Part shown: piece after piece, positions 1 through 64,000 of the stretch
Layout of the letters: each line of letters begins with the position of its first letter
How positions within the stretch are numbered: position 1 is the first letter of the stretch
From: Frigoribacterium sp. PhB24
Lineage (GTDB): Bacteria > Actinomycetota > Actinomycetes > Actinomycetales > Microbacteriaceae
Length of the DNA: 64,000 nt
Assembly (NCBI RefSeq): GCF_003755185.1
Contig: NZ_RKIC01000009.1
Span: 496,001 to 560,000, forward strand
Reading direction: 5' to 3'
Program-made: the position numbers and the translations under genes
Notes under the pieces: generated by a model
Database searches by the model: none
Told to the model about the DNA's origin: nothing
Seen by the model: the letters and a program-made list of their open reading frames with translations, nothing else

Positions 1-111
1 ATGGCGACGTTCTCGGTCGTCGTCTGGGTCGCCTTGTCGATCGCGGCACTCGCGTCGCCCCGTCGCACCACGCCGGAAGAGCGAGCTCATGGCGCGCCGG
101 GTACGGCCTGA
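1..111 (+). CDS. C-terminal fragment of a membrane protein (partial)
   Basis: The frame is open from the first base of the window and stops at 109-111, giving 36 residues. It reads as a hydrophobic stretch (SVVVWVALSIAALA) followed by a short charged tail (PRRTTPEERAHG), as expected for the last transmembrane helix and cytoplasmic tail of a transporter. The ATG at base 1 is probably an internal Met, with most of the gene outside the window. A major-facilitator C-terminus would look like this, but nothing visible fixes the family. It ends about 180 bp before the convergent GH5 gene. The gap 112-291 shows no convincing gene or hairpin. Confidence 0.35.
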   Translation: MATFSVVVWVALSIAALASPRRTTPEERAHGAPGTA

Positions 112-291
112 CGACGTCGACCTGCCGCCCAGCAGATCCGTCGACGACGACCCGTGGTCCGAGACGCGGAGGCGACAGACCGCCGAGTCTCGAGGACAAG
201 GGGCTCCAGGCCTACAGGCGCCCCGTCCTTCCACTCCGACTCGGCCTGGTCGACAACCCGCTGCCCACTGAGGGGCGCTTCGACCGTGTGG

Positions 292-3186
292 TCATGCTTC
301 TCCCCGCTCGACCACCGAGGTGGTCGTCGATGCGAGCCGACGTCGTCGTGCGGCTCGGAGTGCGACGGCACCGGCGAGAACCGATGCCAGGGCGGCCAGG
401 GCGAGCGCCGTGGTCGAGGCCGAGCCGGTGAAGGCGAGACCCGTGGAGGCGGTGGTGGCAGAGGCCGGGACGGTGCCGGTCCCGCTGACGGGCACCGCGC
501 CTCCTGCACCGGACCCCGGACCTGCGGCCGGTCCGTCACCGCCGCCGGGCGTTCCGGGCGCGCCCGGATCGACAGGCAGGACCGCGGCAGGGTCGACCGT
601 CGTGACGACGTCGTCCACGAGCAGCTCGCCTGCGCCGTCGCCGCCGAGGTAGAAGGCGAGCTGCGTCACGCTCGACGGGTCGAGGGCGGCGTCGCCCGCC
701 CAGGCGGGCGGCGCGAACGCGCTGAAGGGCACGTCGATCTGCTGCCAGCCCTCCCCCTCGACCGCGAGGGTGGTCTCGAAGTACGACCCTCCGGCCACGA
801 TCTGCACGGTGACGTCGACTCCGGCCGGGGCACGCAGCGAGAGCGAGAGGCCGGTGTAGCCCCACCAGTCCTGCGCCTCGGCGAGGGTGCGGACGACGCC
901 CGCGTAGCCGGGGCCGGCGAGGTCGTAGGCGAACTGCCCCGCCTGCGAGCCCGTGGACGGGTTCTCGCCGAGGGTCGGCGTGACGGCTCCCCCACCCGTG
1001 TTGCGCACGTAGGTGCTGGCGACGGCGGCGTCGTCGGCGTACTCCTCGAAGTCCTCCACCACGAGCGCCTCCGTCGGGAGCGGCCGCGTGGCGAAGGACG
1101 CCGTCGTGGGCACCGACGTCGTGGTGCCGACACCGTTCACGGCCTCGACCGACCACCGGTAGGTCGTGCCGGGCACGAGCGTGACGTCGGGCCGGTACGA
1201 CGTGCCGGTCAGACCGTCGGCCGAGGCCGCGACCGTGCCCTCGGGGTCCGTGAGCGCGAAGCGGTAGTAAGCGGCGTCCGCCGCGGCCGTCCACGCGAAG
1301 TCCGGTGTCGAGGTGGTGCCCGTCGTCTGGTCGAGGGGCGCCTGGAGCGAGAACGCCCCGGGCGCCGTGGTGGGGTCGACGGCCGCGGACCGCAGGGTGG
1401 CCCGCGTGAGGTGCGCGTCCCCGCTCAGCACGATGCGGACGTGGTCGCCGACGAGGCCGTCGGCCACGGCCGATCCATCGTCGGTGACGACCGTGGCGGC
1501 GGGCACCCAGCTACTGCCGTCCACGCTGGTCTCGACGCGGGCGGCGGCCGGCTCGTCGACCTGGAACTCGGCACGGGTGAGCCCGGCACGTTGCCAGGCC
1601 ACCGTGCCGGATGCACCGTCCGTCGCGATCACGGAGCCTCCGTCGGGGTCGGCCGCGACCGTCACGCCGTCGTGTGCGGACGAGAGGCGCCAGTCCTGCA
1701 CGGGGTCCACGAGCACGTCGCCACCGTCCGGGTGGACGACGTCGGACGCGGGTCCGGTCGTCCCCGTGCCGTCGAGCGCCCGCACCCGGTAGGAGGCGCC
1801 GGCCGGGGACTCGATGTCGGTGACGGTCCCGGCCGACGCGCCCAGCGCCTCCTCGGTGACGGTCGTCCACGGCTGGTCGGCGACCTGTCGCTCGACGACG
1901 TAGCCGGTGGCGCCTGCCGTCCCGCGCCAGGTGATGGTCGAGATGCCCTGGGCTCGCTGCACGCTCGTCACGAGCGGAGCCTCGAGAGGCAGTGCGGGCA
2001 ACACGACGCCGATGTCGCGGGCGTACTGGCGGATCGCCTCGGCCCGGGACTCTTCGGACGGCGTCCCTCCGGGCAGGTGGAAGGTGAAGCCGTCGTCGTG
2101 GGGCACGAGGCCGGCTCGGTCGTCGTGACCGAACAGCGACCAGGCGAACATCCCGGAGACGGCCTGGTCCTGGGCGAGCGGGCTCAACAGCGTGGGCGTC
2201 GCCGCCGTCGAGGCGTACTCGCCGGCGATGTAGACCTTCCCGGCGGCGGTGACGGTCGCGGCATCGGCTGAGACGCGGGCGGCCGTCGGCGGGTAGTAGT
2301 GGACGTCGACGATGTCGAGCGCGGTCGCCGCGAGGGTGTCGGGGTCGATGTCGAACCGTCGGCCGGCGGCGACGAGCTGCGACGGGGCCTGCCGCTTGAT
2401 GTGGGCGACCTGTTCGTCGATCCACGGGAGGGTCATGCCCTCGAGTTCGTTGCCGAGTTCCCAGGCCATGATGGTCGGGTCCTCGGCGTAGGGGACGCCG
2501 GTCAGCGCGTTGGTGCGCCCGACGACGTGGTCGACGTAGTCCTGGTAGGCGTCGATGGCCCTCGGGTCGGTGTAGAAGTCCGCGGACTCGAGGCCCAGGG
2601 GCGTCGTGAAGTCGCGGTGGCCGCCGTGGTAGTACTCCCACTCGTCGGTGAGCGGCAGGATCAGCCGGATGCCGAGCGATCCGGCGTACGCGACGGCGAA
2701 GTCGATCGTGGCGAAGGCGTCGTCGTCGTACTCGCCCAGGCTCGGCATCAGCGCCAGCGTGTTCGCGTCGTCCTGTGCCGTGGAGGTGCCCATGTGCGAG
2801 CGGACGACGGTGATGCCGGCGCGGTGGGCCGAGTCGAGGGTGTCCTTGATCCGGAAGAAAGTCGGGTAGTCGACCCCTCCGACGTTCTCGTCGAGGCCGA
2901 GCCAGTAGATGTTGGCCCCGCTGGCCCGGAAGGTCTCGCCCCCGAGTCGGAGGCGCGACGCGTCCCGGGTGACGAACTCGGTGTTCTGGGTCGTCCAGTC
3001 GGCGCGGGGCGCGGCGGACGCGGTCTCCGCCTGGTGTGGTGTCAGGGGTGCGAGCGAGCCGAGCAGGACGCCCGTGGCGACCACGGCGCACACTCGGATC
3101 GACCTCGTCCGTACCGGTCTCGGGGTCGTGCGGGACAGATGGTCGTGGTCGTGGTCGTGGTCGTTGGTAGCGGTCGGTGTCGTCAT
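292..3186 (-). CDS. Cell-wall-anchored GH5-type endo-beta-mannanase-like hydrolase
   Basis: Probable secreted, wall-anchored glycoside hydrolase of clan A (GH5, mannanase-like), 964 residues. The N-terminus has a His/Asp simple repeat (NDHDHDHDHLS), then an arginine-containing n-region, a hydrophobic helix and an Ala-rich cleavage region near residue 58. The barrel domain (about 62-400) has the expected acid/base Glu in ELGNELEG (Glu247) and the nucleophile Glu in IAGEYAS (Glu323). Fibronectin-like repeats and a probable carbohydrate-binding beta domain (about 405-890) follow. The C-terminus has LAFTG, a hydrophobic segment and an Arg-rich tail, the LAXTG signal used by class E sortases. The start has AAGGAG upstream. 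It is the last gene of the mannoside operon and would cut extracellular mannan to oligosaccharides for the importer. The substrate is inferred from the neighbouring GH2 enzyme. Confidence 0.82.
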   Translation of the reverse strand: MTTPTATNDHDHDHDHLSRTTPRPVRTRSIRVCAVVATGVLLGSLAPLTPHQAETASAAPRADWTTQNTEFVTRDASRLRLGGETFRASGANIYWLGLDENVGGVDYPTFFRIKDTLDSAHRAGITVVRSHMGTSTAQDDANTLALMPSLGEYDDDAFATIDFAVAYAGSLGIRLILPLTDEWEYYHGGHRDFTTPLGLESADFYTDPRAIDAYQDYVDHVVGRTNALTGVPYAEDPTIMAWELGNELEGMTLPWIDEQVAHIKRQAPSQLVAAGRRFDIDPDTLAATALDIVDVHYYPPTAARVSADAATVTAAGKVYIAGEYASTAATPTLLSPLAQDQAVSGMFAWSLFGHDDRAGLVPHDDGFTFHLPGGTPSEESRAEAIRQYARDIGVVLPALPLEAPLVTSVQRAQGISTITWRGTAGATGYVVERQVADQPWTTVTEEALGASAGTVTDIESPAGASYRVRALDGTGTTGPASDVVHPDGGDVLVDPVQDWRLSSAHDGVTVAADPDGGSVIATDGASGTVAWQRAGLTRAEFQVDEPAAARVETSVDGSSWVPAATVVTDDGSAVADGLVGDHVRIVLSGDAHLTRATLRSAAVDPTTAPGAFSLQAPLDQTTGTTSTPDFAWTAAADAAYYRFALTDPEGTVAASADGLTGTSYRPDVTLVPGTTYRWSVEAVNGVGTTTSVPTTASFATRPLPTEALVVEDFEEYADDAAVASTYVRNTGGGAVTPTLGENPSTGSQAGQFAYDLAGPGYAGVVRTLAEAQDWWGYTGLSLSLRAPAGVDVTVQIVAGGSYFETTLAVEGEGWQQIDVPFSAFAPPAWAGDAALDPSSVTQLAFYLGGDGAGELLVDDVVTTVDPAAVLPVDPGAPGTPGGGDGPAAGPGSGAGGAVPVSGTGTVPASATTASTGLAFTGSASTTALALAALASVLAGAVALRAARRRRLASTTTSVVERGEA

Positions 3187-3245
3187 CGGTGCTCAGGCTC
3201 CTTCGGCCGTGCGGTGATCAGGGCGCCCGGTCGGGCCGCCCGGTG

Positions 3246-3488
3246 TCAGGTGGTGCCGACCAGCCGCCGTGTGCCGACCGTGTTCGGGTCGACCATGTCG
3301 GGGCGGTGGACGAATGCGGCGGCTCCTAGCAAGGGAGCGGCGGCTCGGCGCAGATCGAAGCCGGCGAGGGCGGGCAGGTTCTTCGGGCTCACCGTGCCCG
3401 CGACGAGATCGACGGGGCCGGCCGACCCGATGCCGGCACCCGGCAGCTCGCCGCCGGCCGGGAGGGCGGCCAGGGCGAGCCTCGACAT
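3246..3488 (-). CDS. Small hypothetical protein in mannoside operon
   Basis: An 80-residue frame starts with ATG 2 nt after the stop of the beta-mannosidase gene (TGA-CG-ATG), spacing that suggests translational coupling. It is Ala/Gly/Leu-rich at the start and ends with VDPNTVGTRRLVGTT. I recognise no domain, signal peptide or catalytic motif. It could be a small operon protein, the remnant of a larger deleted gene (for example another glycosidase or sugar-processing enzyme), or chance. The spacing argues for coding; the absence of a recognisable family argues against high confidence. Confidence 0.35.
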   Translation of the reverse strand: MSRLALAALPAGGELPGAGIGSAGPVDLVAGTVSPKNLPALAGFDLRRAAAPLLGAAAFVHRPDMVDPNTVGTRRLVGTT

Positions 3489-3490
3489 CG

Positions 3491-5989
3491 TCAGGCCCAG
3501 TCGACGACGAGCTGGTTCGACGTGCGCAGCACGCTCGCCGAGGTCAGCTGGTCGGGGCTGAGGTCGGCCTCGGTGGTCACGCGGAACGTCACGGACTCCC
3601 CGGGCAGCAGGGTGACCATCATGTCGTCGACGACGGCGTGCACGTCGACCTTGTCGACGAGCAGCGTCACGTCGCGAGCCAAGGAGGCGCTGGTCACCAC
3701 GACGTCGTAGCCGCCGTCGACCGCGGTGACGGTCGTCGTCAGCTCGGCGGCGGTCAGGGCCGAGTCGCGCTGTTCGACCGGGAACCACAGTCCTCGCTCG
3801 GCGCCGACCGTGGCGACGATCAGCTCGCGGGCCGGGTCGCCGAAGGCGGTGATCTCGGCGGGGATCGCGACCGTGGTGGTGGTGCGGGCGTCGAGCACCA
3901 GGTCGACCGTCGCGGAGGCGAGCACCTCGCCCTCGTACGAGAGCCTTTGGAGGGCGACCTGCGCCTCCCACGCCTCGGGCGAGTCGTTCGAGACGGCGGC
4001 GACGAGGTCGTCTCCGCGCGGCTGGATCGTGACGAGGCGGTCGGCGTAGACGTGCTTGAGGGCGTAGAGCAGCGGCTTGGCGCGGCCGTAGCCGTCGACG
4101 GCGGCCCACGAGGTGACGGGCCAGCAGTCGTTCAGCTGCCAGACGATGGAGCCCATGGTGGTGGGGCTCCACGACCGCCAGTGCTCGATGGCGAAGGCGA
4201 CGGCGTTCGCCTGGTTCAGCGACATGGCCCAGTGCCAGTCCTCGGTGTCGTCGGGCAGCGGGAGGTGCGCGACGAGGCCGTCGGTCAGCTTGTCGTTGCC
4301 GTCGGTCGCCTTCTGGTGCCAGATCATGCCGGGCGACTCGGGCGTCAGGGGCGAGTCGGAGATCGACTGCTGGATGGTGGACCATGTCGCGGGGCCCTGC
4401 CAGCCGAACTCGGCGACGAAGCGGGGGACGGTGTCGCGGTAGTGCGGGTAGTCGACGCGGTTCCACAGCTCCCAGAGGTGCACCGAGCCGTGCTCGATCT
4501 CGTTCGCCGGGCGTTCGGGGTCGCCCGACCAGGGGCTGCCCGGCGTGTAGGACCGCTCGGGGTCGAGCTCGGCGACGAGGCGCGGCAGCAGGTCGAGGTA
4601 GTAGCCGAGGCCCCAGGTGCGACCCTGGAGGCGCTTCTCCCAGCCCCACTCCTCGAAGCCCCAGATGTTCTCGTTGTTGCCGTTCCAGAGCACGAGGCTC
4701 GGGTGGGACATCAGGCGCGTCACGTTGTCGCGGACCTCGGCCTCGACCTCGCTGCGGAGCGGTTCCTCCTCGGCGTAAGAGGCGCAGGCGAAGAGGAAGT
4801 CCTGCCAGGTCATGATGCCGCGTTCGTCGCACAGCTCGTAGAAGTCGTCGGACTCGTAGTAGCCGCCGCCCCAGACGCGCAGCAGGTTCATGTTCGCGAA
4901 CTCGGCCTGGTCGAGGCGGGCGGCGACACGGTCGCGGGTGACGCGGGTGACGAAAGCGTCGTCGGGGATCCAGTTCGCGCCCCTGGTCCAGACGGGCTGC
5001 CCGTTGACGACGACCCGGAAGCTGGTGCCCTCGGAGTCGGGCTCGAGCTCGACGACGACCGTGCGGAAGCCGATGCGAGTCGACCAGGCGGCGGCGGGCC
5101 GGTCGTCGACGACGAGGTCGACGGCGAGGTCGTAGAGGACGGCGTCGCCGTGGCCGCGGGGCCACCAGAGTGCCACGTCGGCGACGTCGAGGTCGACGAC
5201 GGCCTCGGTCGCCCCCGGGGCGACGTCGACGCCGGCCGTGGCTGCCTCGACTCCGTCTGGGCTCGTCACGGAGCCGGAGACGATCACCGCGGCGTCGGAG
5301 CCGGCCGCCCTCTCGAGCGTGACGTGGGCGCGGACGTGACCCGCGCCTCCGTCGGTCGTCACGACGGGGCGGACGCTCTCGACGCGGGCGCCCGACCAGG
5401 AGTGCAGGGTGACGGGCTTGACGATGCCCGAGGAGGCGGCGTCGAGGCCCCAGTCCCAGCCGAAGTTGCAGGCCGCCTTGCGGATGGCGTTGAAGGGGTG
5501 GAAGTAGGTGTGCGGCCGGTAGCCGATGTCGAGGCTGGCCTGGTCGGCGTAGGCGACGGGCGAGGCGAAGTGGACGACGAGGTCGTTGTCGCCGTCGACG
5601 AGCGCCCCGTCGGCCGGGAGGCGGTAGGTGCGGTGCTGGTTGACGGTGCGTGCCAGCTCGGTGCCGTTGAGGGTGACCGTGGCGACGGTGTCGAGGCCCT
5701 CGAAGACGAGGTCGTGGCGGTCGTGGCCGTCGGGGCTCCACGCGAACGTGGTGCGGTACTCCCAGTCGCTCTCGCCGATCCAGGTGACCTTCTGCTCGTT
5801 CCGATCGAGGTAGGGGTCGGGGATGAGGCCGGCGGCGAGGAGGTCGGTGTGGACGAGGCCGGGCACCGTCGCGGGGACGCTCGCGGCGACGATCTCGGCG
5901 GGCACCGGACCGCGGGTCGAGCGGACGGACCAGCCGTCGTGCAGCGGGCGGCGGGTCTCGGTGGCGGTGGTGGGGAGGATGGTGGTCAC
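3491..5989 (-). CDS. Beta-mannosidase, glycoside hydrolase family 2
   Basis: Cytoplasmic exo-beta-mannosidase that releases mannose from imported manno-oligosaccharides; 832 residues, the usual size for GH2 beta-mannosidases, with no signal peptide. The N-terminal jelly-roll domain opens with PLHDGWSVRS; an immunoglobulin-like domain precedes a TIM barrel. The acid/base Glu is in WNGNNENIW (Glu440) and the nucleophile Glu in FVAEFGWQG (Glu527), both typical of the family. The GTG start at 5989 overlaps the TGA of the upstream permease as GTGA, so the two are translationally coupled. Its position between the CUT1 permeases and the GH5 gene supports a mannan/mannobiose role. A specificity for other beta-mannosides, such as N-glycan cores, cannot be excluded. 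Confidence 0.88.
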   Translation of the reverse strand: MTTILPTTATETRRPLHDGWSVRSTRGPVPAEIVAASVPATVPGLVHTDLLAAGLIPDPYLDRNEQKVTWIGESDWEYRTTFAWSPDGHDRHDLVFEGLDTVATVTLNGTELARTVNQHRTYRLPADGALVDGDNDLVVHFASPVAYADQASLDIGYRPHTYFHPFNAIRKAACNFGWDWGLDAASSGIVKPVTLHSWSGARVESVRPVVTTDGGAGHVRAHVTLERAAGSDAAVIVSGSVTSPDGVEAATAGVDVAPGATEAVVDLDVADVALWWPRGHGDAVLYDLAVDLVVDDRPAAAWSTRIGFRTVVVELEPDSEGTSFRVVVNGQPVWTRGANWIPDDAFVTRVTRDRVAARLDQAEFANMNLLRVWGGGYYESDDFYELCDERGIMTWQDFLFACASYAEEEPLRSEVEAEVRDNVTRLMSHPSLVLWNGNNENIWGFEEWGWEKRLQGRTWGLGYYLDLLPRLVAELDPERSYTPGSPWSGDPERPANEIEHGSVHLWELWNRVDYPHYRDTVPRFVAEFGWQGPATWSTIQQSISDSPLTPESPGMIWHQKATDGNDKLTDGLVAHLPLPDDTEDWHWAMSLNQANAVAFAIEHWRSWSPTTMGSIVWQLNDCWPVTSWAAVDGYGRAKPLLYALKHVYADRLVTIQPRGDDLVAAVSNDSPEAWEAQVALQRLSYEGEVLASATVDLVLDARTTTTVAIPAEITAFGDPARELIVATVGAERGLWFPVEQRDSALTAAELTTTVTAVDGGYDVVVTSASLARDVTLLVDKVDVHAVVDDMMVTLLPGESVTFRVTTEADLSPDQLTSASVLRTSNQLVVDWA

Positions 5990-6843
5990 TTGGTGGCTCC
6001 TGCCGTGAGGCCGTTGTAGATGTATCGCTGGAGGAAGAGGAAGGCGATGAGGGTGGGGACGATCACGAGCAGCGTCCCGGCCGCGATGACCTCCCATTGC
6101 GCGCCGAAGGGGCCCATGAAGCGGAATAGCGAGGTCGAGATGACGCCGAGGTCCTGCGAGGGCATGTAGAGGAACGGGATGTAGAACTCGTTGTAGACCG
6201 CGATGCCCTTGATGATCACCACCGTCGCGATCGCCGGCTTGAGCAGCGGCAGGACGATCCGCCAGTAGACGGTGAAGCGGCTCGCGCCGTCGAGCATCGC
6301 GGCCTCGTCGAGCGAGACGGGGATCGACTGCATGAACTGCAGGAAGATGTAGATCGCGACGATGTCGGTCCCCATGAAGAGGAGGATCGCCGCGCCCCGG
6401 GTGTTGAAGAGGTCGAGGGCGCTGATCACCTGGAAGGTCGCGACCTGCGTCGTGACCGACGGCACGAGGGTCGCGAGCAGGAACCCCCCGAGCACGAGCT
6501 TCCGGCCGCGGAAGCGGAACCGGTCGATGGCGTAGGCGGCCATCGTGCCGATCAGGATGGTCCCGACGACGGACACGACGAGGATGATCCCCGTGTTGAC
6601 GAAGCCCGTCAGCATGCCGCCCTGGGTGAAGGCGGTGACGAAGTTGTCGAGGTTGAGCCAGTTGCCGGGCGGGGTGAGCGGGGTCGTGGTCCGGTACTCC
6701 TCGTCCGTCTTGAACGCGAGCATGACGATGGTGACGAGCGGGACGAGGGCCGCGAGGCACGCGAGCACGAGGCTGACGTACTTCACGGTCGTCCCGGTGC
6801 GGGCGAGCGTGCGCGAACGGTTCAGCGACGCGGTGGTGGTCAC
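5986..6843 (-). CDS. Carbohydrate ABC transporter permease, MalG/CUT1 type
   Basis: Second inner-membrane permease of the sugar importer, 285 residues with about six transmembrane helices. The EAA loop that contacts the ATPase reads EAAMLDGASRFTVYWRIVLP, the classic CUT1 form. It starts with GTG at 6843, overlapping the TGA of the partner permease (GTGA), and its own stop overlaps the beta-mannosidase start in the same way. No ATPase gene is present in the locus. As is common in actinobacteria, a shared MsiK-type ATPase encoded elsewhere probably energises this importer. Confidence 0.9.
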   Translation of the reverse strand: MTTTASLNRSRTLARTGTTVKYVSLVLACLAALVPLVTIVMLAFKTDEEYRTTTPLTPPGNWLNLDNFVTAFTQGGMLTGFVNTGIILVVSVVGTILIGTMAAYAIDRFRFRGRKLVLGGFLLATLVPSVTTQVATFQVISALDLFNTRGAAILLFMGTDIVAIYIFLQFMQSIPVSLDEAAMLDGASRFTVYWRIVLPLLKPAIATVVIIKGIAVYNEFYIPFLYMPSQDLGVISTSLFRFMGPFGAQWEVIAAGTLLVIVPTLIAFLFLQRYIYNGLTAGATK

Positions 6844-7808
6844 GAGGCGTCCTCCTTCTTCTCGTCGGGGAACAGCAGCCGCTGCACCGCCGTGATGACG
6901 AGCACGATGACGAGCAGGACCACGGCCATGGCGGAGGCGAGGCCCACCTTGGAGAAGCGGAACGCGGTGTCGACGGTCTGGATGACGAACGTCTCCGACC
7001 CGTTGGCGCCTCCGGTCATGATGTACGGCATCTCGAACGCCGAGAGGGCACCGGCGATCGCGAGGATGAACGACAGGCCGAGGATTCGCCGGATGCTGGG
7101 CACGATGATGTAGAGGAACTTGTGCCACGACGTCGCGCCGTCGAGGTCGGCCGCCTCGTACTGCTCGGACGGGACCGACTGGATCGCGCCCAGGAAGAGC
7201 ACGAAGTTCAGGCCCATGTAGCGCCAGACGCTCGTCGCGGCGAGCGAGGTGTTGACGACGCCGGGGTCGCCGAGCCACTGCGGGGTGTTCTCGACGCCGA
7301 CGAGGGCGGCGAGGGCGTCGAGGGTGCCGCCGGGGCGGAAGAAGTAGAGGAAGACGAGGCCGATCGCGACCCCGTTGATGAGGTACGGGAAGAAGATGAT
7401 GCCCTTGAACAGGTTCGAGAAGCGGGTCTTGAAGCTGAGGAGGGTCGCGAAGTACAGGGCCAGGACGAGCTGGGCGATGGCGCCGGCCAGGTAGAAGAGG
7501 CTGACGAAGAAGACCTGGAAGATCTCGGGCCGGGTGAAGATCTCGACGAAGTTCTCGGGGCCGACGAACTCCTTGACCGGCGACAGGCCGTCCCAGTCGG
7601 TGACGCTGTACCAGAGCAGGTTCGCGACCGGCACGTAGGTCAGGACGATGAGGAACGCCAGCGGCACGACGAGGAAGAGCCACGGGGTGACGCGCAGGCC
7701 GCGACGGCCCACGCGCCCGGCCGGGCCGGCGCCGGGGCGGGTGCCCCGGCGCCGGCCGTCGTCGGTGACGGTCGCCGCGACCTCGGGAGGCGAGGCGAGC
7801 TGGGTCAT
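6840..7808 (-). CDS. Carbohydrate ABC transporter permease, MalF/CUT1 type
   Basis: First permease of the sugar importer, 322 residues. A cytoplasmic Gly/Arg-rich N-terminal stretch (about 1-38) precedes the first helix (TPWLFLVVPLAFLIVLTYV), and about six helices follow. The EAA loop is EAADLDGATSWHKFLYIIVP. The ATG start overlaps the TGA of the binding-protein gene (ATGA), so synthesis of binding protein and permease is coupled. With the second permease it would form the heterodimeric channel for oligosaccharides delivered by the lipoprotein. The substrate is inferred from the adjoining glycosidases. Confidence 0.9.
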   Translation of the reverse strand: MTQLASPPEVAATVTDDGRRRGTRPGAGPAGRVGRRGLRVTPWLFLVVPLAFLIVLTYVPVANLLWYSVTDWDGLSPVKEFVGPENFVEIFTRPEIFQVFFVSLFYLAGAIAQLVLALYFATLLSFKTRFSNLFKGIIFFPYLINGVAIGLVFLYFFRPGGTLDALAALVGVENTPQWLGDPGVVNTSLAATSVWRYMGLNFVLFLGAIQSVPSEQYEAADLDGATSWHKFLYIIVPSIRRILGLSFILAIAGALSAFEMPYIMTGGANGSETFVIQTVDTAFRFSKVGLASAMAVVLLVIVLVITAVQRLLFPDEKKEDAS

Positions 7809-9100
7809 TCGGAGACCTTCTCCTGCGCTGCGGCCCAGCGGTCGTTGAGGTCGGAGAAGAACGAGTCCTCGTCGCCGTCGGCGGCGCCACGGGCGGTGTC
7901 GATCAACTTCTGGCGGTAGGCGTTGCCGAAGATGTCGATCTCCGCCTCGTTGGCGATGTCCGTGAGCAGCGCCTCCTTGCCGACAGGGTCCGGGGCCAGC
8001 TCGAGGTACTGGACGTCGAGGGCAGTGAAGTCCGAGAGGGTGTCGGGCTCGGGGTCGCTCATGACGGGGCTGATGGCTCCCTGGCTCTCGGCGTAGCCGG
8101 ACTCGTTCGTGAACCACTCGACCCAGGCCTTCGCGGTCGCCTTGTTGTCGCTGTTCTTGCTGACGCCGAGGACCTTGTCGCTGGCCGTCACCGAGGTGAA
8201 CCGGCCGTCCACCTGCCAGGGCATCGGCCAGAAGCCGATGTCGTCGCGGGAGGCGCCAGCGGCCTCGGCGGCGTCCTGCATCTGGCTGACGGCCCAGGAG
8301 CCGAGGACCATCGAGCCGATCTTGCCCTGAGCGAGGAGGTTCTTGGACTCCTCCCAGTTGGTCGTGGTCGGGTCGGCTTCGCTGAGGCCGGCCTCGACGG
8401 TCTGGAAGAGCAGGTCGTCGATCTTGTACTGGTCGGTGCCCTCGGTCCAGGGCGCGTCGTCCTCGGCCATCTCCATGCGGACGTCAGGGCCCTGGGTGGC
8501 ACCGAGGTTGCCCTCGATGGTCGCCAGCGGCCAGCCGTCGGCGTAGTTCGTGTAGTAGGGGTCGGCGTCGGTCTTGTCGCGGATCGCCTGCAGGTCGGTG
8601 AGGTACTCCTCCTGCGTGGTCGGGGCCTCGGTGACGCCCGCGTCGGCCCAGACCTTCTTGTTGACGACCATGCCCATGGCCGAGCCGAAGGTCGAGATGC
8701 CGTAGACCTGTCCGTCGTAGGCGCCCGCGTCGACGAAGCGGTACTTCTCGCTCATCTCGTCGACCGTGCCGAGGGGCTCGAAGAAGCTCGCGTACTGGTC
8801 CTTCGTGACGTTCGAGCTGGGGATGAGCAGCGCGTCGCCGTAGTCCTTCGAGTTCAGGCGGATCTTGACGTCGCCCTCGTAGTCGGTCAGCGCCTCGAAG
8901 GTCACGCTCGTGCCCGGGTACTTGTCCTCGAACGTCTTCGCGTAGTCGGCGAAGGTCGTGTCGACGAGGTCGGTGCGGTTGGTGAGCACGGTGATCTCAC
9001 CCGAGGGATCGCCGTCGTCGTTGGACGCCGACGAGCAGCCGCTGAGACCGATCGCGGTCAGCGAGACCATCGCCATGCCCATGAGTGCTGTCTTCTTCAT
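7805..9100 (-). CDS. Sugar-binding lipoprotein of CUT1 ABC importer
   Basis: Extracellular solute-binding protein (family 1, MalE-like), 431 residues. A type II signal peptide ends in the lipobox LSGC, with the lipidated Cys22. Family features include ITVLTNRTDLVDTTFADYAKTF near the start and a GSWAVSQM-type segment in the second lobe. It is the first gene of the operon that continues with two permeases, the beta-mannosidase and the GH5 enzyme. AAGGAG lies about 10 nt before the ATG. The 200 bp upstream (9101-9300) should hold the operon promoter. The likely ligand is a manno-oligosaccharide, inferred from context only. Confidence 0.9.
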   Translation of the reverse strand: MKKTALMGMAMVSLTAIGLSGCSSASNDDGDPSGEITVLTNRTDLVDTTFADYAKTFEDKYPGTSVTFEALTDYEGDVKIRLNSKDYGDALLIPSSNVTKDQYASFFEPLGTVDEMSEKYRFVDAGAYDGQVYGISTFGSAMGMVVNKKVWADAGVTEAPTTQEEYLTDLQAIRDKTDADPYYTNYADGWPLATIEGNLGATQGPDVRMEMAEDDAPWTEGTDQYKIDDLLFQTVEAGLSEADPTTTNWEESKNLLAQGKIGSMVLGSWAVSQMQDAAEAAGASRDDIGFWPMPWQVDGRFTSVTASDKVLGVSKNSDNKATAKAWVEWFTNESGYAESQGAISPVMSDPEPDTLSDFTALDVQYLELAPDPVGKEALLTDIANEAEIDIFGNAYRQKLIDTARGAADGDEDSFFSDLNDRWAAAQEKVSE

Positions 9101-9300
9101 GCGTGCGAACTCCTTCGTTCGTGGGTGCCGGCGAGGTGCCTCGGCCGTTCCGTCCGACCGGTCTCGGCGGGTGCGAGCTGGTCAGGTGCCTCAGCTTCGC
9201 CCGCCACACCAAGTCGTGTCAAGACTTTGATTATTAATTTATGCACTGCCGACTGACAAAGATCGACGAAGGGAACGACAAGACGCTCGTCCTCGAGACG
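9101..9300 (-). promoter_or_regulatory. Promoter/operator region of mannoside operon
   Basis: Intergenic stretch between the LacI-like gene and the binding-protein gene. It has an unusually AT-rich core near 9226-9245 (GATTATTAATTTATG) in otherwise GC-rich DNA, a TTGACA-like box on the minus strand near 9216-9221, and an imperfect palindrome AAGTC-N7-GACTT at 9212-9228. These would suit a regulated promoter bound by the neighbouring ROK protein. The assignment is inference from position and symmetry. Confidence 0.4.
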
Positions 9301-10215
9301 TCAGTGGACGGGCGGGCCGGTCGTCGCTCGGGGCACGAAGACGATGGGCGGTGCCTCGAGGGTGGGCGGCCTCTCACCGTCGAGCACGGCCAACACCGTC
9401 TCGCCCACCATCTCGCCGATGCGCTGGACGTCGTGGCTGAGGGCGGAGAGCGCCGGCTCGGAGAGCTGGCACTGGGCCGAGTCGTCCCACGCGACGATCG
9501 AGAGGTCACCGGGCACGTTCAGACCGAGGCGTCGAGCCTCGGCGAGCCCGCCCAGCGCCATCAGATCGTTGTCGAAGACCACCGCGGTCGGACCAGCCGG
9601 GGCGCCCTCGACGGCCTGGTCGTCAGAGTCGACCGGCCCGTCGAGCAGTGCCGCGAGGGCTCGCTCGCCCGACTCGAACGAGTAGTCGCCCGTCACCGTC
9701 GCCGCGGTCAGCCCGCGATCGTCGCAGACCGACACGAAGGTGTCCCGGCGAGCGACTGAGTGGGCGAGGCGCAGCGGTCCGCTGACGTGGGCGAGGCGGA
9801 CGTGACCCAGCGACGCCAACGCCTCCACCGCCTCCTGGACGGCGACGTCGTCGTTCGTCCAGACGGCGGGGAGCCCGTTCGAGATCGTCGGCGACGACAC
9901 CGAGATCGCGGGCAATCCCAGCTCGGAGACCAGGGACACCCGGGGGTCGTCCACGCTGAGGTCGACGAGGACCACGGCGTCCACGACGCCCTCGGCCGAC
10001 CACCGTCGGCACAACTCGAGTTCGGCGTCCCGATCGGGAAGGACCCGCAGCAGGACCGCGTGCCCCCGCGGTCGCACGACACGGTCGAGGCCCGCGGTGA
10101 GCTCGTGGAAGTACGGCTCGGCCCCGTAGATCTCGCTGGGACGCACCAGCGTCAGGCCGATGGGCCGCGGGAGGCGCGACGAACGGTCGCTCTCGGTCAG
10201 GGTCGCGTCTCGCAT
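9301..10215 (-). CDS. LacI/GalR-family sugar-sensing protein lacking the DNA-binding domain
   Basis: A periplasmic-binding-fold effector domain of the LacI/GalR type, 304 residues. The sequence begins almost at once with PIGLTLVRPSE, which in complete LacI regulators follows a roughly 60-residue HTH and hinge. Later family signatures are present (VFDNDLMALGGLAEARRLG, VPGDLSIVAWDDS, PALSALSHDV). No HTH is encoded upstream in any minus-strand frame before the divergent ROK gene. I chose the ATG at 10215 because GAGGAGG lies 9 nt upstream; a GTG at 10242 would add only 9 residues and still no HTH. It may be a truncated regulator, or a sugar sensor that works through a partner such as the ROK protein. 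Confidence 0.8.
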   Translation of the reverse strand: MRDATLTESDRSSRLPRPIGLTLVRPSEIYGAEPYFHELTAGLDRVVRPRGHAVLLRVLPDRDAELELCRRWSAEGVVDAVVLVDLSVDDPRVSLVSELGLPAISVSSPTISNGLPAVWTNDDVAVQEAVEALASLGHVRLAHVSGPLRLAHSVARRDTFVSVCDDRGLTAATVTGDYSFESGERALAALLDGPVDSDDQAVEGAPAGPTAVVFDNDLMALGGLAEARRLGLNVPGDLSIVAWDDSAQCQLSEPALSALSHDVQRIGEMVGETVLAVLDGERPPTLEAPPIVFVPRATTGPPVH

Positions 10216-10329
10216 CGCCTCGTCCTCCTCGGCCCGGATCACGGTGCCGTGCGCTGTCTCGTGACCGCTATCGTGTCATCGACGCGGGCCGGAACGAGAC
10301 CAGGGCACGCCCGAGGTGGGGAGGACGAC

Positions 10330-11559
10330 GTGGCCAGACCCGAATCCTCCGCGTCCGGGCCGGGCAGTCGCGCACTCGTCGTCGACGTCATCCGCTCGTC
10401 CGGCCCGATCAGCAGGGTGGAGCTGACCGCGACGACCGGCCTCACCCAGCCGAGCATCTCGAACATCGTCCGCAAGCTGCTCGCCGAGGGCATCGTCCGC
10501 GAGGGCGGACGCGTCGCCTCCGGCGGCGGCAAGCCGCGCACCCTCGTCGAGATCAATCCGGGCGCCCTCTACGCGGTGGGTGTCCAGCTCGGTTTCGAGT
10601 CGATGACCTTCGTGGCGACGGGTGCGGGAGGGGGGATCGTCGCCCGGCAGCTCGTCGACGGCGCGTCGCTCGACTCGCCGGACGACGTGACCGATCGCCT
10701 CGTGGCACAGTTCGACGCCTTCGTCGACGCAGCCGGTATCTCGCGAGCGTCGATCGCGGGTGTCGCCGTGGTCGCACCCGGCCCGCTCTCGGCCGACCAC
10801 GGTGCCATCCTCCGCTCCCCGACGCTCCGGAGGTGGGAGGGTTTCTCGCTCCGTGACCGGCTGTCGGAACGCCTCGACGTGCCCGTCCTCATCGACAACG
10901 ACGCCGCAGCCGCAGCCGTGGGCGAGTTCTGGACGCGTCGTGTCCCCCGGACCGAGACCTTCGCCGGCATCTACATGGGCACGGGCCTGGGTGCGGGCAT
11001 CATCATCGACGGGGCCCTCTACCGCGGTGCGAGCTCGAACGCCGGCGAGCTCGGGCACATGTCCGTCGACCTCGACGGCGAGCCCTGTTTCTGTGGCAAC
11101 CGAGGATGCGTGGAACGCTATGCGGCGCCTGCCGCCGTCCTGCTCCGGGCACGCGAGAAGTCAGGGCGCCTGACCGGCCTCGGACTCGCCTTCGAGGAGC
11201 ACACCGTGGCCCAGGACTTCGACCGTCTGGCTCGCGCTGCCGTGGGCGGGCACCCTGTCGCCGAGAGCTTGATCGCCACGTCCGCGCGCTATCTCGCCGC
11301 CGCCGTCGTGTCGTTCGTCAACGTGCTCGACGTCGACCGGCTCGTGCTCGCCGGTCCGAGCATCGCGGTCGCGGGTTCCGTGTACGCCCGAGCCGTCCGA
11401 GAACGTCTCATGGAGAGCGCCTTCGCCCGGCAATCCCATGACGTCCGCGTCGAGTTGGCCACGAACCCGAGAGACTCCGCCGCGATCGGAGCAGCAGCCC
11501 TGGTCTTGCAGAGTTCGGTCTCTCCGGGACACGGCCCGCGGCTCGTCCAGCCGACCTGA
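10330..11559 (+). CDS. ROK-family transcriptional regulator
   Basis: 409 residues. The N-terminal winged helix (about 15-62, VIRSSGPISRVELTATTGLTQ) is followed by a ROK sugar-kinase-like domain. The zinc-binding ROK signature CFCGNRGCVE is intact, as is the sugar-site motif GHMSVD upstream of it and an ATP-site-like GTGLGAGIIIDG. It is transcribed divergently from the mannoside operon and probably represses that operon until a sugar such as mannose or mannobiose binds. The GTG start has GGGGAGGAC directly upstream. It is the only protein in this locus with a visible DNA-binding domain. Confidence 0.86.
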   Translation: MARPESSASGPGSRALVVDVIRSSGPISRVELTATTGLTQPSISNIVRKLLAEGIVREGGRVASGGGKPRTLVEINPGALYAVGVQLGFESMTFVATGAGGGIVARQLVDGASLDSPDDVTDRLVAQFDAFVDAAGISRASIAGVAVVAPGPLSADHGAILRSPTLRRWEGFSLRDRLSERLDVPVLIDNDAAAAAVGEFWTRRVPRTETFAGIYMGTGLGAGIIIDGALYRGASSNAGELGHMSVDLDGEPCFCGNRGCVERYAAPAAVLLRAREKSGRLTGLGLAFEEHTVAQDFDRLARAAVGGHPVAESLIATSARYLAAAVVSFVNVLDVDRLVLAGPSIAVAGSVYARAVRERLMESAFARQSHDVRVELATNPRDSAAIGAAALVLQSSVSPGHGPRLVQPT

Positions 11560-11590
11560 CCCGGCGCGCGACCGGCCGTCGGGCACGTCG

Positions 11591-11663
11591 TGGGCCCTAC
11601 CGGGCTCGAACCGATGACATCCACGGTGTAAACGTGGCGCTCTACCAACTGAGCTAAAGGCCC
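11591..11663 (-). tRNA. tRNA-Val (TAC anticodon)
   Basis: Read on the minus strand, 73 nt fold as a standard cloverleaf: acceptor GGGCCTT pairs with AGGGCCC and discriminator A; D-arm GCTC-AGTTGGTA-GAGC; anticodon stem CCACG/CGTGG with loop TTTACAC (anticodon TAC); T-loop TTCGAGC. CCA is not encoded. Confidence 0.95.
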
Positions 11664-11746
11664 TCGCGCCGGTGCGAGCCGGGCGAGCGACTCCAGGCTA
11701 GCGGGTGCGCGAGCCGACCCGCGCCTCCCGAGGGTTGCCCCGGTCG

Positions 11747-12220
11747 TCAGACCGTGACGGGGACGAGCAGGTCGAGGGCGGCCCGGTAGTCGGCGAGCGA
11801 ACGCTCCTGACCGGGCTCGGTGCCGAAGTGCTCGCGAATGACGCCGTCGACGTCGATCAGGAACGTGGTGCGCGTCGCGAAGCCTTTGTTCTCGAGGAAG
11901 ACTCCGTACTCCTTCGAGACCTCGCCGTGGGGCCAGAAGTCGGCCAGCAGGGTGAAGTCGTAGCCCTTCTCCTCGGCGAACGCGCGCAACGTCGCCTTCG
12001 AGTCGACCGAGACGACCAGCAGCTCGACGCGGTGGTCCTGGAACATCGCGAGGTTGTCGCGCAGCGTGCAGAGCTCTTTCGTGCAGGTGCTGCTGAACGC
12101 CAGGGGGAAGAACACCAGGGCCACGGGCTTGACGCCCCGGAAGTCGCTCAACCGCACTCGCTCGCCGAACTGGTTCGGCAGGTCGAAGTCGGGAGCCTGG
12201 ATGGCGTTCTCCAGAGCCAT
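11747..12220 (-). CDS. Peroxiredoxin, AhpE/BCP-like
   Basis: Cytoplasmic thiol peroxidase of 157 residues reducing hydroperoxides. The thioredoxin-fold core carries FFPLAFSSTCTKELC, with the peroxidatic Cys46 in the T-x-x-C position (Ser43-Thr45-Cys46) and a second Cys51 five residues later. That spacing matches the resolving cysteine of atypical 2-Cys BCP enzymes, whereas the mycobacterial AhpE branch is usually 1-Cys. The ATG at 12220 has AAGGAA upstream; a longer frame to 12265 lacks a ribosome site. A promoter with TTGAAA and TAGGAT boxes lies at 12274-12301. Reductant unknown. Confidence 0.85.
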   Translation of the reverse strand: MALENAIQAPDFDLPNQFGERVRLSDFRGVKPVALVFFPLAFSSTCTKELCTLRDNLAMFQDHRVELLVVSVDSKATLRAFAEEKGYDFTLLADFWPHGEVSKEYGVFLENKGFATRTTFLIDVDGVIREHFGTEPGQERSLADYRAALDLLVPVTV

Positions 12221-12273
12221 GGGTGCGTTCCTTTCGCGTCGACCCGGGCGGTCGGCGACTGACACGATCGCCG

Positions 12274-12301
12274 ATCCTACGCCTCACGCGTCGGATTTCA
12301 A
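12274..12301 (-). promoter_or_regulatory. Promoter of peroxiredoxin gene
   Basis: On the minus strand, TTGAAA (12296-12301) and TAGGAT (12274-12279) are separated by 16 bp, close to the housekeeping sigma consensus. The predicted leader is about 45 nt and contains the ribosome site. On the opposite strand a TAGAGT box at 12359-12364 may serve aceE; no clear -35 was seen for it. Confidence 0.5.
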
Positions 12302-12484
12302 GCGGCGGCGTCGCCGAGCGTTCCCAGCGCGTGCCGAGCCTGCGTCGGCCGGGGCAACTAGAGTGGTCGGGTCAGGCGGAGTACGTCTCGGAACCCGGGC
12401 ACGACGGGCCTGACATCTGTTTGTCCACTCCACGCGGTGGCCTTCCAAGAGGAGGCCGCTCCACACAGATGATTGAGGTCAAGG

Positions 12485-15229
12485 GTGACGGTTAACGATC
12501 AGGACCCGTACACGGTCGACAAGGCCGATCGCGATCCCGAAGAGACCGCGGAGTGGCGCGAGTCGCTCGACGCTCTCGTGAAGGCGCAGGGTCACGAACG
12601 TGCCCGCGAGATCATGAAGAGCCTGCTCACCCGGTCGAGTGAGCTGCACCTGGGCGTGCCGATGGTCCCCAAGACGGATTACGTCAACACCATCGCCCCC
12701 GAGGACGAGCCCGAGTTCCCGGGCGACGAAGAACTCGAACGTCGCTACCGCAAGTGGGTCCGCTGGAACGCCGCGATCACGGTGCACCGCGCCCAGCGTC
12801 CCGGCATCTCGGTGGGCGGGCACATCTCGACCTACGCGTCGTCGGCCGCACTCTACGAGGTCGGCAACAACCACTTCTTCCGCGGTCAGGACCACTCCGG
12901 CGGTGGTGACCAGGTGTTCTTCCAGGGCCACGCCTCCCCCGGCATGTACGCCCGCGCCTATCTCGAGGGGCGTCTCGGCACCGACCAACTCGACGGCTTC
13001 CGTCAAGAGAAGTCCCACGCGTCGGGCGGGCTCAGCTCGTACCCGCACCCTCGCCTCATGCCCGAGTTCTGGCAGTTCCCGACCGTGTCGATGGGTCTCG
13101 GGCCGATCAACGCCATCTACCAGGCACAGGTCGCGAAGTACCTTACCAACCGGGGCATCAAGGACGCCAGCGACCAGCAGGTCTGGGCGTTCCTCGGCGA
13201 CGGCGAGATGGACGAGGTCGAGAGCCGCGGTCAGCTGCAGGTGGCGGCCAACGAAGGCCTCGACAACCTCAACTTCATCGTCAACTGCAACCTCCAGCGC
13301 CTCGACGGCCCCGTCCGCGGCAACGGCAAGATCATCCAAGAACTCGAGTCGTTCTTCCGCGGCGCCGGCTGGAACGTCATCAAGGTCGTCTGGGGTCGCG
13401 AGTGGGACAGCCTGCTCGCCAACGACTCGAGCGGTGCGCTGCTCAACCTGATGAACACCACGCCCGACGGCGACTTCCAGACCTACAAGGCCGAGAGCGG
13501 CGGCTACGTCCGCGACAACTTCTTCGGCCGCGACCCCCGCGCCCTCGAACTCGTCGCGGACTACTCGGACGACGACATCTGGAACCTCAAACGCGGTGGC
13601 CACGACTACCGCAAGGTCTACGCCGCGTTCAAGGCCGCGACCGAGCACAAAGGCCAGCCCACGGTCATCCTGGCGAAGACGGTCAAGGGCTATGGCCTCG
13701 GCCCGTCGTTCGAGGGCCGCAACGCGACCCACCAGATGAAGAAGCTCACGCTCGACAATCTCAAGCAGTTCCGTGACGAGCTCCGCATCCCGATCAGCGA
13801 CGCCCAGCTCGACGAGAACCCGTACCTGCCGCCGTATTACCACCCCGGCCAGGACGACGACGCGATCCAGTACATGCAAGAGCGTCGTCGCGCGCTCGGC
13901 GGCTACGTCCCCGAACGTCGCACCAAGTACACGCAGATCGCCGTGCCCGAGGCGAAGACCTACGACGTCGTCAAGAAGGGATCGGGCAAACAGGAGGTCG
14001 CCACGACGATGGCCTTCGCGCGCCTACTGAAAGACCTGCTGCGCTCGCCCGACTTCGGGCACCGCATCGTGCCGATCATCCCCGACGAGGCCCGGACCTT
14101 CGGCATGGACGCCTACTTCCCGACGTCCAAGATCTACAACCCCAACGGCCAGCACTACACGTCGGTCGACCGCGAACTGCTGCTCGCCTACAAAGAGAGC
14201 CCGCAGGGTCAGATCATCCACGTCGGCATCAACGAGGCCGGTGCGTTCGCGGCCTTCACCGCCGTCGGCACCTCGTATTCGACTCAGGGCGAGCCGCTCA
14301 TCCCGGTCTACGTCTTCTACTCGATGTTCGGGTTCCAGCGCACCGGTGACGCGATGTGGGCCGCGGGAGACCAGATGGCTCGCGGATTCATCATCGGGGC
14401 CACCGCCGGTCGCACGACGCTCACCGGTGAAGGCCTGCAGCACGCCGACGGCCACTCGTTGCTGCTCGCCTCCACGAACCCCGCGGTCGTCTCGTACGAC
14501 CCCGCGTACGGTTACGAGCTCGGGCACATCGTCAAGTCGGGCATGGACCGCATGTACGGCACGGACGAACACGGCAACGCGTCGCACCCAGACCCGAACG
14601 TCATGTATTACATCACCGTCTACAACGAGCCGATGGCCCAGCCCGTCGAGCCCGAGGGGCTCGACGTCGACGGTGTCGTCCGCGGCATCTACAAGCTTAA
14701 AGAAGCCGAGAACCTCGGCCCCCGCGCCCAGTTGCTCGCCTCGGGCGTCGGTGTGCCGTGGGCCCTCGAGGCCCAGCAGTTGCTCGCCGACGACTGGAAC
14801 GTCGCGGCCGACGTCTGGAGCGTCACCAGCTGGAACGAACTGCGACGCGACGGCCTCGCCGCCGAAGAGCACAACTTCCTGAATCCGAACGACGAGCCGA
14901 AGACGCCGTACGTCACCGAGAAGCTCCAGGGTGCCGAGGGTCCGTTCATCGCCACCAGCGACTTCATGGCGGCCGTGCCCGATCAGATCCGCGAATACGT
15001 GCCCGGTGACTACCTGACACTCGGTGCCGACGGCTTCGGCTTCAGCGACACCCGTGCCGCCGCTCGCCGGTTCTTCAAGATCGACGGCCCCTCGGTCGTC
15101 GTCCGTACCCTGCAGGCCCTGGCCCGCCGTGGCGAGGTCGACCCGAGCGTCGTCCAGCAGGCCATCGACCGGTACCGACTGCACGACGTCACCGCCGGCA
15201 CCAGCGGCACCGCCGGCGGGGAGGTCTGA
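12485..15229 (+). CDS. aceE: Pyruvate dehydrogenase E1 component, homodimeric
   Basis: Thiamine-diphosphate-dependent E1 of the pyruvate dehydrogenase complex, decarboxylating pyruvate and acetylating E2. At 914 residues it matches the homodimeric actinobacterial and enterobacterial type. The TPP-binding [13 protein letters not shown]...NFIVNCNLQ motif lies around residues 240-280, and conserved [18 protein letters not shown] and [16 protein letters not shown] segments are intact. I chose the GTG at 12485 (VTVNDQDPY), which has GAGGTCAAGG before it; an upstream TTG at 12473 would add only MRSR. The downstream regulator and fab genes lie in the same direction, so acetyl-CoA production sits beside fatty-acid synthesis, an arrangement shared by many actinobacteria. 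Confidence 0.96.
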
Positions 15230-15236
15230 CGACCCC

Positions 15237-16463
15237 GTGAGCGCCGAGCGGGTGCCCACGTCACCCCTGCAGCCGTCCGCAGCCACCAAAGAGCGCACGC
15301 TCGCGTGGCTGCGGACGGTCTCGGGTGAGTTGTCCACCGCGACCATCAAGCGCCTCGAAGAGACGCTGCCGTGGTACGGAGACATGCCCCCGGGGCGCCG
15401 CTCGGCGGTCGGGCTCGTCGCCCAGGCCGGCATCACCTCGTTCATCAGCTGGTTCGCCGACCCCCGTTCCACTCCGTGGATCGCGGCCGACGTGTTCGGT
15501 TCGGCTCCCCGTGAACTGCTCCGCTCGGTGAGCCTGACCCAGACGCTGCAGCTCATCCGCATCACCGTCGAGGTCGTCGAAGAACGCGTCAAGGACGGCG
15601 ACGACTCGCTGCGTGAGGCGATCCTGCTCTACTCGCGCGAGATCGCGTTCGCCTCGGCCGACGTGTACGCCCGAGCCGCCGAAGCCCGCGGTCTCTGGGA
15701 CGCCCGGCTCGAGGCACTGGTCGTCGACTCGATCCTGAGCGGCGAATACGACGACGAGCTGCCCAGCCGCATCGCCGCCCTCGGCTGGCACGGTCACGGC
15801 GAGGTCGCCGTCCTCGTCGGCACGGCTCCTCGCATGCTCGACGTCGACATGCTCCGCCGCACGGCGCGGCACCGCGAGGCAGACGTGCTGATCGGCGTCC
15901 AGGGCAGTCGTCTGGTGCTCGTCATCGGCCGGGCCGACCCGCTCGACGAGAGCAGCGCCTCCTCGACGCATCCCAGTTTCACCGACATCGCCCGCGCCCT
16001 CGAACCCGGATTCGGCGAGGGGCACCTCGTGCTCGGCCACGAGGTGCCGAGCCTCGTCGACGCCTCGAAGAGCGCCAAGGCGGCCCTCGCCGGCTTCGCC
16101 GTCGCCCGGGCCTGGCGCAACGCCCCACGCCCCGTGCTGGCCGACGACCTCCTGCCGGAACGGGCTCTCGCCGGAGATCCCGTGGCCCGGTCGACACTCG
16201 TCAACCGCATCTACAAACCGCTCAAGACCCACTCCACCGAGCTCTTGACCACCCTCTGGTGCTACCTCGACAACGGTCGCTCGCTCGAGGCCACGGCTCG
16301 GGAGCTCTTCGTGCACCCGAACACCGTGCGCTACCGCCTCAAGCGTGTCACCGACGTGATCGGCTGGGACGCGACCGGAGCCCGCGAGGCGCTCATCCTG
16401 CAGTCAGCGCTCGTGCTCGGATCGATCGCCGACCCCGACGGGTCGACCACCCGACGCAAGTGA
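15237..16463 (+). CDS. fasR: PucR-type transcriptional regulator of fatty-acid synthesis (FasR-like)
   Basis: 408-residue regulator with an N-terminal ligand-binding-like region and a C-terminal PucR helix-turn-helix: LEATARELFVHPNTVRYRLKRVTDVIGWD (about 345-375). In Streptomyces the protein at this exact position, between aceE and fabD, is FasR, an activator of the fabD-fabH-acpP-fabF operon. The same role is inferred here from fold and synteny. The gene starts 7 nt after the aceE stop; GTG at 15237 is preceded by GGGGAGG at a rather long spacing, so GTG at 15252 is an alternative. The target is probably the fabD promoter 100 bp downstream. Confidence 0.82.
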   Translation: MSAERVPTSPLQPSAATKERTLAWLRTVSGELSTATIKRLEETLPWYGDMPPGRRSAVGLVAQAGITSFISWFADPRSTPWIAADVFGSAPRELLRSVSLTQTLQLIRITVEVVEERVKDGDDSLREAILLYSREIAFASADVYARAAEARGLWDARLEALVVDSILSGEYDDELPSRIAALGWHGHGEVAVLVGTAPRMLDVDMLRRTARHREADVLIGVQGSRLVLVIGRADPLDESSASSTHPSFTDIARALEPGFGEGHLVLGHEVPSLVDASKSAKAALAGFAVARAWRNAPRPVLADDLLPERALAGDPVARSTLVNRIYKPLKTHSTELLTTLWCYLDNGRSLEATARELFVHPNTVRYRLKRVTDVIGWDATGAREALILQSALVLGSIADPDGSTTRRK

Positions 16464-16557
16464 CAGTCGACCTGCCCCCCGCTCCCGCTGTGTGGTTCGA
16501 CAACGTCGGCGCACATCTTTGGTCGAGTTGCTACACCGCAGACCCCCGACTCGTTGG

Positions 16558-16572
16558 CATGATGGACCAGTG
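16558..16572 (+). promoter_or_regulatory. Leaderless-type promoter of fabD
   Basis: A -10-like CATGAT box ends exactly 6 nt before the fabD GTG start, predicting transcription from or next to the start codon. No ribosome site precedes fabD. The 106-bp gap before it (16464-16569) would hold the FasR-like operator; half-sites CGACAAC and GTCGAGTTG are visible but not strongly symmetrical. Confidence 0.45.
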
Positions 16573-17490
16573 ATCGTTGTCGTAGCGCCCGGTCAGGGCT
16601 CCCAAACTCCTGGTTTCCTCGAACCCTGGCTCGCCGACCCGGAGCAGCGCGCCCTGTTGGCGTCGCTCGGGGACGCGGCCCGCACCGACCTCGTCGCCCA
16701 CGGCACCACGTCGGACGCGGACACGATCCGAGACACCGCCGTGGCCCAGCCCCTCATCGTCGCCGCCGGCATCCTCACGGCGCGCGCCCTCTTCGCCCGC
16801 GTCGACCCGTCAGCCGTCGCCGGCGTCGCGGGCCACTCCGTCGGTGAGTTCACCGCCGCGGCCGTCAGCGGCGTCCTGACCGACGTCGACGCCCTGACTC
16901 TCGTCGCCGAGCGTGGCCGAGCCATGGCCGACGCGGCGGCCCTCGTCGAGACCGGGATGAGCGCCGTCCTCGGCGGCGACGAGACCGAACTGCTCGCCCG
17001 CCTCGACGCGCTCGGTCTCTCCCCCGCAAACTACAACGGTGGTGGCCAGATCGTGGTCGCGGGTGAGACCGCCGCCCTCGCCGAGCTCGCGGCCGACCCG
17101 CCGGCCAAGAGCCGCGTCGTACCCCTGCAGGTCGCCGGCGCCTTCCACACCCGGTTCATGCAGCCGGCCGTCGAGCGCCTGCGCGCTGCTGCCGACGGTG
17201 TCCCGGCCTCGGACCCGTCACTCACCCTCTGGACCAACCACGACGGCACCACCGTCGACTCGGGTGCCCGGTTCGTCGACCTGCTGGTCGGCCAGGTGTC
17301 CTCGCCCGTCCGATGGGATGCGACCATGCGGTCCTTCGCCGACGCCGGCGTGACGGGCATCGTCGAACTCGCCCCGGCCGGAGCCCTCACCGGCCTCGCC
17401 AAGCGCGCACTGAGGGGCGTCCCCTCGGTCGCCGTCAAGACACCCGACGACCTGCAGGCCGCCGTCGACCTCATCGAGGGAGCAGCATGA
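16570..17490 (+). CDS. fabD: Malonyl-CoA:ACP transacylase
   Basis: Transfers malonate from CoA to acyl carrier protein for type II fatty-acid synthesis; 306 residues. The N-terminal glutamine motif is APGQGSQTPGF, and the active-site serine is in VAGHSVGEF (Ser90). Conserved NYNGGGQIVVAG and a His in GAFHTRFM (acyl-transfer His) are present. The GTG at 16570 is preferred because the protein then begins at the usual VIVVVAPGQGSQ; the longer frame has no family homology. The last base pairs overlap fabH as ATGA. Confidence 0.95.
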   Translation: MIVVVAPGQGSQTPGFLEPWLADPEQRALLASLGDAARTDLVAHGTTSDADTIRDTAVAQPLIVAAGILTARALFARVDPSAVAGVAGHSVGEFTAAAVSGVLTDVDALTLVAERGRAMADAAALVETGMSAVLGGDETELLARLDALGLSPANYNGGGQIVVAGETAALAELAADPPAKSRVVPLQVAGAFHTRFMQPAVERLRAAADGVPASDPSLTLWTNHDGTTVDSGARFVDLLVGQVSSPVRWDATMRSFADAGVTGIVELAPAGALTGLAKRALRGVPSVAVKTPDDLQAAVDLIEGAA

Positions 17491-18497
17491 CCACCCCCCA
17501 GCTCAACCAGACCACCGGTGCCCGGTTCACCCGCATCTACGCGCTCGGCGCCGCCCGCGGCGAGAACGTCGTGCCCAACGCCGACATCGTCGAGCCCATC
17601 AACTCGAGCGACGAGTGGATCCAGCAGCGCACGGGTGTGATCACCCGTCGCCGTGCCGGCAAGGACGTCAAGGTCGTCGACCTCGCCGAGACCGCCGCCA
17701 CCGAGGCCATCGCGAAGTCGGGCATCCGCCCCGACCAGATCGGCGCCGTCCTCGTGTCGACCATCGGCGCAGGCGTCGTGACCCCCTCGGTCGCGTCGCT
17801 CCTCGCCGAGCGCGTCGGGGCGAACCCTGCCGCCGCGTACGACATCTCGGCCGCCTGCGCCGGGTTCACCTACGGCATCGCGCAGGCCGACTCGTTCGTC
17901 AAGTCGGGCCTCGCCGAGTACGTCCTGGTCGTCGGCGCCGAGAAGCTCAGCGACGTCATCGACCCGACCGACCGCACGATCTCGTTCCTGCTCGCCGACG
18001 GGGCCGGCGCCGCCGTCGTCGGCCCGTCCGACAGCGCCGGCATCGGCCCGACCGTCTGGGGCTCGGACGGCTCGAAGTGGGACGCCATCGGCATGACCAA
18101 CACCATGACCGAGTACCGCGAGGGTGCGGGCGAGGTCCCCTGGCCGACCCTGCGCCAAGAAGGTCAGACGGTCTTCCGCTGGGCGGTCTGGGAGATGGCG
18201 AAGGTCGCCAAAGAGGCCCTGGAGCGCGCGGGCGTCACCGCCGACCAGCTCTCCGCCTTCGTGCCGCACCAGGCCAACATGCGCATCATCGACGAGTTCG
18301 CCAAGCAGCTCGGCCTGCCCGAGTCCGTCGTGATCGGTCGCGACATCGCGACCACCGGCAACACCTCGGCCGCGAGCATCCCGCTCGCGACCCACCGACT
18401 GCTCGACGAACACCCGGAGCTGAGTGGCGGCCTCGCGCTGCAGATCGGTTTCGGTGCCGGACTCGTGTTCGGCGCCCAGGTGGTCGTGCTGCCCTAG
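17487..18497 (+). CDS. fabH: 3-oxoacyl-ACP synthase III
   Basis: Initiating condensing enzyme joining an acyl-CoA primer to malonyl-ACP; 336 residues. The catalytic triad is visible: Cys124 in SAACAGFTYG, His in PHQANMRI, Asn in TTGNTSAAS. In Microbacteriaceae, whose lipids are rich in anteiso/iso acids, branched-chain acyl-CoA primers are likely (inference). The ATG overlaps the fabD stop by 4 nt, and GAGGGAG supplies the ribosome site inside fabD. Confidence 0.95.
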   Translation: MTTPQLNQTTGARFTRIYALGAARGENVVPNADIVEPINSSDEWIQQRTGVITRRRAGKDVKVVDLAETAATEAIAKSGIRPDQIGAVLVSTIGAGVVTPSVASLLAERVGANPAAAYDISAACAGFTYGIAQADSFVKSGLAEYVLVVGAEKLSDVIDPTDRTISFLLADGAGAAVVGPSDSAGIGPTVWGSDGSKWDAIGMTNTMTEYREGAGEVPWPTLRQEGQTVFRWAVWEMAKVAKEALERAGVTADQLSAFVPHQANMRIIDEFAKQLGLPESVVIGRDIATTGNTSAASIPLATHRLLDEHPELSGGLALQIGFGAGLVFGAQVVVLP

Positions 18498-18531
18498 CGC
18501 GCCGCTGCCCGCCCGACCGGGGGCGGCTGTA

Positions 18532-18537
18532 TAGGCT
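18532..18537 (+). promoter_or_regulatory. Possible -10 box upstream of acpP
   Basis: TAGGCT, within CTGTATAGGCTTTACC, lies 42 nt before the acpP start. No good -35 box precedes it. It would let acpP be transcribed separately from fabDH, with a leader that carries CAAGGAGACAAC as ribosome site. Confidence 0.35.
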
Positions 18538-18579
18538 TTACCCCGGTCACAACGACACCCCCCTCAAGGAGACAACACC

Positions 18580-18828
18580 ATGGCACTGTCCACCGAAGAA
18601 GTCCTCGCCGGCCTCGCCGAGCTCGTCAACGACGAGACCGGGATCGCCACCGACACCGTCGAGATGGACAAGTCGTTCACCGACGACCTCGACATCGACT
18701 CGATCTCCATGATGACCATCGTCGTCAACGCCGAAGAGAAGTTCGACGTCAAGATCCCCGACGAAGAGGTCAAGAACCTCAAGACCGTCGGCGACGCCGT
18801 CACGTACATCCACAAGGCGCAGAACTAA
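18580..18828 (+). CDS. acpP: Acyl carrier protein
   Basis: 82-residue acidic carrier protein holding growing acyl chains on 4'-phosphopantetheine. The attachment serine is Ser41 in DIDSISMM. The four-helix acidic sequence and IPDEEVKNLKTVGDAV are typical. AAGGAGA is 8 nt before the ATG. Between acpP and fabF is a strong hairpin (18839-18866), which may allow acpP mRNA to exceed fabF mRNA, as needed for an abundant carrier protein. Confidence 0.96.
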   Translation: MALSTEEVLAGLAELVNDETGIATDTVEMDKSFTDDLDIDSISMMTIVVNAEEKFDVKIPDEEVKNLKTVGDAVTYIHKAQN

Positions 18829-18838
18829 GACGTCGGCT

Positions 18839-18866
18839 GCCCGGTCGCCCCTCTCGGCGACCGGGC
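18839..18866 (+). terminator. Hairpin between acpP and fabF (attenuator/partial terminator)
   Basis: A perfect 11-bp stem (GCCCGGTCGCC / GGCGACCGGGC) with a 6-nt loop lies 11 nt after the acpP stop. There is no T-run, so it is more likely an RNA-stabilising or attenuating hairpin than a full terminator. Confidence 0.55.
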
Positions 18867-18985
18867 CCCGCCGCTGTGCCCTCGACGCCGTCGATCCCAC
18901 GCCACCAGCTTCCGCTGCAGCCCGGGTCACGGCGTCGTCGCACATCGGCACAGCACCCCGACCGGCCCTCCCAGAAGGAACGTCA

Positions 18986-20224
18986 ATGACCAAGAAGATC
19001 GTCGTCACCGGACTCGGCGCCACGAGCCCGCTCGGTGGCACCGCCACCGAGAGCTGGCAGAACCTGCTCGACGGCCAGTCGGGCATCACCACGCTCGAGC
19101 AGGACTGGGTCGCCAAGTACGAGCTGCCCGTCACCTTCGCCGGCCAGGCACGCACCCCCTCGGCCGACGTGCTCGACCGCCGCGAGGTCAAGCGCCTCGA
19201 CCCGTCGAGCCAGTTCGCGCTCACCGCAGCCCGCGAGGCCTGGGCCGACGCCGGCTCGCCCGAGGTCGTCCCCGAGCGCTTCATCGTCGACTGGGCCACC
19301 GGCATCGGTGGTGTGTGGACCCTGCTCGACGGTTGGGACACCCTGCGGGAGAAGGGCCCGCGCCGCGTGCTGCCGATGACCGTGCCCATGCTCATGCCGA
19401 ACGGCCCCGCCGCGGCCATCTCGATGAGCCTCGGGGCTCGTGCCGGCGCCCGCACGGTCGTCTCGGCCTGCGCCTCCAGCACCGAGTCGATCGCCATGGC
19501 CTATGAGCACCTCCAGTCGGGCCTCGCCGACATCGCCGTCGCCGGCGGATCCGAGGCGGCGATCCACCCGATGCCCATGGCCTCCTTCGCCGCCATGCAG
19601 GCCCTCTCGAAGCGCAACGACGACCCGGCCACCGCCTCGCGTCCCTACGACGTCACGCGGGACGGCTTCGTCCTCGCCGAGGGTGGTGCCGCCCTCGTCC
19701 TCGAGACCGAGGAGCACGCCCTGGCCCGTGGGGCCCGCATCTACGCCGAACTGATCGGCGGTGCGGTCACGAGCGACTCGTACCACATCACCGCCCCCGA
19801 CCCCGAGGGCACCGGGGCCGCCCGGGCCGTCATCGCGACGCTCGAGAACGCCGGCGTCGAGCGTGACCAGGTCGTCCACGTCAACGCGCACGCGACGAGC
19901 ACCCCGGTCGGCGACATCGCCGAGTACCACGCCATCAAGCGCGTCTTCGGCGACCACACCTCGAAGCTGATCGTCTCGGCGACCAAGGCGGCCACGGGCC
20001 ACCTGCTCGGCGGTGCCGGCGGCATCGAGGCGCTGTTCACGGTCAAGGCGCTGCACGAACGTGTCGCTCCGCAGACCATCAACGTCACGCAGATGGACGA
20101 CGAGATCGACATGGACGTCGTCGTCGGCGAACCCCGTCCGCTGCCCGCGGGCGAGATCGTCGCGATCAGCAACTCGTTCGGCTTCGGCGGCCACAACGCC
20201 GTCATCGGCTTCCGCTCGGTCTGA
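18986..20224 (+). CDS. fabF: 3-oxoacyl-ACP synthase II
   Basis: Elongating beta-ketoacyl-ACP synthase, 412 residues. Catalytic Cys sits in SACASSTESIAMA, and the two histidines in NAHATSTPVGD and TGHLLGGAG; the nearby invariant Lys is in SATKAATGH. CAGAAGGAACGTC precedes the ATG. It is last in the fab cluster. A perfect 46-bp palindrome immediately downstream separates it from the convergent DUF3145 gene. Confidence 0.95.
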   Translation: MTKKIVVTGLGATSPLGGTATESWQNLLDGQSGITTLEQDWVAKYELPVTFAGQARTPSADVLDRREVKRLDPSSQFALTAAREAWADAGSPEVVPERFIVDWATGIGGVWTLLDGWDTLREKGPRRVLPMTVPMLMPNGPAAAISMSLGARAGARTVVSACASSTESIAMAYEHLQSGLADIAVAGGSEAAIHPMPMASFAAMQALSKRNDDPATASRPYDVTRDGFVLAEGGAALVLETEEHALARGARIYAELIGGAVTSDSYHITAPDPEGTGAARAVIATLENAGVERDQVVHVNAHATSTPVGDIAEYHAIKRVFGDHTSKLIVSATKAATGHLLGGAGGIEALFTVKALHERVAPQTINVTQMDDEIDMDVVVGEPRPLPAGEIVAISNSFGFGGHNAVIGFRSV

Positions 20225-20237
20225 CCGGAGCGAGCAG

Positions 20238-20283
20238 CGCAGGAGGCGCGGGTGGCGTGATCACGCCACCCGCGCCTCCTGCG
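20238..20283. terminator. Perfect 46-bp palindrome, bidirectional terminator
   Basis: The two 23-nt arms are exactly complementary with no loop, centred on TGA|TCA at 20260/20261. The arms begin CGCAGGAGGCGCGGG. It lies between the convergent fabF and DUF3145 genes and could terminate both. Its outer stem contains the octamer GGAGGCGC, which recurs in other hairpins of the window. Confidence 0.75.
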
Positions 20284-20330
20284 TCGTCAGCGGGTGCGCC
20301 CGAGATGCGCGTCGCCCGGGCTGCAGGGGG

Positions 20331-20834
20331 TCAACCGACCTTGTGCAGCCAGACGACGGGGTTGCCCTCGCCGCTGTACCGGAACGGCTCGAGCTCGTCG
20401 TCCCAGGCCTGGCCGAGGGCCAGGCGCAGCTCGCGGTGGAGCTCGAGGGTGTTCGAGCCGGCGATCTCCATGGCGTAGCGGATGCGGTCCTCGGGGATGA
20501 CGGTGTTGCCGGCCGTGTCGGTCTGGGCGAAGAAGACACCGAGATCGGGCGAGTGCATCCAGCGACCGCCGTCGTGGGTCTCACCAGGGTCTTCGGTCAC
20601 CTCGTACCGCAAGTGCTCCCAGCCCCGCAGGGCCGAGGCGATGCGGGCACCGGAGCCCTCGTCACCCTGCCACGAGAACTCGGTGCGCTGGGCACCGGGC
20701 AGCACGGGCTGATCGACCCAGGCGAAGTTCACGCCGTGCCCGAGGGCACGACCGACGGCCCACTCGACGTGTGGGCACAGTGCACGAGGGGACGAGTGCA
20801 CGTAGAGCACTCCCCGAGCGGTTGCAGCAGCCAC
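20331..20834 (-). CDS. DUF3145 family protein
   Basis: 167-residue cytoplasmic protein of unknown function that follows fabF in many actinobacteria, here convergently. Recognisable segments are TARGVLYVHSSPRALCPHVEWA, EFSWQGDEGSGARIASALRGW and GQAWDDELEPFRYSG. No catalytic motif is evident. The recurring link to fatty-acid genes suggests a role related to lipid synthesis, which is inference. Its promoter lies about 120 bp upstream, giving an unusually long leader. Confidence 0.85.
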   Translation of the reverse strand: MAAATARGVLYVHSSPRALCPHVEWAVGRALGHGVNFAWVDQPVLPGAQRTEFSWQGDEGSGARIASALRGWEHLRYEVTEDPGETHDGGRWMHSPDLGVFFAQTDTAGNTVIPEDRIRYAMEIAGSNTLELHRELRLALGQAWDDELEPFRYSGEGNPVVWLHKVG

Positions 20835-20953
20835 GATTCCTCCATCTGGTTCAGGTGCGACTTCCCCATCGACCTGTCAGACGTGATTCGTGTGCGTTCT
20901 TCGATTGTTCGAGCCGGAGCCCGGTGAGACGCGGGCCGAGGCCCGTTCTGTGA

Positions 20954-20983
20954 ATTATGACCGACCCGCCTGAGAAATCACAA
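20954..20983 (-). promoter_or_regulatory. Promoter of DUF3145 gene
   Basis: On the minus strand TTGTGA (20978-20983) and CATAAT (20954-20959) are 18 bp apart, in the most AT-rich part of the gap 20835-21030. The leader would be about 115 nt. Confidence 0.5.
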
Positions 20984-21030
20984 CTGTGTAACACCTGCCA
21001 ATCGCGGCCGGTACGCCTCGGCCCGCCCGG

Positions 21031-22704
21031 TCACTTGGCCTGCGAGTAGTCGTCGACGACGGCGACGGTCACCGGGAAGGCCACTGGCGAGTCGCCGAAG
21101 AGCAGGCGGCCGGCTTCGACCGCGCTCGCGGCGACCAGCACGGCGACCTCGTCGGCGACGTCGGCGGGCGCATGCACGACCACCTCGTCGTGCAAGAAGA
21201 AGACGAAGTGGGGTGCCCGGGCGTCGGTCCCCCACCGGGCCTGGAGACGGCGTCGCAAGGCGCCCATCCAGCAGAGTGCCCACTCGGCGGCCGTGCCCTG
21301 CACCACGAAGTTGCGCGTGAAGCGACCCCAGGCGCGGGCATCGCGATCGGCAGGTCGGACGCCCATCTCGGGCGGCAGGGCACCCGCCCCGGCGTCGCCC
21401 ACGCCGGCGTCGTCCGCGCCGGGATCATCGGACGGTCGGGGCGAGCTGCGCCCGAGCAACGTGTCGACGACTCCGCCGACCTCGCCCGTGCGGGCCGCCG
21501 TCTCGACGAGCGCCATGGCGTCGGGAAAACGCCGGGCGAGCCGCGGGACGAGCCGTCCGCTGTCCCCCTGGGTTGCCCCGTACATCGCGCCGAGCATGGC
21601 GACCTTGGCCTCGGCGCGGGTCGCGACGGCCCCGCTCGCGACGATGCCCTCGTAGAGGTCACCCGACCCCGCCCGCGCCATCGCCCGGTCACCGGACAGC
21701 CCGGTCAGGATGCGCGGCTCGAGTTGCGAGGCGTCGGCGACCACGAGTTTCCAGCCCGGGTCGGCCACGACGGCGCCGCGCACCGCCCTCGGGAGCTGCA
21801 GCGCGCCTCCTCCGCTGGTGGCCCAGCGACCGGTCACGACACCACCCGGTACGTAGTCGGGTCGGAAGCGGCCGCCACACACCCACGCGTCGAGCCACGT
21901 CCACCCGTTGGCCACGAGCAGCCGTTGCATCTTCTTGTAGGCGAGCAGGGGGCCGATCGAGGGGTGGTCGTGCCGCTGGAGCTCCCACTGACGCGTCGAC
22001 TGCACGAGCACGCCCGAGCGGTTCAAGGCCTTGATCAGTTCTGCCGGCGAATCGGGGTTGAGGTCGGGGGCGTCGAGGGCCCGTCGCACCTCGTCGAGGG
22101 CCGCGCGCATGCGGGCCGGGCGCTCACCCGGGGTGGGCCGCGGCCCGAGCGCCGAGGTCAGCAGCTCGTCGTGCACCCGGGCGGACCACGGGATGCCCCG
22201 GTGTCGCATCTCGGCCGCGATCAGGGCGCCGGTGGACTCGGCGGTGACCAGCAGTTCGAGTCGTCCCCGGGTCGGCGAGGACTCGACCGCCTCGCGCTGG
22301 GCGTGGAACTCGCCCGCCGGGTCGGGCAGCGATTCGGGCACGACCTCGAACAGGCCGTCCGACTCGCCGGGCACGGCCTGGCCGACGTCCCACGGGCCAG
22401 GCGCCGAGCCACCGCGCGGAAAGCCGGGCGCGGCCGTCGAGCGACGCAGGATCGCGTGCACGAGCCGGAGGTCGACACAGCGTGCGACCGTGACCCCGGC
22501 GTCGAGGAGGCGCGGGTACCACCGAGGGGTGTCGTCCCAGACCCAGCGGGGCGAGGCCTCGCCCTCGAGCTCGGCCACGCGAGTCGGCAGCCCGGCGGCG
22601 GCGATCGTCTCGACGCCCGTCGCCTCGAGCCGGCCGGCCCCACCGCGCCCGTACCGCGTCAGCTCGACGTCGCCGTCGGGCAGTCGACGCAGCAGGAAGA
22701 ACAC
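21031..22704 (-). CDS. Family A DNA polymerase-like protein (bifunctional 3'-5' exonuclease/polymerase type)
   Basis: 557 residues, about half the length of PolA and lacking the 5' nuclease domain. The C-terminal half has the three family A palm/finger motifs: motif A VVADASQLEPRIL, a motif B-like AKVAMLGAMYGATQGD, and motif C FFLHDEVVVHAP. The N-terminal part aligns only loosely with an exonuclease domain, and I do not see all metal-binding acids. This is the actinobacterial accessory enzyme present in addition to full-length PolA; its physiological role is not established, with repair likely. The GTG start at 22704 has a GATGAT box exactly 6 nt upstream and no ribosome site, suggesting a leaderless mRNA. 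Confidence 0.83.
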   Translation of the reverse strand: MFFLLRRLPDGDVELTRYGRGGAGRLEATGVETIAAAGLPTRVAELEGEASPRWVWDDTPRWYPRLLDAGVTVARCVDLRLVHAILRRSTAAPGFPRGGSAPGPWDVGQAVPGESDGLFEVVPESLPDPAGEFHAQREAVESSPTRGRLELLVTAESTGALIAAEMRHRGIPWSARVHDELLTSALGPRPTPGERPARMRAALDEVRRALDAPDLNPDSPAELIKALNRSGVLVQSTRQWELQRHDHPSIGPLLAYKKMQRLLVANGWTWLDAWVCGGRFRPDYVPGGVVTGRWATSGGGALQLPRAVRGAVVADPGWKLVVADASQLEPRILTGLSGDRAMARAGSGDLYEGIVASGAVATRAEAKVAMLGAMYGATQGDSGRLVPRLARRFPDAMALVETAARTGEVGGVVDTLLGRSSPRPSDDPGADDAGVGDAGAGALPPEMGVRPADRDARAWGRFTRNFVVQGTAAEWALCWMGALRRRLQARWGTDARAPHFVFFLHDEVVVHAPADVADEVAVLVAASAVEAGRLLFGDSPVAFPVTVAVVDDYSQAK

Positions 22705-22746
22705 GGGTCGATCATCCCACCACCGACCGACCCCGCCGACCCCGAC

Positions 22747-23625
22747 CTAGTGCAGCGGCCGGCCCGCGGAGTCGAGCACGTTCTTCTCGCCCGCCTCGAT
22801 CGCCACGGCGAAGCGGTTCCGAGCGGGCGGGATCGGGCAGTTGAACGCGTACGAGAACGCGCACGGCGGCAGGACGGCACGATTGAAGTCGAGCGTGATC
22901 GTGCCGTCGCCGTTCGGTGTCGGGAAGAGGAACCGTCCGACCGAGTAGGTGCTGTCGCCGTTGGTCGCGTCGCCGAAGACGAGCTGCAGTCGGTCGCCGT
23001 CCCCCGCCGGGAACGCCGCGAGCTCGTGGTCGATCCCGTCGCGCGTGAACCGGATCAGCCCGGACAGCGGCTTCGGGCGGCTGAGCTCGAGATCCTTCTG
23101 GTGGCGGATGTCGATCGTCGCGTCGGGCGAGGTCGGCACGAAGTCGGCCGTGACGACCCAGGCGGGGTCGAACGGGAAGGCATCGATCGAGCCGAACCCC
23201 GTGACCGCGTCCGACGCGGAGTCCCAGACACGGAGCGCGTAGCTCGAGTGGTCGTCGTTCGCGATCACCGTGCCGGTCGTCGTGTCCGAGAACCGGATGC
23301 CGCTCGGCGCCAGGGCGTCGTCACCCGCCACGACCACGGTGCCGTCGACCAGGTCGCCGTCGACGCGGATGCCGTCCGCGGCGGTCGCCGTCAGCATCAG
23401 GCCCGACACCCCCCGCGGCGTCGGGGCCCAGCGGCCGGGAGCGCCCCACACCGTCTGCTCGAGGTCGACCCACTGGGTGCCGATCAGGGCGAGAGGGCCC
23501 TGCGACGACACGGCGCGGGCGCGGCGCAGCGCTTGGAAACGGTCGAGCTCGGCCTGCGCGAGATCGGTCTCGGGCGTGCCGTCGTTCTCGGGCGCGCCGT
23601 CGGTCTCGGGGATGCTGTCGGTCAT
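22747..23625 (-). CDS. DUF1684 domain protein
   Basis: 292 residues with no signal peptide or membrane helix. It carries the DUF1684 pattern: GPLALIGTQWVDL near the front, FPFDPAWVVTADFVP in the middle, and the conserved C-terminal block GDGTITLDFNRAVLPPCAFS..CPIPPARNRFAVAIEAGEK. Function unknown; the family is widespread in actinobacteria and proteobacteria. AGGAGG precedes the ATG. The octamer-stem hairpin at 23657-23720 lies upstream and separates it from the flavin reductase gene. Confidence 0.83.
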   Translation of the reverse strand: MTDSIPETDGAPENDGTPETDLAQAELDRFQALRRARAVSSQGPLALIGTQWVDLEQTVWGAPGRWAPTPRGVSGLMLTATAADGIRVDGDLVDGTVVVAGDDALAPSGIRFSDTTTGTVIANDDHSSYALRVWDSASDAVTGFGSIDAFPFDPAWVVTADFVPTSPDATIDIRHQKDLELSRPKPLSGLIRFTRDGIDHELAAFPAGDGDRLQLVFGDATNGDSTYSVGRFLFPTPNGDGTITLDFNRAVLPPCAFSYAFNCPIPPARNRFAVAIEAGEKNVLDSAGRPLH

Positions 23626-23656
23626 CGGTCCTCCTGGGTCTGACGGAGGGCAACGC

Positions 23657-23720
23657 CGAGGAGGCGCGGTTCATGCCCCGGGGTACGGGACGTGGTCGAG
23701 ACCGGCACCGCGCCTCCTCG
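23657..23720 (-). terminator. Long-loop hairpin with GGAGGCGC stem
   Basis: Perfect 14-bp stem CGAGGAGGCGCGGT / ACCGCGCCTCCTCG with a 36-nt loop, located just after the stop of the flavin reductase gene (minus strand) and before DUF1684. Likely transcription terminator. Confidence 0.55.
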
Positions 23721-23729
23721 TCCCACCCC

Positions 23730-24371
23730 TCAGGGCTGGGTGTCGTCGCGACCCACGGCGAGGCGACGCAGCTGCTCGTCGAACGGGACGATCGCGGCGA
23801 ACGGATCGTCGAGCGACCCCTCGTGCCGTGCGACGAGCTCGGAGAACTCCCCCGCGGCACGCGTCACGCGCTCGGGCAGCGTCGTCGCGGTGCCGTCGCC
23901 CTCGCCCCAGTCCTCGGACGCCGCGAACACCGAGGTGGGCACGACGACGGCCTGGAAGTAGGCGAACAGCGGTCGCACGGCGTACTCGAGAGCGAGCGAG
24001 TGACGGGCCGTGCCACCCGTCGCCGCGATGAGCACCGGCGTCCCGGTCAGGGCCTTGTGGTCCATGACGTCGACGAACGACTTGAACAACCCGCTGTACG
24101 ACGACGAGAAGACGGGTGTGACCGCGATCACGCCATCGGCGCTCGTCACCTTCTCGAGCGCCTCGGCGAGGGCGGGAGGCGCGAAACCGGTCAGCATCGC
24201 GTCCGTCACCTCGTGCGCGAGGTCGCGCAGCTCGACGACCTCGACCTCGACGAACGAGCCGCGGCCCACGAGGTCGCGCGTCGTCGCCTCGACGAGACGG
24301 TCGGCCAGGAGACGAGTGGACGAGGGCTGGCTCAGCCCCGCGGACAGGGCGACGATCTTCTTGGTGCTCAT
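23730..24371 (-). CDS. NAD(P)H-dependent FMN reductase (CE1759-like)
   Basis: 213-residue flavodoxin-fold reductase that supplies reduced FMN. The N-terminal KKIVALSAGLSQPSSTRLLADRL is the phosphate-binding loop of the NADPH-dependent FMN reductase family, and ATGGTARHSLALEYAVRPLF is the later conserved segment. It lies 20 nt downstream of a luciferase-like monooxygenase gene in the same direction, the known CE1758/CE1759-type duo, so the pair probably works as a two-component flavin monooxygenase. GAGGAGG precedes the ATG. Confidence 0.87.
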   Translation of the reverse strand: MSTKKIVALSAGLSQPSSTRLLADRLVEATTRDLVGRGSFVEVEVVELRDLAHEVTDAMLTGFAPPALAEALEKVTSADGVIAVTPVFSSSYSGLFKSFVDVMDHKALTGTPVLIAATGGTARHSLALEYAVRPLFAYFQAVVVPTSVFAASEDWGEGDGTATTLPERVTRAAGEFSELVARHEGSLDDPFAAIVPFDEQLRRLAVGRDDTQP

Positions 24372-24391
24372 GGCAGCGCCTCCTCGGCTTC

Positions 24392-25528
24392 TCAGCGGGC
24401 GGACGACGCGGTGAGCGCGTCGTGCACGGTGGGTGCGGCGGTGGACTGCGACACCCGGGTCGCGGCCTCGACGAGCGAGGCATGCGTGGGGGCGTCGGGC
24501 ACGTGGGCCGGACGGTTCGCGGCGAACTCGCGACGCAGGACCGGCACGACCTCGCTGCCCAGGATGTCGAGCTGCTCGAGGACGGTCTTCAGGGGCAGAC
24601 CGGCGTGGTCCATCAGGAACAGCTGACGCTGGTAGTCGCCCACGTAGTCGCGGAAACCGAGGGTGCGGTCGATGACCTCCTGAGGGCTGCCGACGGTGAG
24701 CGGCGTCTGGCTCGTGAAGTCCTCCATCGACGGGCCGTGACCGTAGACGGGCGCGTTGTCGAAGTAGGGGCGGAAGGTGCGTTTGGCGTCCTGCGAGTTC
24801 TTGGCCAGGAAGACCTGACCACCGAGGCCGACGATCGCCTGGTCGGCCCGGCCGTGCCCGTGGTGTTCGAAGCGGGTGCGGTAGAGCTCGACCATCTGCT
24901 TCGTGTGGGAGGCGGGCCAGAAGATGTGGTTGGCGAAGAAGCCGTCACCGTAGTAGGCGGCCTGCTCGGCGATCTCGGGACTGCGGATCGAACCGTGCCA
25001 GACGAACGGTGCGACACCGTCGAGGGGACGCGGGGTCGCCGTGAAGCCCTGCAGCGGCGTGCGGAAGTGGCCCTTCCAGTCGACGACGTCCTCGCTCCAG
25101 AGCCGGTGCAGCAGGGCGTAGTTCTCGATGGCGAGGTTGATCCCCTGGCGGATGTCCTTACCGAACCACGGGTACACCGGGCCCGTGTTGCCGCGACCGA
25201 GCGTGAGGTCGACGCGGCCGCCCGCCAGGTGTTGCAGCAGGGCGAAGTCCTCGGCGATCTTCACCGGGTCGTTCGTCGTGATCAGGGTGGTGGCGGTGCT
25301 GAGCACGATGCGCTCGGTCTGAGCGGCGATGAACGCGAGGAGGGTGGTCGGGCTCGAGTTCACGAAGGGCGGGTTGTGGTGCTCGCCAGCCGCGTAGACG
25401 TCGAGACCCACCTCCTCGGCCTTCTTGGCGATGGTGACCATCGCCTGGAGACGCTCCCCCTCGGTCGGGGTGGCACCGGTGGTCGGGTCGGTCGTGATGT
25501 CGCCGACGCTGAAGATTCCGAACTGCAT
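24392..25528 (-). CDS. LLM-class flavin-dependent monooxygenase (CE1758-like)
   Basis: 378-residue TIM-barrel oxidoreductase of the bacterial luciferase family. Typical segments are GLDVYAAGEHHNPPFVNSSP, LSTATTLITTNDPVKIAEDFALLQHLAGGRVDLTLGRGN and GSPQEVIDRTLGFRDYVGDY. It would use reduced FMN from the reductase encoded next; substrate unknown. AAGGTGGAG is the ribosome site. An 18-bp perfect inverted repeat 20 bp before the ATG suggests repression of the two-gene operon by an unidentified regulator. Confidence 0.9.
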   Translation of the reverse strand: MQFGIFSVGDITTDPTTGATPTEGERLQAMVTIAKKAEEVGLDVYAAGEHHNPPFVNSSPTTLLAFIAAQTERIVLSTATTLITTNDPVKIAEDFALLQHLAGGRVDLTLGRGNTGPVYPWFGKDIRQGINLAIENYALLHRLWSEDVVDWKGHFRTPLQGFTATPRPLDGVAPFVWHGSIRSPEIAEQAAYYGDGFFANHIFWPASHTKQMVELYRTRFEHHGHGRADQAIVGLGGQVFLAKNSQDAKRTFRPYFDNAPVYGHGPSMEDFTSQTPLTVGSPQEVIDRTLGFRDYVGDYQRQLFLMDHAGLPLKTVLEQLDILGSEVVPVLRREFAANRPAHVPDAPTHASLVEAATRVSQSTAAPTVHDALTASSAR

Positions 25529-25547
25529 TGCTCCACCTTAGAACATC

Positions 25548-25565
25548 TGCATGCGTTTGCATGCA
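25548..25565. promoter_or_regulatory. Inverted-repeat operator upstream of LLM/FMN reductase operon
   Basis: TGCATGC-GTTT-GCATGCA is a perfect 7-bp inverted repeat with a 4-bp spacer, 20 bp upstream of the monooxygenase ATG, overlapping where a promoter should be. The shape suits a dimeric MarR- or LacI-type repressor. No dedicated regulator gene is adjacent. Confidence 0.55.
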
Positions 25566-25621
25566 CTTCGGTGAACCGAGGAGTCGCATCCGGCATTCCC
25601 GAGGGCCGCCTCGAATCGCGT

Positions 25622-25717
25622 GTCGGCAACTCCGGGCCGGTGCTGCGCCGCGAATGCTCGGGCGCCGGAACACGGCGCCCGCACGGATCAGCGCAGCAGG
25701 AGGCAGGAGTTGCCGAC
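25622..25717 (+). repeat. Dispersed inverted-repeat element, copy A
   Basis: About 96 bp with arms GTCGGCAACTCC (25622-25633) and GGAGTTGCCGAC (25706-25717) and a non-conserved GC-rich centre. It lies between the monooxygenase promoter and the end of the small hypothetical gene. It shares arms and orientation with copies B, C and D. Confidence 0.8.
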
Positions 25718-25800
25718 CACGCGGCGGGGTGGTCGACGCGGCAGTCAGGCGCGCTGCCAGGCGGGCGCGCCGTCGGGGCGGACCGGGCGGCCGGCGAGGT

Positions 25801-26142
25801 TCAGGCGAGAGGGGCGAGGCGCAGCCAGCGCTCGGCGACCTGCGCCTGCGAGACGGGCCCGTCGCCGTCACGATCGATCTGGGGCGAGTCGAACTCGACC
25901 CACCAGGTGCGGGCCGACCCACCGATGGCCGACACCCCCTGCCAGGCGCTCCCCCCGGCGCGGACCACGATGCCGGTCGGGCCGTACGGAAACGGCGTCG
26001 CCGGATCTTCGTCCGAATCGAGCACGTACACCTGCGCCCCCACGCCCATGCGGGCCGGGCCCGAACGCCTGTCGTCGTCGGAGGAGTCGCCGCCCCAGGC
26101 GTCGGGGTCGGGCTCCGGCCGTCGGGGCCGCTTGGTGAACAT
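25801..26142 (-). CDS. Conserved hypothetical protein, small acidic
   Basis: 113 residues from ATG at 26142. The first 35 are charged (RPRRPEPDPDAWGGDSSDDDRR), followed by a compact domain: MGVGAQVYVLDSDEDPATPF, GPTGIVVRAGGSAWQGV, RTWWVEFDSPQIDRDGDGPV. The pattern resembles a small beta-barrel, but I do not recognise the family. The start is uncertain: ATG at 26151 or 26172 is possible, but CACGAT lies 7 nt before 26142, matching the leaderless promoters nearby. It has no signal peptide or transmembrane segment and stands alone beside repeat copy A. Confidence 0.6.
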   Translation of the reverse strand: MFTKRPRRPEPDPDAWGGDSSDDDRRSGPARMGVGAQVYVLDSDEDPATPFPYGPTGIVVRAGGSAWQGVSAIGGSARTWWVEFDSPQIDRDGDGPVSQAQVAERWLRLAPLA

Positions 26143-26240
26143 GGTCGACATCGTGCCACGCGCGGACGTCACCGCGCGACGACGCGGCCGCGCTCACAGC
26201 AGGCCCGGAGGCCGTGCTCGCGGGGTGCCGGACACGACTC

Positions 26241-26276
26241 ACCCGGCCCGGCGGCCGGCCCGGCGGCCGGGCCGGC
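26241..26276 (-). terminator. GC-rich hairpin downstream of the CAT tRNA
   Basis: CCGGCCCGGC pairs with GCCGGGCCGG around an internal GGCC-rich core built from two copies of GGCCCGGCGGCC. It follows the 3' end of the minus-strand tRNA by about 27 nt and may end its transcript. Confidence 0.4.
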
Positions 26277-26302
26277 GACGAACCGCGTCCGAACACGACG
26301 AG

Positions 26303-26376
26303 TAGGGCGGACGGGACTTGAACCCGTGACCGATCGATTATGAGTCGACTGCTCTAACCGGCTGAGCTACCGCCCC
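26303..26376 (-). tRNA. tRNA with CAT anticodon (elongator Met or Ile2)
   Basis: A 74-nt cloverleaf on the minus strand: acceptor GGGGCGG pairs with CCGCCCT (a G-U pair at 1-72), anticodon loop CTCATAA (anticodon CAT), T-arm ACGGG-TTCAAGT-CCCGT. It lacks the C1:A72 mismatch and the three G-C anticodon-stem pairs of initiator tRNA. Sequence around the anticodon (GTCGACTCATAATCGAT) resembles lysidine-modified tRNA-Ile2 as much as elongator tRNA-Met, so identity is left open. Confidence 0.9.
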
Positions 26377-26433
26377 CCGCGTCGGCCCACCGGCGCGTAT
26401 TGCGGTCGGCCGGGGCGGTGCCGCGGTCGACCG

Positions 26434-27717
26434 TCAGTGCGCGCGGTCGGACGCCGCGTCGGTGGAGGGGACCACCGGCTGACCACGATACAGGCTCTCG
26501 AACACGCTGAGCGTGCGCTCGATGTCGTGCCCCTCGATCACCTTCAGGCTGGCCCGGCGCATGGCGAGGTACTCGTCGTCGGGTGCGGTCAACACCGTCG
26601 TGAGCTTGTCGGCGAGGTCGCGGCTGTCGCCCGGGCGGAAGAGGTAGCCGTTCTCGCCCTCGTCGACCAGGTGCGGCAGGGCCATCGCGTCGGCCACGAC
26701 GATCGGCAGGCCCGAGGCCATCGCCTCGAGGCTGGCGATGCTCTGCAGCTCGGCGATCGACGGCATGGCGAACACGGTCGACTCAGTGAGCGTGCGACGC
26801 AACTCGTCGTCGGACAGGTAGCCCGCGAAGGTGACCACGTCGGCGAGCCCCAGGTCGCGACTGGTCGTCTGGAGCTGCTTGAACAGGTCTCCCCCGCCCA
26901 CGATCGTCAGCGTGGCGCCGAGGGCGGGGTCGAGCAACGTCATGGCCTTGAGCAACACGTCGATCTGCTTCTCGGCCGTGACCCGACCGACGAACACGAT
27001 GCGATTCGACTCGGGGCGGGTGTCGAGGGCCGTGTAGTGGCCGGCCTCGATGCCGCACGAGACGGCGAGCACACCGGTGACGGCGACCGACTTCTCGAGG
27101 AACGTCGCCGCCTTCTGCGTGGGTGTCGTGATCGCGGCGGCCTTGCGGAACGTCTTGCTCGCGTCGTTCCACGCCATCTGGGTCGCCTTGGCGCGGAGAC
27201 CCTTCGGCAGCCCGGTGTGCTCGAGCAGGTTCTCGGGCATGAAGTGGTTCGTCGCGACGATGCGGACGCCACGGCGTTCGGCGACCTGCGCCACACCCCG
27301 GCCCATGACGATGTGCGACTGGATGTGCACCACGTCGGGGTGGATCTCGTCGAAGATCTTCTCGGCGTGTTCTTGCACCCGCCACGGTGTCGCGAAACGC
27401 AGCCAGTCGTGCAACGGCCAGCGGGTCGAGTAGAGCCGGTGCACCGTCAGCGTCACGCCGCCGTGCTGTTCGAGGAAGGTGCCGTGGTGGCGGCTCGCAG
27501 CCGGCACCATGAGGTGCACGTCATGGCCGCGCTGTGCGAGGCCCACGGCGAGCCGCTCGGTGAAGTTGGCGGCGCCGTTGACGTCGGGCGGGAAGGTGTC
27601 GCCCGCGATCAGCACGGTGAGGCGGTCGGACGACCCCGAGGAGGCGCGGCGGTCGACAGCAGCCGACGTCGCGTCGTCGGGTCGGCCGGGTTCCGAGGGC
27701 GTCGGGGCAGGTGTCAC
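26434..27717 (-). CDS. Glycosyltransferase family 4
   Basis: 427-residue GT-B glycosyltransferase, cytoplasmic and probably membrane-associated. The N-terminal domain opens with VLIAGDTFPPDVNGAANFTERLA; HIQSHIVMGRG and NHFMPENLLEH form the acceptor side. The C-terminal domain has FVGRVTAEKQIDVLL and SIAELQSIASLEAMASGLP, the E-x7-E nucleotide-sugar motif. Actinobacterial relatives act on phosphatidylinositol or glycolipids, but substrate is not readable here. The first 30 residues are low-complexity. The GTG start has AGAAGGACG upstream. Confidence 0.85.
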   Translation of the reverse strand: MTPAPTPSEPGRPDDATSAAVDRRASSGSSDRLTVLIAGDTFPPDVNGAANFTERLAVGLAQRGHDVHLMVPAASRHHGTFLEQHGGVTLTVHRLYSTRWPLHDWLRFATPWRVQEHAEKIFDEIHPDVVHIQSHIVMGRGVAQVAERRGVRIVATNHFMPENLLEHTGLPKGLRAKATQMAWNDASKTFRKAAAITTPTQKAATFLEKSVAVTGVLAVSCGIEAGHYTALDTRPESNRIVFVGRVTAEKQIDVLLKAMTLLDPALGATLTIVGGGDLFKQLQTTSRDLGLADVVTFAGYLSDDELRRTLTESTVFAMPSIAELQSIASLEAMASGLPIVVADAMALPHLVDEGENGYLFRPGDSRDLADKLTTVLTAPDDEYLAMRRASLKVIEGHDIERTLSVFESLYRGQPVVPSTDAASDRAH

Positions 27718-27812
27718 GGGTCGTGGCGTCCTTCTCGTGCTCGGTGGAGTGTGCGGCGCGTCGTGCGGCCGGATGGTCGTGGGACCGGCGGACGCGACGA
27801 ACCCACGCTAGC

Positions 27813-28736
27813 TCAGGCTCGGGTCTGGGGATGGTATTTGGCGAGTTGGAACACGCCGTAGACCGCGATGGCGGCCGCGACGACGAAGAAGACGCCCGCG
27901 ATCGCGGGCGCGTTCTGCGCCTCGCCGAGCACGACGATGCCGATGCCGACCGCGATGAGCGGGTCGACGACGGTGAGGCCGGCGATGACGAGGTCGGGCG
28001 GCCCGGACGAGTAGGCGTTCTGCACGAAGTACCCTCCGAGCAGACCGGCCGCGAGCAGGAAGACGATGCAGACGATCGTCAGCCAGTCAAAATTGCCGGC
28101 GAAGACGCGGTTCAGCACGACCTTGGCGAGAGTCGCGACGAAGCCGTACAGCACGCCCGCCGCGATGATGTAGAACAGGGCGCTGCGGCGGCGGCGCAGC
28201 AGCGCGAAGGCGACGCCCAGCACGGCTCCGACGACGGCGAGGATCACGAGCACGGTGACGAGCTGCCGGGTCGTGATCTCGGGCTCGATGGCCGTGAAGG
28301 CCGCCACGGTGACGAACAGACCGACCCCGCCGACGCAGAAGAGGATCGCCCGCTTGGCACGCCGGTCGAGCCGTCGTCCGGTGGAACGCGAGTTGAGGAT
28401 CGCCGTGATCACGAGCGCGACCGCCCCGAGCGGTTGCACCACGAGCAACGGTGCGATGCGGAGGCTGGTCAGCTGGAACAGGATCGCGAGGCCGAGCATC
28501 AGCGTGCCCAGCACCCACGAGGGGCGGCCCACGAGGGCGAGCACCTGGCGGACGTTCATGCCGCTCTTCGCCGCGCCGATCCGCCGCTCGACCTTGGCGA
28601 CGCCCTGGTGCTGCAGCTGCGCGCCGATCGAGAGGAACACCGCACCGATCAGGGCGATGGGGATGCCGAGCGCCTGGTAGGGGGTCAGGGATACCTGCTG
28701 GGTGAGCTCCCCGATGTCCGTCGTCACGGCGTCCAC
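27813..28736 (-). CDS. DMT-family transporter
   Basis: Integral membrane protein of 307 residues with about ten helices, of the drug/metabolite transporter superfamily in its actinobacterial form (IGAVFLSIGAQLQHQGV at the first helix, VVQPLGAVALVITAILNS, VVDPLIAVGIGIVVLGE in the last repeat). Cargo is unknown. It starts with GTG at 28736 and is divergent from def, leaving 32 bp for two promoters. Confidence 0.82.
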   Translation of the reverse strand: MDAVTTDIGELTQQVSLTPYQALGIPIALIGAVFLSIGAQLQHQGVAKVERRIGAAKSGMNVRQVLALVGRPSWVLGTLMLGLAILFQLTSLRIAPLLVVQPLGAVALVITAILNSRSTGRRLDRRAKRAILFCVGGVGLFVTVAAFTAIEPEITTRQLVTVLVILAVVGAVLGVAFALLRRRRSALFYIIAAGVLYGFVATLAKVVLNRVFAGNFDWLTIVCIVFLLAAGLLGGYFVQNAYSSGPPDLVIAGLTVVDPLIAVGIGIVVLGEAQNAPAIAGVFFVVAAAIAVYGVFQLAKYHPQTRA

Positions 28737-28756
28737 GCTAGCGCCGTGGCGCTGGA

Positions 28757-28771
28757 TAGTCTGGACGAATG
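28757..28771 (+). promoter_or_regulatory. Leaderless-type promoter of def
   Basis: TAGTCT (28757-28762) is followed by exactly 6 nt and the def ATG. No ribosome site is present, so translation probably begins at the 5' end of the mRNA. Confidence 0.55.
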
Positions 28772-29338
28772 GCCGTTCGACCCATTTCCATCACGGGTGA
28801 CCCCGTGCTCCACTCCCCCGCCTCCGAGGTGACCGTCGTCGACGACGAGTTGCGCACGCTGGTCGCCGACATGTTCGAGACGATGGACGCCGCCCCCGGC
28901 GTCGGCCTCGCCGGCCCTCAGGTGGGCGTCGGCAAGCGCTTGTTCGTCTACTCGTGGACCGACGACGACGGCGAACTGTGGCGCGGCGTCGCGATCAACC
29001 CGACGCTCTGGCAGAGCCCGCTCTCGATCGAATCACTCGACGACGACGACTCCGAGTCCGAGGGGTGCCTGTCGGTGCCGGGCGAGAGGTTCCCGCTGCG
29101 CCGCGCCGACGGCGTCGTGCTGCGGGCCACCGACCTCGAGGGCGACGAGTTCGAGATCGAGGTCTGGGGCTGGCTCGCCCGCATCTTCCAGCACGAGTAC
29201 GACCACCTCGACGGCATCCTCTACGCGGACCGGCTCGAGCACCCGTTCCACAAGGCGGCCGCCAAAGCGGTCCGCAAGAAGGGCTGGGGCCAGCCGGGCA
29301 GCACGTGGCTGCCGGGAGTCGACCACCTCGAGGACTGA
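28769..29338 (+). CDS. def: Peptide deformylase
   Basis: Removes the N-formyl group from nascent proteins; 189-residue metal-dependent hydrolase. All three family motifs are intact: GVGLAGPQVG, EGCLSVPG (metal-binding Cys) and QHEYDHLDG (two metal His and catalytic Glu). The insert SLDDDDSE before motif 2 is acidic. A leaderless-type promoter sits directly before the ATG, and a strong 18-bp-stem terminator follows the gene. Confidence 0.95.
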   Translation: MAVRPISITGDPVLHSPASEVTVVDDELRTLVADMFETMDAAPGVGLAGPQVGVGKRLFVYSWTDDDGELWRGVAINPTLWQSPLSIESLDDDDSESEGCLSVPGERFPLRRADGVVLRATDLEGDEFEIEVWGWLARIFQHEYDHLDGILYADRLEHPFHKAAAKAVRKKGWGQPGSTWLPGVDHLED

Positions 29339-29362
29339 CCTCGGACCGGGCCGACCCGAGAC

Positions 29363-29403
29363 GAAGGAGGCGCGTCCTGCGAACCGCAGGACGCGCCTCC
29401 TTC
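29363..29403. terminator. Terminator after def with GGAGGCGC stem
   Basis: Perfect 18-bp stem GAAGGAGGCGCGTCCTGC / GCAGGACGCGCCTCCTTC with a 5-nt loop (GAACC), followed by TTCTCGTC-like sequence. It lies 25 bp after the def stop. Confidence 0.8.
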
Positions 29404-29437
29404 TCGTCCACCGCCTGAGGCGGACCGGGCAAGAGAA

Positions 29438-29467
29438 AAGGCCCAGAGGGTGGAGCCTCTGGGCCTT
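29438..29467 (-). terminator. Intrinsic terminator of tRNA-Asn
   Basis: On the minus strand, directly after the tRNA, AAGGCCCAGAGG pairs with CCTCTGGGCCTT and is followed by a T-rich tail (TTTTCTCTT). This is a classic rho-independent terminator. Confidence 0.85.
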
Positions 29468-29469
29468 CG

Positions 29470-29542
29470 CTCCCCGAGTTGGACTCGAACCAACAACCTG
29501 CCGGTTAACAGCCGGCTGCTCTGCCAATTGAGCTATCGAGGA
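29470..29542 (-). tRNA. tRNA-Asn (GTT anticodon)
   Basis: 73-nt cloverleaf on the minus strand: acceptor TCCTCGA pairs with TCGGGGA, discriminator G; anticodon stem GCCGG/CCGGC with loop CTGTTAA (anticodon GTT); T-loop TTCGAGT. CCA not encoded. Confidence 0.95.
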
Positions 29543-29655
29543 ATGGCAACCGCCCCGGACTTTCGTCCGTGACAGCGGAGACAACACTAGCAAAGATCTG
29601 AGGCCCCGACGGACCACGCCGTCGGCGCGGCGCGTCGCACGCCCCGACCGCTGCG

Positions 29656-30696
29656 TCAGTACCCGTCGTGCGGGTCGACGACGCCGACGAACTCGCCGTC
29701 ACCGAGGAACGCCCGGACGTTGTGGCGGATGCGCTCGGCCAACAACGGGGCGGTCATCTCCGGCGTGTCCGCCTGATGGGGGGTCACGATGACGCGCGGC
29801 TCGTGGAAGAGCGGGTGACCGTCGGGGAGTGGTTCGGGCGTGGTGACGTCCACGCCTGCTCCCCAGAGACGTTCCGACCGGACCGCGGTGACGAGGGCGT
29901 CCGTGTCGACCAGGCTGCCCCGCGCGACGTTCACGAACACGGCCGTCGGTGGCAGCAGAGCCAGCCGGCGCGCGTCCAACAGGCCCGCCGTGCCGGGCGT
30001 GGCGGCTGCGGCGAGGACGAGGACGTCGGCGGCCGGCAGCACCCCGTCGAGGCGTTCGACGGGCACCGTCAGATCGGCTCCGGGCACGGGGTCGCCCGAA
30101 CGGCGCACGATCGTCACCCGGACGTCGAACGGGGCCAGGAGCCGCATCAGCTCGATCGCGATGCCACCGGCGCCGACGATCACGACGTGCCGCCCGTAGA
30201 GCGAGCGGCCCTGCTGTTCGGTGGCCCAGGCCGTCGCGCGGACGCGCTGGGGCACGACCCGCAGCAGCGAGAGCACGAGCATGAGGGCGTGTTCGGCCAC
30301 GGGTTCGGCGAACGCCCCCTTGGCACTGGTCCAGAGCGGCAGCGCTCGGTCGGCACGGGCCGAGATCACGTCGGCGAAGGCGTCGACCCCGGCGTACGGC
30401 AGCTGCACCCACTCGATGGCCGGATTCTCGTCCAGGGCTCGCGCGAGGCCCGCCGGATCGCGGTACGAGAGCCAGACCAGACCGCGGGTCTCCGGGCCGA
30501 GCGGGACGACGTCCGCTCCCCCGGCACGCACGGCCTCGACGAAGACCGGGGTCGATCGGGGAGCCACCGAGACGGCGCCCGGGGTCGGGCGTCGCTCCGG
30601 CGTGAGGACGGGACCCGCGGTGACGACCGCGCGGTGGCCGCGCGCGCCTCCTGGGCTCGTCGCTGGTGCGGGGCCCGAGGCCGGCTCGGCGCTCAC
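29656..30696 (-). CDS. D-isomer-specific 2-hydroxyacid dehydrogenase
   Basis: 346-residue NAD(P)-dependent oxidoreductase. The nucleotide-binding motif is VVIVGAGGIAIELMRLL, a GAGGIG-like variant of GxGxxG. Catalytic residues are the Arg in VNVARGSLVDTDAL, a Glu in DVTTPEPLP and the His in VTPHQADTP. Substrate is unknown. The GTG start overlaps the stop of the third ABC ATPase (GTGA), so it is the last gene of the oligopeptide-type importer operon. That coupling suggests it processes an imported D-2-hydroxy acid or keto acid (inference). Confidence 0.85.
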   Translation of the reverse strand: MSAEPASGPAPATSPGGARGHRAVVTAGPVLTPERRPTPGAVSVAPRSTPVFVEAVRAGGADVVPLGPETRGLVWLSYRDPAGLARALDENPAIEWVQLPYAGVDAFADVISARADRALPLWTSAKGAFAEPVAEHALMLVLSLLRVVPQRVRATAWATEQQGRSLYGRHVVIVGAGGIAIELMRLLAPFDVRVTIVRRSGDPVPGADLTVPVERLDGVLPAADVLVLAAAATPGTAGLLDARRLALLPPTAVFVNVARGSLVDTDALVTAVRSERLWGAGVDVTTPEPLPDGHPLFHEPRVIVTPHQADTPEMTAPLLAERIRHNVRAFLGDGEFVGVVDPHDGY

Positions 30697-31598
30697 GGTG
30701 CCTGGTCGCCCGTGGCCCCGGCGTCGGGGTCGGGTTCGAGCGGGCGCCCGGCCTCGCGCTCCTCGGGCCGGATGATGTCGATCGGGGTGGTCTGCGAGAG
30801 CACCTTGACGTACGGGTCGATACCGGTCCTGAGGACCTCGTCGATGTCGCCCAGCCCCACCAGGCGGCCGGCCCGCATGACGGCGACCCGGTCGGTGATC
30901 GCCCGGGCCTCGGCCACCGACGAGGTGACGACGAGGGCGGAGAACTGACGACCCTCGTGCAGGTTCTTGATCACGTCGAGGACGGCCTGGCGGACGAGCA
31001 CGTCGACGCCACGGGCGGGCTCGTCCGCGATCAGCAGCGGCGGTTCGAGGACGAGGCTGCGGGCCAGGGCGACACGCTGCCGCTGACCCGAGCTGAGCTC
31101 CCAGGTCTGCTTGAGCATCGTGCCGAGCGGCAGGTGGACACCGTCGACGAGCGTGGCGACGATGCGCCCGGCCTCGGTCCGGTCGAACTTGCGGTCGCGC
31201 AGGTAGATGGGCTCGGCGATGGCCTCGCCCACGGTCAGGTCGGGACTGAGGCGTTCGCCGTCGTCCTGGGCCAGGTAGCCGACCATGGTCGACAGCCGAT
31301 CGCGACGCCGGCTCGACAGCTTGCCGACGTCCTGACCGAACACCCGGGCCGTGCCGCCGACGAGGCGCGGCCGCCCCTCGTCGACGCGGCCCGTGCCGGT
31401 CAGCCCCGCCAGGGCCATGGCGAGGGTCGACTTGCCCGAACCGCTCTCGCCGAGCACGGCGACGATCTCGCCCGGCTCGACCCGCAACGTGACGCCGTCG
31501 ACGGCGCGCACGGCCGGGTGGCCGGCGCGCGCCGGGTAGAGCAGCGAGAGGTCGTCGGTGACGACCGGCTGATCGAGGTCGAGCTCGCGACCCGGCAC
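30693..31598 (-). CDS. ABC transporter ATP-binding protein, third ATPase module
   Basis: 301-residue cytoplasmic ATPase: Walker A GESGSGKST, Q-loop GYLAQDDGERLSPD, signature LSSGQRQRVALARSL, Walker B LLIADEPARGVDV. The usual switch His is replaced: the segment reads VVTSSVAEARAI instead of the ITHD type, so ATP hydrolysis may be altered. It follows a dual-ATPase gene by 2 nt, so the operon encodes three ATPase modules. The GTG at 31598 has GCCTGAGG upstream. It may be an alternative or regulatory partner; a role with a different permease is possible. Confidence 0.82.
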   Translation of the reverse strand: MPGRELDLDQPVVTDDLSLLYPARAGHPAVRAVDGVTLRVEPGEIVAVLGESGSGKSTLAMALAGLTGTGRVDEGRPRLVGGTARVFGQDVGKLSSRRRDRLSTMVGYLAQDDGERLSPDLTVGEAIAEPIYLRDRKFDRTEAGRIVATLVDGVHLPLGTMLKQTWELSSGQRQRVALARSLVLEPPLLIADEPARGVDVLVRQAVLDVIKNLHEGRQFSALVVTSSVAEARAITDRVAVMRAGRLVGLGDIDEVLRTGIDPYVKVLSQTTPIDIIRPEEREAGRPLEPDPDAGATGDQAP

Positions 31599-31600
31599 CC

Positions 31601-33343
31601 TCAGGCCACCCCGCCCGTGGCGCGTCCGGGGGCGGCGTCGTCCGCCGCCCGGCGGTCCAGGGCTGCCAACCGCTCGCGACGAGACGCCTGCTCGATCGGA
31701 TCGGGCACCGGCAACGACGCCAGCAGGCGCTGCGTGTAGGGGTGCTCGGGTGCGCCGAGGACCTGGTCGTTCGGACCGCTCTCGATCAGGTCGCCGTGGA
31801 ACAGCACGCCGATCCGGTCGGCCAGCATGTTCACGACGGCGAGGTCGTGGCTGATGAACAGGGCGGCGAAGCCCAGCTGCGACTGCAGTTCGGTGAACAA
31901 CTCGAGCACGCGTGCCTGCACCGACACGTCGAGGGCGCTCGTGGGCTCGTCGGCGATCAGCAACGTCGGGTCGAGGGCGAGCGACCGGGCGAGGCTGGCC
32001 CGCTGGCGTTGTCCGCCGCTGAGCTCGTGCGGGTAGCGGTCGGCGAACGACTTCGGCAGCTGCACCGCCTCGAGCAGTTCGTCGACGCGGGGGCGAGCGG
32101 CGCGGGCGTCCTTCGCGCGGCCGTGCACGATCAAGGGCTCCGCCACGCACTCGGCGATCGTGAGCAGGGGGTTGAAGCTCGACGCGGGGTCCTGGAAGAC
32201 GAAACCGATGTCGGCGCGCTTCGGCTTGAAGTCGCGCTCGTGCACCCCGTTCATCTCGATGCCCAGCACCTCGAGCGACCCGCCGGTGACCTTCGTCAAC
32301 CCGGCGATGGCCCGCCCGATCGTGGTCTTGCCCGAACCGCTCTCGCCGACCAGGCCCAGGACCTCGCCGCGGGCGATCGTGAAGTCGACGCCCTTGACGG
32401 CCCGGAAGCCGCCGCGGCCGAGGCGTCCCGGGTACTCGATCTCGAGCCCGCTGGCGCGCACGACGACCTCGCTGTCGGCCGGTTGCTCCTGCTGCGTGTG
32501 ACCCCGGGCCTCGAGCTTGGGCACCGAGCCGAGCAGACGCTTGGTGTAGTCGTCCTGCGGGTTCGCGAACAACTCGACGGCGGGCGCCTGTTCGACGACC
32601 TTGCCGAGGTACATGACGGCGACGCGGTCGGCGAGGTCGGCGACCACGCCCATGTTGTGCGTGATCAGCACGATGGCCGTGCCGAACTCGTCACGGCAGC
32701 GGCGCAACAGGTCGAGGATCTCGGCCTGCACGGTCACGTCGAGGGCCGTCGTCGGCTCGTCCGCGACGATCACGGACGGATCGAGCACCAGCGCCATGGC
32801 GATGACCACACGCTGCTTCTGGCCGCCCGAGAACTGGTGCGGGTAGTAGTCGACGCGGGTCTCGGGGTCGGGGATGCCCACGCGACGCAGGATGTCGATC
32901 GCCTTTGCCCGCGCCTCCTTGCGTCCGACCTTGCCGTGCGCCCGCAAGCCCTCGGCGATCTGCCAGCCCACCGTGTAGACGGGGTTCAGCGCGGTGGAAG
33001 GCTCTTGGAAGACCATGGCGACGTCGGTGCCGCGCAGCTCGCGCACCTTCTTCGGGCCGATCTCGAGGACGTTCTGCCCCGAGAGCAGCACCGCACCGGT
33101 GGCGACCGCCGTCTCGGGCAGCAGGCCGAGGATCGTCTTGGCGGTCACGGTCTTGCCGCTGCCGGATTCGCCGACGATGGCGAGCACCTCGCCGGCGCGG
33201 ACGTCGAGGGTCACGCCCTGCACGGCGGCCACGTCACCGCCGTCGGTCGCGAATGTCACCTCGAGGTCGGTGATGCCGACGGCGACGGGACGCTCGTCGC
33301 GAGGCGCCGTCGGTCGGCCGGTCGTGGTCGTGTCGGCGTTCAT
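31601..33343 (-). CDS. Dipeptide/oligopeptide ABC transporter, fused dual ATPase
   Basis: 580 residues containing two complete DppD/DppF-like ATPase domains. Domain 1 has GESGSGKTVTAK, FSGGQKQRVVIAMAL, VIVADEPTTALDVT and LITHNMGVV. Domain 2 has GESGSGKTTIGRAI, LSGGQRQRASLARSL, LLIADEPTSALDVS and ISHDLAVV. Each is followed by an oligopeptide-type C-terminal extension. The fusion replaces the separate DppD and DppF subunits. Its ATG overlaps the stop of the permease gene (ATGA). Confidence 0.93.
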   Translation of the reverse strand: MNADTTTTGRPTAPRDERPVAVGITDLEVTFATDGGDVAAVQGVTLDVRAGEVLAIVGESGSGKTVTAKTILGLLPETAVATGAVLLSGQNVLEIGPKKVRELRGTDVAMVFQEPSTALNPVYTVGWQIAEGLRAHGKVGRKEARAKAIDILRRVGIPDPETRVDYYPHQFSGGQKQRVVIAMALVLDPSVIVADEPTTALDVTVQAEILDLLRRCRDEFGTAIVLITHNMGVVADLADRVAVMYLGKVVEQAPAVELFANPQDDYTKRLLGSVPKLEARGHTQQEQPADSEVVVRASGLEIEYPGRLGRGGFRAVKGVDFTIARGEVLGLVGESGSGKTTIGRAIAGLTKVTGGSLEVLGIEMNGVHERDFKPKRADIGFVFQDPASSFNPLLTIAECVAEPLIVHGRAKDARAARPRVDELLEAVQLPKSFADRYPHELSGGQRQRASLARSLALDPTLLIADEPTSALDVSVQARVLELFTELQSQLGFAALFISHDLAVVNMLADRIGVLFHGDLIESGPNDQVLGAPEHPYTQRLLASLPVPDPIEQASRRERLAALDRRAADDAAPGRATGGVA

Positions 33344-34353
33344 GCGGTCACCTCGTCGTTCGTCGTGGTCGTGGCCTGCTCGGTGCCGCGGGTGCCCTTC
33401 GTCTTGCGCTTCGCGCGACGTCGGGTCCGGAGGCGCGGGTCGGCCAGGTCGTTCAGGCTCTCGCCCATCAGCGTGATGCCGAGAACCATCAGCACGATCG
33501 CCGCTCCCGGGAAGACGCCGGTCCACCAGATGCCGCTGGCCGTGTCGGACAGGGCGCGATTCAGGTCGTAGCCCCACTCCGCCGCAGCGGTCGGGCCGAT
33601 GCCGAAGCCCAGGAAGCCGAGGGCCGCGAGGGTGAGGATCGCCTCGGACGCGTTCAGCGTGAGGATCAGGGGCAGGCTGCGCGTGGCGTTCCGCAGGACG
33701 TGCTTGAACATGATGCGGCCCGTGCTGCTGCCGTTCACCTTGGCCGACTCGACGAAGGCCTCGGCCTTCAGCCTGGTGGCCTCGGCGCGGACGACCCGGA
33801 AGTACTGCGGCACGTAGACCACGGTGATCGAGATGCCCGCCGAGATGATGCCGCCCCAGAGGCTCGACTGGCCACCGCTGATGACGATCGACACGACGAT
33901 CGCGAGCAACAGCGACGGGAAGGCGTAGACCGCGTCGGCGACGACCACGAGCACCCGGTCGAGCCACCCGCCGAGGTAGCCCGAGATCAGACCGAGCGTC
34001 ACGCCGATCGTGATCGACAGCACGACGGCCACGATGACGACCGCGACGGCGGTGCGGGTGCCCCACATGACACGGCTGAAGACGTCGTAGCCGCCGACCG
34101 TGGTGCCCCACAGGTGCTCGGCCGAGGGCGGCGCCTGGCGGGGAAAGGCCTCGGTGGCCCCGCGCAGCTGGCCGAAGCCGTACGGGGCGATGAGCGGGGC
34201 GAAGATCGCCAGCACCACGAAGACGGCGACGATGACGACTCCGGTCAGCAGCATGCCGCGCTGCAGGCCGACCGAACGACGGATCTGCGCGACGACGGGG
34301 AGGCGCTTGTAGAGGGGCTCGCGGCGGTCGGCCGCGACGGCTGCATCGGTCAT
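33340..34353 (-). CDS. Peptide/nickel-type ABC permease, DppC family
   Basis: 337-residue inner-membrane permease. A cytoplasmic start precedes the first helix (GMLLTGVVIVAVFVVLAIFA), an extracytoplasmic loop has GQLRGATEAFPRQAPPSAEHLWGTT typical of DppC, and the EAA loop reads EAFVESAKVNGSSTGRIMFK. A Lys/Arg/Thr-rich tail follows the last helix. It lies 2 nt downstream of the DppB-like gene. Confidence 0.92.
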   Translation of the reverse strand: MTDAAVAADRREPLYKRLPVVAQIRRSVGLQRGMLLTGVVIVAVFVVLAIFAPLIAPYGFGQLRGATEAFPRQAPPSAEHLWGTTVGGYDVFSRVMWGTRTAVAVVIVAVVLSITIGVTLGLISGYLGGWLDRVLVVVADAVYAFPSLLLAIVVSIVISGGQSSLWGGIISAGISITVVYVPQYFRVVRAEATRLKAEAFVESAKVNGSSTGRIMFKHVLRNATRSLPLILTLNASEAILTLAALGFLGFGIGPTAAAEWGYDLNRALSDTASGIWWTGVFPGAAIVLMVLGITLMGESLNDLADPRLRTRRRAKRKTKGTRGTEQATTTTNDEVTA

Positions 34354-34355
34354 GG

Positions 34356-35450
34356 TCAGTACCTCACGCGGGGGTCGATCAGGGCGGCGATCACGTCGAC
34401 CACGAAGTTGGTCACGGCGACGATGACGGCGAGCACGGCCACGATGCCCTGCACGGCGATGAAGTCCCGGGCCGACAGGTACTGCTGCAGCTGGAAGCCC
34501 AACCCGCGCCAGCCGAAGGTGGTCTCGGTCAGCACCGAGCCGCCGAGCAGCATGGCGATCTGCAGTCCCATGACGGTGATAATCGGGATCAGCGCGGGCT
34601 TGAGCGCGTGGGCCCGGACGAGCCGGAACTCGCTGACACCCCGCGACCGGGCCGCGTCGACGTACTCGGAACCGAGCGTGCCGATCACGTTGGTGCGCAC
34701 GAGGCGCAGGAAGATGCCGGCGGTCAGGACGCCGAGCGCCAAGGCGGGCAGGACGGCGTGCGACAGCACGTCGACGATGATCGTCGAGTTGCCGGTGCGC
34801 AGGGCGTCGACGATGTAGATGCCCGTCGGATTGTCGATCCGACCCAGCGCGATGGCGACGCGGGTGCTCGCACGACCGCCCAGGGGCAGCCAGCCGAGCC
34901 AGACCGAGAAGGTCAGCTTGAGCAGCAGGCCGGCGAAGAAGACCGGGGTGGCGTAGGCGAGGATCGCGAGGACGCGCAGGATCGCGTCGGGCCAGCGGTC
35001 GCGCACGTAGGCGGCGAGCATGCCGAGAGGGATGCCCAGCACGAGGGCGACGATCAGCGCGTAGAAGACCAGCTCGATCGTGGCGCTCCCGTACTGCAAC
35101 AGGATGCCGCTGATCTCGCGGTTGTCGGTCGCGGTGGTGCCGAAGTCGCCGCGCACGATCTGGCCCAGGTACTCGAGGTACTGGACGATCACCGGGCGGT
35201 CGTAGCCGGCGGCCGCGAGACGCTCTTGCAGCTGCGCCTCGGTGAGGCGACCGCCGACGGAGGCGGTGATCGGGTTTCCGACCACGCGCATCAGGAAGAA
35301 CACGAGCGTGACGAGGATGAACACGGTCGGCACGATGAGGATCGCGCGGACCACGATGTAGCGTCCGAGGCCGCCACCGCCGGAACCGCGGGACTTCCCG
35401 GGGCTGGAGGTGGGCGGCGCCGTGAGGGAGCCGTCGGTGATCAGGGTCAC
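34356..35450 (-). CDS. Peptide/nickel-type ABC permease, DppB family
   Basis: 364-residue permease with a Gly/Ser-rich cytoplasmic N-terminus (about 1-28) and six helices. DppB marks are RYIVVRAILIVPTVFILVTLVFFLM at the first helix, YLGQIVRGDFGTT, and the EAA-like segment SEYVDAARSRGVSEFRLVRAHALK. An unusual run (LGWLPLGGRASTRVAIALGRIDNPTGIY) lies in the periplasmic loop. Two hairpins separate it from the binding-protein gene. Confidence 0.92.
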   Translation of the reverse strand: MTLITDGSLTAPPTSSPGKSRGSGGGGLGRYIVVRAILIVPTVFILVTLVFFLMRVVGNPITASVGGRLTEAQLQERLAAAGYDRPVIVQYLEYLGQIVRGDFGTTATDNREISGILLQYGSATIELVFYALIVALVLGIPLGMLAAYVRDRWPDAILRVLAILAYATPVFFAGLLLKLTFSVWLGWLPLGGRASTRVAIALGRIDNPTGIYIVDALRTGNSTIIVDVLSHAVLPALALGVLTAGIFLRLVRTNVIGTLGSEYVDAARSRGVSEFRLVRAHALKPALIPIITVMGLQIAMLLGGSVLTETTFGWRGLGFQLQQYLSARDFIAVQGIVAVLAVIVAVTNFVVDVIAALIDPRVRY

Positions 35451-35491
35451 GTCGTTGGGCCTTTCGATGGTGTGGTGCCGGTCGCAGACCG

Positions 35492-35527
35492 GAGGGGGCG
35501 CCCCGCGGGATCGCGAGTCGCCCCCTC
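35492..35527 (-). terminator. Hairpin between binding protein and permease genes (1)
   Basis: GAGGGGGCG pairs with CGCCCCCTC (9 bp) around an 18-nt loop. With the next hairpin it probably lowers permease mRNA relative to binding-protein mRNA. Confidence 0.5.
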
Positions 35528-35562
35528 GGCGGACGGCCGTGGTGCGGAGTCCCCCGGCCCGC

Positions 35563-35590
35563 GAGCCCTGCCGGCGCGCCGGCGGGGCTC
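35563..35590 (-). terminator. Hairpin between binding protein and permease genes (2)
   Basis: A 28-bp near-perfect palindrome (GAGCCCTGCCGGCG facing CGCCGGCGGGGCTC, one T-G pair, no loop) begins 18 bp after the binding-protein stop. Likely attenuator or mRNA 3' stabiliser. Confidence 0.6.
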
Positions 35591-35608
35591 AGGGGCCGAG
35601 GAGGCGCG

Positions 35609-37231
35609 TCAGCGGCTCAGCGCACCGTAACGGAACTTGAACGACGCGTCGAGCGTGTCGTCCACGCCCTTCACGTCGGACTGCGAGACGACGACCTGCG
35701 TGCCCTGCAGCAACGGCAGCGTGGGCAGGTCGGCCGCGACGGCGTCCTGGATCTGACCGATGGTCGCCTCGCGCGCCGAAGCGTCCTGCTCGCCGATCTC
35801 CTGCGTCAGCAGACCCTGGACGGTCGGGCTGTCGTAGTGGTTGCCGACGAAGTTGTCCGCGCTGAAGAACGGGGTCAGGTAGTTGTCGGCGTCCGAGAAG
35901 TCGGGGAACCAACCCAGCTGGTACACGGGGTAGGCGTCCTCACGGCGCTCGGTGCTGTAGGTGTCCCACAGGGTCGACTGCAGGTTGACGGTGAACAGGC
36001 CGCTCGCCTCGAGCTGCGACTTGATCAGCGCGTACTCCTCGTCGCTCGACGCACCGTAGTGGTCGGGGCTGTACTGCAGGTCGATCGACACCGGGGTGCT
36101 GACGCCGGCAGCCGACAGGGCCGCGGCGGCCTTGTCGACGTCGGGGCCGCCCTTGCCGTCGCCGTAGAGGCTCTCGAGGGGCTTGGTCGCGCCGGTCAGG
36201 CCGTCGGGGACGACCGAGTAGAGCGGCGTGTAGGTGTCGTTGTAGACGTCCTTCGCGAGGGCGGCACGGTCGATCGTGCCGGCCACCGACTGACGAACGG
36301 CCAAGGCCTTGGCCGGGTCGGCGTCGGGCTGCGTCGCACCGAAGGGCATGGTGTTGAAGTTGAAGACGAGGTAGCGGATCTCGCCGCCGGGGCCGTTGTG
36401 CACCGTGAGCGAGTCGTCCTTCGCCAGGTCGGCCAGGTCGGTGGGGCTCAGGCTGCGGTTCGCGACGTCGACGTCGCCGTTCTGGACCGCGAGCTTGAGG
36501 TCGGTCTCTTCGGTGTAATACGTCGCCGTGACCGAGTCGGTCTTCGGAGCACCGAGCACGCCGTCGTACGCGGCGTTCGCCTCGTAGGCGATCGTCTCGT
36601 TCTGCGAGTAGTCGGTGATGGTGTACTGGCCCGAGAAGGCGTCGCCCTTGACGATGTCGTCGGCGTCGGTCAGCGCGGTCGCCGAGAAGACGTCCTCGTC
36701 GACGATCGGGCCGGCGGGGCTCGAGAGCACCTGCGGCCAGGTCTGGTCGGCCGACTTGAGGGTGAAGACGACGGTGGTGTCGTCCGGTGCGTCGGTGCTG
36801 GCCAGGTTGCCGAGCAACGACGACGGGCCGTTGGGGTCGGCGATGGCCAGCTGACGGTCGAAGCTGAACTTGACGTCGCTCGAGGTGAGCGCGTTGCCGT
36901 TGGCGAAGGTCAGTCCGTCCTTCAGCGTGACCGTGTACTCGGTCGGGCTGGTGAAGTCCGCGGACGCGGCCAGGTCGGGCTCGACGTCGGGGCTGCCGTA
37001 CGGGGCGTTCGTCAGGAACCCGAACACCTGGTTCTGGACGGCGAACGACCCGTTGTCGTACGAACCGGCGGGGTCGAGCGACGTGATGACGTCGGTCGTG
37101 CCGATGCTGAGACCGTCGAGGGCGTCGGTCGCGTCACCACCGGAGGCGCAGCCCGAGAGGACGAGCGCGGTGGCAGCGGCGCCACCGACGACGGCGAGGG
37201 CGCGTCGGGCGAGCGTGGAGTCGGATGTCAT
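35609..37231 (-). CDS. Peptide-type substrate-binding lipoprotein (SBP family 5)
   Basis: 540-residue extracellular lipoprotein with a lipobox LSGC at Cys28. The family 5 pattern is clear: TTDVITSLDPAGSYDNGSFAVQNQVFGFL near the start, TVTLKDGLTFANGNALTSSDVKFSFDR, and VRQSVAGTIDRAALAKDVYNDTYTPLYSVVP. It delivers substrate to the DppB/C permeases encoded downstream. Ligand is unknown; opines, glutathione and oligosaccharides are also carried by this family. AAAGAGG precedes the ATG. No clear promoter was identified in the 227-bp gap 37232-37458. Confidence 0.92.
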   Translation of the reverse strand: MTSDSTLARRALAVVGGAAATALVLSGCASGGDATDALDGLSIGTTDVITSLDPAGSYDNGSFAVQNQVFGFLTNAPYGSPDVEPDLAASADFTSPTEYTVTLKDGLTFANGNALTSSDVKFSFDRQLAIADPNGPSSLLGNLASTDAPDDTTVVFTLKSADQTWPQVLSSPAGPIVDEDVFSATALTDADDIVKGDAFSGQYTITDYSQNETIAYEANAAYDGVLGAPKTDSVTATYYTEETDLKLAVQNGDVDVANRSLSPTDLADLAKDDSLTVHNGPGGEIRYLVFNFNTMPFGATQPDADPAKALAVRQSVAGTIDRAALAKDVYNDTYTPLYSVVPDGLTGATKPLESLYGDGKGGPDVDKAAAALSAAGVSTPVSIDLQYSPDHYGASSDEEYALIKSQLEASGLFTVNLQSTLWDTYSTERREDAYPVYQLGWFPDFSDADNYLTPFFSADNFVGNHYDSPTVQGLLTQEIGEQDASAREATIGQIQDAVAADLPTLPLLQGTQVVVSQSDVKGVDDTLDASFKFRYGALSR

Positions 37232-37458
37232 ATCCGGTTACCTCTTTCTCTGTGTGCAAGGGGCCCCGGGCCGTGCTGTGGACGCGGCCGTTTCGGGGAA
37301 CGTCCATTGGTAACACACCCGTGAGTCCGAGACCGGCTCATCTCGCAACTGTTTACAGGCCCGCAACGAACCCTTGCCAGCTGGTCCGGTCGTCCGCGAC
37401 GACGGACTCCCGCGATGTATGCGCGTTCAGACCTGGGAGCCGAGACACGGCCGCGACC

Positions 37459-39411
37459 TCACTCTTGGCGGACGGACCGGCGCTCGGCCTCGACCGCGGC
37501 GATGCGCACCTGGATCTCGCGCCAGCGTTCGGGCTCGGTCTTCACGTCGGTGCGGAACGACTGCCCGAGTAACTCGGACTTCTCGCGGATCAGGTCGCGT
37601 TCGACGATCGAGACGACGATGCCGCGACAATACGTCGTGATCTCGCGCCCCTCGCGCTCGGGGATCGGGGCCACCGCGAGCTCTTTCGCCAGGGCGTCGA
37701 ACGGCGACGGGGTCTGGCCGAGGACGACGTCGAGCCAGTCGGCCGAGTCGAACCGGTCGAGGCTCGCCCCGATCGCATCGCGGACGACGGCCAGGGCGCT
37801 GTTCTCGATGCGTGCCCGGGCCGCCCGCTGCATGAGGTCGAAGCCGACCGTCGCCGGGTGTTGGAGCATCGCCATGAGCGCGTCGCGCTCGGTGCGGGTG
37901 GTCAGGTCACCCGGCAGCGTCAACAGGCTCGGGCCGGCCGGCTCGTCGGGCACCGGGGGCAGGCTCGTGATCGACTGCCGGCCGTCGGAGACGCTCTTCG
38001 GCTGCGACCGCTCGAGCGCGTTCTGGGCCGAGGAGGCGCGACCCGCGTCGTCGACGGACCGCGCCACGTCGGCCGGGTCGAGCCCCAGCCAGCCCGCCAG
38101 CGACCGCACGTAGCCTTGCGTCATCGAGCGGTCACGGATGCCGGCCACCACCGGGGAGGCCGCCCGGAGCGCCGACACGCGCCCCTCGACGGTCTCGAGA
38201 TCGTGCCCGTCGATCAGCCGACGGATCATGAACTCGAACATCGGCCGCTTGGTCGAGATGAGACGGCGCACGGCGTCGTCGCCGCGGTTCAGCCTCAGGT
38301 CGCACGGATCGAGCCCGTCGGGTGCCACTGCGACGAACGTCTGCGCGGCGAACCGCTGCTCTTCGGCGAACGCGCGGGACGCGGCGCGCTGACCCGCCTC
38401 GTCGGGGTCGAAGGTGAACACGACCTCGCCACCCGTCGACGTGTCGGCACCGCCGACGTCGCCGAGCATGGGACGAAGCACCTTGATGTGGTCGACCCCG
38501 AACGACGTGCCACAGGTCGCCACGGCCGTCGTGACGCCGGCAAGGTGGCAGGCCATGACATCGGTGTAGCCCTCGACGATGACGACCTGCTTGCCCTTCG
38601 AGATGTCCCGACGGGCCAGGTCGAGCCCGTAGAGCACCTGCGACTTGTGGTAGATCGGCGTCTCGGGGGTGTTGAGGTACTTCGGCCCCTTGTCGTCCTC
38701 GAGCAGGCGTCGCGCACCGAACCCGATGGTCGACCCCGTGACGTCGCGGATCGGCCAGACCAACCGCCCCCGGAAGCGGTCGTAGGGGCTGCGGATCGGC
38801 CAGACCAACCGCCCCCGGAAGCGGTCGTAGGGGCTGCGGTCGCCCTGACTCAGCAACCCCGCGGAGACGAGTTCGTCGTCGCGGTAGCCGAGCCCCTTGA
38901 GGTGCGACCGCAGAGCATCGAACGACTTGGGGGCGAAACCGACGCCGAAGCGCTCGGCCGCGGCCGGGTCGAAGCCCCGCTCGCCGAGGAACCGTCGCCC
39001 GGGCTCGGCGTCGGCGGCCGTCAGGTGGCCCACGAAGAATTCGCGAGCCGCCTCGTTCGCCGAGATGAGTCGCGCCCGGTTGCCGTGGTCACTGGCCTGC
39101 CCGCCGTCTTCGTAATGCAACTCGAAGCCGATGCGCGCGGCCATGCGCTCGACGGCCTCTTGGAACGTCGTGTGGTCGGTCTTCATCACGAAGCTGAAGA
39201 CGTCGCCGTCCTCGCCGCAACCGAAGCAGTGGTAGCGGCCCACCTGGGGTCGGACGTGGAAGCTCGGACTGCGCTCGTCGTGGAACGGGCAGAGTCCCTT
39301 CAGCGAGCCCACGCCGGCGCCCTTGAGCGTGACGTGGTCGCCGACGATGTCGGCGATGTTGGTGCGCGACCGGACCTCGTCGATGTCGTTGCGTTTGATC
39401 AGGCCGGGCAC
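37459..39411 (-). CDS. dnaG: DNA primase, with an internal 15-residue tandem duplication
   Basis: Synthesises replication primers; 650 residues. The N-terminal CHC2 zinc finger is CPFHDERSPSF..HCFGCGEDGD, followed by the TOPRIM polymerase core (VIVEGYTDVMACHLAGV, FTFDPDEAGQRAA) and a helicase-binding C-terminal region. Residues 193-207 and 208-222 are identical copies of SPYDRFRGRLVWPIR, encoded by an exact 45-bp tandem duplication in the N-terminal lobe of the RNA polymerase domain. The GTG at 39411 is chosen because VPGLIKRNDIDEVRSRTNI matches the family start and TACAAT lies exactly 6 nt upstream; the longer ATG frame adds 12 unrelated residues. Confidence 0.93.
   Translation of the reverse strand: MPGLIKRNDIDEVRSRTNIADIVGDHVTLKGAGVGSLKGLCPFHDERSPSFHVRPQVGRYHCFGCGEDGDVFSFVMKTDHTTFQEAVERMAARIGFELHYEDGGQASDHGNRARLISANEAAREFFVGHLTAADAEPGRRFLGERGFDPAAAERFGVGFAPKSFDALRSHLKGLGYRDDELVSAGLLSQGDRSPYDRFRGRLVWPIRSPYDRFRGRLVWPIRDVTGSTIGFGARRLLEDDKGPKYLNTPETPIYHKSQVLYGLDLARRDISKGKQVVIVEGYTDVMACHLAGVTTAVATCGTSFGVDHIKVLRPMLGDVGGADTSTGGEVVFTFDPDEAGQRAASRAFAEEQRFAAQTFVAVAPDGLDPCDLRLNRGDDAVRRLISTKRPMFEFMIRRLIDGHDLETVEGRVSALRAASPVVAGIRDRSMTQGYVRSLAGWLGLDPADVARSVDDAGRASSAQNALERSQPKSVSDGRQSITSLPPVPDEPAGPSLLTLPGDLTTRTERDALMAMLQHPATVGFDLMQRAARARIENSALAVVRDAIGASLDRFDSADWLDVVLGQTPSPFDALAKELAVAPIPEREGREITTYCRGIVVSIVERDLIREKSELLGQSFRTDVKTEPERWREIQVRIAAVEAERRSVRQE
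38746..38835 (-). repeat. Exact 45-bp tandem duplication within dnaG
   Basis: Units 38746-38790 and 38791-38835 are identical over 45 bp and in frame. They duplicate the conserved basic YDRFRGRLVWPI segment. Confidence 0.95.
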
Positions 39412-39423
39412 GTGTCGATTGTA
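39409..39423 (-). promoter_or_regulatory. Leaderless-type promoter of dnaG
   Basis: TACAAT (39418-39423 on the minus strand) is followed by 6 nt and the GTG start. It decides the start codon in favour of 39411. Confidence 0.55.
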
Positions 39424-39470
39424 GGTCGCGCCACCGAGGAGTCCCATCCGAGGCGCCGACCGCGGGACGA

Positions 39471-39512
39471 CGAGGAGGCGCGCCCGCGCTGGGGAGGACC
39501 CGCGCCTCCTCG
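39471..39512 (-). terminator. Terminator after dgt with GGAGGCGC stem
   Basis: CGAGGAGGCGCG pairs with CGCGCCTCCTCG (12 bp) around an 18-nt loop, 33 bp after the dgt stop on the minus strand and before the dnaG promoter. Confidence 0.6.
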
Positions 39513-39544
39513 AGGCGTCGTGCCCTGACGGCGGCCGGTCGGCC

Positions 39545-40816
39545 CTACCGGCCGGCGGTCAGCCGATCGTGCCAGGCCATGGCGCTCTGGTCGGTCAGGG
39601 AGGCGACCTGGTCGACGACGACGCGACGCCTCGCGGCATCGTCGTCCGCCGAAGCCCAGTCGGCCGCGAAACCCCGGTCGAGCTCGGACGGGCCCGACTG
39701 CCAGAGCGCGTCGGCGAGGCCGGTCAGCACTTCGCGCTGACGCAGGTAGATGGGCTGCCGGTTGTCGCGGGTCATGACGAACGCGGCGACGATGCCCTTC
39801 AGCACGGCGATCTCGCCGATCACGTCGGGGGCGACGACCACCGAGGCGCCGAACCGCATCAAGGCGTCGCCGGGATAGGACTCGCGCGTGGCCTGGGTGG
39901 CCGACCCGGCGAAACGGCCGATCAGCTGGCTCGTGAGGTTCTTGAGGCGGGCCTGGGCGAACCGGCTCCCGTCGTACGACTCGAGCCAGAAGGGCAGCGC
40001 CTGCAATCGGTCGAAGGCCTCGGTCAGCTCGTCGCGGCTCAACTCGCCACCGACCCACTCGTGCATGGCCGTGACCAACGAGTCGTGGTCGACCCGGGCC
40101 CCCAACGCGGCGACGTCGACGTAGCCGTTGACCACGGCGTCCTCGAAGTCGTGGACCGAGTACGCGATGTCGTCGCTGAGGTCCATCACCTGGGCCTCGA
40201 CGCACCGCCGTCGACGCGGAGCGCCCCGGCGCAGCCACTCGAACGCGGCCGTGTCGTCGTCGTAGAAACCGAACTTCATGCGGCCGCCCGGATCGGGGAT
40301 GCCCTGAGCCGTGGGCCACGGGTACTTGCAGCTGGCGTCGAGGCTGGCCCGCGTCAGGTTCAAGCCGAAACTGCGACCCGTCGCGTCGATCACCTTGGGC
40401 TCGATGCGGGTCAACAGCCGGAGGGTCTGCGCGTTGCCCTCGAAACCACCGATGTCGGTCGACCACTCGTTGAGCGCTCGCTCGCCATTGTGCCCGAACG
40501 GCGGGTGCCCGAGGTCGTGCGCCAGGCAGGCCGTGTCGACGACGTCGGGGTCGAGACCCAGGCTCGTGGCGAGCTCTCGACCGACCTGCGCGACCTCGAG
40601 CGAGTGCGTCAACCGGTTGCGGGCGAAGTCGAGGCCGGCGGTCGGGCTCAGCACCTGGGTCTTCGCCGCGAGACGACGCAGCGCACTGGAATGCAGGAGG
40701 CGCGCCCGGTCACGGGCGAAGTCGCTGCGGCGATTGGAGTGCTGCTCGGGCAACCATCGCTCGGAGTCGGCGGGGTCGTACCCGGGGGCGGCACTCGGCA
40801 GGGCTTCGGTGGACAC
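39545..40816 (-). CDS. dgt: Deoxyguanosinetriphosphate triphosphohydrolase-like HD protein
   Basis: 423-residue HD-domain phosphohydrolase of the dGTPase family, converting dNTPs to nucleosides and triphosphate. The HD motif is spread over NRLTHSLEVAQVG, CLAHDLGHPPFGHNGE and DLSDDIAYSVHD. The GTG at 40816 (VSTEALPSA) has GAGAGG 6 nt upstream; a longer frame overlaps the dus gene and has no support. The dus-dgt-dnaG order is conserved in actinobacteria. Single-stranded DNA-binding and dNTP preference cannot be read from sequence. Confidence 0.92.
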   Translation of the reverse strand: MSTEALPSAAPGYDPADSERWLPEQHSNRRSDFARDRARLLHSSALRRLAAKTQVLSPTAGLDFARNRLTHSLEVAQVGRELATSLGLDPDVVDTACLAHDLGHPPFGHNGERALNEWSTDIGGFEGNAQTLRLLTRIEPKVIDATGRSFGLNLTRASLDASCKYPWPTAQGIPDPGGRMKFGFYDDDTAAFEWLRRGAPRRRRCVEAQVMDLSDDIAYSVHDFEDAVVNGYVDVAALGARVDHDSLVTAMHEWVGGELSRDELTEAFDRLQALPFWLESYDGSRFAQARLKNLTSQLIGRFAGSATQATRESYPGDALMRFGASVVVAPDVIGEIAVLKGIVAAFVMTRDNRQPIYLRQREVLTGLADALWQSGPSELDRGFAADWASADDDAARRRVVVDQVASLTDQSAMAWHDRLTAGR

Positions 40817-40863
40817 CGGGGCCTCTCGGTCGGGAAGGGAAGGGATCTCGCGGACGGGCGTGC

Positions 40864-42021
40864 CTAGCCGCCGCTGTGGTGCAGTTCGGCGGCGGCGAGC
40901 TCGGCCTTGAAGGCCTCGTCGAGGTCGCGGCTCTCGAGCCACCGGTCGGGCAGGGCCGGACGCTTGGGGCTGCCGGCGCGACCTCGCGGCCCCTCGGCGG
41001 CCTCGCCGGGGTACTGCTCGTCGGGGTCCATCGTGGCGAGCAGGTCGTCGATCTGCTGCAGCGAGTCGGCGAGGGCGAGAGCGGCACGCACCTCTCCGCC
41101 CACGGGGTAGCCCTTGAAGTACCAGGCGACGTGCTTGCGCATGTCGCGGCAGGCCCGACCCTCGTCGCCCGACCAGAACTCGACCATGAGCTCGGCGTGG
41201 CGCCGGAAGGCCCGACCCACCTCGCCGAGGGTCGGCTCGGCCTTGAGGTTTTCACCACGGAAAGCCGCGGCGAGATCGCCGAACAACCACGGGCGACCGA
41301 GGCAGCCCCGGCCGACGACCACGCCGTCGCAGCCGGTCTCGTCGACCATGCGGAGGGCGTCGGCCGCCGACCAGATGTCGCCGTTGCCGAGGACCGGCAC
41401 GTCGGTGATCGTCTGCTTCAGGGTCGCGATCGCCGACCAGTCGGCGGTGCCCGAGTAGAAGTCGGCCGCCGTGCGGGCGTGCAACGCGATGCTCGCCACC
41501 CCGGCGCCCTGCGCGGCGCGACCGGCCTCGAGGTAGGTGAGGTGGTCGTCGTCGATGCCCTTGCGCATCTTGACGGTGACCGGGATGTCTCCGGCGGCCT
41601 TGACCGCGCCCTCGACGATCTCGCGGAAGAGGCCGATCTTCCAGGGCAGGGCCGAACCGCCGCCCTTGCGGGTGACCTTGGGGACCGGGCAGCCGAAGTT
41701 GAGGTCGATGTGGTCGGCACGGTCCTCGGCGACCAGCATGGTGACCGCCTCGGCCACCGTGTTGGGCTCGACGCCGTAGAGCTGGATGCTGCGCGGGGTC
41801 TCGGACTCGTGGTGCTGGATCAGACGCATCGACTCGGGCGTGCGCTCGACCAGCGCGCGACTCGTGATCATCTCGCTCACGTAGAGCCCCGCGCCGTATT
41901 CGCGACAGAGGCGGCGGTAGGCCGTGTTGGTGATGCCCGCCATGGGGGCGAGCACGACCGGAGAGGCCACGTCGATCGGACCGATCGAGAGACCGCGCGA
42001 GGGCAGGGTGGTGGTGGACAT
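40864..42021 (-). CDS. dusB: tRNA-dihydrouridine synthase, DusB-like
   Basis: FMN-dependent enzyme reducing uridine to dihydrouridine in tRNA D-loops; 385 residues. TIM-barrel signatures are LAPMAGITNTAYRRLCREYGAG, HIDLNFGCPVPKVTRKGGGSA (catalytic Cys in GCP), PVTVKMRKGIDDDH and GNGDIWSAADALRM. A Pro/Arg-rich stretch follows the main domain before DRWLESRDLDEAF. Divergent from the ybaK-like gene with only 15 bp between the start codons. Confidence 0.92.
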   Translation of the reverse strand: MSTTTLPSRGLSIGPIDVASPVVLAPMAGITNTAYRRLCREYGAGLYVSEMITSRALVERTPESMRLIQHHESETPRSIQLYGVEPNTVAEAVTMLVAEDRADHIDLNFGCPVPKVTRKGGGSALPWKIGLFREIVEGAVKAAGDIPVTVKMRKGIDDDHLTYLEAGRAAQGAGVASIALHARTAADFYSGTADWSAIATLKQTITDVPVLGNGDIWSAADALRMVDETGCDGVVVGRGCLGRPWLFGDLAAAFRGENLKAEPTLGEVGRAFRRHAELMVEFWSGDEGRACRDMRKHVAWYFKGYPVGGEVRAALALADSLQQIDDLLATMDPDEQYPGEAAEGPRGRAGSPKRPALPDRWLESRDLDEAFKAELAAAELHHSGG

Positions 42022-42024
42022 CGT

Positions 42025-42039
42025 TACGATTCTCCCATG
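42025..42039 (+). promoter_or_regulatory. Leaderless-type promoter of ybaK-like gene, shared divergent region
   Basis: TACGAT (42025-42030) stands 6 nt before the ATG at 42037. The sequence ATCGTTACGAT at 42020-42030 is almost self-complementary, so a single element might also serve the divergent dusB gene, whose ATG begins at 42021. Confidence 0.5.
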
Positions 42040-42561
42040 AGCGACGGCGGGCTGACGAGTGGTGTGGACGACGCGGAGGCCGGGGGCGGTCCAGAGCCGC
42101 TGGACGGCACGGGACGGGTGCGCACGGACGCCGCCGCGCGAGGCCTCGAGGTCGAGATCGTGGCCCGTCCGGCGGCCGACTCGCTCGAGGCGGCGGCTAC
42201 CTCGCTCGGACTGCAGCCGTCGGACATCGTGAAGAGCCTCGTCGTCAAGAGACACGACGGGTCGTTCTTGTTCGCGCTGGTCCCGGGTGACCGACAGATC
42301 TCGTGGGCGAGGCTCCGGGCTGTCGTCGGCGTCAACAAGCTGTCGATGCCGAGCGCCGAGGTGGCCCTCGAGGCCACCGGGTACGAGCGGGGCACGATCA
42401 CCCCCCTGGGCAGTTCGACCGCCTGGCCGGTCGTCGCGGACTCCCGCATCGTCGGGAGGCGCGTCGCCCTGGGGGCCGGAGCCCACGGCTTCAGCGCCTT
42501 CGTCGAGGCCGACGCCCTGATCGCCGGGTACGACGCGACCGTGGGCGACATCAGCGACTGA
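42037..42561 (+). CDS. YbaK/EbsC-family aminoacyl-tRNA deacylase-like protein
   Basis: 174-residue editing-domain protein that hydrolyses mischarged aminoacyl-tRNA, by analogy with YbaK/ProX. Conserved segments are DIVKSLVVKRHDGSFLFALVPGDRQISW (with the catalytic-type Lys), MPSAEVALEATGYERGTITPLG and RRVALGAGAHGFSAFVEADAL. A 25-residue Gly/Asp-rich N-terminal extension may be disordered. Substrate specificity not determinable here. Confidence 0.87.
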   Translation: MSDGGLTSGVDDAEAGGGPEPLDGTGRVRTDAAARGLEVEIVARPAADSLEAAATSLGLQPSDIVKSLVVKRHDGSFLFALVPGDRQISWARLRAVVGVNKLSMPSAEVALEATGYERGTITPLGSSTAWPVVADSRIVGRRVALGAGAHGFSAFVEADALIAGYDATVGDISD

Positions 42562-42726
42562 CGCCGCGCCTCCCGGGCTCGTCGTCCGGGGACCCGTCGG
42601 TCGACGCACCGAGAATGCCCGGCGGGGCGACGAGGCAGGAGTCCCCCACGCATGCGACTGCGTCGGACGAGCCGAGCATGGTGAACGGAGTGGAGGGCGA
42701 TGTCGCCCCGAACCCGACGGCCCCAC
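42562..42726. other. Convergent gap with possible remnant of the dispersed repeat
   Basis: Between two convergent genes. At 42623-42635 GACGAGGCAGGAGT matches the right arm of copies A-D up to the T, then diverges (CCCCCAC). No left arm is visible. No hairpin terminator stands out. Confidence 0.3.
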
Positions 42727-43395
42727 TCACCGCGCCACCTCGGCGGCGACCTGCTCGAGGGCCTGCACGAAGGCCTCGGGGGCCTGGGCTCCCGAGATGC
42801 CGTACTTGCCGTCGAGGACGAAGAAGGGGACGCCGGTGATGCCGAACGCCTGCGCCTGGGCCTGGTCGGCGCGCACGTCGTCGAGGTGACGCCCCGTTTC
42901 GAGGGCCGCGCGCGCCTCCTTCTCGTCGAGACCGACCTCACCGGCCAGCACGACGAGGTCGTCGACGCGGCCCACGTGGCGACCCTCCTCGAAGTACGCG
43001 TGGAGGAGTCGTTCTTTCATCTCGACCTGACGGCCGTTCGCCTTGGCGAAGTGCAGCAGCTCGTGCGCCTTGACGGTGTTCGTGTGCTGGAGACGGTCGA
43101 AGTCGTAGGCGAGACCGACCTCGGCCGCGATCCCCGCGACGGTGCCGAGCATCCCTCGGACCTGGTCGGCGGGCATTCCTTTGTGCTTCGAGAGGAAGTC
43201 GACCTCGTCGCCCTCGAAGTCGACCGGGGTGTCGGGCGACAGCTCGAACGAGTGGTACTCGACCTCGACGGGGCCGCCGAAGCGTCGCACGGCCTCCTCG
43301 AACTTACGCTTGCCGATGAAGCACCACGGGCAGGCGATGTCGGACCAGATGTCGACCTTGACGGTCGCGGACGGGGAGGCGGAGTCTACGGTCAC
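42727..43395 (-). CDS. DsbA-family oxidoreductase, FrnE-like
   Basis: 222-residue cytoplasmic thioredoxin-fold protein with an active-site CPWC at Cys22-Cys25 (DIACPWCFIGKRKFE), a cis-Pro loop GVPFFVLDGKYGISGAQ, and a helical insert. The absence of a signal peptide fits the FrnE/polyketide-oxidase-like subfamily rather than periplasmic DsbA. Partners unknown. The GTG start overlaps the stop of the nuclease-like gene (GTGA). Confidence 0.88.
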   Translation of the reverse strand: MTVDSASPSATVKVDIWSDIACPWCFIGKRKFEEAVRRFGGPVEVEYHSFELSPDTPVDFEGDEVDFLSKHKGMPADQVRGMLGTVAGIAAEVGLAYDFDRLQHTNTVKAHELLHFAKANGRQVEMKERLLHAYFEEGRHVGRVDDLVVLAGEVGLDEKEARAALETGRHLDDVRADQAQAQAFGITGVPFFVLDGKYGISGAQAPEAFVQALEQVAAEVAR

Positions 43396-44420
43396 GGCAC
43401 TCCCAACGTGCGCCCGACCACCGTCATTCCCCGTGCCTCGCCCGCATCGCTCACCCGCGTCCCCCGTGTCGGCAACTCCTGCCCCGTGCGGCGCCCGGGG
43501 ACGGCGAGCCGCCACGTCCGACGACCCCGCGGCCCGAGCACGCGCGGCAGGCAGGAGTTGCCGACACGTGACGCCGGTCTCGGTCCGCCCGCCGTGGTGA
43601 CGAGGGCCTCGACGGCAGCCGAGGTACGGGCCCACAGGTCACGGACCATGATGGTGCCCGCCCGGAACGGAACATGTCCGACGAGGGCGATGTCGGCGTC
43701 CTTGAGACGATCCTGGTCGAACCGGTTCTCGTGGTGCGCACGACCGTCGGTCTCGAGGCCCACGACCCCGTCGACGAGCATGTCCAGGATCTTGCCCGTG
43801 TCACCGACCGGGACCTGCCGCACGACGTGGTGCCCGGCGCGTCGCAGACGCGTTCCGGCCGCCGACTCGAGGATGCTCTCGGCTCCCCCGTCGCTCCAGG
43901 CCACCAGTCCCGCGGCGTCGGCACGCTTCCGTGCGAGGACCTCGGCGGCGTCCGAGTCGTCGGTCACGATGCCGGCGGCGCGGGCCCAGTCGACCAGGAT
44001 GACCGCGTCCTCGAGCGACCCCGCCTCGACCACCGCCCGGGCCAGGGCGTCTCGCGGGTCCACGGACCAGGTCGTGCCTCGGCCCTCGAGCTCGACCGGG
44101 TCCCACACGACGCGGACACCCGGACGCCGCCGGAGCCGTGACGCGGTCTCGGGCACGGAGACGGTGATGGTCGGGCGCCGCCACGACCAGGCACCGAGCT
44201 GATGGAGCGCCGCTGCCCCGGTGAGTCGGCCGCCCACCGCGACGGCGACGAACCGAGGGTCGTCTCGGGGCCAGGTCGAGTACCAGCCACGGCGGGGTCG
44301 ACGCACCGTGCGGGACCTTACGGCGACGGTCAGATGGCGGTCCGACGCACCGAGCGCGACGAGGTCACGCTTGTGCAGCAGGCCGCCGGCGGCGGAGACG
44401 AGTTCGGCGATCGTGGTCAT
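43392..44420 (-). CDS. AbiEi-like antitoxin-domain plus DUF559/Vsr-like nuclease-fold protein
   Basis: 342 residues. The N-terminal region (VSAAGGLLHKRDLVALGASDRHLTVAVRSRTVRRPRRGWYST) resembles the winged-helix AbiEi antitoxin domain. The C-terminal half has the DUF559 nuclease-like pattern: [60 protein letters not shown], consistent with a PD-(D/E)XK site. Residues about 285-319 are encoded by repeat copy B (RVGNSC...GQELPTR), so the tail is repeat-derived and runs to a stop overlapping the dsbA-like start. Copy C lies 117 bp before the ATG. Function unknown; no paired toxin is visible. No strong ribosome site. Confidence 0.75.
   Translation of the reverse strand: MTTIAELVSAAGGLLHKRDLVALGASDRHLTVAVRSRTVRRPRRGWYSTWPRDDPRFVAVAVGGRLTGAAALHQLGAWSWRRPTITVSVPETASRLRRRPGVRVVWDPVELEGRGTTWSVDPRDALARAVVEAGSLEDAVILVDWARAAGIVTDDSDAAEVLARKRADAAGLVAWSDGGAESILESAAGTRLRRAGHHVVRQVPVGDTGKILDMLVDGVVGLETDGRAHHENRFDQDRLKDADIALVGHVPFRAGTIMVRDLWARTSAAVEALVTTAGGPRPASRVGNSCLPRVLGPRGRRTWRLAVPGRRTGQELPTRGTRVSDAGEARGMTVVGRTLGVP
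43465..43568 (+). repeat. Dispersed inverted-repeat element, copy B
   Basis: 104 bp with perfect 18-bp terminal arms, CGTGTCGGCAACTCCTGC and GCAGGAGTTGCCGACACG, and a GC-rich non-conserved centre. Lies inside the 3' end of the nuclease-like gene. Confidence 0.85.
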
Positions 44421-44536
44421 GCCCCACAGCGTGCCGAGCGACGCCGACGAGAACGGGGCACCACCGCGCCACTGGGGATGACCCGGCCGCGCGAGAGCCT
44501 GGGGGCGAGCACCGACTCGCGACCCCGGCCGCCGAG

Positions 44537-44622
44537 GTCGGCAACTCCTGCATCCCGTCTGGCGACCGGACGAGACGCCGGTCGCTCGGCCTCCGCCGCT
44601 GCACGAGGCAGGAGTTGCCGAC
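44537..44622 (+). repeat. Dispersed inverted-repeat element, copy C
   Basis: 86 bp with perfect 15-bp arms GTCGGCAACTCCTGC and GCAGGAGTTGCCGAC, in the 380-bp gap 44421-44800 between the nuclease-like gene and glyS. Same orientation as A, B and D. Confidence 0.85.
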
Positions 44623-44684
44623 ACGGCGCGGGTGCCACGAAAGACACCGGAAGGCACGGCACGGGTCGGCGCGGCGGAGGGGGA

Positions 44685-44757
44685 CCGGAGCGGCGCCGAC
44701 GCCGGTGCCGGAGCGGCGCCGACGCCGGTGCCGGTGCCGGAGCGGCGCCGGCGCCGG
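44685..44757 (+). repeat. GC-rich tandem repeat, 23-bp unit
   Basis: Two exact 23-bp units (44685-44707, 44708-44730), a 6-bp CCGGTG, then a third unit of 21 bp with small changes (44737-44757). Each unit starts CCGGAGCGGCGCC. It lies in the gap upstream of the nuclease-like gene, just beyond the glyS terminator; no gene is seen there. Confidence 0.8.
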
Positions 44758-44767
44758 ACCGCGCGGT

Positions 44768-44789
44768 GCGGGGCCGGGTTCGGCCCCGC
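44768..44789 (-). terminator. Terminator of glyS
   Basis: Perfect 9-bp stem GCGGGGCCG / CGGCCCCGC with a GGTT loop, 12 bp after the glyS stop on the minus strand. Confidence 0.65.
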
Positions 44790-44800
44790 CCCGGTGGCGG

Positions 44801-46186
44801 TTACGCGCCGAGCAGCTGCTCGGCCAGGTACGCCCGTAGCCCCGCCAGCGGGATGCGCTGCTGGGCCATGGTGTCGCGCTCGCGGACGGTGACGGCGTCG
44901 TCCTCGAGCGAGTCGAAGTCGACGGTGACGCAGAACGGCGTGCCGATCTCGTCCTGCCGGCGATAGCGACGGCCGATGGCACCGGCGTCGTCGAAGTCGA
45001 TGTTCCAGTACTTGCGGAGGTCGGCCGCGAGCCCGCGAGCCATGGGCGACAGCTGCTCGTTGCGGCTGAGCGGCAGCACGGCGACCTTGATCGGTGCCAG
45101 ACGGCGGTCGAGCTTCAGCACCGTGCGCTTGTCGACGCCGCCCTTGGCGTTGGGCGCCTCGTCCTCGGTGTACGCGTCGACCAGGAACGCCATGAGCGAG
45201 CGGGTCAGGCCGGCCGCGGGCTCGATGACGTACGGGGTCCAACGCTCGTTCTTCGCCTGATCGAAGTAGGTGAGGTCTTTGCCCGAGGCGGCGGCGTGGG
45301 TCTTGAGGTCGTAGTCGGTGCGGTTCGCGATGCCCTCGAGCTCGCCGAACTCGCCACCGGCGAAGCGGAAGCGGTACTCGATGTCGACGGTGCGCTTCGA
45401 GTAGTGCGAGAGCTTCTCGGCGGCGTGCTCGTAGAGACGCAGGTTCTCTGGGTCGATGCCGAGGTCCACGTACCACTGGAACCGCTGGTCGATCCAGTAC
45501 TGGTGCCATTCTTCGTCGCTGCCTGGCTCGACGAAGAACTCCATCTCCATCTGCTCGAACTCGCGCGTGCGGAAGATGAAGTTGCCGGGCGTGATCTCGT
45601 TGCGGAAGCTCTTGCCGATCTGCCCGATGCCGAACGGCGGCTTGATGCGCGACGACTGCAGGATGTTGTCGAAGTTGGTGAAGATGCCCTGCGCCGTCTC
45701 GGGTCGCAGGTAGGCCATGCCCTGCTCGTTGTCGACGGGACCGAGGAAGGTCTTGAGCAGGCCCGAGAAGTTCTGCGGTTCGGTCCACGAGCCGGGCTGG
45801 CCCGTGTCGGGGTCGCGGACGTCGGCGAGGCCGTTCTCGGGCGGGTGGCCGTGCTTCGCCTCGTACGCCTCGAGGAGGTGGTCGGCGCGGTACCGCTTGT
45901 GGGTGTGCAACGACTCGACCAGCGGGTCGCTGAAGACCTCGACGTGGCCCGAGGCCTCCCACACCTGACGCGGCAGGATCACCGCGGAGTCCAGACCGAC
46001 GACGTCGTCGCGGCCCTGCACCATGGTCTGCCACCACTGGCGCTTGATGTTCTCCTTCAGAGCGACTCCGAGGGGCCCGTAGTCCCAGGCCGAGCGCGAA
46101 CCGCCGTAGATCTCTCCCGACTGGAAGACGAAGCCGCGGCGTTTGGCCAGGGCGATGACGGAATCGAGACGGTTGGGTGCTGCCAC
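44801..46186 (-). CDS. glyS: Glycyl-tRNA synthetase, homodimeric type
   Basis: Class II synthetase charging tRNA-Gly, 461 residues, the alpha2 (eukaryote/archaea-like) form found in actinobacteria. Motif 1 region includes [23 protein letters not shown]; motif 2 is [26 protein letters not shown]; motif 3 is [17 protein letters not shown]. The C-terminal anticodon-binding domain has [16 protein letters not shown]. The GTG start has CGGAG upstream, and no T-box leader is present in the 78-bp gap. Confidence 0.95.
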
Positions 46187-46264
46187 GTGTGATGCTCCGA
46201 TGTGTTGAGGCCCGAGCTGGATGCCCGGTCGGTCGAGGTACCCGGCAACTCTAGCGGCGGAGCG

Positions 46265-47305
46265 TCACCGGCCGAGCGCGGCCACGACCGCCTCGACGTC
46301 GCTCTCGTCGTTCCAGAGGTGGAACGCGACGCGGACGCGACCGGCGCGCCCCGAGACGGTCAGGCCGGCGTCGCCGAGGAGGCGCTGGTCGCGTCCGTCG
46401 GGATCGGCCCAGGTCACGATCGCGCGGCCCTGCGCCTCGAGCCCGAGCCGCGAGCAGAGCGCGTCGCCCGTCCCGGTCGCGTGCGCCCAGGTCTCGTCGG
46501 CGTCGAGCCCGGCGAACGTCTCGAGGGCGGGCAGCGCCCCGGCCCAGGCCTGCCAGGCGGGTGACACGTCGAACGCCCGGGCATCCGTGGCGAGGTTCAT
46601 CTCGGGGCCGTAACACGACGCCCACACGTCGGCGCCGGCGTACCACCCCGCCTGGGACGGCACCATGTGACGGCGCAGCCGGTCTCCCAGGGTCAGGAAC
46701 GCCACCCCGCGCGGGCAGCACAACCACTTGTACGCGTGCGTGACGCTGGCGTCGTAGCGCGAGGCGTCGACGGGCCGCACACCCGCGGCCTGCGTGAGGT
46801 CGCAGAGCGTCAGCGCTCCGTGGCGGGCCGCCGCGGCGACGATGTCCGCGTCGTCGGCGACCTCGCCGGTGGCGGACTGGACGGCCGACCAGGCCACCAG
46901 GTGCGTGTCGGGCCCGACGGAACCGGCCACCTCGTCGAGCGGGACGCTCCGCACCCGGACGCCCCGCGCCTCCTGCACCACGAAGGGGTAGACGATCGAG
47001 CTGAAGTCGCCGGTGGGCACGAGCACCTCGGCACCGTCGGGTACGGAGGCGGCGATCACGGCGACCATCGAGGAGGTCTGGGACGCGATGGCGACGCGGC
47101 CGACGTCGACCCGGGCCAGGCGGGCGAAGGCCGCGCGCGCCTCCTCGACGACGGCGCCGTAAGTGACGGGCCCGGCCCGCCCGGACTCCCAGCGGTCGAG
47201 GTCGGTGCGCATCGCGTCGAGCGTGGAACGGAGCGGCAGGCCCATGGTGCAGGCCGCGAGGTAGCCCGGGACGGGGACGAAGAGGTCGGTACGCGGCGTG
47301 GTCAT
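46265..47305 (-). CDS. Class V aminotransferase-fold PLP enzyme
   Basis: 346 residues with the cysteine desulfurase/kynureninase-like fold. The PLP lysine is in THAYKWLCCPRG, the cofactor-ring Asp in LCDLTQAAGV, and the phosphate-binding region is SQTSSMVAV. The reaction (transaminase, lyase or desulfurase) cannot be decided; there is no desulfurase-type Cys loop that I can recognise. It is divergent from a LysR-type regulator across 81 bp, so regulation by that protein is likely. Confidence 0.8.
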   Translation of the reverse strand: MTTPRTDLFVPVPGYLAACTMGLPLRSTLDAMRTDLDRWESGRAGPVTYGAVVEEARAAFARLARVDVGRVAIASQTSSMVAVIAASVPDGAEVLVPTGDFSSIVYPFVVQEARGVRVRSVPLDEVAGSVGPDTHLVAWSAVQSATGEVADDADIVAAAARHGALTLCDLTQAAGVRPVDASRYDASVTHAYKWLCCPRGVAFLTLGDRLRRHMVPSQAGWYAGADVWASCYGPEMNLATDARAFDVSPAWQAWAGALPALETFAGLDADETWAHATGTGDALCSRLGLEAQGRAIVTWADPDGRDQRLLGDAGLTVSGRAGRVRVAFHLWNDESDVEAVVAALGR

Positions 47306-47352
47306 GGTCCCAGGCTCGACCCGACGGGACCCTGGGACAACCGCCAGTGTCT

Positions 47353-47370
47353 GAGGTCGAGCATCACCTC
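47353..47370. promoter_or_regulatory. Possible LysR operator in divergent gap
   Basis: GAGGT-N8-ACCTC is an interrupted palindrome midway between the PLP-enzyme and lysR start codons, in keeping with LysR-type sites. It is followed by TATGAT (47375-47380), 6 nt before the lysR ATG. Confidence 0.45.
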
Positions 47371-47386
47371 TGCTTATGATTCGAGC

Positions 47387-48343
47387 ATGACCGACGAACT
47401 CGACCTCGCGTCTCTGCGCGTCGTCCGCGCCGTCGCCGACGCCGGCACCATCACCGCGGCGGCCGTCCTGCTCGGCTACAGCCAGCCCGCCGTCAGCCAG
47501 CAACTGCGTCGTGCCGAACGCCAGGTCGGCCAGCCGCTCGTGCTGCGCGCCGGCCGCGGCGTGGCCCTGACCGAGGCCGGGCAGAGACTCGCCGCGCACG
47601 CCGTCCACGTGCAGGCCGCCCTCGACGCCGCGCGGCAGGACCTCGACGACCTGGGCGGCGTCGCCATGGGCCGCGTCACGGTGGCCGGGTTCCCGAGCGC
47701 GTCGTCGACGATCGTCCCCGACGTGCTGTCCCGTCTGCGCGACCGGCACCCCGGCCTGACGGTCGACTACGTCGAGGCGGAACCGCCGGAGGCGCTGGCA
47801 CGACTACGGGACGGCTCGGCCGACGTGGCGGTCACCTTCCACCACGGGGGCGGCCCCGGGGGCGAACGCGACCTGGACGGGCTGCTGCACCGCGCCTCCT
47901 TCGTCGACCGCACGGTGCTCGCCGTGCCCTCGGCGCACGCCTTCACCCGGGGCGACGACTTCGCGGGCCTGGCGCACGAGCGCTGGATCGGCGGGTGCCC
48001 CCGTTGCCGGGGTCACCTGCTCGCCACCTGCGCCGCGTCCGGGTTCGAACCCGAGATCGTGCTCGAGACCGACAACGCGCTGGCCGTGCTCGGGCTCGTC
48101 GCGGCGGGGCTCGGCGTCGCCCTGCTGCCAGGGCTCTCCCTCGTGTCCGCTGCCGTGCCTCCCGGGGTACGTGTGGTCGAGCTCGACGAAGGGCTCGCCC
48201 GCGTGGTGCACGTCGTCCACGGGCGCGGTGGTGACCGTGTGCCGAGCGTGCGTGCCGTCCTGGACGCCTTCGGGCAGGTGGACGGCGACGCGCTGGGGCT
48301 CGTGCCGGTCCGGCACGCCGAGCCGTCCACGACAGCGGGTTAG
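47387..48343 (+). CDS. LysR-family transcriptional regulator
   Basis: 318-residue regulator. The N-terminal winged helix (about 1-62) is LDLASLRVVRAVADAGTITAAAVLLGYSQPAVSQQLRRAE, and the effector domain begins GRVTVAGFPSASSTIVP. The adjacent divergent PLP-enzyme gene is the natural target. The start has a TATGAT box exactly 6 nt upstream and no ribosome site, so the mRNA is probably leaderless. Cysteines in GGCPRCRGHLLATCAASG are unusual for the family and could be ligand- or redox-related (speculative). Confidence 0.9.
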   Translation: MTDELDLASLRVVRAVADAGTITAAAVLLGYSQPAVSQQLRRAERQVGQPLVLRAGRGVALTEAGQRLAAHAVHVQAALDAARQDLDDLGGVAMGRVTVAGFPSASSTIVPDVLSRLRDRHPGLTVDYVEAEPPEALARLRDGSADVAVTFHHGGGPGGERDLDGLLHRASFVDRTVLAVPSAHAFTRGDDFAGLAHERWIGGCPRCRGHLLATCAASGFEPEIVLETDNALAVLGLVAAGLGVALLPGLSLVSAAVPPGVRVVELDEGLARVVHVVHGRGGDRVPSVRAVLDAFGQVDGDALGLVPVRHAEPSTTAG

Positions 48344-48375
48344 GCTTGGACGACGAATCGGGAGGGGTGCAGGTC

Positions 48376-49047
48376 GTGCGCAGAAGACTGACCGTCGGCG
48401 TCGCCGTCTCGGTGCTGGCCCTCGTCGGGCTCACCGGGTGTTTCCCGAGCCTCGACGACCTGACGCCGGTGGGTGCGGGCGGATCGGCGTCGACTCCGGG
48501 CACCGGCGGCACCGGCGCCCCCCAGCCCCAGGTGACGGGCGCGCCCGGCACGGGCGGGGGCACGGGCTCGCAGCCCGACGCGCTCGCACCGGGCGGCACG
48601 CTGCTCAACCAGGTCAACTACAAAGACCTCACCATCTACGTCTACGGCGTCGGCGAGCTCACCACCACGGCCCCCTCGATCTACGCGCGCCCCGACGGCA
48701 CCGACCCCTACCCCGCCGGCACCGACGTCGAGGTCACGGCGTACGTGTTGACGAACAACTCGCAGCGCCGCCTCGACCTCACCGACCTCAGCGCCGACTA
48801 CTCGTCCTACGGCAACGACCTGGCCACGCAGGACGTCTTCGCCGGACAGGACCTCTTGACCCAGCTCGGCTACGAGACGTCTCTCGACTCGAAGTTCCCG
48901 GCCGACAGCGCCACGTGGTACCTGCTGCCGGGCGAGTCGACCGTCTTCGCCAACGCATGGTTCCACCGGGCGGGTGACGGGCCGTTGACCCTGCAGTTCC
49001 TGTGGCCCGCCGAGCGCATCTTCCTGGGCGCGAACATCCAGTTCTGA
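48376..49047 (+). CDS. Putative lipoprotein of unknown function
   Basis: 223 residues with a type II signal peptide (VRRRLTVGVAVSVLALVGLTGC, lipidated Cys22), a 50-residue Gly/Thr/Pro linker (GTGGTGAPQPQVTGAPG) and a beta-rich domain containing YKDLTIYVYGVGELTT and WFHRAGDGPLTLQFLWPAERIF. The domain resembles a DUF4352/telokin-like immunoglobulin fold, but I cannot name the family. The GTG at 48376 is favoured by GGGAGGGG about 9 nt upstream; GTG 48367 and TTG 48346 are alternatives. A TAGGCT box lies near 48341. Convergent with uppS, with a shared terminator. Confidence 0.75.
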   Translation: MRRRLTVGVAVSVLALVGLTGCFPSLDDLTPVGAGGSASTPGTGGTGAPQPQVTGAPGTGGGTGSQPDALAPGGTLLNQVNYKDLTIYVYGVGELTTTAPSIYARPDGTDPYPAGTDVEVTAYVLTNNSQRRLDLTDLSADYSSYGNDLATQDVFAGQDLLTQLGYETSLDSKFPADSATWYLLPGESTVFANAWFHRAGDGPLTLQFLWPAERIFLGANIQF

Positions 49048-49062
49048 CGGGCTTCCCGTCAG
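49044..49062. terminator. Bidirectional hairpin spanning both stop codons
   Basis: CTGACGGG-CTT-CCCGTCAG: an 8-bp stem with a 3-nt loop between convergent genes. The lipoprotein stop TGA lies in the left arm and the uppS stop in the right arm. Confidence 0.65.
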
Positions 49063-49856
49063 GCCGGGGTCGGGGCGTCCACCGCTCCCCCGAACCGGCG
49101 CGTGCGCGAGGCGTACGTCTCGACGGCCTGCCACAGGTCGGTACGTGTGAAGTCGGGCCACAGCTGGTCGAGGAACACCATCTCGGCGTAGGCGGACTGC
49201 CAGAGCATGAAGTTGCTGGTGCGCTGCTCGCCCGAGCTGCGCACGAAGAGGTCGACGTCGGGCAGGTCGGGCGCGTACAACCGCTTCTGGATCAGCTTCT
49301 CGCCGACGGCCGAGGGCTTGAGCCGACCGGCGGCGACGTCGTCCGCGATGGACCGCACCGCGTCGGCGATCTCGGTCCGCCCGCCGTAGTTGACGCACAT
49401 CGTCAGGGTCAGGACGTCGTTGCCCTTCGTCAGCTCCTCGGCGAACTGCAGCTCTTTGATGACCGACCCCCACAGCCGGGGCTTCCGCCCGGCCCACCTG
49501 ACCCGCACGCCCCAGGCGTTCAACTGATCGCGCCGGCGGTGCAGCACGTCGCGGTTGAAGCCCATCAGGAAGCGCACCTCGTCGGGCGAGCGTTTCCAGT
49601 TCTCGGTCGAGAACGCGTAGACGCTGAGGTGCTTCACGCCGATCTGGATCGCTCCGGCGACCACGTCGAGCAGCGACATCTCGCCCGCTTTGTGCCCCTC
49701 GACGCGGGTGAGCCCCCGCCCGTTGGCCCAGCGGCCGTTGCCGTCCATCACGATCGCGACGTGCTCGGGCACGGCGCCCCTCGGCATCGTCGGCGGATGG
49801 ACACCGGTCCAGTCGAGCGGGCGGAAATCGACGGCGTCGCGATGGGTCTTCTTCAC
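49059..49856 (-). CDS. uppS: Isoprenyl transferase (undecaprenyl/polyprenyl diphosphate synthase)
   Basis: cis-Prenyltransferase making the lipid carrier for cell-wall synthesis; 265 residues. Motifs in order: [18 protein letters not shown] (catalytic Asp), [22 protein letters not shown], and [36 protein letters not shown]. Actinobacteria often have two such enzymes with different chain lengths; the product here is not readable. The GTG start overlaps the recO stop (GTGA). Confidence 0.94.
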
Positions 49857-50596
49857 GGTCTCTCTCTTCCGGGCACCCGGTCGACGTGCTGCAGCGATCG
49901 CAGTCCGCGTTCGAGATGCCATTGCGTGTACGCGGCGACCACGCCGCTCGCCTGGTTGCGGGTCGCGTCGGGGGCTTCCTCGGCGTGATCCCAGTCCCCC
50001 GTGAGGAGCGCGCCCAACAGGGCCAGCGCCTCCTGCGTCAACCGCGGCGCGCCGGGAGGGGCGTGCGAGTCGGCCACCACCCCACCCAGTTGGACGACGA
50101 AGGCCGAGTGCGGCCCGGGTGCGCCGGTGACGGCGCACTCGCCGAAGCTGGGTGACCAACCCGCGATGCTGAGCGCGCGCAGGAGGTACGAGTCGAGCGT
50201 GAGCTGGGGCTCGTGTTCGTGCCTCGACAAGGAGCGGAGAGCCCCGACGAGCAGGAGGTACTGCTGCAGTCCCGCCTCGGCCTCGGTCAGCTTGTCGGCC
50301 GTCTCGACCATGACGCTGCCGGCGGTGTAGCTCTCGTAGTCGCCGGCGATCACGGCACCGTACGAGCCCAGGGACTCGGCCTGCTGCACGATGTCGAGCG
50401 AGCGGCCCTCGTAGAGCTGCAGGTCGGCGACCATCATCGGCTCGAGCCGCGCGCCGAACTTCGACGCCGTTCGCCGGACCCCCTTGGCGACGGCCCGGAT
50501 CTTGCCGTGGTTGCGACTGAGCATCGTGAGGATGCGGTCGGCCTCACCCAGCTTGTGGGTGCGCAGCACGACGCATTCATCACGGTAGACGGGCAC
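49853..50596 (-). CDS. recO: DNA repair protein RecO
   Basis: Recombination mediator that loads RecA; 247 residues. N-terminal OB-fold ([51 protein letters not shown]) and helical C-terminal domain ([20 protein letters not shown]). The zinc-cysteine cluster seen in many RecO proteins is largely missing: only one Cys remains in [16 protein letters not shown] placed the start at GTG 50596 because GATGCT lies 6 nt upstream; the upstream frame adds 9 residues only. Confidence 0.93.
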
Positions 50597-50618
50597 CTGC
50601 CAAGCATCCCACGCGTGG

Positions 50619-50633
50619 TACAAACGTCAGGTG
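50619..50633 (+). promoter_or_regulatory. Leaderless-type promoter of TRIC-like channel gene
   Basis: TACAAA (50619-50624) is followed by 6 nt and the GTG start at 50631. The divergent recO start has GATGCT (50603-50608 on the minus strand) at the same 6-nt distance, so two back-to-back promoters fit into 34 bp. Confidence 0.5.
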
Positions 50634-51293
50634 CACGCCACAGCCTTCGCCGTACCCCTGTGGGTGGACCTCCTCGCCGTCGGCATCGGCAGCCTGCAGG
50701 GCGCCATGTTCGCGTCCGAGTACAAGGACCGTCGTCTCGACCTGCTGGGCATCGCCATCATCGGCATCGCCACCGGGCTCGGCGGCGGCGTGCTGCGCGA
50801 CGTGTTGCTGGGCGAGGTGCCGCGCGCGATGACGAGCAACTGGTACCTGCTGGTCGCCGTCGCCGCCGCGATCGTCGGCATGGCGTTGCAACGGGTCTTC
50901 ACCCGACTCGCCGGGGTCATCACCGTGCTGGACGCCCTGACGATCGGGTTGCTCGGCGCGATCGGGTCGACCAAGGCGCTCTCGCTCGGACTTCCCGAGA
51001 TCCCCGCCGTGTTCGTCGGCGTCATCGCGGCCGTCGGCGGATCGGTGCTGCGCGACCTGCTGATGAACCTGACCATCGCGATGATGCACGTGGGGTCGCT
51101 CTACGCCGTGGCCGCGGCCGGGGGCACCATCGTGCTCGTGGTGGCCGTGACGCTCGGGGCACCCGTGGCCGTGTCGGCGATCGCCGGGACGTCGATCACG
51201 CTCGTGATCCGCATGCTGGCGGTGCGATTCGGGTGGACCCTGCCCGAGCAGCGCGCCCTCAGCCGGCTCCCCCGCTGGCGCCGGCCCCGCTGA
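50631..51293 (+). CDS. TRIC-type cation channel family protein (UPF0126)
   Basis: 220-residue membrane protein with seven helices built from an internal repeat. The two hallmark loops are GLGGGVLRDVLLG and VGGSVLRDLLMN (glycine-rich bend plus Arg-Asp). Prokaryotic TRIC channels conduct monovalent cations; UPF0126 was the earlier name. The physiological role in this organism is not evident. Its start faces recO across 34 bp. Confidence 0.9.
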   Translation: MHATAFAVPLWVDLLAVGIGSLQGAMFASEYKDRRLDLLGIAIIGIATGLGGGVLRDVLLGEVPRAMTSNWYLLVAVAAAIVGMALQRVFTRLAGVITVLDALTIGLLGAIGSTKALSLGLPEIPAVFVGVIAAVGGSVLRDLLMNLTIAMMHVGSLYAVAAAGGTIVLVVAVTLGAPVAVSAIAGTSITLVIRMLAVRFGWTLPEQRALSRLPRWRRPR

Positions 51294-51358
51294 CCTCGGC
51301 CTCCGGGGCTCGTCCCCGCCGCTGAGGCTCGCCACCCGTGACGACCTCCGGCGCCCGC

Positions 51359-51444
51359 GTCGACAACTCCTGCATTCTGCGCCGGCGCACACCGCCAGGC
51401 CGTGCACCCGCGCCCCCGTGCGACACCAGGCAGGAGTTGCCCGC
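51359..51444 (+). repeat. Dispersed inverted-repeat element, copy D (degenerate)
   Basis: About 86 bp with arms GTCGACAACTCCTGC and GCAGGAGTTGCCCGC, each differing at one or two positions from copies B and C. Lies between the TRIC-like gene and the leuA terminator. Confidence 0.75.
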
Positions 51445-51461
51445 ACCCGGCGGCACGACGA

Positions 51462-51490
51462 CGCCCCCGGCGCCGAGGGCACCGGGGGCG
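51462..51490 (-). terminator. Terminator of leuA
   Basis: CGCCCCCGG pairs with CCGGGGGCG (9 bp) around an 11-nt loop, about 16 bp after the leuA stop. Confidence 0.6.
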
Positions 51491-51506
51491 GATCGGAACG
51501 GGTCGG

Positions 51507-56054
<4,548 letters not shown>

Positions 56055-56058
<4 letters not shown>

Positions 56059-57386
56059 GGGGTCTGCACCGACTCGCTGAGGCCGAGGCGAGGGTAGAAC
56101 TGCCCGATGCCGTGGGCGAATCCGTTGCTCGCGGTCGTCCAGTCGTGTCCGCTGCCCGGTGACACGTAGCGCGTCACCGCCATGCCCGCCTTCGCCGCGG
56201 CCGCGGAGTTCACCGTCATGATCTGACCGTACCGACCGTCGGTGGCGCCGACGGCGAAGAACGCCGCGGTGTCCGCGTAGGGCCCGTGCTGCGTCATGAT
56301 CGCCTGGGGTCGGGCGGCCTCGTAGGCGGCTCGGTTCCCGGCGAAGCCCTCGGCGATCGTGGTCTTCTCGTCGCCGATCGAGGGGCCGAGCTCACCCGAC
56401 ACGTCGATGAAGGTCGAGAACAGGTCGGGTCGACCCGCGGCGAACTGGATCGAGCAGGTGCCGCCCTGCGAGAACCCGCCGACCGTCCACGCCCTCGAGC
56501 CCGAGGCGACGTGGAAGTGGCTCGTCATGTAGTCGACCACGTCGGTGGTGATGTAGGTGGCGCTGTTGCCCAGGGCCCCGTCCACGCACATCGGGTTGTG
56601 CGCGTCGGCACTCAGCTGGTCGGGGACGACGACGATCGGCGCGAGACCGTGGTTCTTCGCCGCGAAGCCGTCCAGCGTCTCGACGAGGTGCCCGGCCGTG
56701 ACCACCGAGCTCGGTTCGGCCGGTTGTCCCGACATCATGATCATCACCGGGAGGGCCGGAGCATTCGCCACGAGGGCCGCCGGAGGCAGGTAGACGATGG
56801 CGTCACGTGCCGGAAAGTGCGAGACGGTCCCGGGGATGGACACGCTGCCGTACCGACCGGTGGCGGGCAGGTCGGCGGGAGCCTTCCAGATCGACCAGAG
56901 CGTCGGGTCGAACTCCGTCGAGGCAGTGTCCGCGGACGGAGGCGCGGTGGTGGTGACCGAGAGGGCCGGCACCTCGTCCTGGCCGAGCGCCTGCGACAGG
57001 TCCTGGTACACGCTGCCGTCCCGGTTGAGGGCGAGGCCACCCGCCAGGGCGAACACCAGGACGGCCAGCACGGCCACGAGCTTCCGCCACCACCGGGTGC
57101 GGAACAGGTTGACGACGACGATCCCGAGGCCGGCGAGCACCGCGGCGACCCAGAGGCGGTCCACCCAGGTCGGCGACAGGCCCAGCACGTCGCGCACGTC
57201 GCCGAGCCACCATGTGGCGACGGCCCCCAGTCCGGCACCGACGAGGACCGCGAGGGCGACCCACCTCCACCACGTCCGGCGGGTCCGCGGACGGACGAGG
57301 AGTCCGATCGCGACCAGTGCGACGACGACGTCGACCACGACCAGCACCGTCGACGACAGCAACGGGACCGACAGCAACCAGTTCAT
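56055..57386 (-). CDS. Membrane-anchored alpha/beta-hydrolase esterase
   Basis: 443 residues: four N-terminal transmembrane helices (about 1-125), then an extracytoplasmic esterase domain of the esterase-D/antigen 85-like type. The nucleophile elbow is VGGFSQGGTC (Ser), and the catalytic His lies in GSGHDWTTA near the C-terminus; an oxyanion-type MIMMSGQPAEPSS loop is present. Coupled by a 4-nt overlap to the MprF-like gene, so it may hydrolyse aminoacyl lipids at the outer face of the membrane; a role in other ester cleavage is equally open. ATG 57386 has GAAAGAAG upstream. Confidence 0.8.
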
Positions 57387-57530
57387 GCGAGAGCTTCTTT
57401 CGGCGGAGGAGCGGGGTGGCGACCACCCAGGGGTCACTCTGCCGCTCCCGACGACGAGGACACGCGGTGTTCGACGCGATCACAGCAGGCTCATCACCAG
57501 CGGTCAGCGTCCGCACGGTCAGCACTCCGA

Positions 57531-57547
57531 TCCCGCCGCGGGCGGGA
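57531..57547 (-). terminator. Terminator after response-regulator gene
   Basis: TCCCGCC-GCG-GGCGGGA, a 7-bp stem with a 3-nt loop, 20 bp beyond the stop of the response regulator on the minus strand. Confidence 0.5.
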
Positions 57548-57566
57548 CGTCACCCACCCGCCGCGT

Positions 57567-58259
57567 CTACCGGGCGAGCCCGTGTTCGTACGCGTAGACC
57601 ACGAGCTGCACCCGGTCGCGGAGCGACAACTTCGAGAGCACACGACTGATGTGGGTCTTGACGGTCGCCTCGCTGAGGAACTCCTGCGACGCGATCTCGG
57701 AATTGCTGAGCCCCCGCGCCGCGAGGTCGAAGATGTCCCGCTCACGCGTGGTGAGGGTCCCGAACGACTCGGGGACGGCGCGGGCACGTGAGGCCCGACC
57801 GTCGAAGTGCTCGAAGAGCTCCCGCGTGGCGGACGCCGCGATGACGGCGTTGCCGGAGTGCACGGTCCGGATGGCGGCCAGCAGGAACTCGGGGTCGGCG
57901 TCCTTGAGGACGAAGCCGCTCGCGCCTCCTCGGATCGCACGGGTCGCTGCCTCGTCGAGGTCGAAGGTCGTCAGCACGATGATGCGCGGCGGACGGCGGG
58001 ACGCCGCCTCGGCCTGCGCCAGGACGGCGGTGGTGGCGGCGATGCCGTCCATGACGGGCATGCGGATGTCCATCAGGACGACGTCGGGGGCGGTGCGCGC
58101 GACCATCGAGACACCCTCGTCGCCGTTGCTGGCCTCGCCCACGAACTCGAGGTCGGGCTGCGAGCCGACCAGCATCTTGATGCCGGCGCGGAACAGGGCT
58201 TGGTCGTCGACCAGGGCGACACGGATGGGTGCCGTCGAACGGCCGGGCATGTCGATCAT
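57567..58259 (-). CDS. NarL/LuxR-family response regulator
   Basis: 230 residues. Receiver domain: VALVDDQALFRAG (acidic pocket), phospho-acceptor Asp64 in VVLMDIRMPVMDG, Thr in VLTTFDLDE, Lys in FVLKDADPE. C-terminal LuxR HTH: LTTRERDIFDLAARGLSNSEIASQEFLSEATVKTHISRVLSKL. Its ATG overlaps the kinase stop (ATGA), so kinase and regulator are translationally coupled. The targets may include the adjacent esterase/MprF-like genes, since the pair is inserted together into the otherwise conserved era-leuA region (inference). Confidence 0.93.
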   Translation of the reverse strand: MIDMPGRSTAPIRVALVDDQALFRAGIKMLVGSQPDLEFVGEASNGDEGVSMVARTAPDVVLMDIRMPVMDGIAATTAVLAQAEAASRRPPRIIVLTTFDLDEAATRAIRGGASGFVLKDADPEFLLAAIRTVHSGNAVIAASATRELFEHFDGRASRARAVPESFGTLTTRERDIFDLAARGLSNSEIASQEFLSEATVKTHISRVLSKLSLRDRVQLVVYAYEHGLAR

Positions 58260-59518
58260 CGGATGCGTACCTCTTGGGTCAGTGCCAGGGTCGGCACGAT
58301 GGCGTGGACGACGAAGCGTCCGTCGGCGTTCTGGGTGGTGAGCGAGCCGCCCGCCAGGGTCGCGCGTTCGCGCATGCCGTCGAGCCCGTGGCCGCCTCGC
58401 CGTTCGTCGCCGGTGGTGTCGATCGGACGCGTCGGCGGTCGGACGACGTTCGAGATGACCAGGTGCAGCGCCTCGTACCGCCAGTCGAAGCGCAGGTCGA
58501 CGGGCTGGTCGGCGGCCCCGTGGCGGAGCACGTTGGTCAGGCTCTCCTGCACGATGCGGAACACGGCCAGCTGCCGATTCGTCCCGAGCACCTGGGGCTC
58601 GCCCGTCACGCGGAGGTCGACGGTGAGACCCGAACCACGCATCTGCTCGAGCAGCCGGTCGAGATCGCCGAGAGCGGGCTGGGGCGCCTCGCCCTGGCTG
58701 TGCCGCAGCTGGCCGAGCAGGACGCGCACGTCGCCCAGGGCTTCGCGCGCCGTCGTGGCGATGGTGGTCAGGGCACCGTCCACCGAGGTCGGGTCGACCC
58801 GGGCGGCGTAGCGGGCCCCGTCGGCCTGGGCGATCACGACGGCCAGCGAGTGGGCGACGACGTCGTGCATGTCCCGCGCGATGCGGTTGCGTTCTTGCTC
58901 GACCGCGATGTCGCGCTCGGCTCGGGCTGCCTCACGTTCGGCCCGGGCGGCGTCGTTCTCGGCACGGGCGGTCTCACGCTCGGCGATGAGCCGCGCCTCG
59001 CGGCTGAGCCGCTCCGACCAACGTGCCCGGGCCAGCAGTCCCCCGGCCCACGGCAGACCGAGCAGGGCGAGGAACCCGAGGAGGGCGATCCCCAGCTGGA
59101 GGAGGATGCGGACGACGTCGGTCACCGCGTAGACGTCGTAGTCGACCCCGAACAGGGTCCCTTGCACGAACGAGAGGTAGAACGTGCCCACGAGGGCACC
59201 CGCACCGACCGAGACCAGACCGGACCACTTGACCCGGTCGGTACCGTAGGCGGCCGTCGAATAGAGCACCGCGCAGATCGCAAGGTTCGTGAAGCCGGGC
59301 GTGCTGCCCGTCGCCATCTGCGAGGCCGCGACCAGCCAGGCGAGGGTCAGGGCGAGCCCGGGCGACAGCCGCCGCAACGCGAACGTGACCGTCATGCCGA
59401 GAACGACGAACGGGGTCGTCACGGCGCCGTCGGACAGCACCAGGCCGATCACGCCGAGGAGCGCCGCCGCCGTCAGGTCGACGGCGACCTGGTAGGGCGC
59501 GAGGCGGCGGAAGATCAC
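58256..59518 (-). CDS. Sensor histidine kinase, HisKA_3 type
   Basis: 420 residues. About six N-terminal transmembrane helices (to about residue 165) with no large extracellular domain, a coiled coil with an Arg/Glu/Ala repeat (ERETARAENDAARAEREAARAERD), then the dimerisation/phospho-acceptor motif NRIARDMHDVVAHSLAVVIAQ (His) and an HATPase_c domain with IVQESLTNVLRHG and GGHGLDGMRERA. Stimulus unknown; an intramembrane sensor of envelope stress is typical of this architecture. The GTG start has TACGGT exactly 6 nt upstream. Confidence 0.93.
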   Translation of the reverse strand: MIFRRLAPYQVAVDLTAAALLGVIGLVLSDGAVTTPFVVLGMTVTFALRRLSPGLALTLAWLVAASQMATGSTPGFTNLAICAVLYSTAAYGTDRVKWSGLVSVGAGALVGTFYLSFVQGTLFGVDYDVYAVTDVVRILLQLGIALLGFLALLGLPWAGGLLARARWSERLSREARLIAERETARAENDAARAEREAARAERDIAVEQERNRIARDMHDVVAHSLAVVIAQADGARYAARVDPTSVDGALTTIATTAREALGDVRVLLGQLRHSQGEAPQPALGDLDRLLEQMRGSGLTVDLRVTGEPQVLGTNRQLAVFRIVQESLTNVLRHGAADQPVDLRFDWRYEALHLVISNVVRPPTRPIDTTGDERRGGHGLDGMRERATLAGGSLTTQNADGRFVVHAIVPTLALTQEVRIR

Positions 59519-59530
59519 CCGACCACCGTA
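59516..59530 (-). promoter_or_regulatory. Leaderless-type promoter of histidine kinase gene
   Basis: TACGGT (59525-59530 on the minus strand), 6 nt, then GTG. It separates the two-component operon from era upstream. Confidence 0.5.
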
Positions 59531-59653
59531 CGACCTCCGACGACCCGCGCGGGCCGTGCGTCCCGCACGAACGACCTCGGGACCATGTCGATCATCCGGA
59601 GGAACGAGGGCGGCCAGACCGCGAGCGACGGGCAGGTCGACCCCCGACGCGGG

Positions 59654-60592
59654 TCAGAAGCCGAGTCGACCGAGCTGCTTCGGGTCGCGCTGCCAGTCCT
59701 TCGCGACCTTGACGCGGATCGACAGGAACACCTGCTTGCCGACGAGCGGCTCGATCTGTGCCCGCGCACGCTCACCCACCTCGCGCAGGCGTTGACCGCC
59801 CTTGCCGATCACGATGGCCTTCTGGCTGTCACGCTCGACGAAGAGGTTGGCGTAGATCTCGAGGAGGTCTTTGTCGTCGCGCTCGACCATGTCGTCGATC
59901 GTCACGGCGAGCGAGTGCGGCAGTTCGTCCTGCACACCCTCGAGCGCGGCCTCGCGGACGTACTCGGCCACCCGGTCGGTCAACCCCTCTTCCGTGACCG
60001 CGTCGGACGGGTACAACGGCTGCGACAGCGGCATGAGCTTGATCAGCTCGGCGGTGAGGACGTCGAGCTGCACGTCGCTGACGGCCGACAACGGGATGAT
60101 CGCCTCCCAGTCGCGCAACCGGCTGACGGCGAGCAGTTGCTCGGCGACCGCGGGCCGCGACGTGGCGTCGGTCTTGGTCACGATCGCGACCTTCTTCGCC
60201 CTCGGGTAGGCGTCGAGCTGCTCGTTGATGAACCGGTCGCCCGGGCCGAGCTTCTCGTCGGCGGGCACGCAGAACCCGATGACGTCGACGTCACCGAGCG
60301 TGGTCTGGACGATGTCGTTGAGCCGCTCTCCGAGCAGCGTGCGCGGGCGGTGCATGCCCGGAGTGTCGACCAGGACGAGCTGACCGGTCGCCTGGTGCAC
60401 GATGCCGCGGATCGCACGACGGGTCGTCTGCGGCTTGGACGAGGTGATCGCGACCTTCTCGCCCACGAGAGCGTTGGTCAGCGTCGACTTGCCGACGTTG
60501 GGTCGCCCGACGAACGAGACGAACCCGGCTCGGTAGGTCGCCCCCCGAGGAGGCGCGGCCGAGGGGGTGAGGTCGTCTCCGGTGGTCGACAT
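59654..60592 (-). CDS. era: GTPase Era
   Basis: Small-ribosomal-subunit assembly GTPase, 312 residues. G1 GRPNVGKST, G3 DTPGMH, G4 TKTD and G5 SAVS are all present, followed by the KH RNA-binding domain (ERDSQKAIVIGKGGQRLREVGERAR). An N-terminal 20-residue extension precedes the G domain. AAAGG lies before the ATG. Confidence 0.95.
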   Translation of the reverse strand: MSTTGDDLTPSAAPPRGATYRAGFVSFVGRPNVGKSTLTNALVGEKVAITSSKPQTTRRAIRGIVHQATGQLVLVDTPGMHRPRTLLGERLNDIVQTTLGDVDVIGFCVPADEKLGPGDRFINEQLDAYPRAKKVAIVTKTDATSRPAVAEQLLAVSRLRDWEAIIPLSAVSDVQLDVLTAELIKLMPLSQPLYPSDAVTEEGLTDRVAEYVREAALEGVQDELPHSLAVTIDDMVERDDKDLLEIYANLFVERDSQKAIVIGKGGQRLREVGERARAQIEPLVGKQVFLSIRVKVAKDWQRDPKQLGRLGF

Positions 60593-60653
60593 GGGGGCCT
60601 TTCGTGGACGTGGTGGAACGGATGGGAGGTGGTGGGTCGCGTCGACCCGACGA

Positions 60654-61952
60654 TCAGTCGTCGCGAGCGGTGTCGGCGAACGCCGCCTGCGCGTCGGCGA
60701 GCTCGGGATCGCGCTCGACCAGGACGGTCTGCAGGTCGTGCCGACGCCCCTCGGTGCGGTCGGCGGTGAGGACGAGACCCGAGACGCGGACGACCGACCC
60801 CTGCTCGGGCAGGCGCCCCAGGACCTTGGTGAGCAGGCCGCCCACCGAGTCCACGTCGTCGTCGTCGAGTTCGAGGCCGAAGAGGTCGCCGAGCTCGTCG
60901 ACGGGGAGCCGGGCGCTGACGCGGAAGACCCCCGTCGAGACCTCGCGGTGCGGGGCGACCTCACGGTCGTACTCGTCGCTGATGTCGCCGACGAGCTCTT
61001 CGATCAGGTCCTCGAGCGTCACGAGGCCGGCGATGCCGCCGTACTCGTCGACGACCATGGCCAGGTGGTTCTTGTCGAGCTGCATCTGCCGCAGGGCGTC
61101 GTCCGCCTTCTTGGACTCGGGCACGAAGACGGCCGGACGCGCGAGGGTCGTGACGGGAGCCGAGTCGTCGCCGCTGTGCTCGTGCAGCCGTCGGGCGAGG
61201 TCGCGCAGGTACACGATGCCGATGACGTCGTCGGAGTCCCGGCCGACGACGGGCACGCGGGAGACCCCCCTGCCGAGGAAGAGGCTCATCGCCGAGCCGA
61301 CCGACGCGGTGGCGTCGAGGGTGACCATGTCGGTGCGGGGCACCATCACCTCGCGGACGACGGTGTCGCTGAACTCGAAGATCGAGTGGATCAGTTCTCG
61401 GTCGTCCTCTTCGAGGACGTCGAGCTCTGTCGCCTCGTCGACCATGCTGAGCAGCTGTTCTTCGGAGGAGAACGACGCACTGCGTGGACGACCGGGGGTG
61501 ACCCGGTTGCCGATCGCCACCAGGGCGTCGGCGAGTGGGCCCAGGACGACCCGGACGAACCGTACGAGACCCGAGGTGAGCCGGACGAGGCCGCGGGCGT
61601 GGGCACGACCGACGCTGCGCGGGCTGGAACCCACGAGCACGAAGGACACGACCGTCATGATGAGCGCCGAGAGCAACAGGGCCAACCACCAGGGCTCGAC
61701 CGAGAACGCGAACGACAACGACACGAGGACCGCCGCCGACGTCTCGGCCAGGATGCGGACGAAGTTGACGGCGTTCACGTGCGCCCCGACGTCGGCCGCG
61801 ATCGCGGTCAACGGCGTGGCGTGGCGCGGATCGTCGTCGGCCTCGTCGAGGAGGTCTTGGCGGCTGAGCACGCCCAGTGCCGAGTCGGCCGCGGCCAGCA
61901 GGCCGCCGAAGACCACCAGGAAGACCGCCACGACGACGAAGACCGTGACCAT
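60654..61952 (-). CDS. CNNM/CorC-HlyC family transporter-like protein
   Basis: 432 residues: DUF21/CNNM transmembrane domain (about four helices to residue 150), a CBS pair (EVMVPRTDMVTLDATASVG, ARPAVFVPESKKADDALRQMQLDKNHLAMVVDEYGGIAGLVTLEDLIEELVGDI) and a C-terminal CorC_HlyC domain. Relatives transport Mg2+ or support its efflux. The start may be ATG 61952 or GTG 61955; the ybeY stop is 7 nt upstream. Position between ybeY and era is conserved in actinobacteria. Confidence 0.9.
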   Translation of the reverse strand: MVTVFVVVAVFLVVFGGLLAAADSALGVLSRQDLLDEADDDPRHATPLTAIAADVGAHVNAVNFVRILAETSAAVLVSLSFAFSVEPWWLALLLSALIMTVVSFVLVGSSPRSVGRAHARGLVRLTSGLVRFVRVVLGPLADALVAIGNRVTPGRPRSASFSSEEQLLSMVDEATELDVLEEDDRELIHSIFEFSDTVVREVMVPRTDMVTLDATASVGSAMSLFLGRGVSRVPVVGRDSDDVIGIVYLRDLARRLHEHSGDDSAPVTTLARPAVFVPESKKADDALRQMQLDKNHLAMVVDEYGGIAGLVTLEDLIEELVGDISDEYDREVAPHREVSTGVFRVSARLPVDELGDLFGLELDDDDVDSVGGLLTKVLGRLPEQGSVVRVSGLVLTADRTEGRRHDLQTVLVERDPELADAQAAFADTARDD

Positions 61953-61959
61953 CACGGCG

Positions 61960-62421
61960 TCACCGACTCGTGTCGGCCGCGGCGAAGGCCGCGAGGATCT
62001 CGCGCTGCAGACCGAACATCTCGCGCTCGTCGTCGGGCTCGGCGTGGTCGAACCCGAGGAGGTGCAGGATGCCGTGACAGGTGAGGAGCAGCATCTCGTC
62101 GAGAGGGGCATGCCCCGCCGTGGCGGCCTGTGCGACGGCCACCTGCGGGCACACGACGATGTCGCCGAGGAGGCCGGCCGGGGTCGGCTCGTCCTCGGTG
62201 CCCGGACGCAGCTCGTCCATGGGGAAGCTCAGCACGTCGGTCGGGCCGGGTTCGTCCATCCACTGGACGTGGAGTTGCTCCATCGCGGCCTCGTCGACGA
62301 AGACGATCGCGAGCTCGGCCTCGGGGTGCACGTGCATCTGATCGAGCGCGAAGGTGGCCAGACGCTGGATCGTGGCCTCGTCGACCTCGACGGCGGATTC
62401 GTTGGCGACCTCGATGCTCAC
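61960..62421 (-). CDS. ybeY: Endoribonuclease YbeY (16S rRNA maturation)
   Basis: 153-residue zinc-dependent RNase acting in 16S 3'-end processing and ribosome quality control. The metal motif HGILHLLGFDH is intact, and TDVLSFPMDE is the other family block. The GTG start overlaps the phoH stop (GTGA). Confidence 0.95.
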   Translation of the reverse strand: MSIEVANESAVEVDEATIQRLATFALDQMHVHPEAELAIVFVDEAAMEQLHVQWMDEPGPTDVLSFPMDELRPGTEDEPTPAGLLGDIVVCPQVAVAQAATAGHAPLDEMLLLTCHGILHLLGFDHAEPDDEREMFGLQREILAAFAAADTSR

Positions 62422-63542
62422 CGGGTTCCTCTCTTCGGCAGGCGGTCGCGGGCGTCGGCCCGCCGCTCGGCGCGGTTGCCCGACTCGGCCTGGTCATGTG
62501 CCGCCTCGTGACGGCGGTGCTGCTGGGCCTGACGCTCGGCGTCGTAGGTCGTGTACGCGTCGACGATGCGACCGACGAGCGTGTGCCGCACGACGTCGTC
62601 GCTGGTGAGACGGGCGAAGTGGATGTCGTCGATGCCGTCGAGCACCGTCGTGACGAGCTGGAGGCCGCTGGCCCCGGTGGGCAGGTCGACCTGGGTGACG
62701 TCGCCCGTCACGACCATGCGCGAGCCGAAGCCGAGACGGGTGAGGAACATCTTCATCTGCTCGGGCGTCGTGTTCTGAGCCTCGTCGAGGACGACGAACG
62801 CGTCGTTCAGGGTGCGACCGCGCATGTAGGCCAGGGGGGCCACCTCGACGGTGCCGGCCGCGAGCAGCTTCGGGACGATCTCGGGGTCCATCATCTCGTT
62901 GAGCGCGTCGTAGAGCGGACGGAGGTACGGGTCGATCTTGTCAGTCAGTGTGCCCGGCAGGAATCCCAGTCGCTCGCCCGCCTCGACGGCCGGGCGCGTC
63001 AGGATGATGCGCTGGACCTCGCGACGCTGCAGCGCCTGGACGGCCTTCGCCATGGCGAGGTACGTCTTGCCGGTGCCGGCCGGGCCGATGCCGAACGTGA
63101 TGGTGTGCTGGTCGATCGCGTCGACGTACTCTTTCTGACCCGGTGTCTTCGCCCGCACGCCTTTGCCACGGCTGGTGACGATGGGTTGGCCGAAGACCTC
63201 GGACGGGCTGCCCTGCCCCGAGTCGAGCAGACGGGCCGACGTCACGACCTCGGCCGGACCGAGGTCGTGCCCGCCACGGACCATCGAGACGAGTTCGGCG
63301 ACGAGCCCCTCGGCCCGACCGACGGCGGCCGCGGGCCCCTCGAGGGTGACCTCGTTGCCCCGCACGAGCACGCGGACCTCGGGGTACTGCTTCTCGACCG
63401 CACGGAGCAGGCGGTCCTGCGGGCCCAGCAGCTGGACCATGGCGACGCCGTCGACGGTGACGTCGACACGCCGGACGTCGTCGCTCGTCGTGGGTGTCGT
63501 GGGTGTCGTGGGGCCGGTGGCGTTCGTGTCGCTAGTGGGCAA
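62418..63542 (-). CDS. phoH: PhoH-family ATPase
   Basis: 374-residue RecA/P-loop ATPase: Walker A GIGPAGTGKTYLAMA, Walker B-like FVVLDEAQNTTPEQMKMFLTRLG, sensor VVTGDVTQVDLP. The N-terminal KH-like part (PEVRVLVRGNEVTLEGPA) and linkage with ybeY suggest an RNA-related role. TTG at 63542 is chosen as start: GGAGGAAGG lies 7 nt upstream, inside the end of the HIT gene. The first 20 residues are Thr/Pro-rich, with a short simple repeat (GTCGTGG units). The C-terminal 45 residues are charged and probably disordered. Confidence 0.92.
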   Translation of the reverse strand: MPTSDTNATGPTTPTTPTTSDDVRRVDVTVDGVAMVQLLGPQDRLLRAVEKQYPEVRVLVRGNEVTLEGPAAAVGRAEGLVAELVSMVRGGHDLGPAEVVTSARLLDSGQGSPSEVFGQPIVTSRGKGVRAKTPGQKEYVDAIDQHTITFGIGPAGTGKTYLAMAKAVQALQRREVQRIILTRPAVEAGERLGFLPGTLTDKIDPYLRPLYDALNEMMDPEIVPKLLAAGTVEVAPLAYMRGRTLNDAFVVLDEAQNTTPEQMKMFLTRLGFGSRMVVTGDVTQVDLPTGASGLQLVTTVLDGIDDIHFARLTSDDVVRHTLVGRIVDAYTTYDAERQAQQHRRHEAAHDQAESGNRAERRADARDRLPKRGTR

Positions 63543-63909
63543 GGGTGCCTTCCTCCAGGGGACCACCGAGCACATGGGCGTGCACGTGGAACACGGTCTG
63601 CCCGGCGGATGCGCCGGTGTTGAAGATCAAACGGAACTCGGCCCCGGAGTGTTCCCCGAAGGCCACCGGATCGGCGGCGAGTCGCGCGGCGGTCGCGACC
63701 ATCTCGGCGAGCAGGGCCGGATCGCCCGCGGCGAGCTCGACGACGTCGCGGTAGGCCTGGGTCTTGGGCACCACGAGCAGGTGGACGGGTGCCTGCGGCG
63801 CGATGTCGCGGAACGCGAGGACGGTCTCGCTCTCGAACACGATGTCGGCGGGGATCTCGCGCGCGACGATTCGGCTGAAGACGGTGGGCTCGTCGGAGGT
63901 CTCGGACAT
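63532..63909 (-). CDS. HIT-family nucleotide-binding protein
   Basis: 125-residue histidine-triad hydrolase/transferase with the family motif QTVFHVHAHVLGG and the N-terminal FSRIVAREIPADIVFE. Substrate likely a purine nucleoside phosphoramidate or dinucleotide. ATG 63909 is preferred: TACGAT lies 7 nt upstream with no ribosome site (leaderless type); ATG 63918 and 63963 are alternatives. It overlaps phoH by 11 nt. Confidence 0.92.
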   Translation of the reverse strand: MSETSDEPTVFSRIVAREIPADIVFESETVLAFRDIAPQAPVHLLVVPKTQAYRDVVELAAGDPALLAEMVATAARLAADPVAFGEHSGAEFRLIFNTGASAGQTVFHVHAHVLGGPLEEGTLAH

Positions 63910-63959
63910 GCTGCCCATCGTAGCGACGGCCGCCGACGGCGTCCTCGGTGGCCGCGCGC

Positions 63960-64000
63960 TCACCAGCGGCCGAGCCGCGCGCTCAGGACGGACAGGGCGG
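63960..64000 (-). CDS. 3' end of a gene, probably rsmE (partial)
   Basis: A frame entering from the right edge ends with ALSVLSARLGRW and a TGA at 63960-63962. This resembles the C-terminus of RsmE, the 16S rRNA m3U1498 methyltransferase, which precedes the HIT gene in related actinobacteria. Only 12 codons are visible, so the name rests largely on gene order. Confidence 0.5.
   Translation of the reverse strand, partial: ALSVLSARLGRW

Follow-up and report, generated by a model that had tools for sequence, protein, structure and literature searches.

The window analysed here, a stretch of 64,000 nucleotides from Frigoribacterium sp. PhB24, contains a solitary nuclease gene on the minus strand (43392..44420, ATG at 44420 and stop at 43392) flanked by inverted repeats (IRs) of about 100 bp each. 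The upstream repeat, copy C (44537..44622), has 15-bp perfect arms 71 bp apart and is separated from the ATG by 116 bp, and the downstream repeat, copy B (43465..43568), has 19-bp perfect arms 83 bp apart start to start. Two dispersed copies, A (25622..25717; arms 81 bp apart, one of them with 2 mismatches) and D (51359..51444; arms with 1 and 2 mismatches), lie elsewhere in the window, the latter between the convergent TRIC-like gene and leuA; none of the four copies is assigned to a strand. An initial annotation of this DNA had described an AbiEi/DUF559-like gene between copies B and C and the occurrence of the repeat without the gene at A and D, and both the coordinates and the gene-free copies were borne out. 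Its placing of copies at either side of the gene holds for copy C, which lies outside the gene upstream, but copy B overlaps the 3′ end, since the frame of the gene continues through it to the stop at 43392; the shared orientation assigned to B and C has little meaning as the elements are almost symmetric. In this frame the arms of copy B are translated as GNSC...QELPT, and GNSG...PEFP is found at the same place in several other genera. Within the 3′ end of the gene (43465-43640) the sequence coding for the C-terminal tail falls inside the downstream element; a tail like LPRVLGPRGRRxWRL is retained also where the downstream arms are missing (L052-L056, with variants), and L112 has RRNWRL. In the interval from copy C to glyS, a tandem pair of 29-bp GC-rich repeats (44691-44748) sits beside further GC palindromes.

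The exact 15-bp half-site occurs five times in the window. Allowing up to 3 mismatches gave 15 matches against 4.34 expected, a number reached in 0 of 100 shuffles, and across the whole genome there were 15 half-sites at ≤ 1 mismatch compared with 2 for a reversed control pattern. A search of the genome collection with the exact paired pattern returned 14 stretches, in Frigoribacterium records only; by genome it was found in 9 of 60, all Frigoribacterium (the genus accounts for 16 of the 60, the genome of the window included), with no control matches.

By profile matches and alignment, the N-terminal part of the predicted protein (about residues 1-50, minus strand) is an AbiEi-like winged helix. 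The C-terminal domain resembles the MTES_1575/DUF559-like (Vsr-type) PD-(D/E)XK nucleases, with a predicted nuclease core at residues 185-263 (43632..43868, minus strand) placed by a 16-member alignment and Pfam MTES_1575. E185, Q202, D213, E223 and H230 are invariant in this alignment, which includes the window protein and whose members match the Pfam AbiEi_4 profile in 15 of 16 cases (E ≤ 0.1), MTES_1575 in 13 (E ≤ 0.1) and the PADLOC AbiEi profile in all 16 (E ≤ 0.01). In the window protein itself the winged helix is matched by PADLOC AbiEi only (E 0.0016), and the match to the MTES_1575/DUF559 family profile, at 19.9-20.4 bits, is below the curated cut-off of 38.2. Pfam, NCBIfam and PADLOC scans gave no transposase, the recurring matches being AbiEi_4, MTES_1575, DUF559 and AbiEi. 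Apart from the winged helix, the structure model was of poor quality (mean pLDDT 49); on this low-confidence model the order of elements in the nuclease domain fits alpha-beta-beta-beta-alpha-beta, with acidic residues invariant in the 16-member alignment. A PDB sequence search returned five weak matches, the best being the endonuclease-like protein 3hrl (E 0.029).

One copy of the gene adjoins glyS in each of the 16 Frigoribacterium genomes searched, and no empty site was found at this locus in the 16 congeners. The initial annotation had proposed a mobile or excisable cassette. The data support duplication of the elements as discrete units (see below), but the cassette is unsupported because the gene occupies glyS|frnE in all 16 congeners; an excisable cassette or insertion sequence was rejected within the genus. 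The same annotation had considered both a fixed arrangement in relatives and a random distribution of the repeats; the arrangement is fixed within the genus, and the distribution with respect to the gene is not random. Outside the genus, 22 of 26 loci (L087-L112) have glyS, frnE or both next to the gene. Among 30 glyS loci from other genomes the gap between glyS and frnE is 48-205 bp in 8 and 639-1159 bp in 3, and in the remaining 19 no frnE was seen within the flank. Frigoribacterium paralogues occupy two further loci that species have in common, nnrE-like/MFS and AraC-like/glutathione peroxidase (names assigned by eye on the translations). When paralogous units are compared, their nucleotide similarity in most cases stops where the downstream element ends on its outer side, or close to that point. 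Hand arithmetic on ten single-contig genomes whose copy is at or beside glyS|frnE places the gene 0.42-0.49 of the genome from dnaA, near the terminus. The genus of G124 and G186 has the gene away from glyS, at 0.06 and 0.27 of the genome from dnaA. In G124 glyS directly adjoins frnE (60 bp), and the gene (C1:3332789-3333610) is about 0.25 Mb from dnaA (3086174) with repeats around it. A terminus-domain (matS-like) system was rejected as sole explanation, this genus having the gene elsewhere with copies nearby.

The 16 Frigoribacterium genomes contain 29 close homologues (≥ 465 bits), of which 25 were fetched (L041-L065); all 25 have the upstream IR pair, and 16 of the 25 have an 83-type downstream IR pair at the 3′ end of the gene. 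Five more distant Frigoribacterium paralogues (L066-L070) are without the window-type arm. Among these L069 carries another arm, GTCGACGGTTCAGG, in its upstream IR and L070 a close variant of it, forming a second group of homologues in the genus. In other genera most homologues are arranged likewise and have the related arms CGGAAATTCAGG, CGGCAATTCAGG and CGACAACTCAGG, and many distant homologues, some from other taxonomic families, have very different arms that are alike on both sides (for example L211, L214, L222, L225, L232, L234, L249, L252 and L257). Arms differ between protein lineages, and the upstream IR is found at about -200 to -100 relative to the gene.

Pairing was scored with a both-sides test requiring an IR in each flank, built of 10-mer arms with ≤ 1 mismatch, and an arm common to both flanks. 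It was passed by 65 of 104 family loci versus 3 of 98 displaced windows, a control that is partly coding DNA. With 6 same-gene repeats removed, 62 of 98 distinct loci passed and 36 failed, compared with 8 of 294 for shuffled flanks. For the distant set (L208 on) 25 of 44 distinct loci passed with their own flanks as against 85 of 1892 mismatched flank pairings, which ties the shared arm to the individual gene. Among homologues from other taxonomic families L214, L215 and L222 passed and L212, L221 and L228 failed.

The association also extends to whole genomes. The pattern CGGMAAYTCAGG-N50-80-CCTGARTTKCCG is present in 24 of 199 family genomes, and the gene, at E ≤ 1e-40, is present in 35, which include 22 of these 24 (Fisher p = 3.5e-18). 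The pattern is missing from thirteen gene-bearing genomes, four of them Frigoribacterium with their own arm. Of the two pattern-bearing exceptions, one (G091) contains a weaker homologue followed downstream by an arm of the matching type. The other, G078, has six CGGAAATTCAGG-type elements over five contigs, and the sole homologue found in it (L249) has a different arm, AAAACTGAGG; since the arm of its homologue differs, the six scattered copies may be relics left after loss of a cognate gene. In G515, from another taxonomic family, cognate half-site pairs lie upstream, downstream and 32 kb from the gene, with a further cognate pair about 16 kb from a second homologue. The repeats are linked to the nuclease family far beyond chance. 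No relative was confirmed in viral contigs, where 21 pattern stretches were found, or in plasmids searched with the window protein as query, and a phage or plasmid origin was set aside.

Variation in the arm follows variation in the protein at one position of the wing. The codon of residue 44, in the wing motif RxR(x)GWY, lies at 44289..44291 (minus strand), and the residue goes with base 4 of the half-site. Both could be read in 58 of 99 distinct loci, the other 41 being unreadable; Q or N at residue 44 occurs with A at base 4 in 20 of 20, R or L with C, G or T in 36 of 36, and H with A in 2 of 2. By the rule as first set, in which Q/N goes with A, 56 of 58 loci obey and both H loci are discordant. 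A larger set of 63 loci includes same-gene repeats. On the protein tree the residue and base labels need 4 and 3 changes respectively, and in one nested lineage (L109, L243) residue and base have both changed. A mutual-information scan over all residues gave many lineage-wide ties with residue 44 outside the top rows, and the co-variation is post hoc rather than blind, as the residue was picked by eye from the scan table and then tested. The pattern fits a wing that directly reads the arm. The initial annotation had raised the possibility that the repeats are substrates of the nuclease, and family association, arm-protein matching and residue 44 co-variation agree in making them its putative sites; the repeats look like recognition sites that the nuclease would bind.

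The distance between arms is quantised. Core-to-core lengths, scanned over 40-130 bp, fall at 71, 81-83 and 92-94 in Frigoribacterium and at 71-72, 80-85, 91-94, 102-105 and 114-118 in other genera, the gaps between groups being empty in both. The best period over 191 distinct copies is 11.2 bp (Rayleigh R 0.90, versus 0.857 at 10.5), with a nominal p of 7e-68 that is too small because the copies are related by descent. In the sections of PMC1762422 drawn on here, fitted in-vivo helical repeats for lac repressor looping are 11.60 and 11.08 bp. With a period near the in-vivo helical repeat, the simplest reading of the arms is as a pair of duplex binding sites, and the whole-turn spacing suggests that both are bound on the same helical face. 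A centre motif is present, GGCGTGTC in the Frigoribacterium 82-class and CCGCG....CGGG in the 94-class of other genera. Most copies of one genome share a spacing class, as if shifting in concert (40-kb regions L149-L166); the class is 60 in G004 and G007, 70 in G003 and mostly in G002, and mostly 72 in G001 and G011.

Dispersed copies tend to lie near the gene. Of the 63 non-flanking copies listed for the nine genomes whose coordinates were usable, 41 are within 100 kb of it, including 11 of 14 in G085, 4 of 4 in G173, 6 of 7 in both G154 and G121, 7 of 12 in G203 and 2 of 2 in G186; such clustering is weak in G036 (3 of 8) and G124 (2 of 6) and absent in G117 (0 of 3). Of 188 copies in the 40-kb regions of 35 relatives only one falls inside a conserved-gene match, and it is the gene's own downstream copy; such matches span 54 % of the regions examined. 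Certain slots are shared. Copies at or near the place matching copy A are found in G013, G015, G006 and G003, and none was found there in G014, G011 and G012. Slot D, between the TRIC-like gene and leuA, holds an element in 15 of 16 Frigoribacterium genomes; in the remaining one the bases at this place are unread. The number of copies in slot D varies from 1 to 4. Beyond the genus the slot exists in 15 genomes (six genera), 10 of which have it filled, and a second slot is occupied in 9 of 17. Slot sharing across genera was reached in 0 of 2000 permutations, kinship among genomes being uncorrected. At orthologous places within Frigoribacterium the identity of arms is 0.89-0.92, a figure inflated because copies were found by their arms, compared with 0.59 for interiors and 0.56 for flanks.

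Two copies in G203, 4.8 kb apart, have interiors 91 % identical and flanks unrelated beyond about 8 bp, and close pairs with unrelated flanks are also found in G013, G015 and G074. The elements can duplicate locally as element-sized units. Pairs in G067 and G003 and one in G006 bring some flanking sequence along, duplicates that slippage or recombination would also produce. No target-site duplication was identified at the elements.

Taken together these data lead us to favour, as slightly more likely than not, a sequence-specific endonuclease-like protein with its own recognition elements, working in the manner of a REPIN-RAYT system though with an unrelated nuclease. The computational observations are association, pairing, phasing, co-variation, clustering, slot conservation and element-sized duplication; that the nuclease protein binds DNA we infer. 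Each element would consist of two inverted half-sites of ~15 bp set whole helical turns apart around a centre motif. The winged helix most likely binds both half-sites, with wing residue 44 reading base 4, so that two subunits would share a face of the DNA and turn their nuclease domains towards the centre of the element. The gene itself would be a vertically kept resident with an element 5′ to it and, in most lineages, another in its 3′ end, while a small population of non-autonomous elements would spread locally through duplication of element-sized units. By analogy with what has been proposed for RAYTs and REPINs, spread is probably begun by nicking or cutting by the protein near its site of synthesis.

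The strongest competitor, which we consider doubtful though well worth weighing, is a non-mobile array of sites. Here the protein would be an autoregulator and a local regulator or chromosome organiser, much as in ParB-parS or MatP-matS, and the IRs selected operators or anchors. Such an array would account for arms better conserved than interiors and flanks (with the inflation noted above), for intergenic slots shared across genera, for helical phasing and for an upstream element at about -200 to -100, as well as for the position of the gene near the terminus in the ten single-contig genomes; in addition, known AbiEi proteins repress their own promoters via inverted repeats, as described in the sections of PMC7319586 drawn on here. 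However it does not predict element-sized copies at new places with unrelated flanks or a copy number in slot D that varies from 1 to 4, and in G124 and G186, which belong to one genus, the gene lies away from glyS, at the distances from dnaA given above, and has copies nearby. Nor does a regulator need a nuclease domain with invariant catalytic residues, or one element in the 3′ end of its gene. That sites persist in their slots and keep their arms is as compatible with a functional array as with a mobile one. Element-sized local duplications, gene-centred clustering and variable copy number point to spread in cis, and the sharing of slots and conservation of arms to site-by-site selection; the two may act together, as for REPINs, and we therefore rank a REPIN-RAYT-like system first and the non-mobile site array second.

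Other explanations fare far worse. A remnant of a type IV toxin-antitoxin system, in which an AbiEi-type antitoxin is fused to a nuclease toxin, the upstream IR is an operator and other copies are incidental, would fit the AbiEi_4 and PADLOC AbiEi matches across the alignment, but is very unlikely. The neighbours of the gene in the window are glyS and frnE, with no AbiEii toxin gene seen beside it; AbiEi operators are described, in the excerpt drawn on here, as 23-bp repeats 3 or 13 bp apart, versus half-sites 60-92 bp apart; and the downstream element, dispersed copies and clustering are left unexplained. More improbable still are elements acting at the RNA level as terminators, mRNA-stabilising hairpins or processed RNAs. 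Copies are intergenic, and A, B and C fold far beyond shuffles (z -7.68, -7.25 and -5.26), but copy D folds weakly (z -1.74, 10 of 200 shuffles equal or better), and an RNA hairpin predicts neither a whole-turn spacing of ~11 bp nor co-variation of arm and protein. With three of four copies folding strongly and copy D weakly, an RNA-only role was rejected. That unrelated MITE-like repeats merely happen to flank the gene and are tolerated there, a possibility raised by the initial annotation and by the existence of copies away from the gene, is refuted by the 25 of 25 loci, the 62 of 98 versus 8 of 294 and the genome co-occurrence given above, and has next to no probability. Empty sites, which that annotation had looked to in relatives, are absent from the 16 congeners; in other genera glyS and frnE form a direct junction, 48-205 bp apart, in 8 of 30 loci.

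Returning to the nuclease with its own recognition elements, we put forward a broader proposal, to which we give slightly less than an even chance. The gene of the window may represent a widespread, undescribed Actinomycete class of solitary winged-helix/PD-(D/E)XK nucleases, each with cognate paired repeats on both sides and local non-autonomous copies. A short wing would set specificity and co-evolve with the repeat, and the nuclease would spread or homogenise nearby elements, a REPIN-like selfish or domesticated system of independent origin on a restriction-enzyme-like fold. In the open-access literature we found no paper on such an association of nuclease and repeats. If the proposal is true, AbiEi/DUF559-like genes now known by domain only would gain a function, and their natural protein-site pairs would allow direct tests of specificity, helical phasing and spread.

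A number of known systems share part of this arrangement. ParB-parS, MatP-matS and RTP-Ter each combine a DNA-binding protein with a few conserved sites in one chromosomal region, whereas here there is a nuclease domain and the sites duplicate, vary in number and change between lineages. MITEs and IS200/IS605 offer small non-autonomous IR elements and palindromic ends that border a nuclease gene on either side, but we found no homologous transposase and no target duplication here, and the gene is fixed within the genus. The likeness to MTES_1575/DUF559 Vsr-like nucleases consists of a weak C-terminal match and the conserved E, Q, D and E. The described MTES_1575 domain is part of a large protein that also contains HEPN, helicase and transglutaminase domains, and the sections of PMC3710099 drawn on here name no repeat association for it. 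AbiEi antitoxins (type IV toxin-antitoxin, COG5340) share the AbiEi_4-type N-terminal winged helix and upstream inverted repeats; the present gene differs in its nuclease fusion, in half-sites that are far apart and in genome-dispersed elements, and is not an AbiE system because there is no toxin partner.

The closest parallel is with REPINs and RAYTs, the best-known bacterial repeats living beside a solitary transposase. As set out in the parts of PMC3116915 drawn on here, the RAYT is a solitary gene that largely follows species relationships and sits beside its own class of repeats; the replicative unit is the REPIN, two inverted repeats and a spacer, extragenic and found in tandem clusters, with a class that differs by protein; and REPINs of SBW25 are described as randomly distributed in extragenic space. 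The nuclease gene likewise is solitary, for the most part tracks the relationships of species and lies beside its own repeats, the cognate repeat being present next to the gene, and these are extragenic inverted doublets with a variable middle and a protein-specific class, found also in tandem clusters. It differs in having a winged helix and a PD-(D/E)XK-like nuclease in place of a Y1/HUH transposase, and the lack of an HUH transposase places it outside the RAYT family. It differs also in an arm spacing quantised by helical turns, in copies that cluster near the gene in most genomes examined and in one element that lies inside the 3′ end of the gene. If an unrelated nuclease does have the same arrangement, this lifestyle arose more than once.
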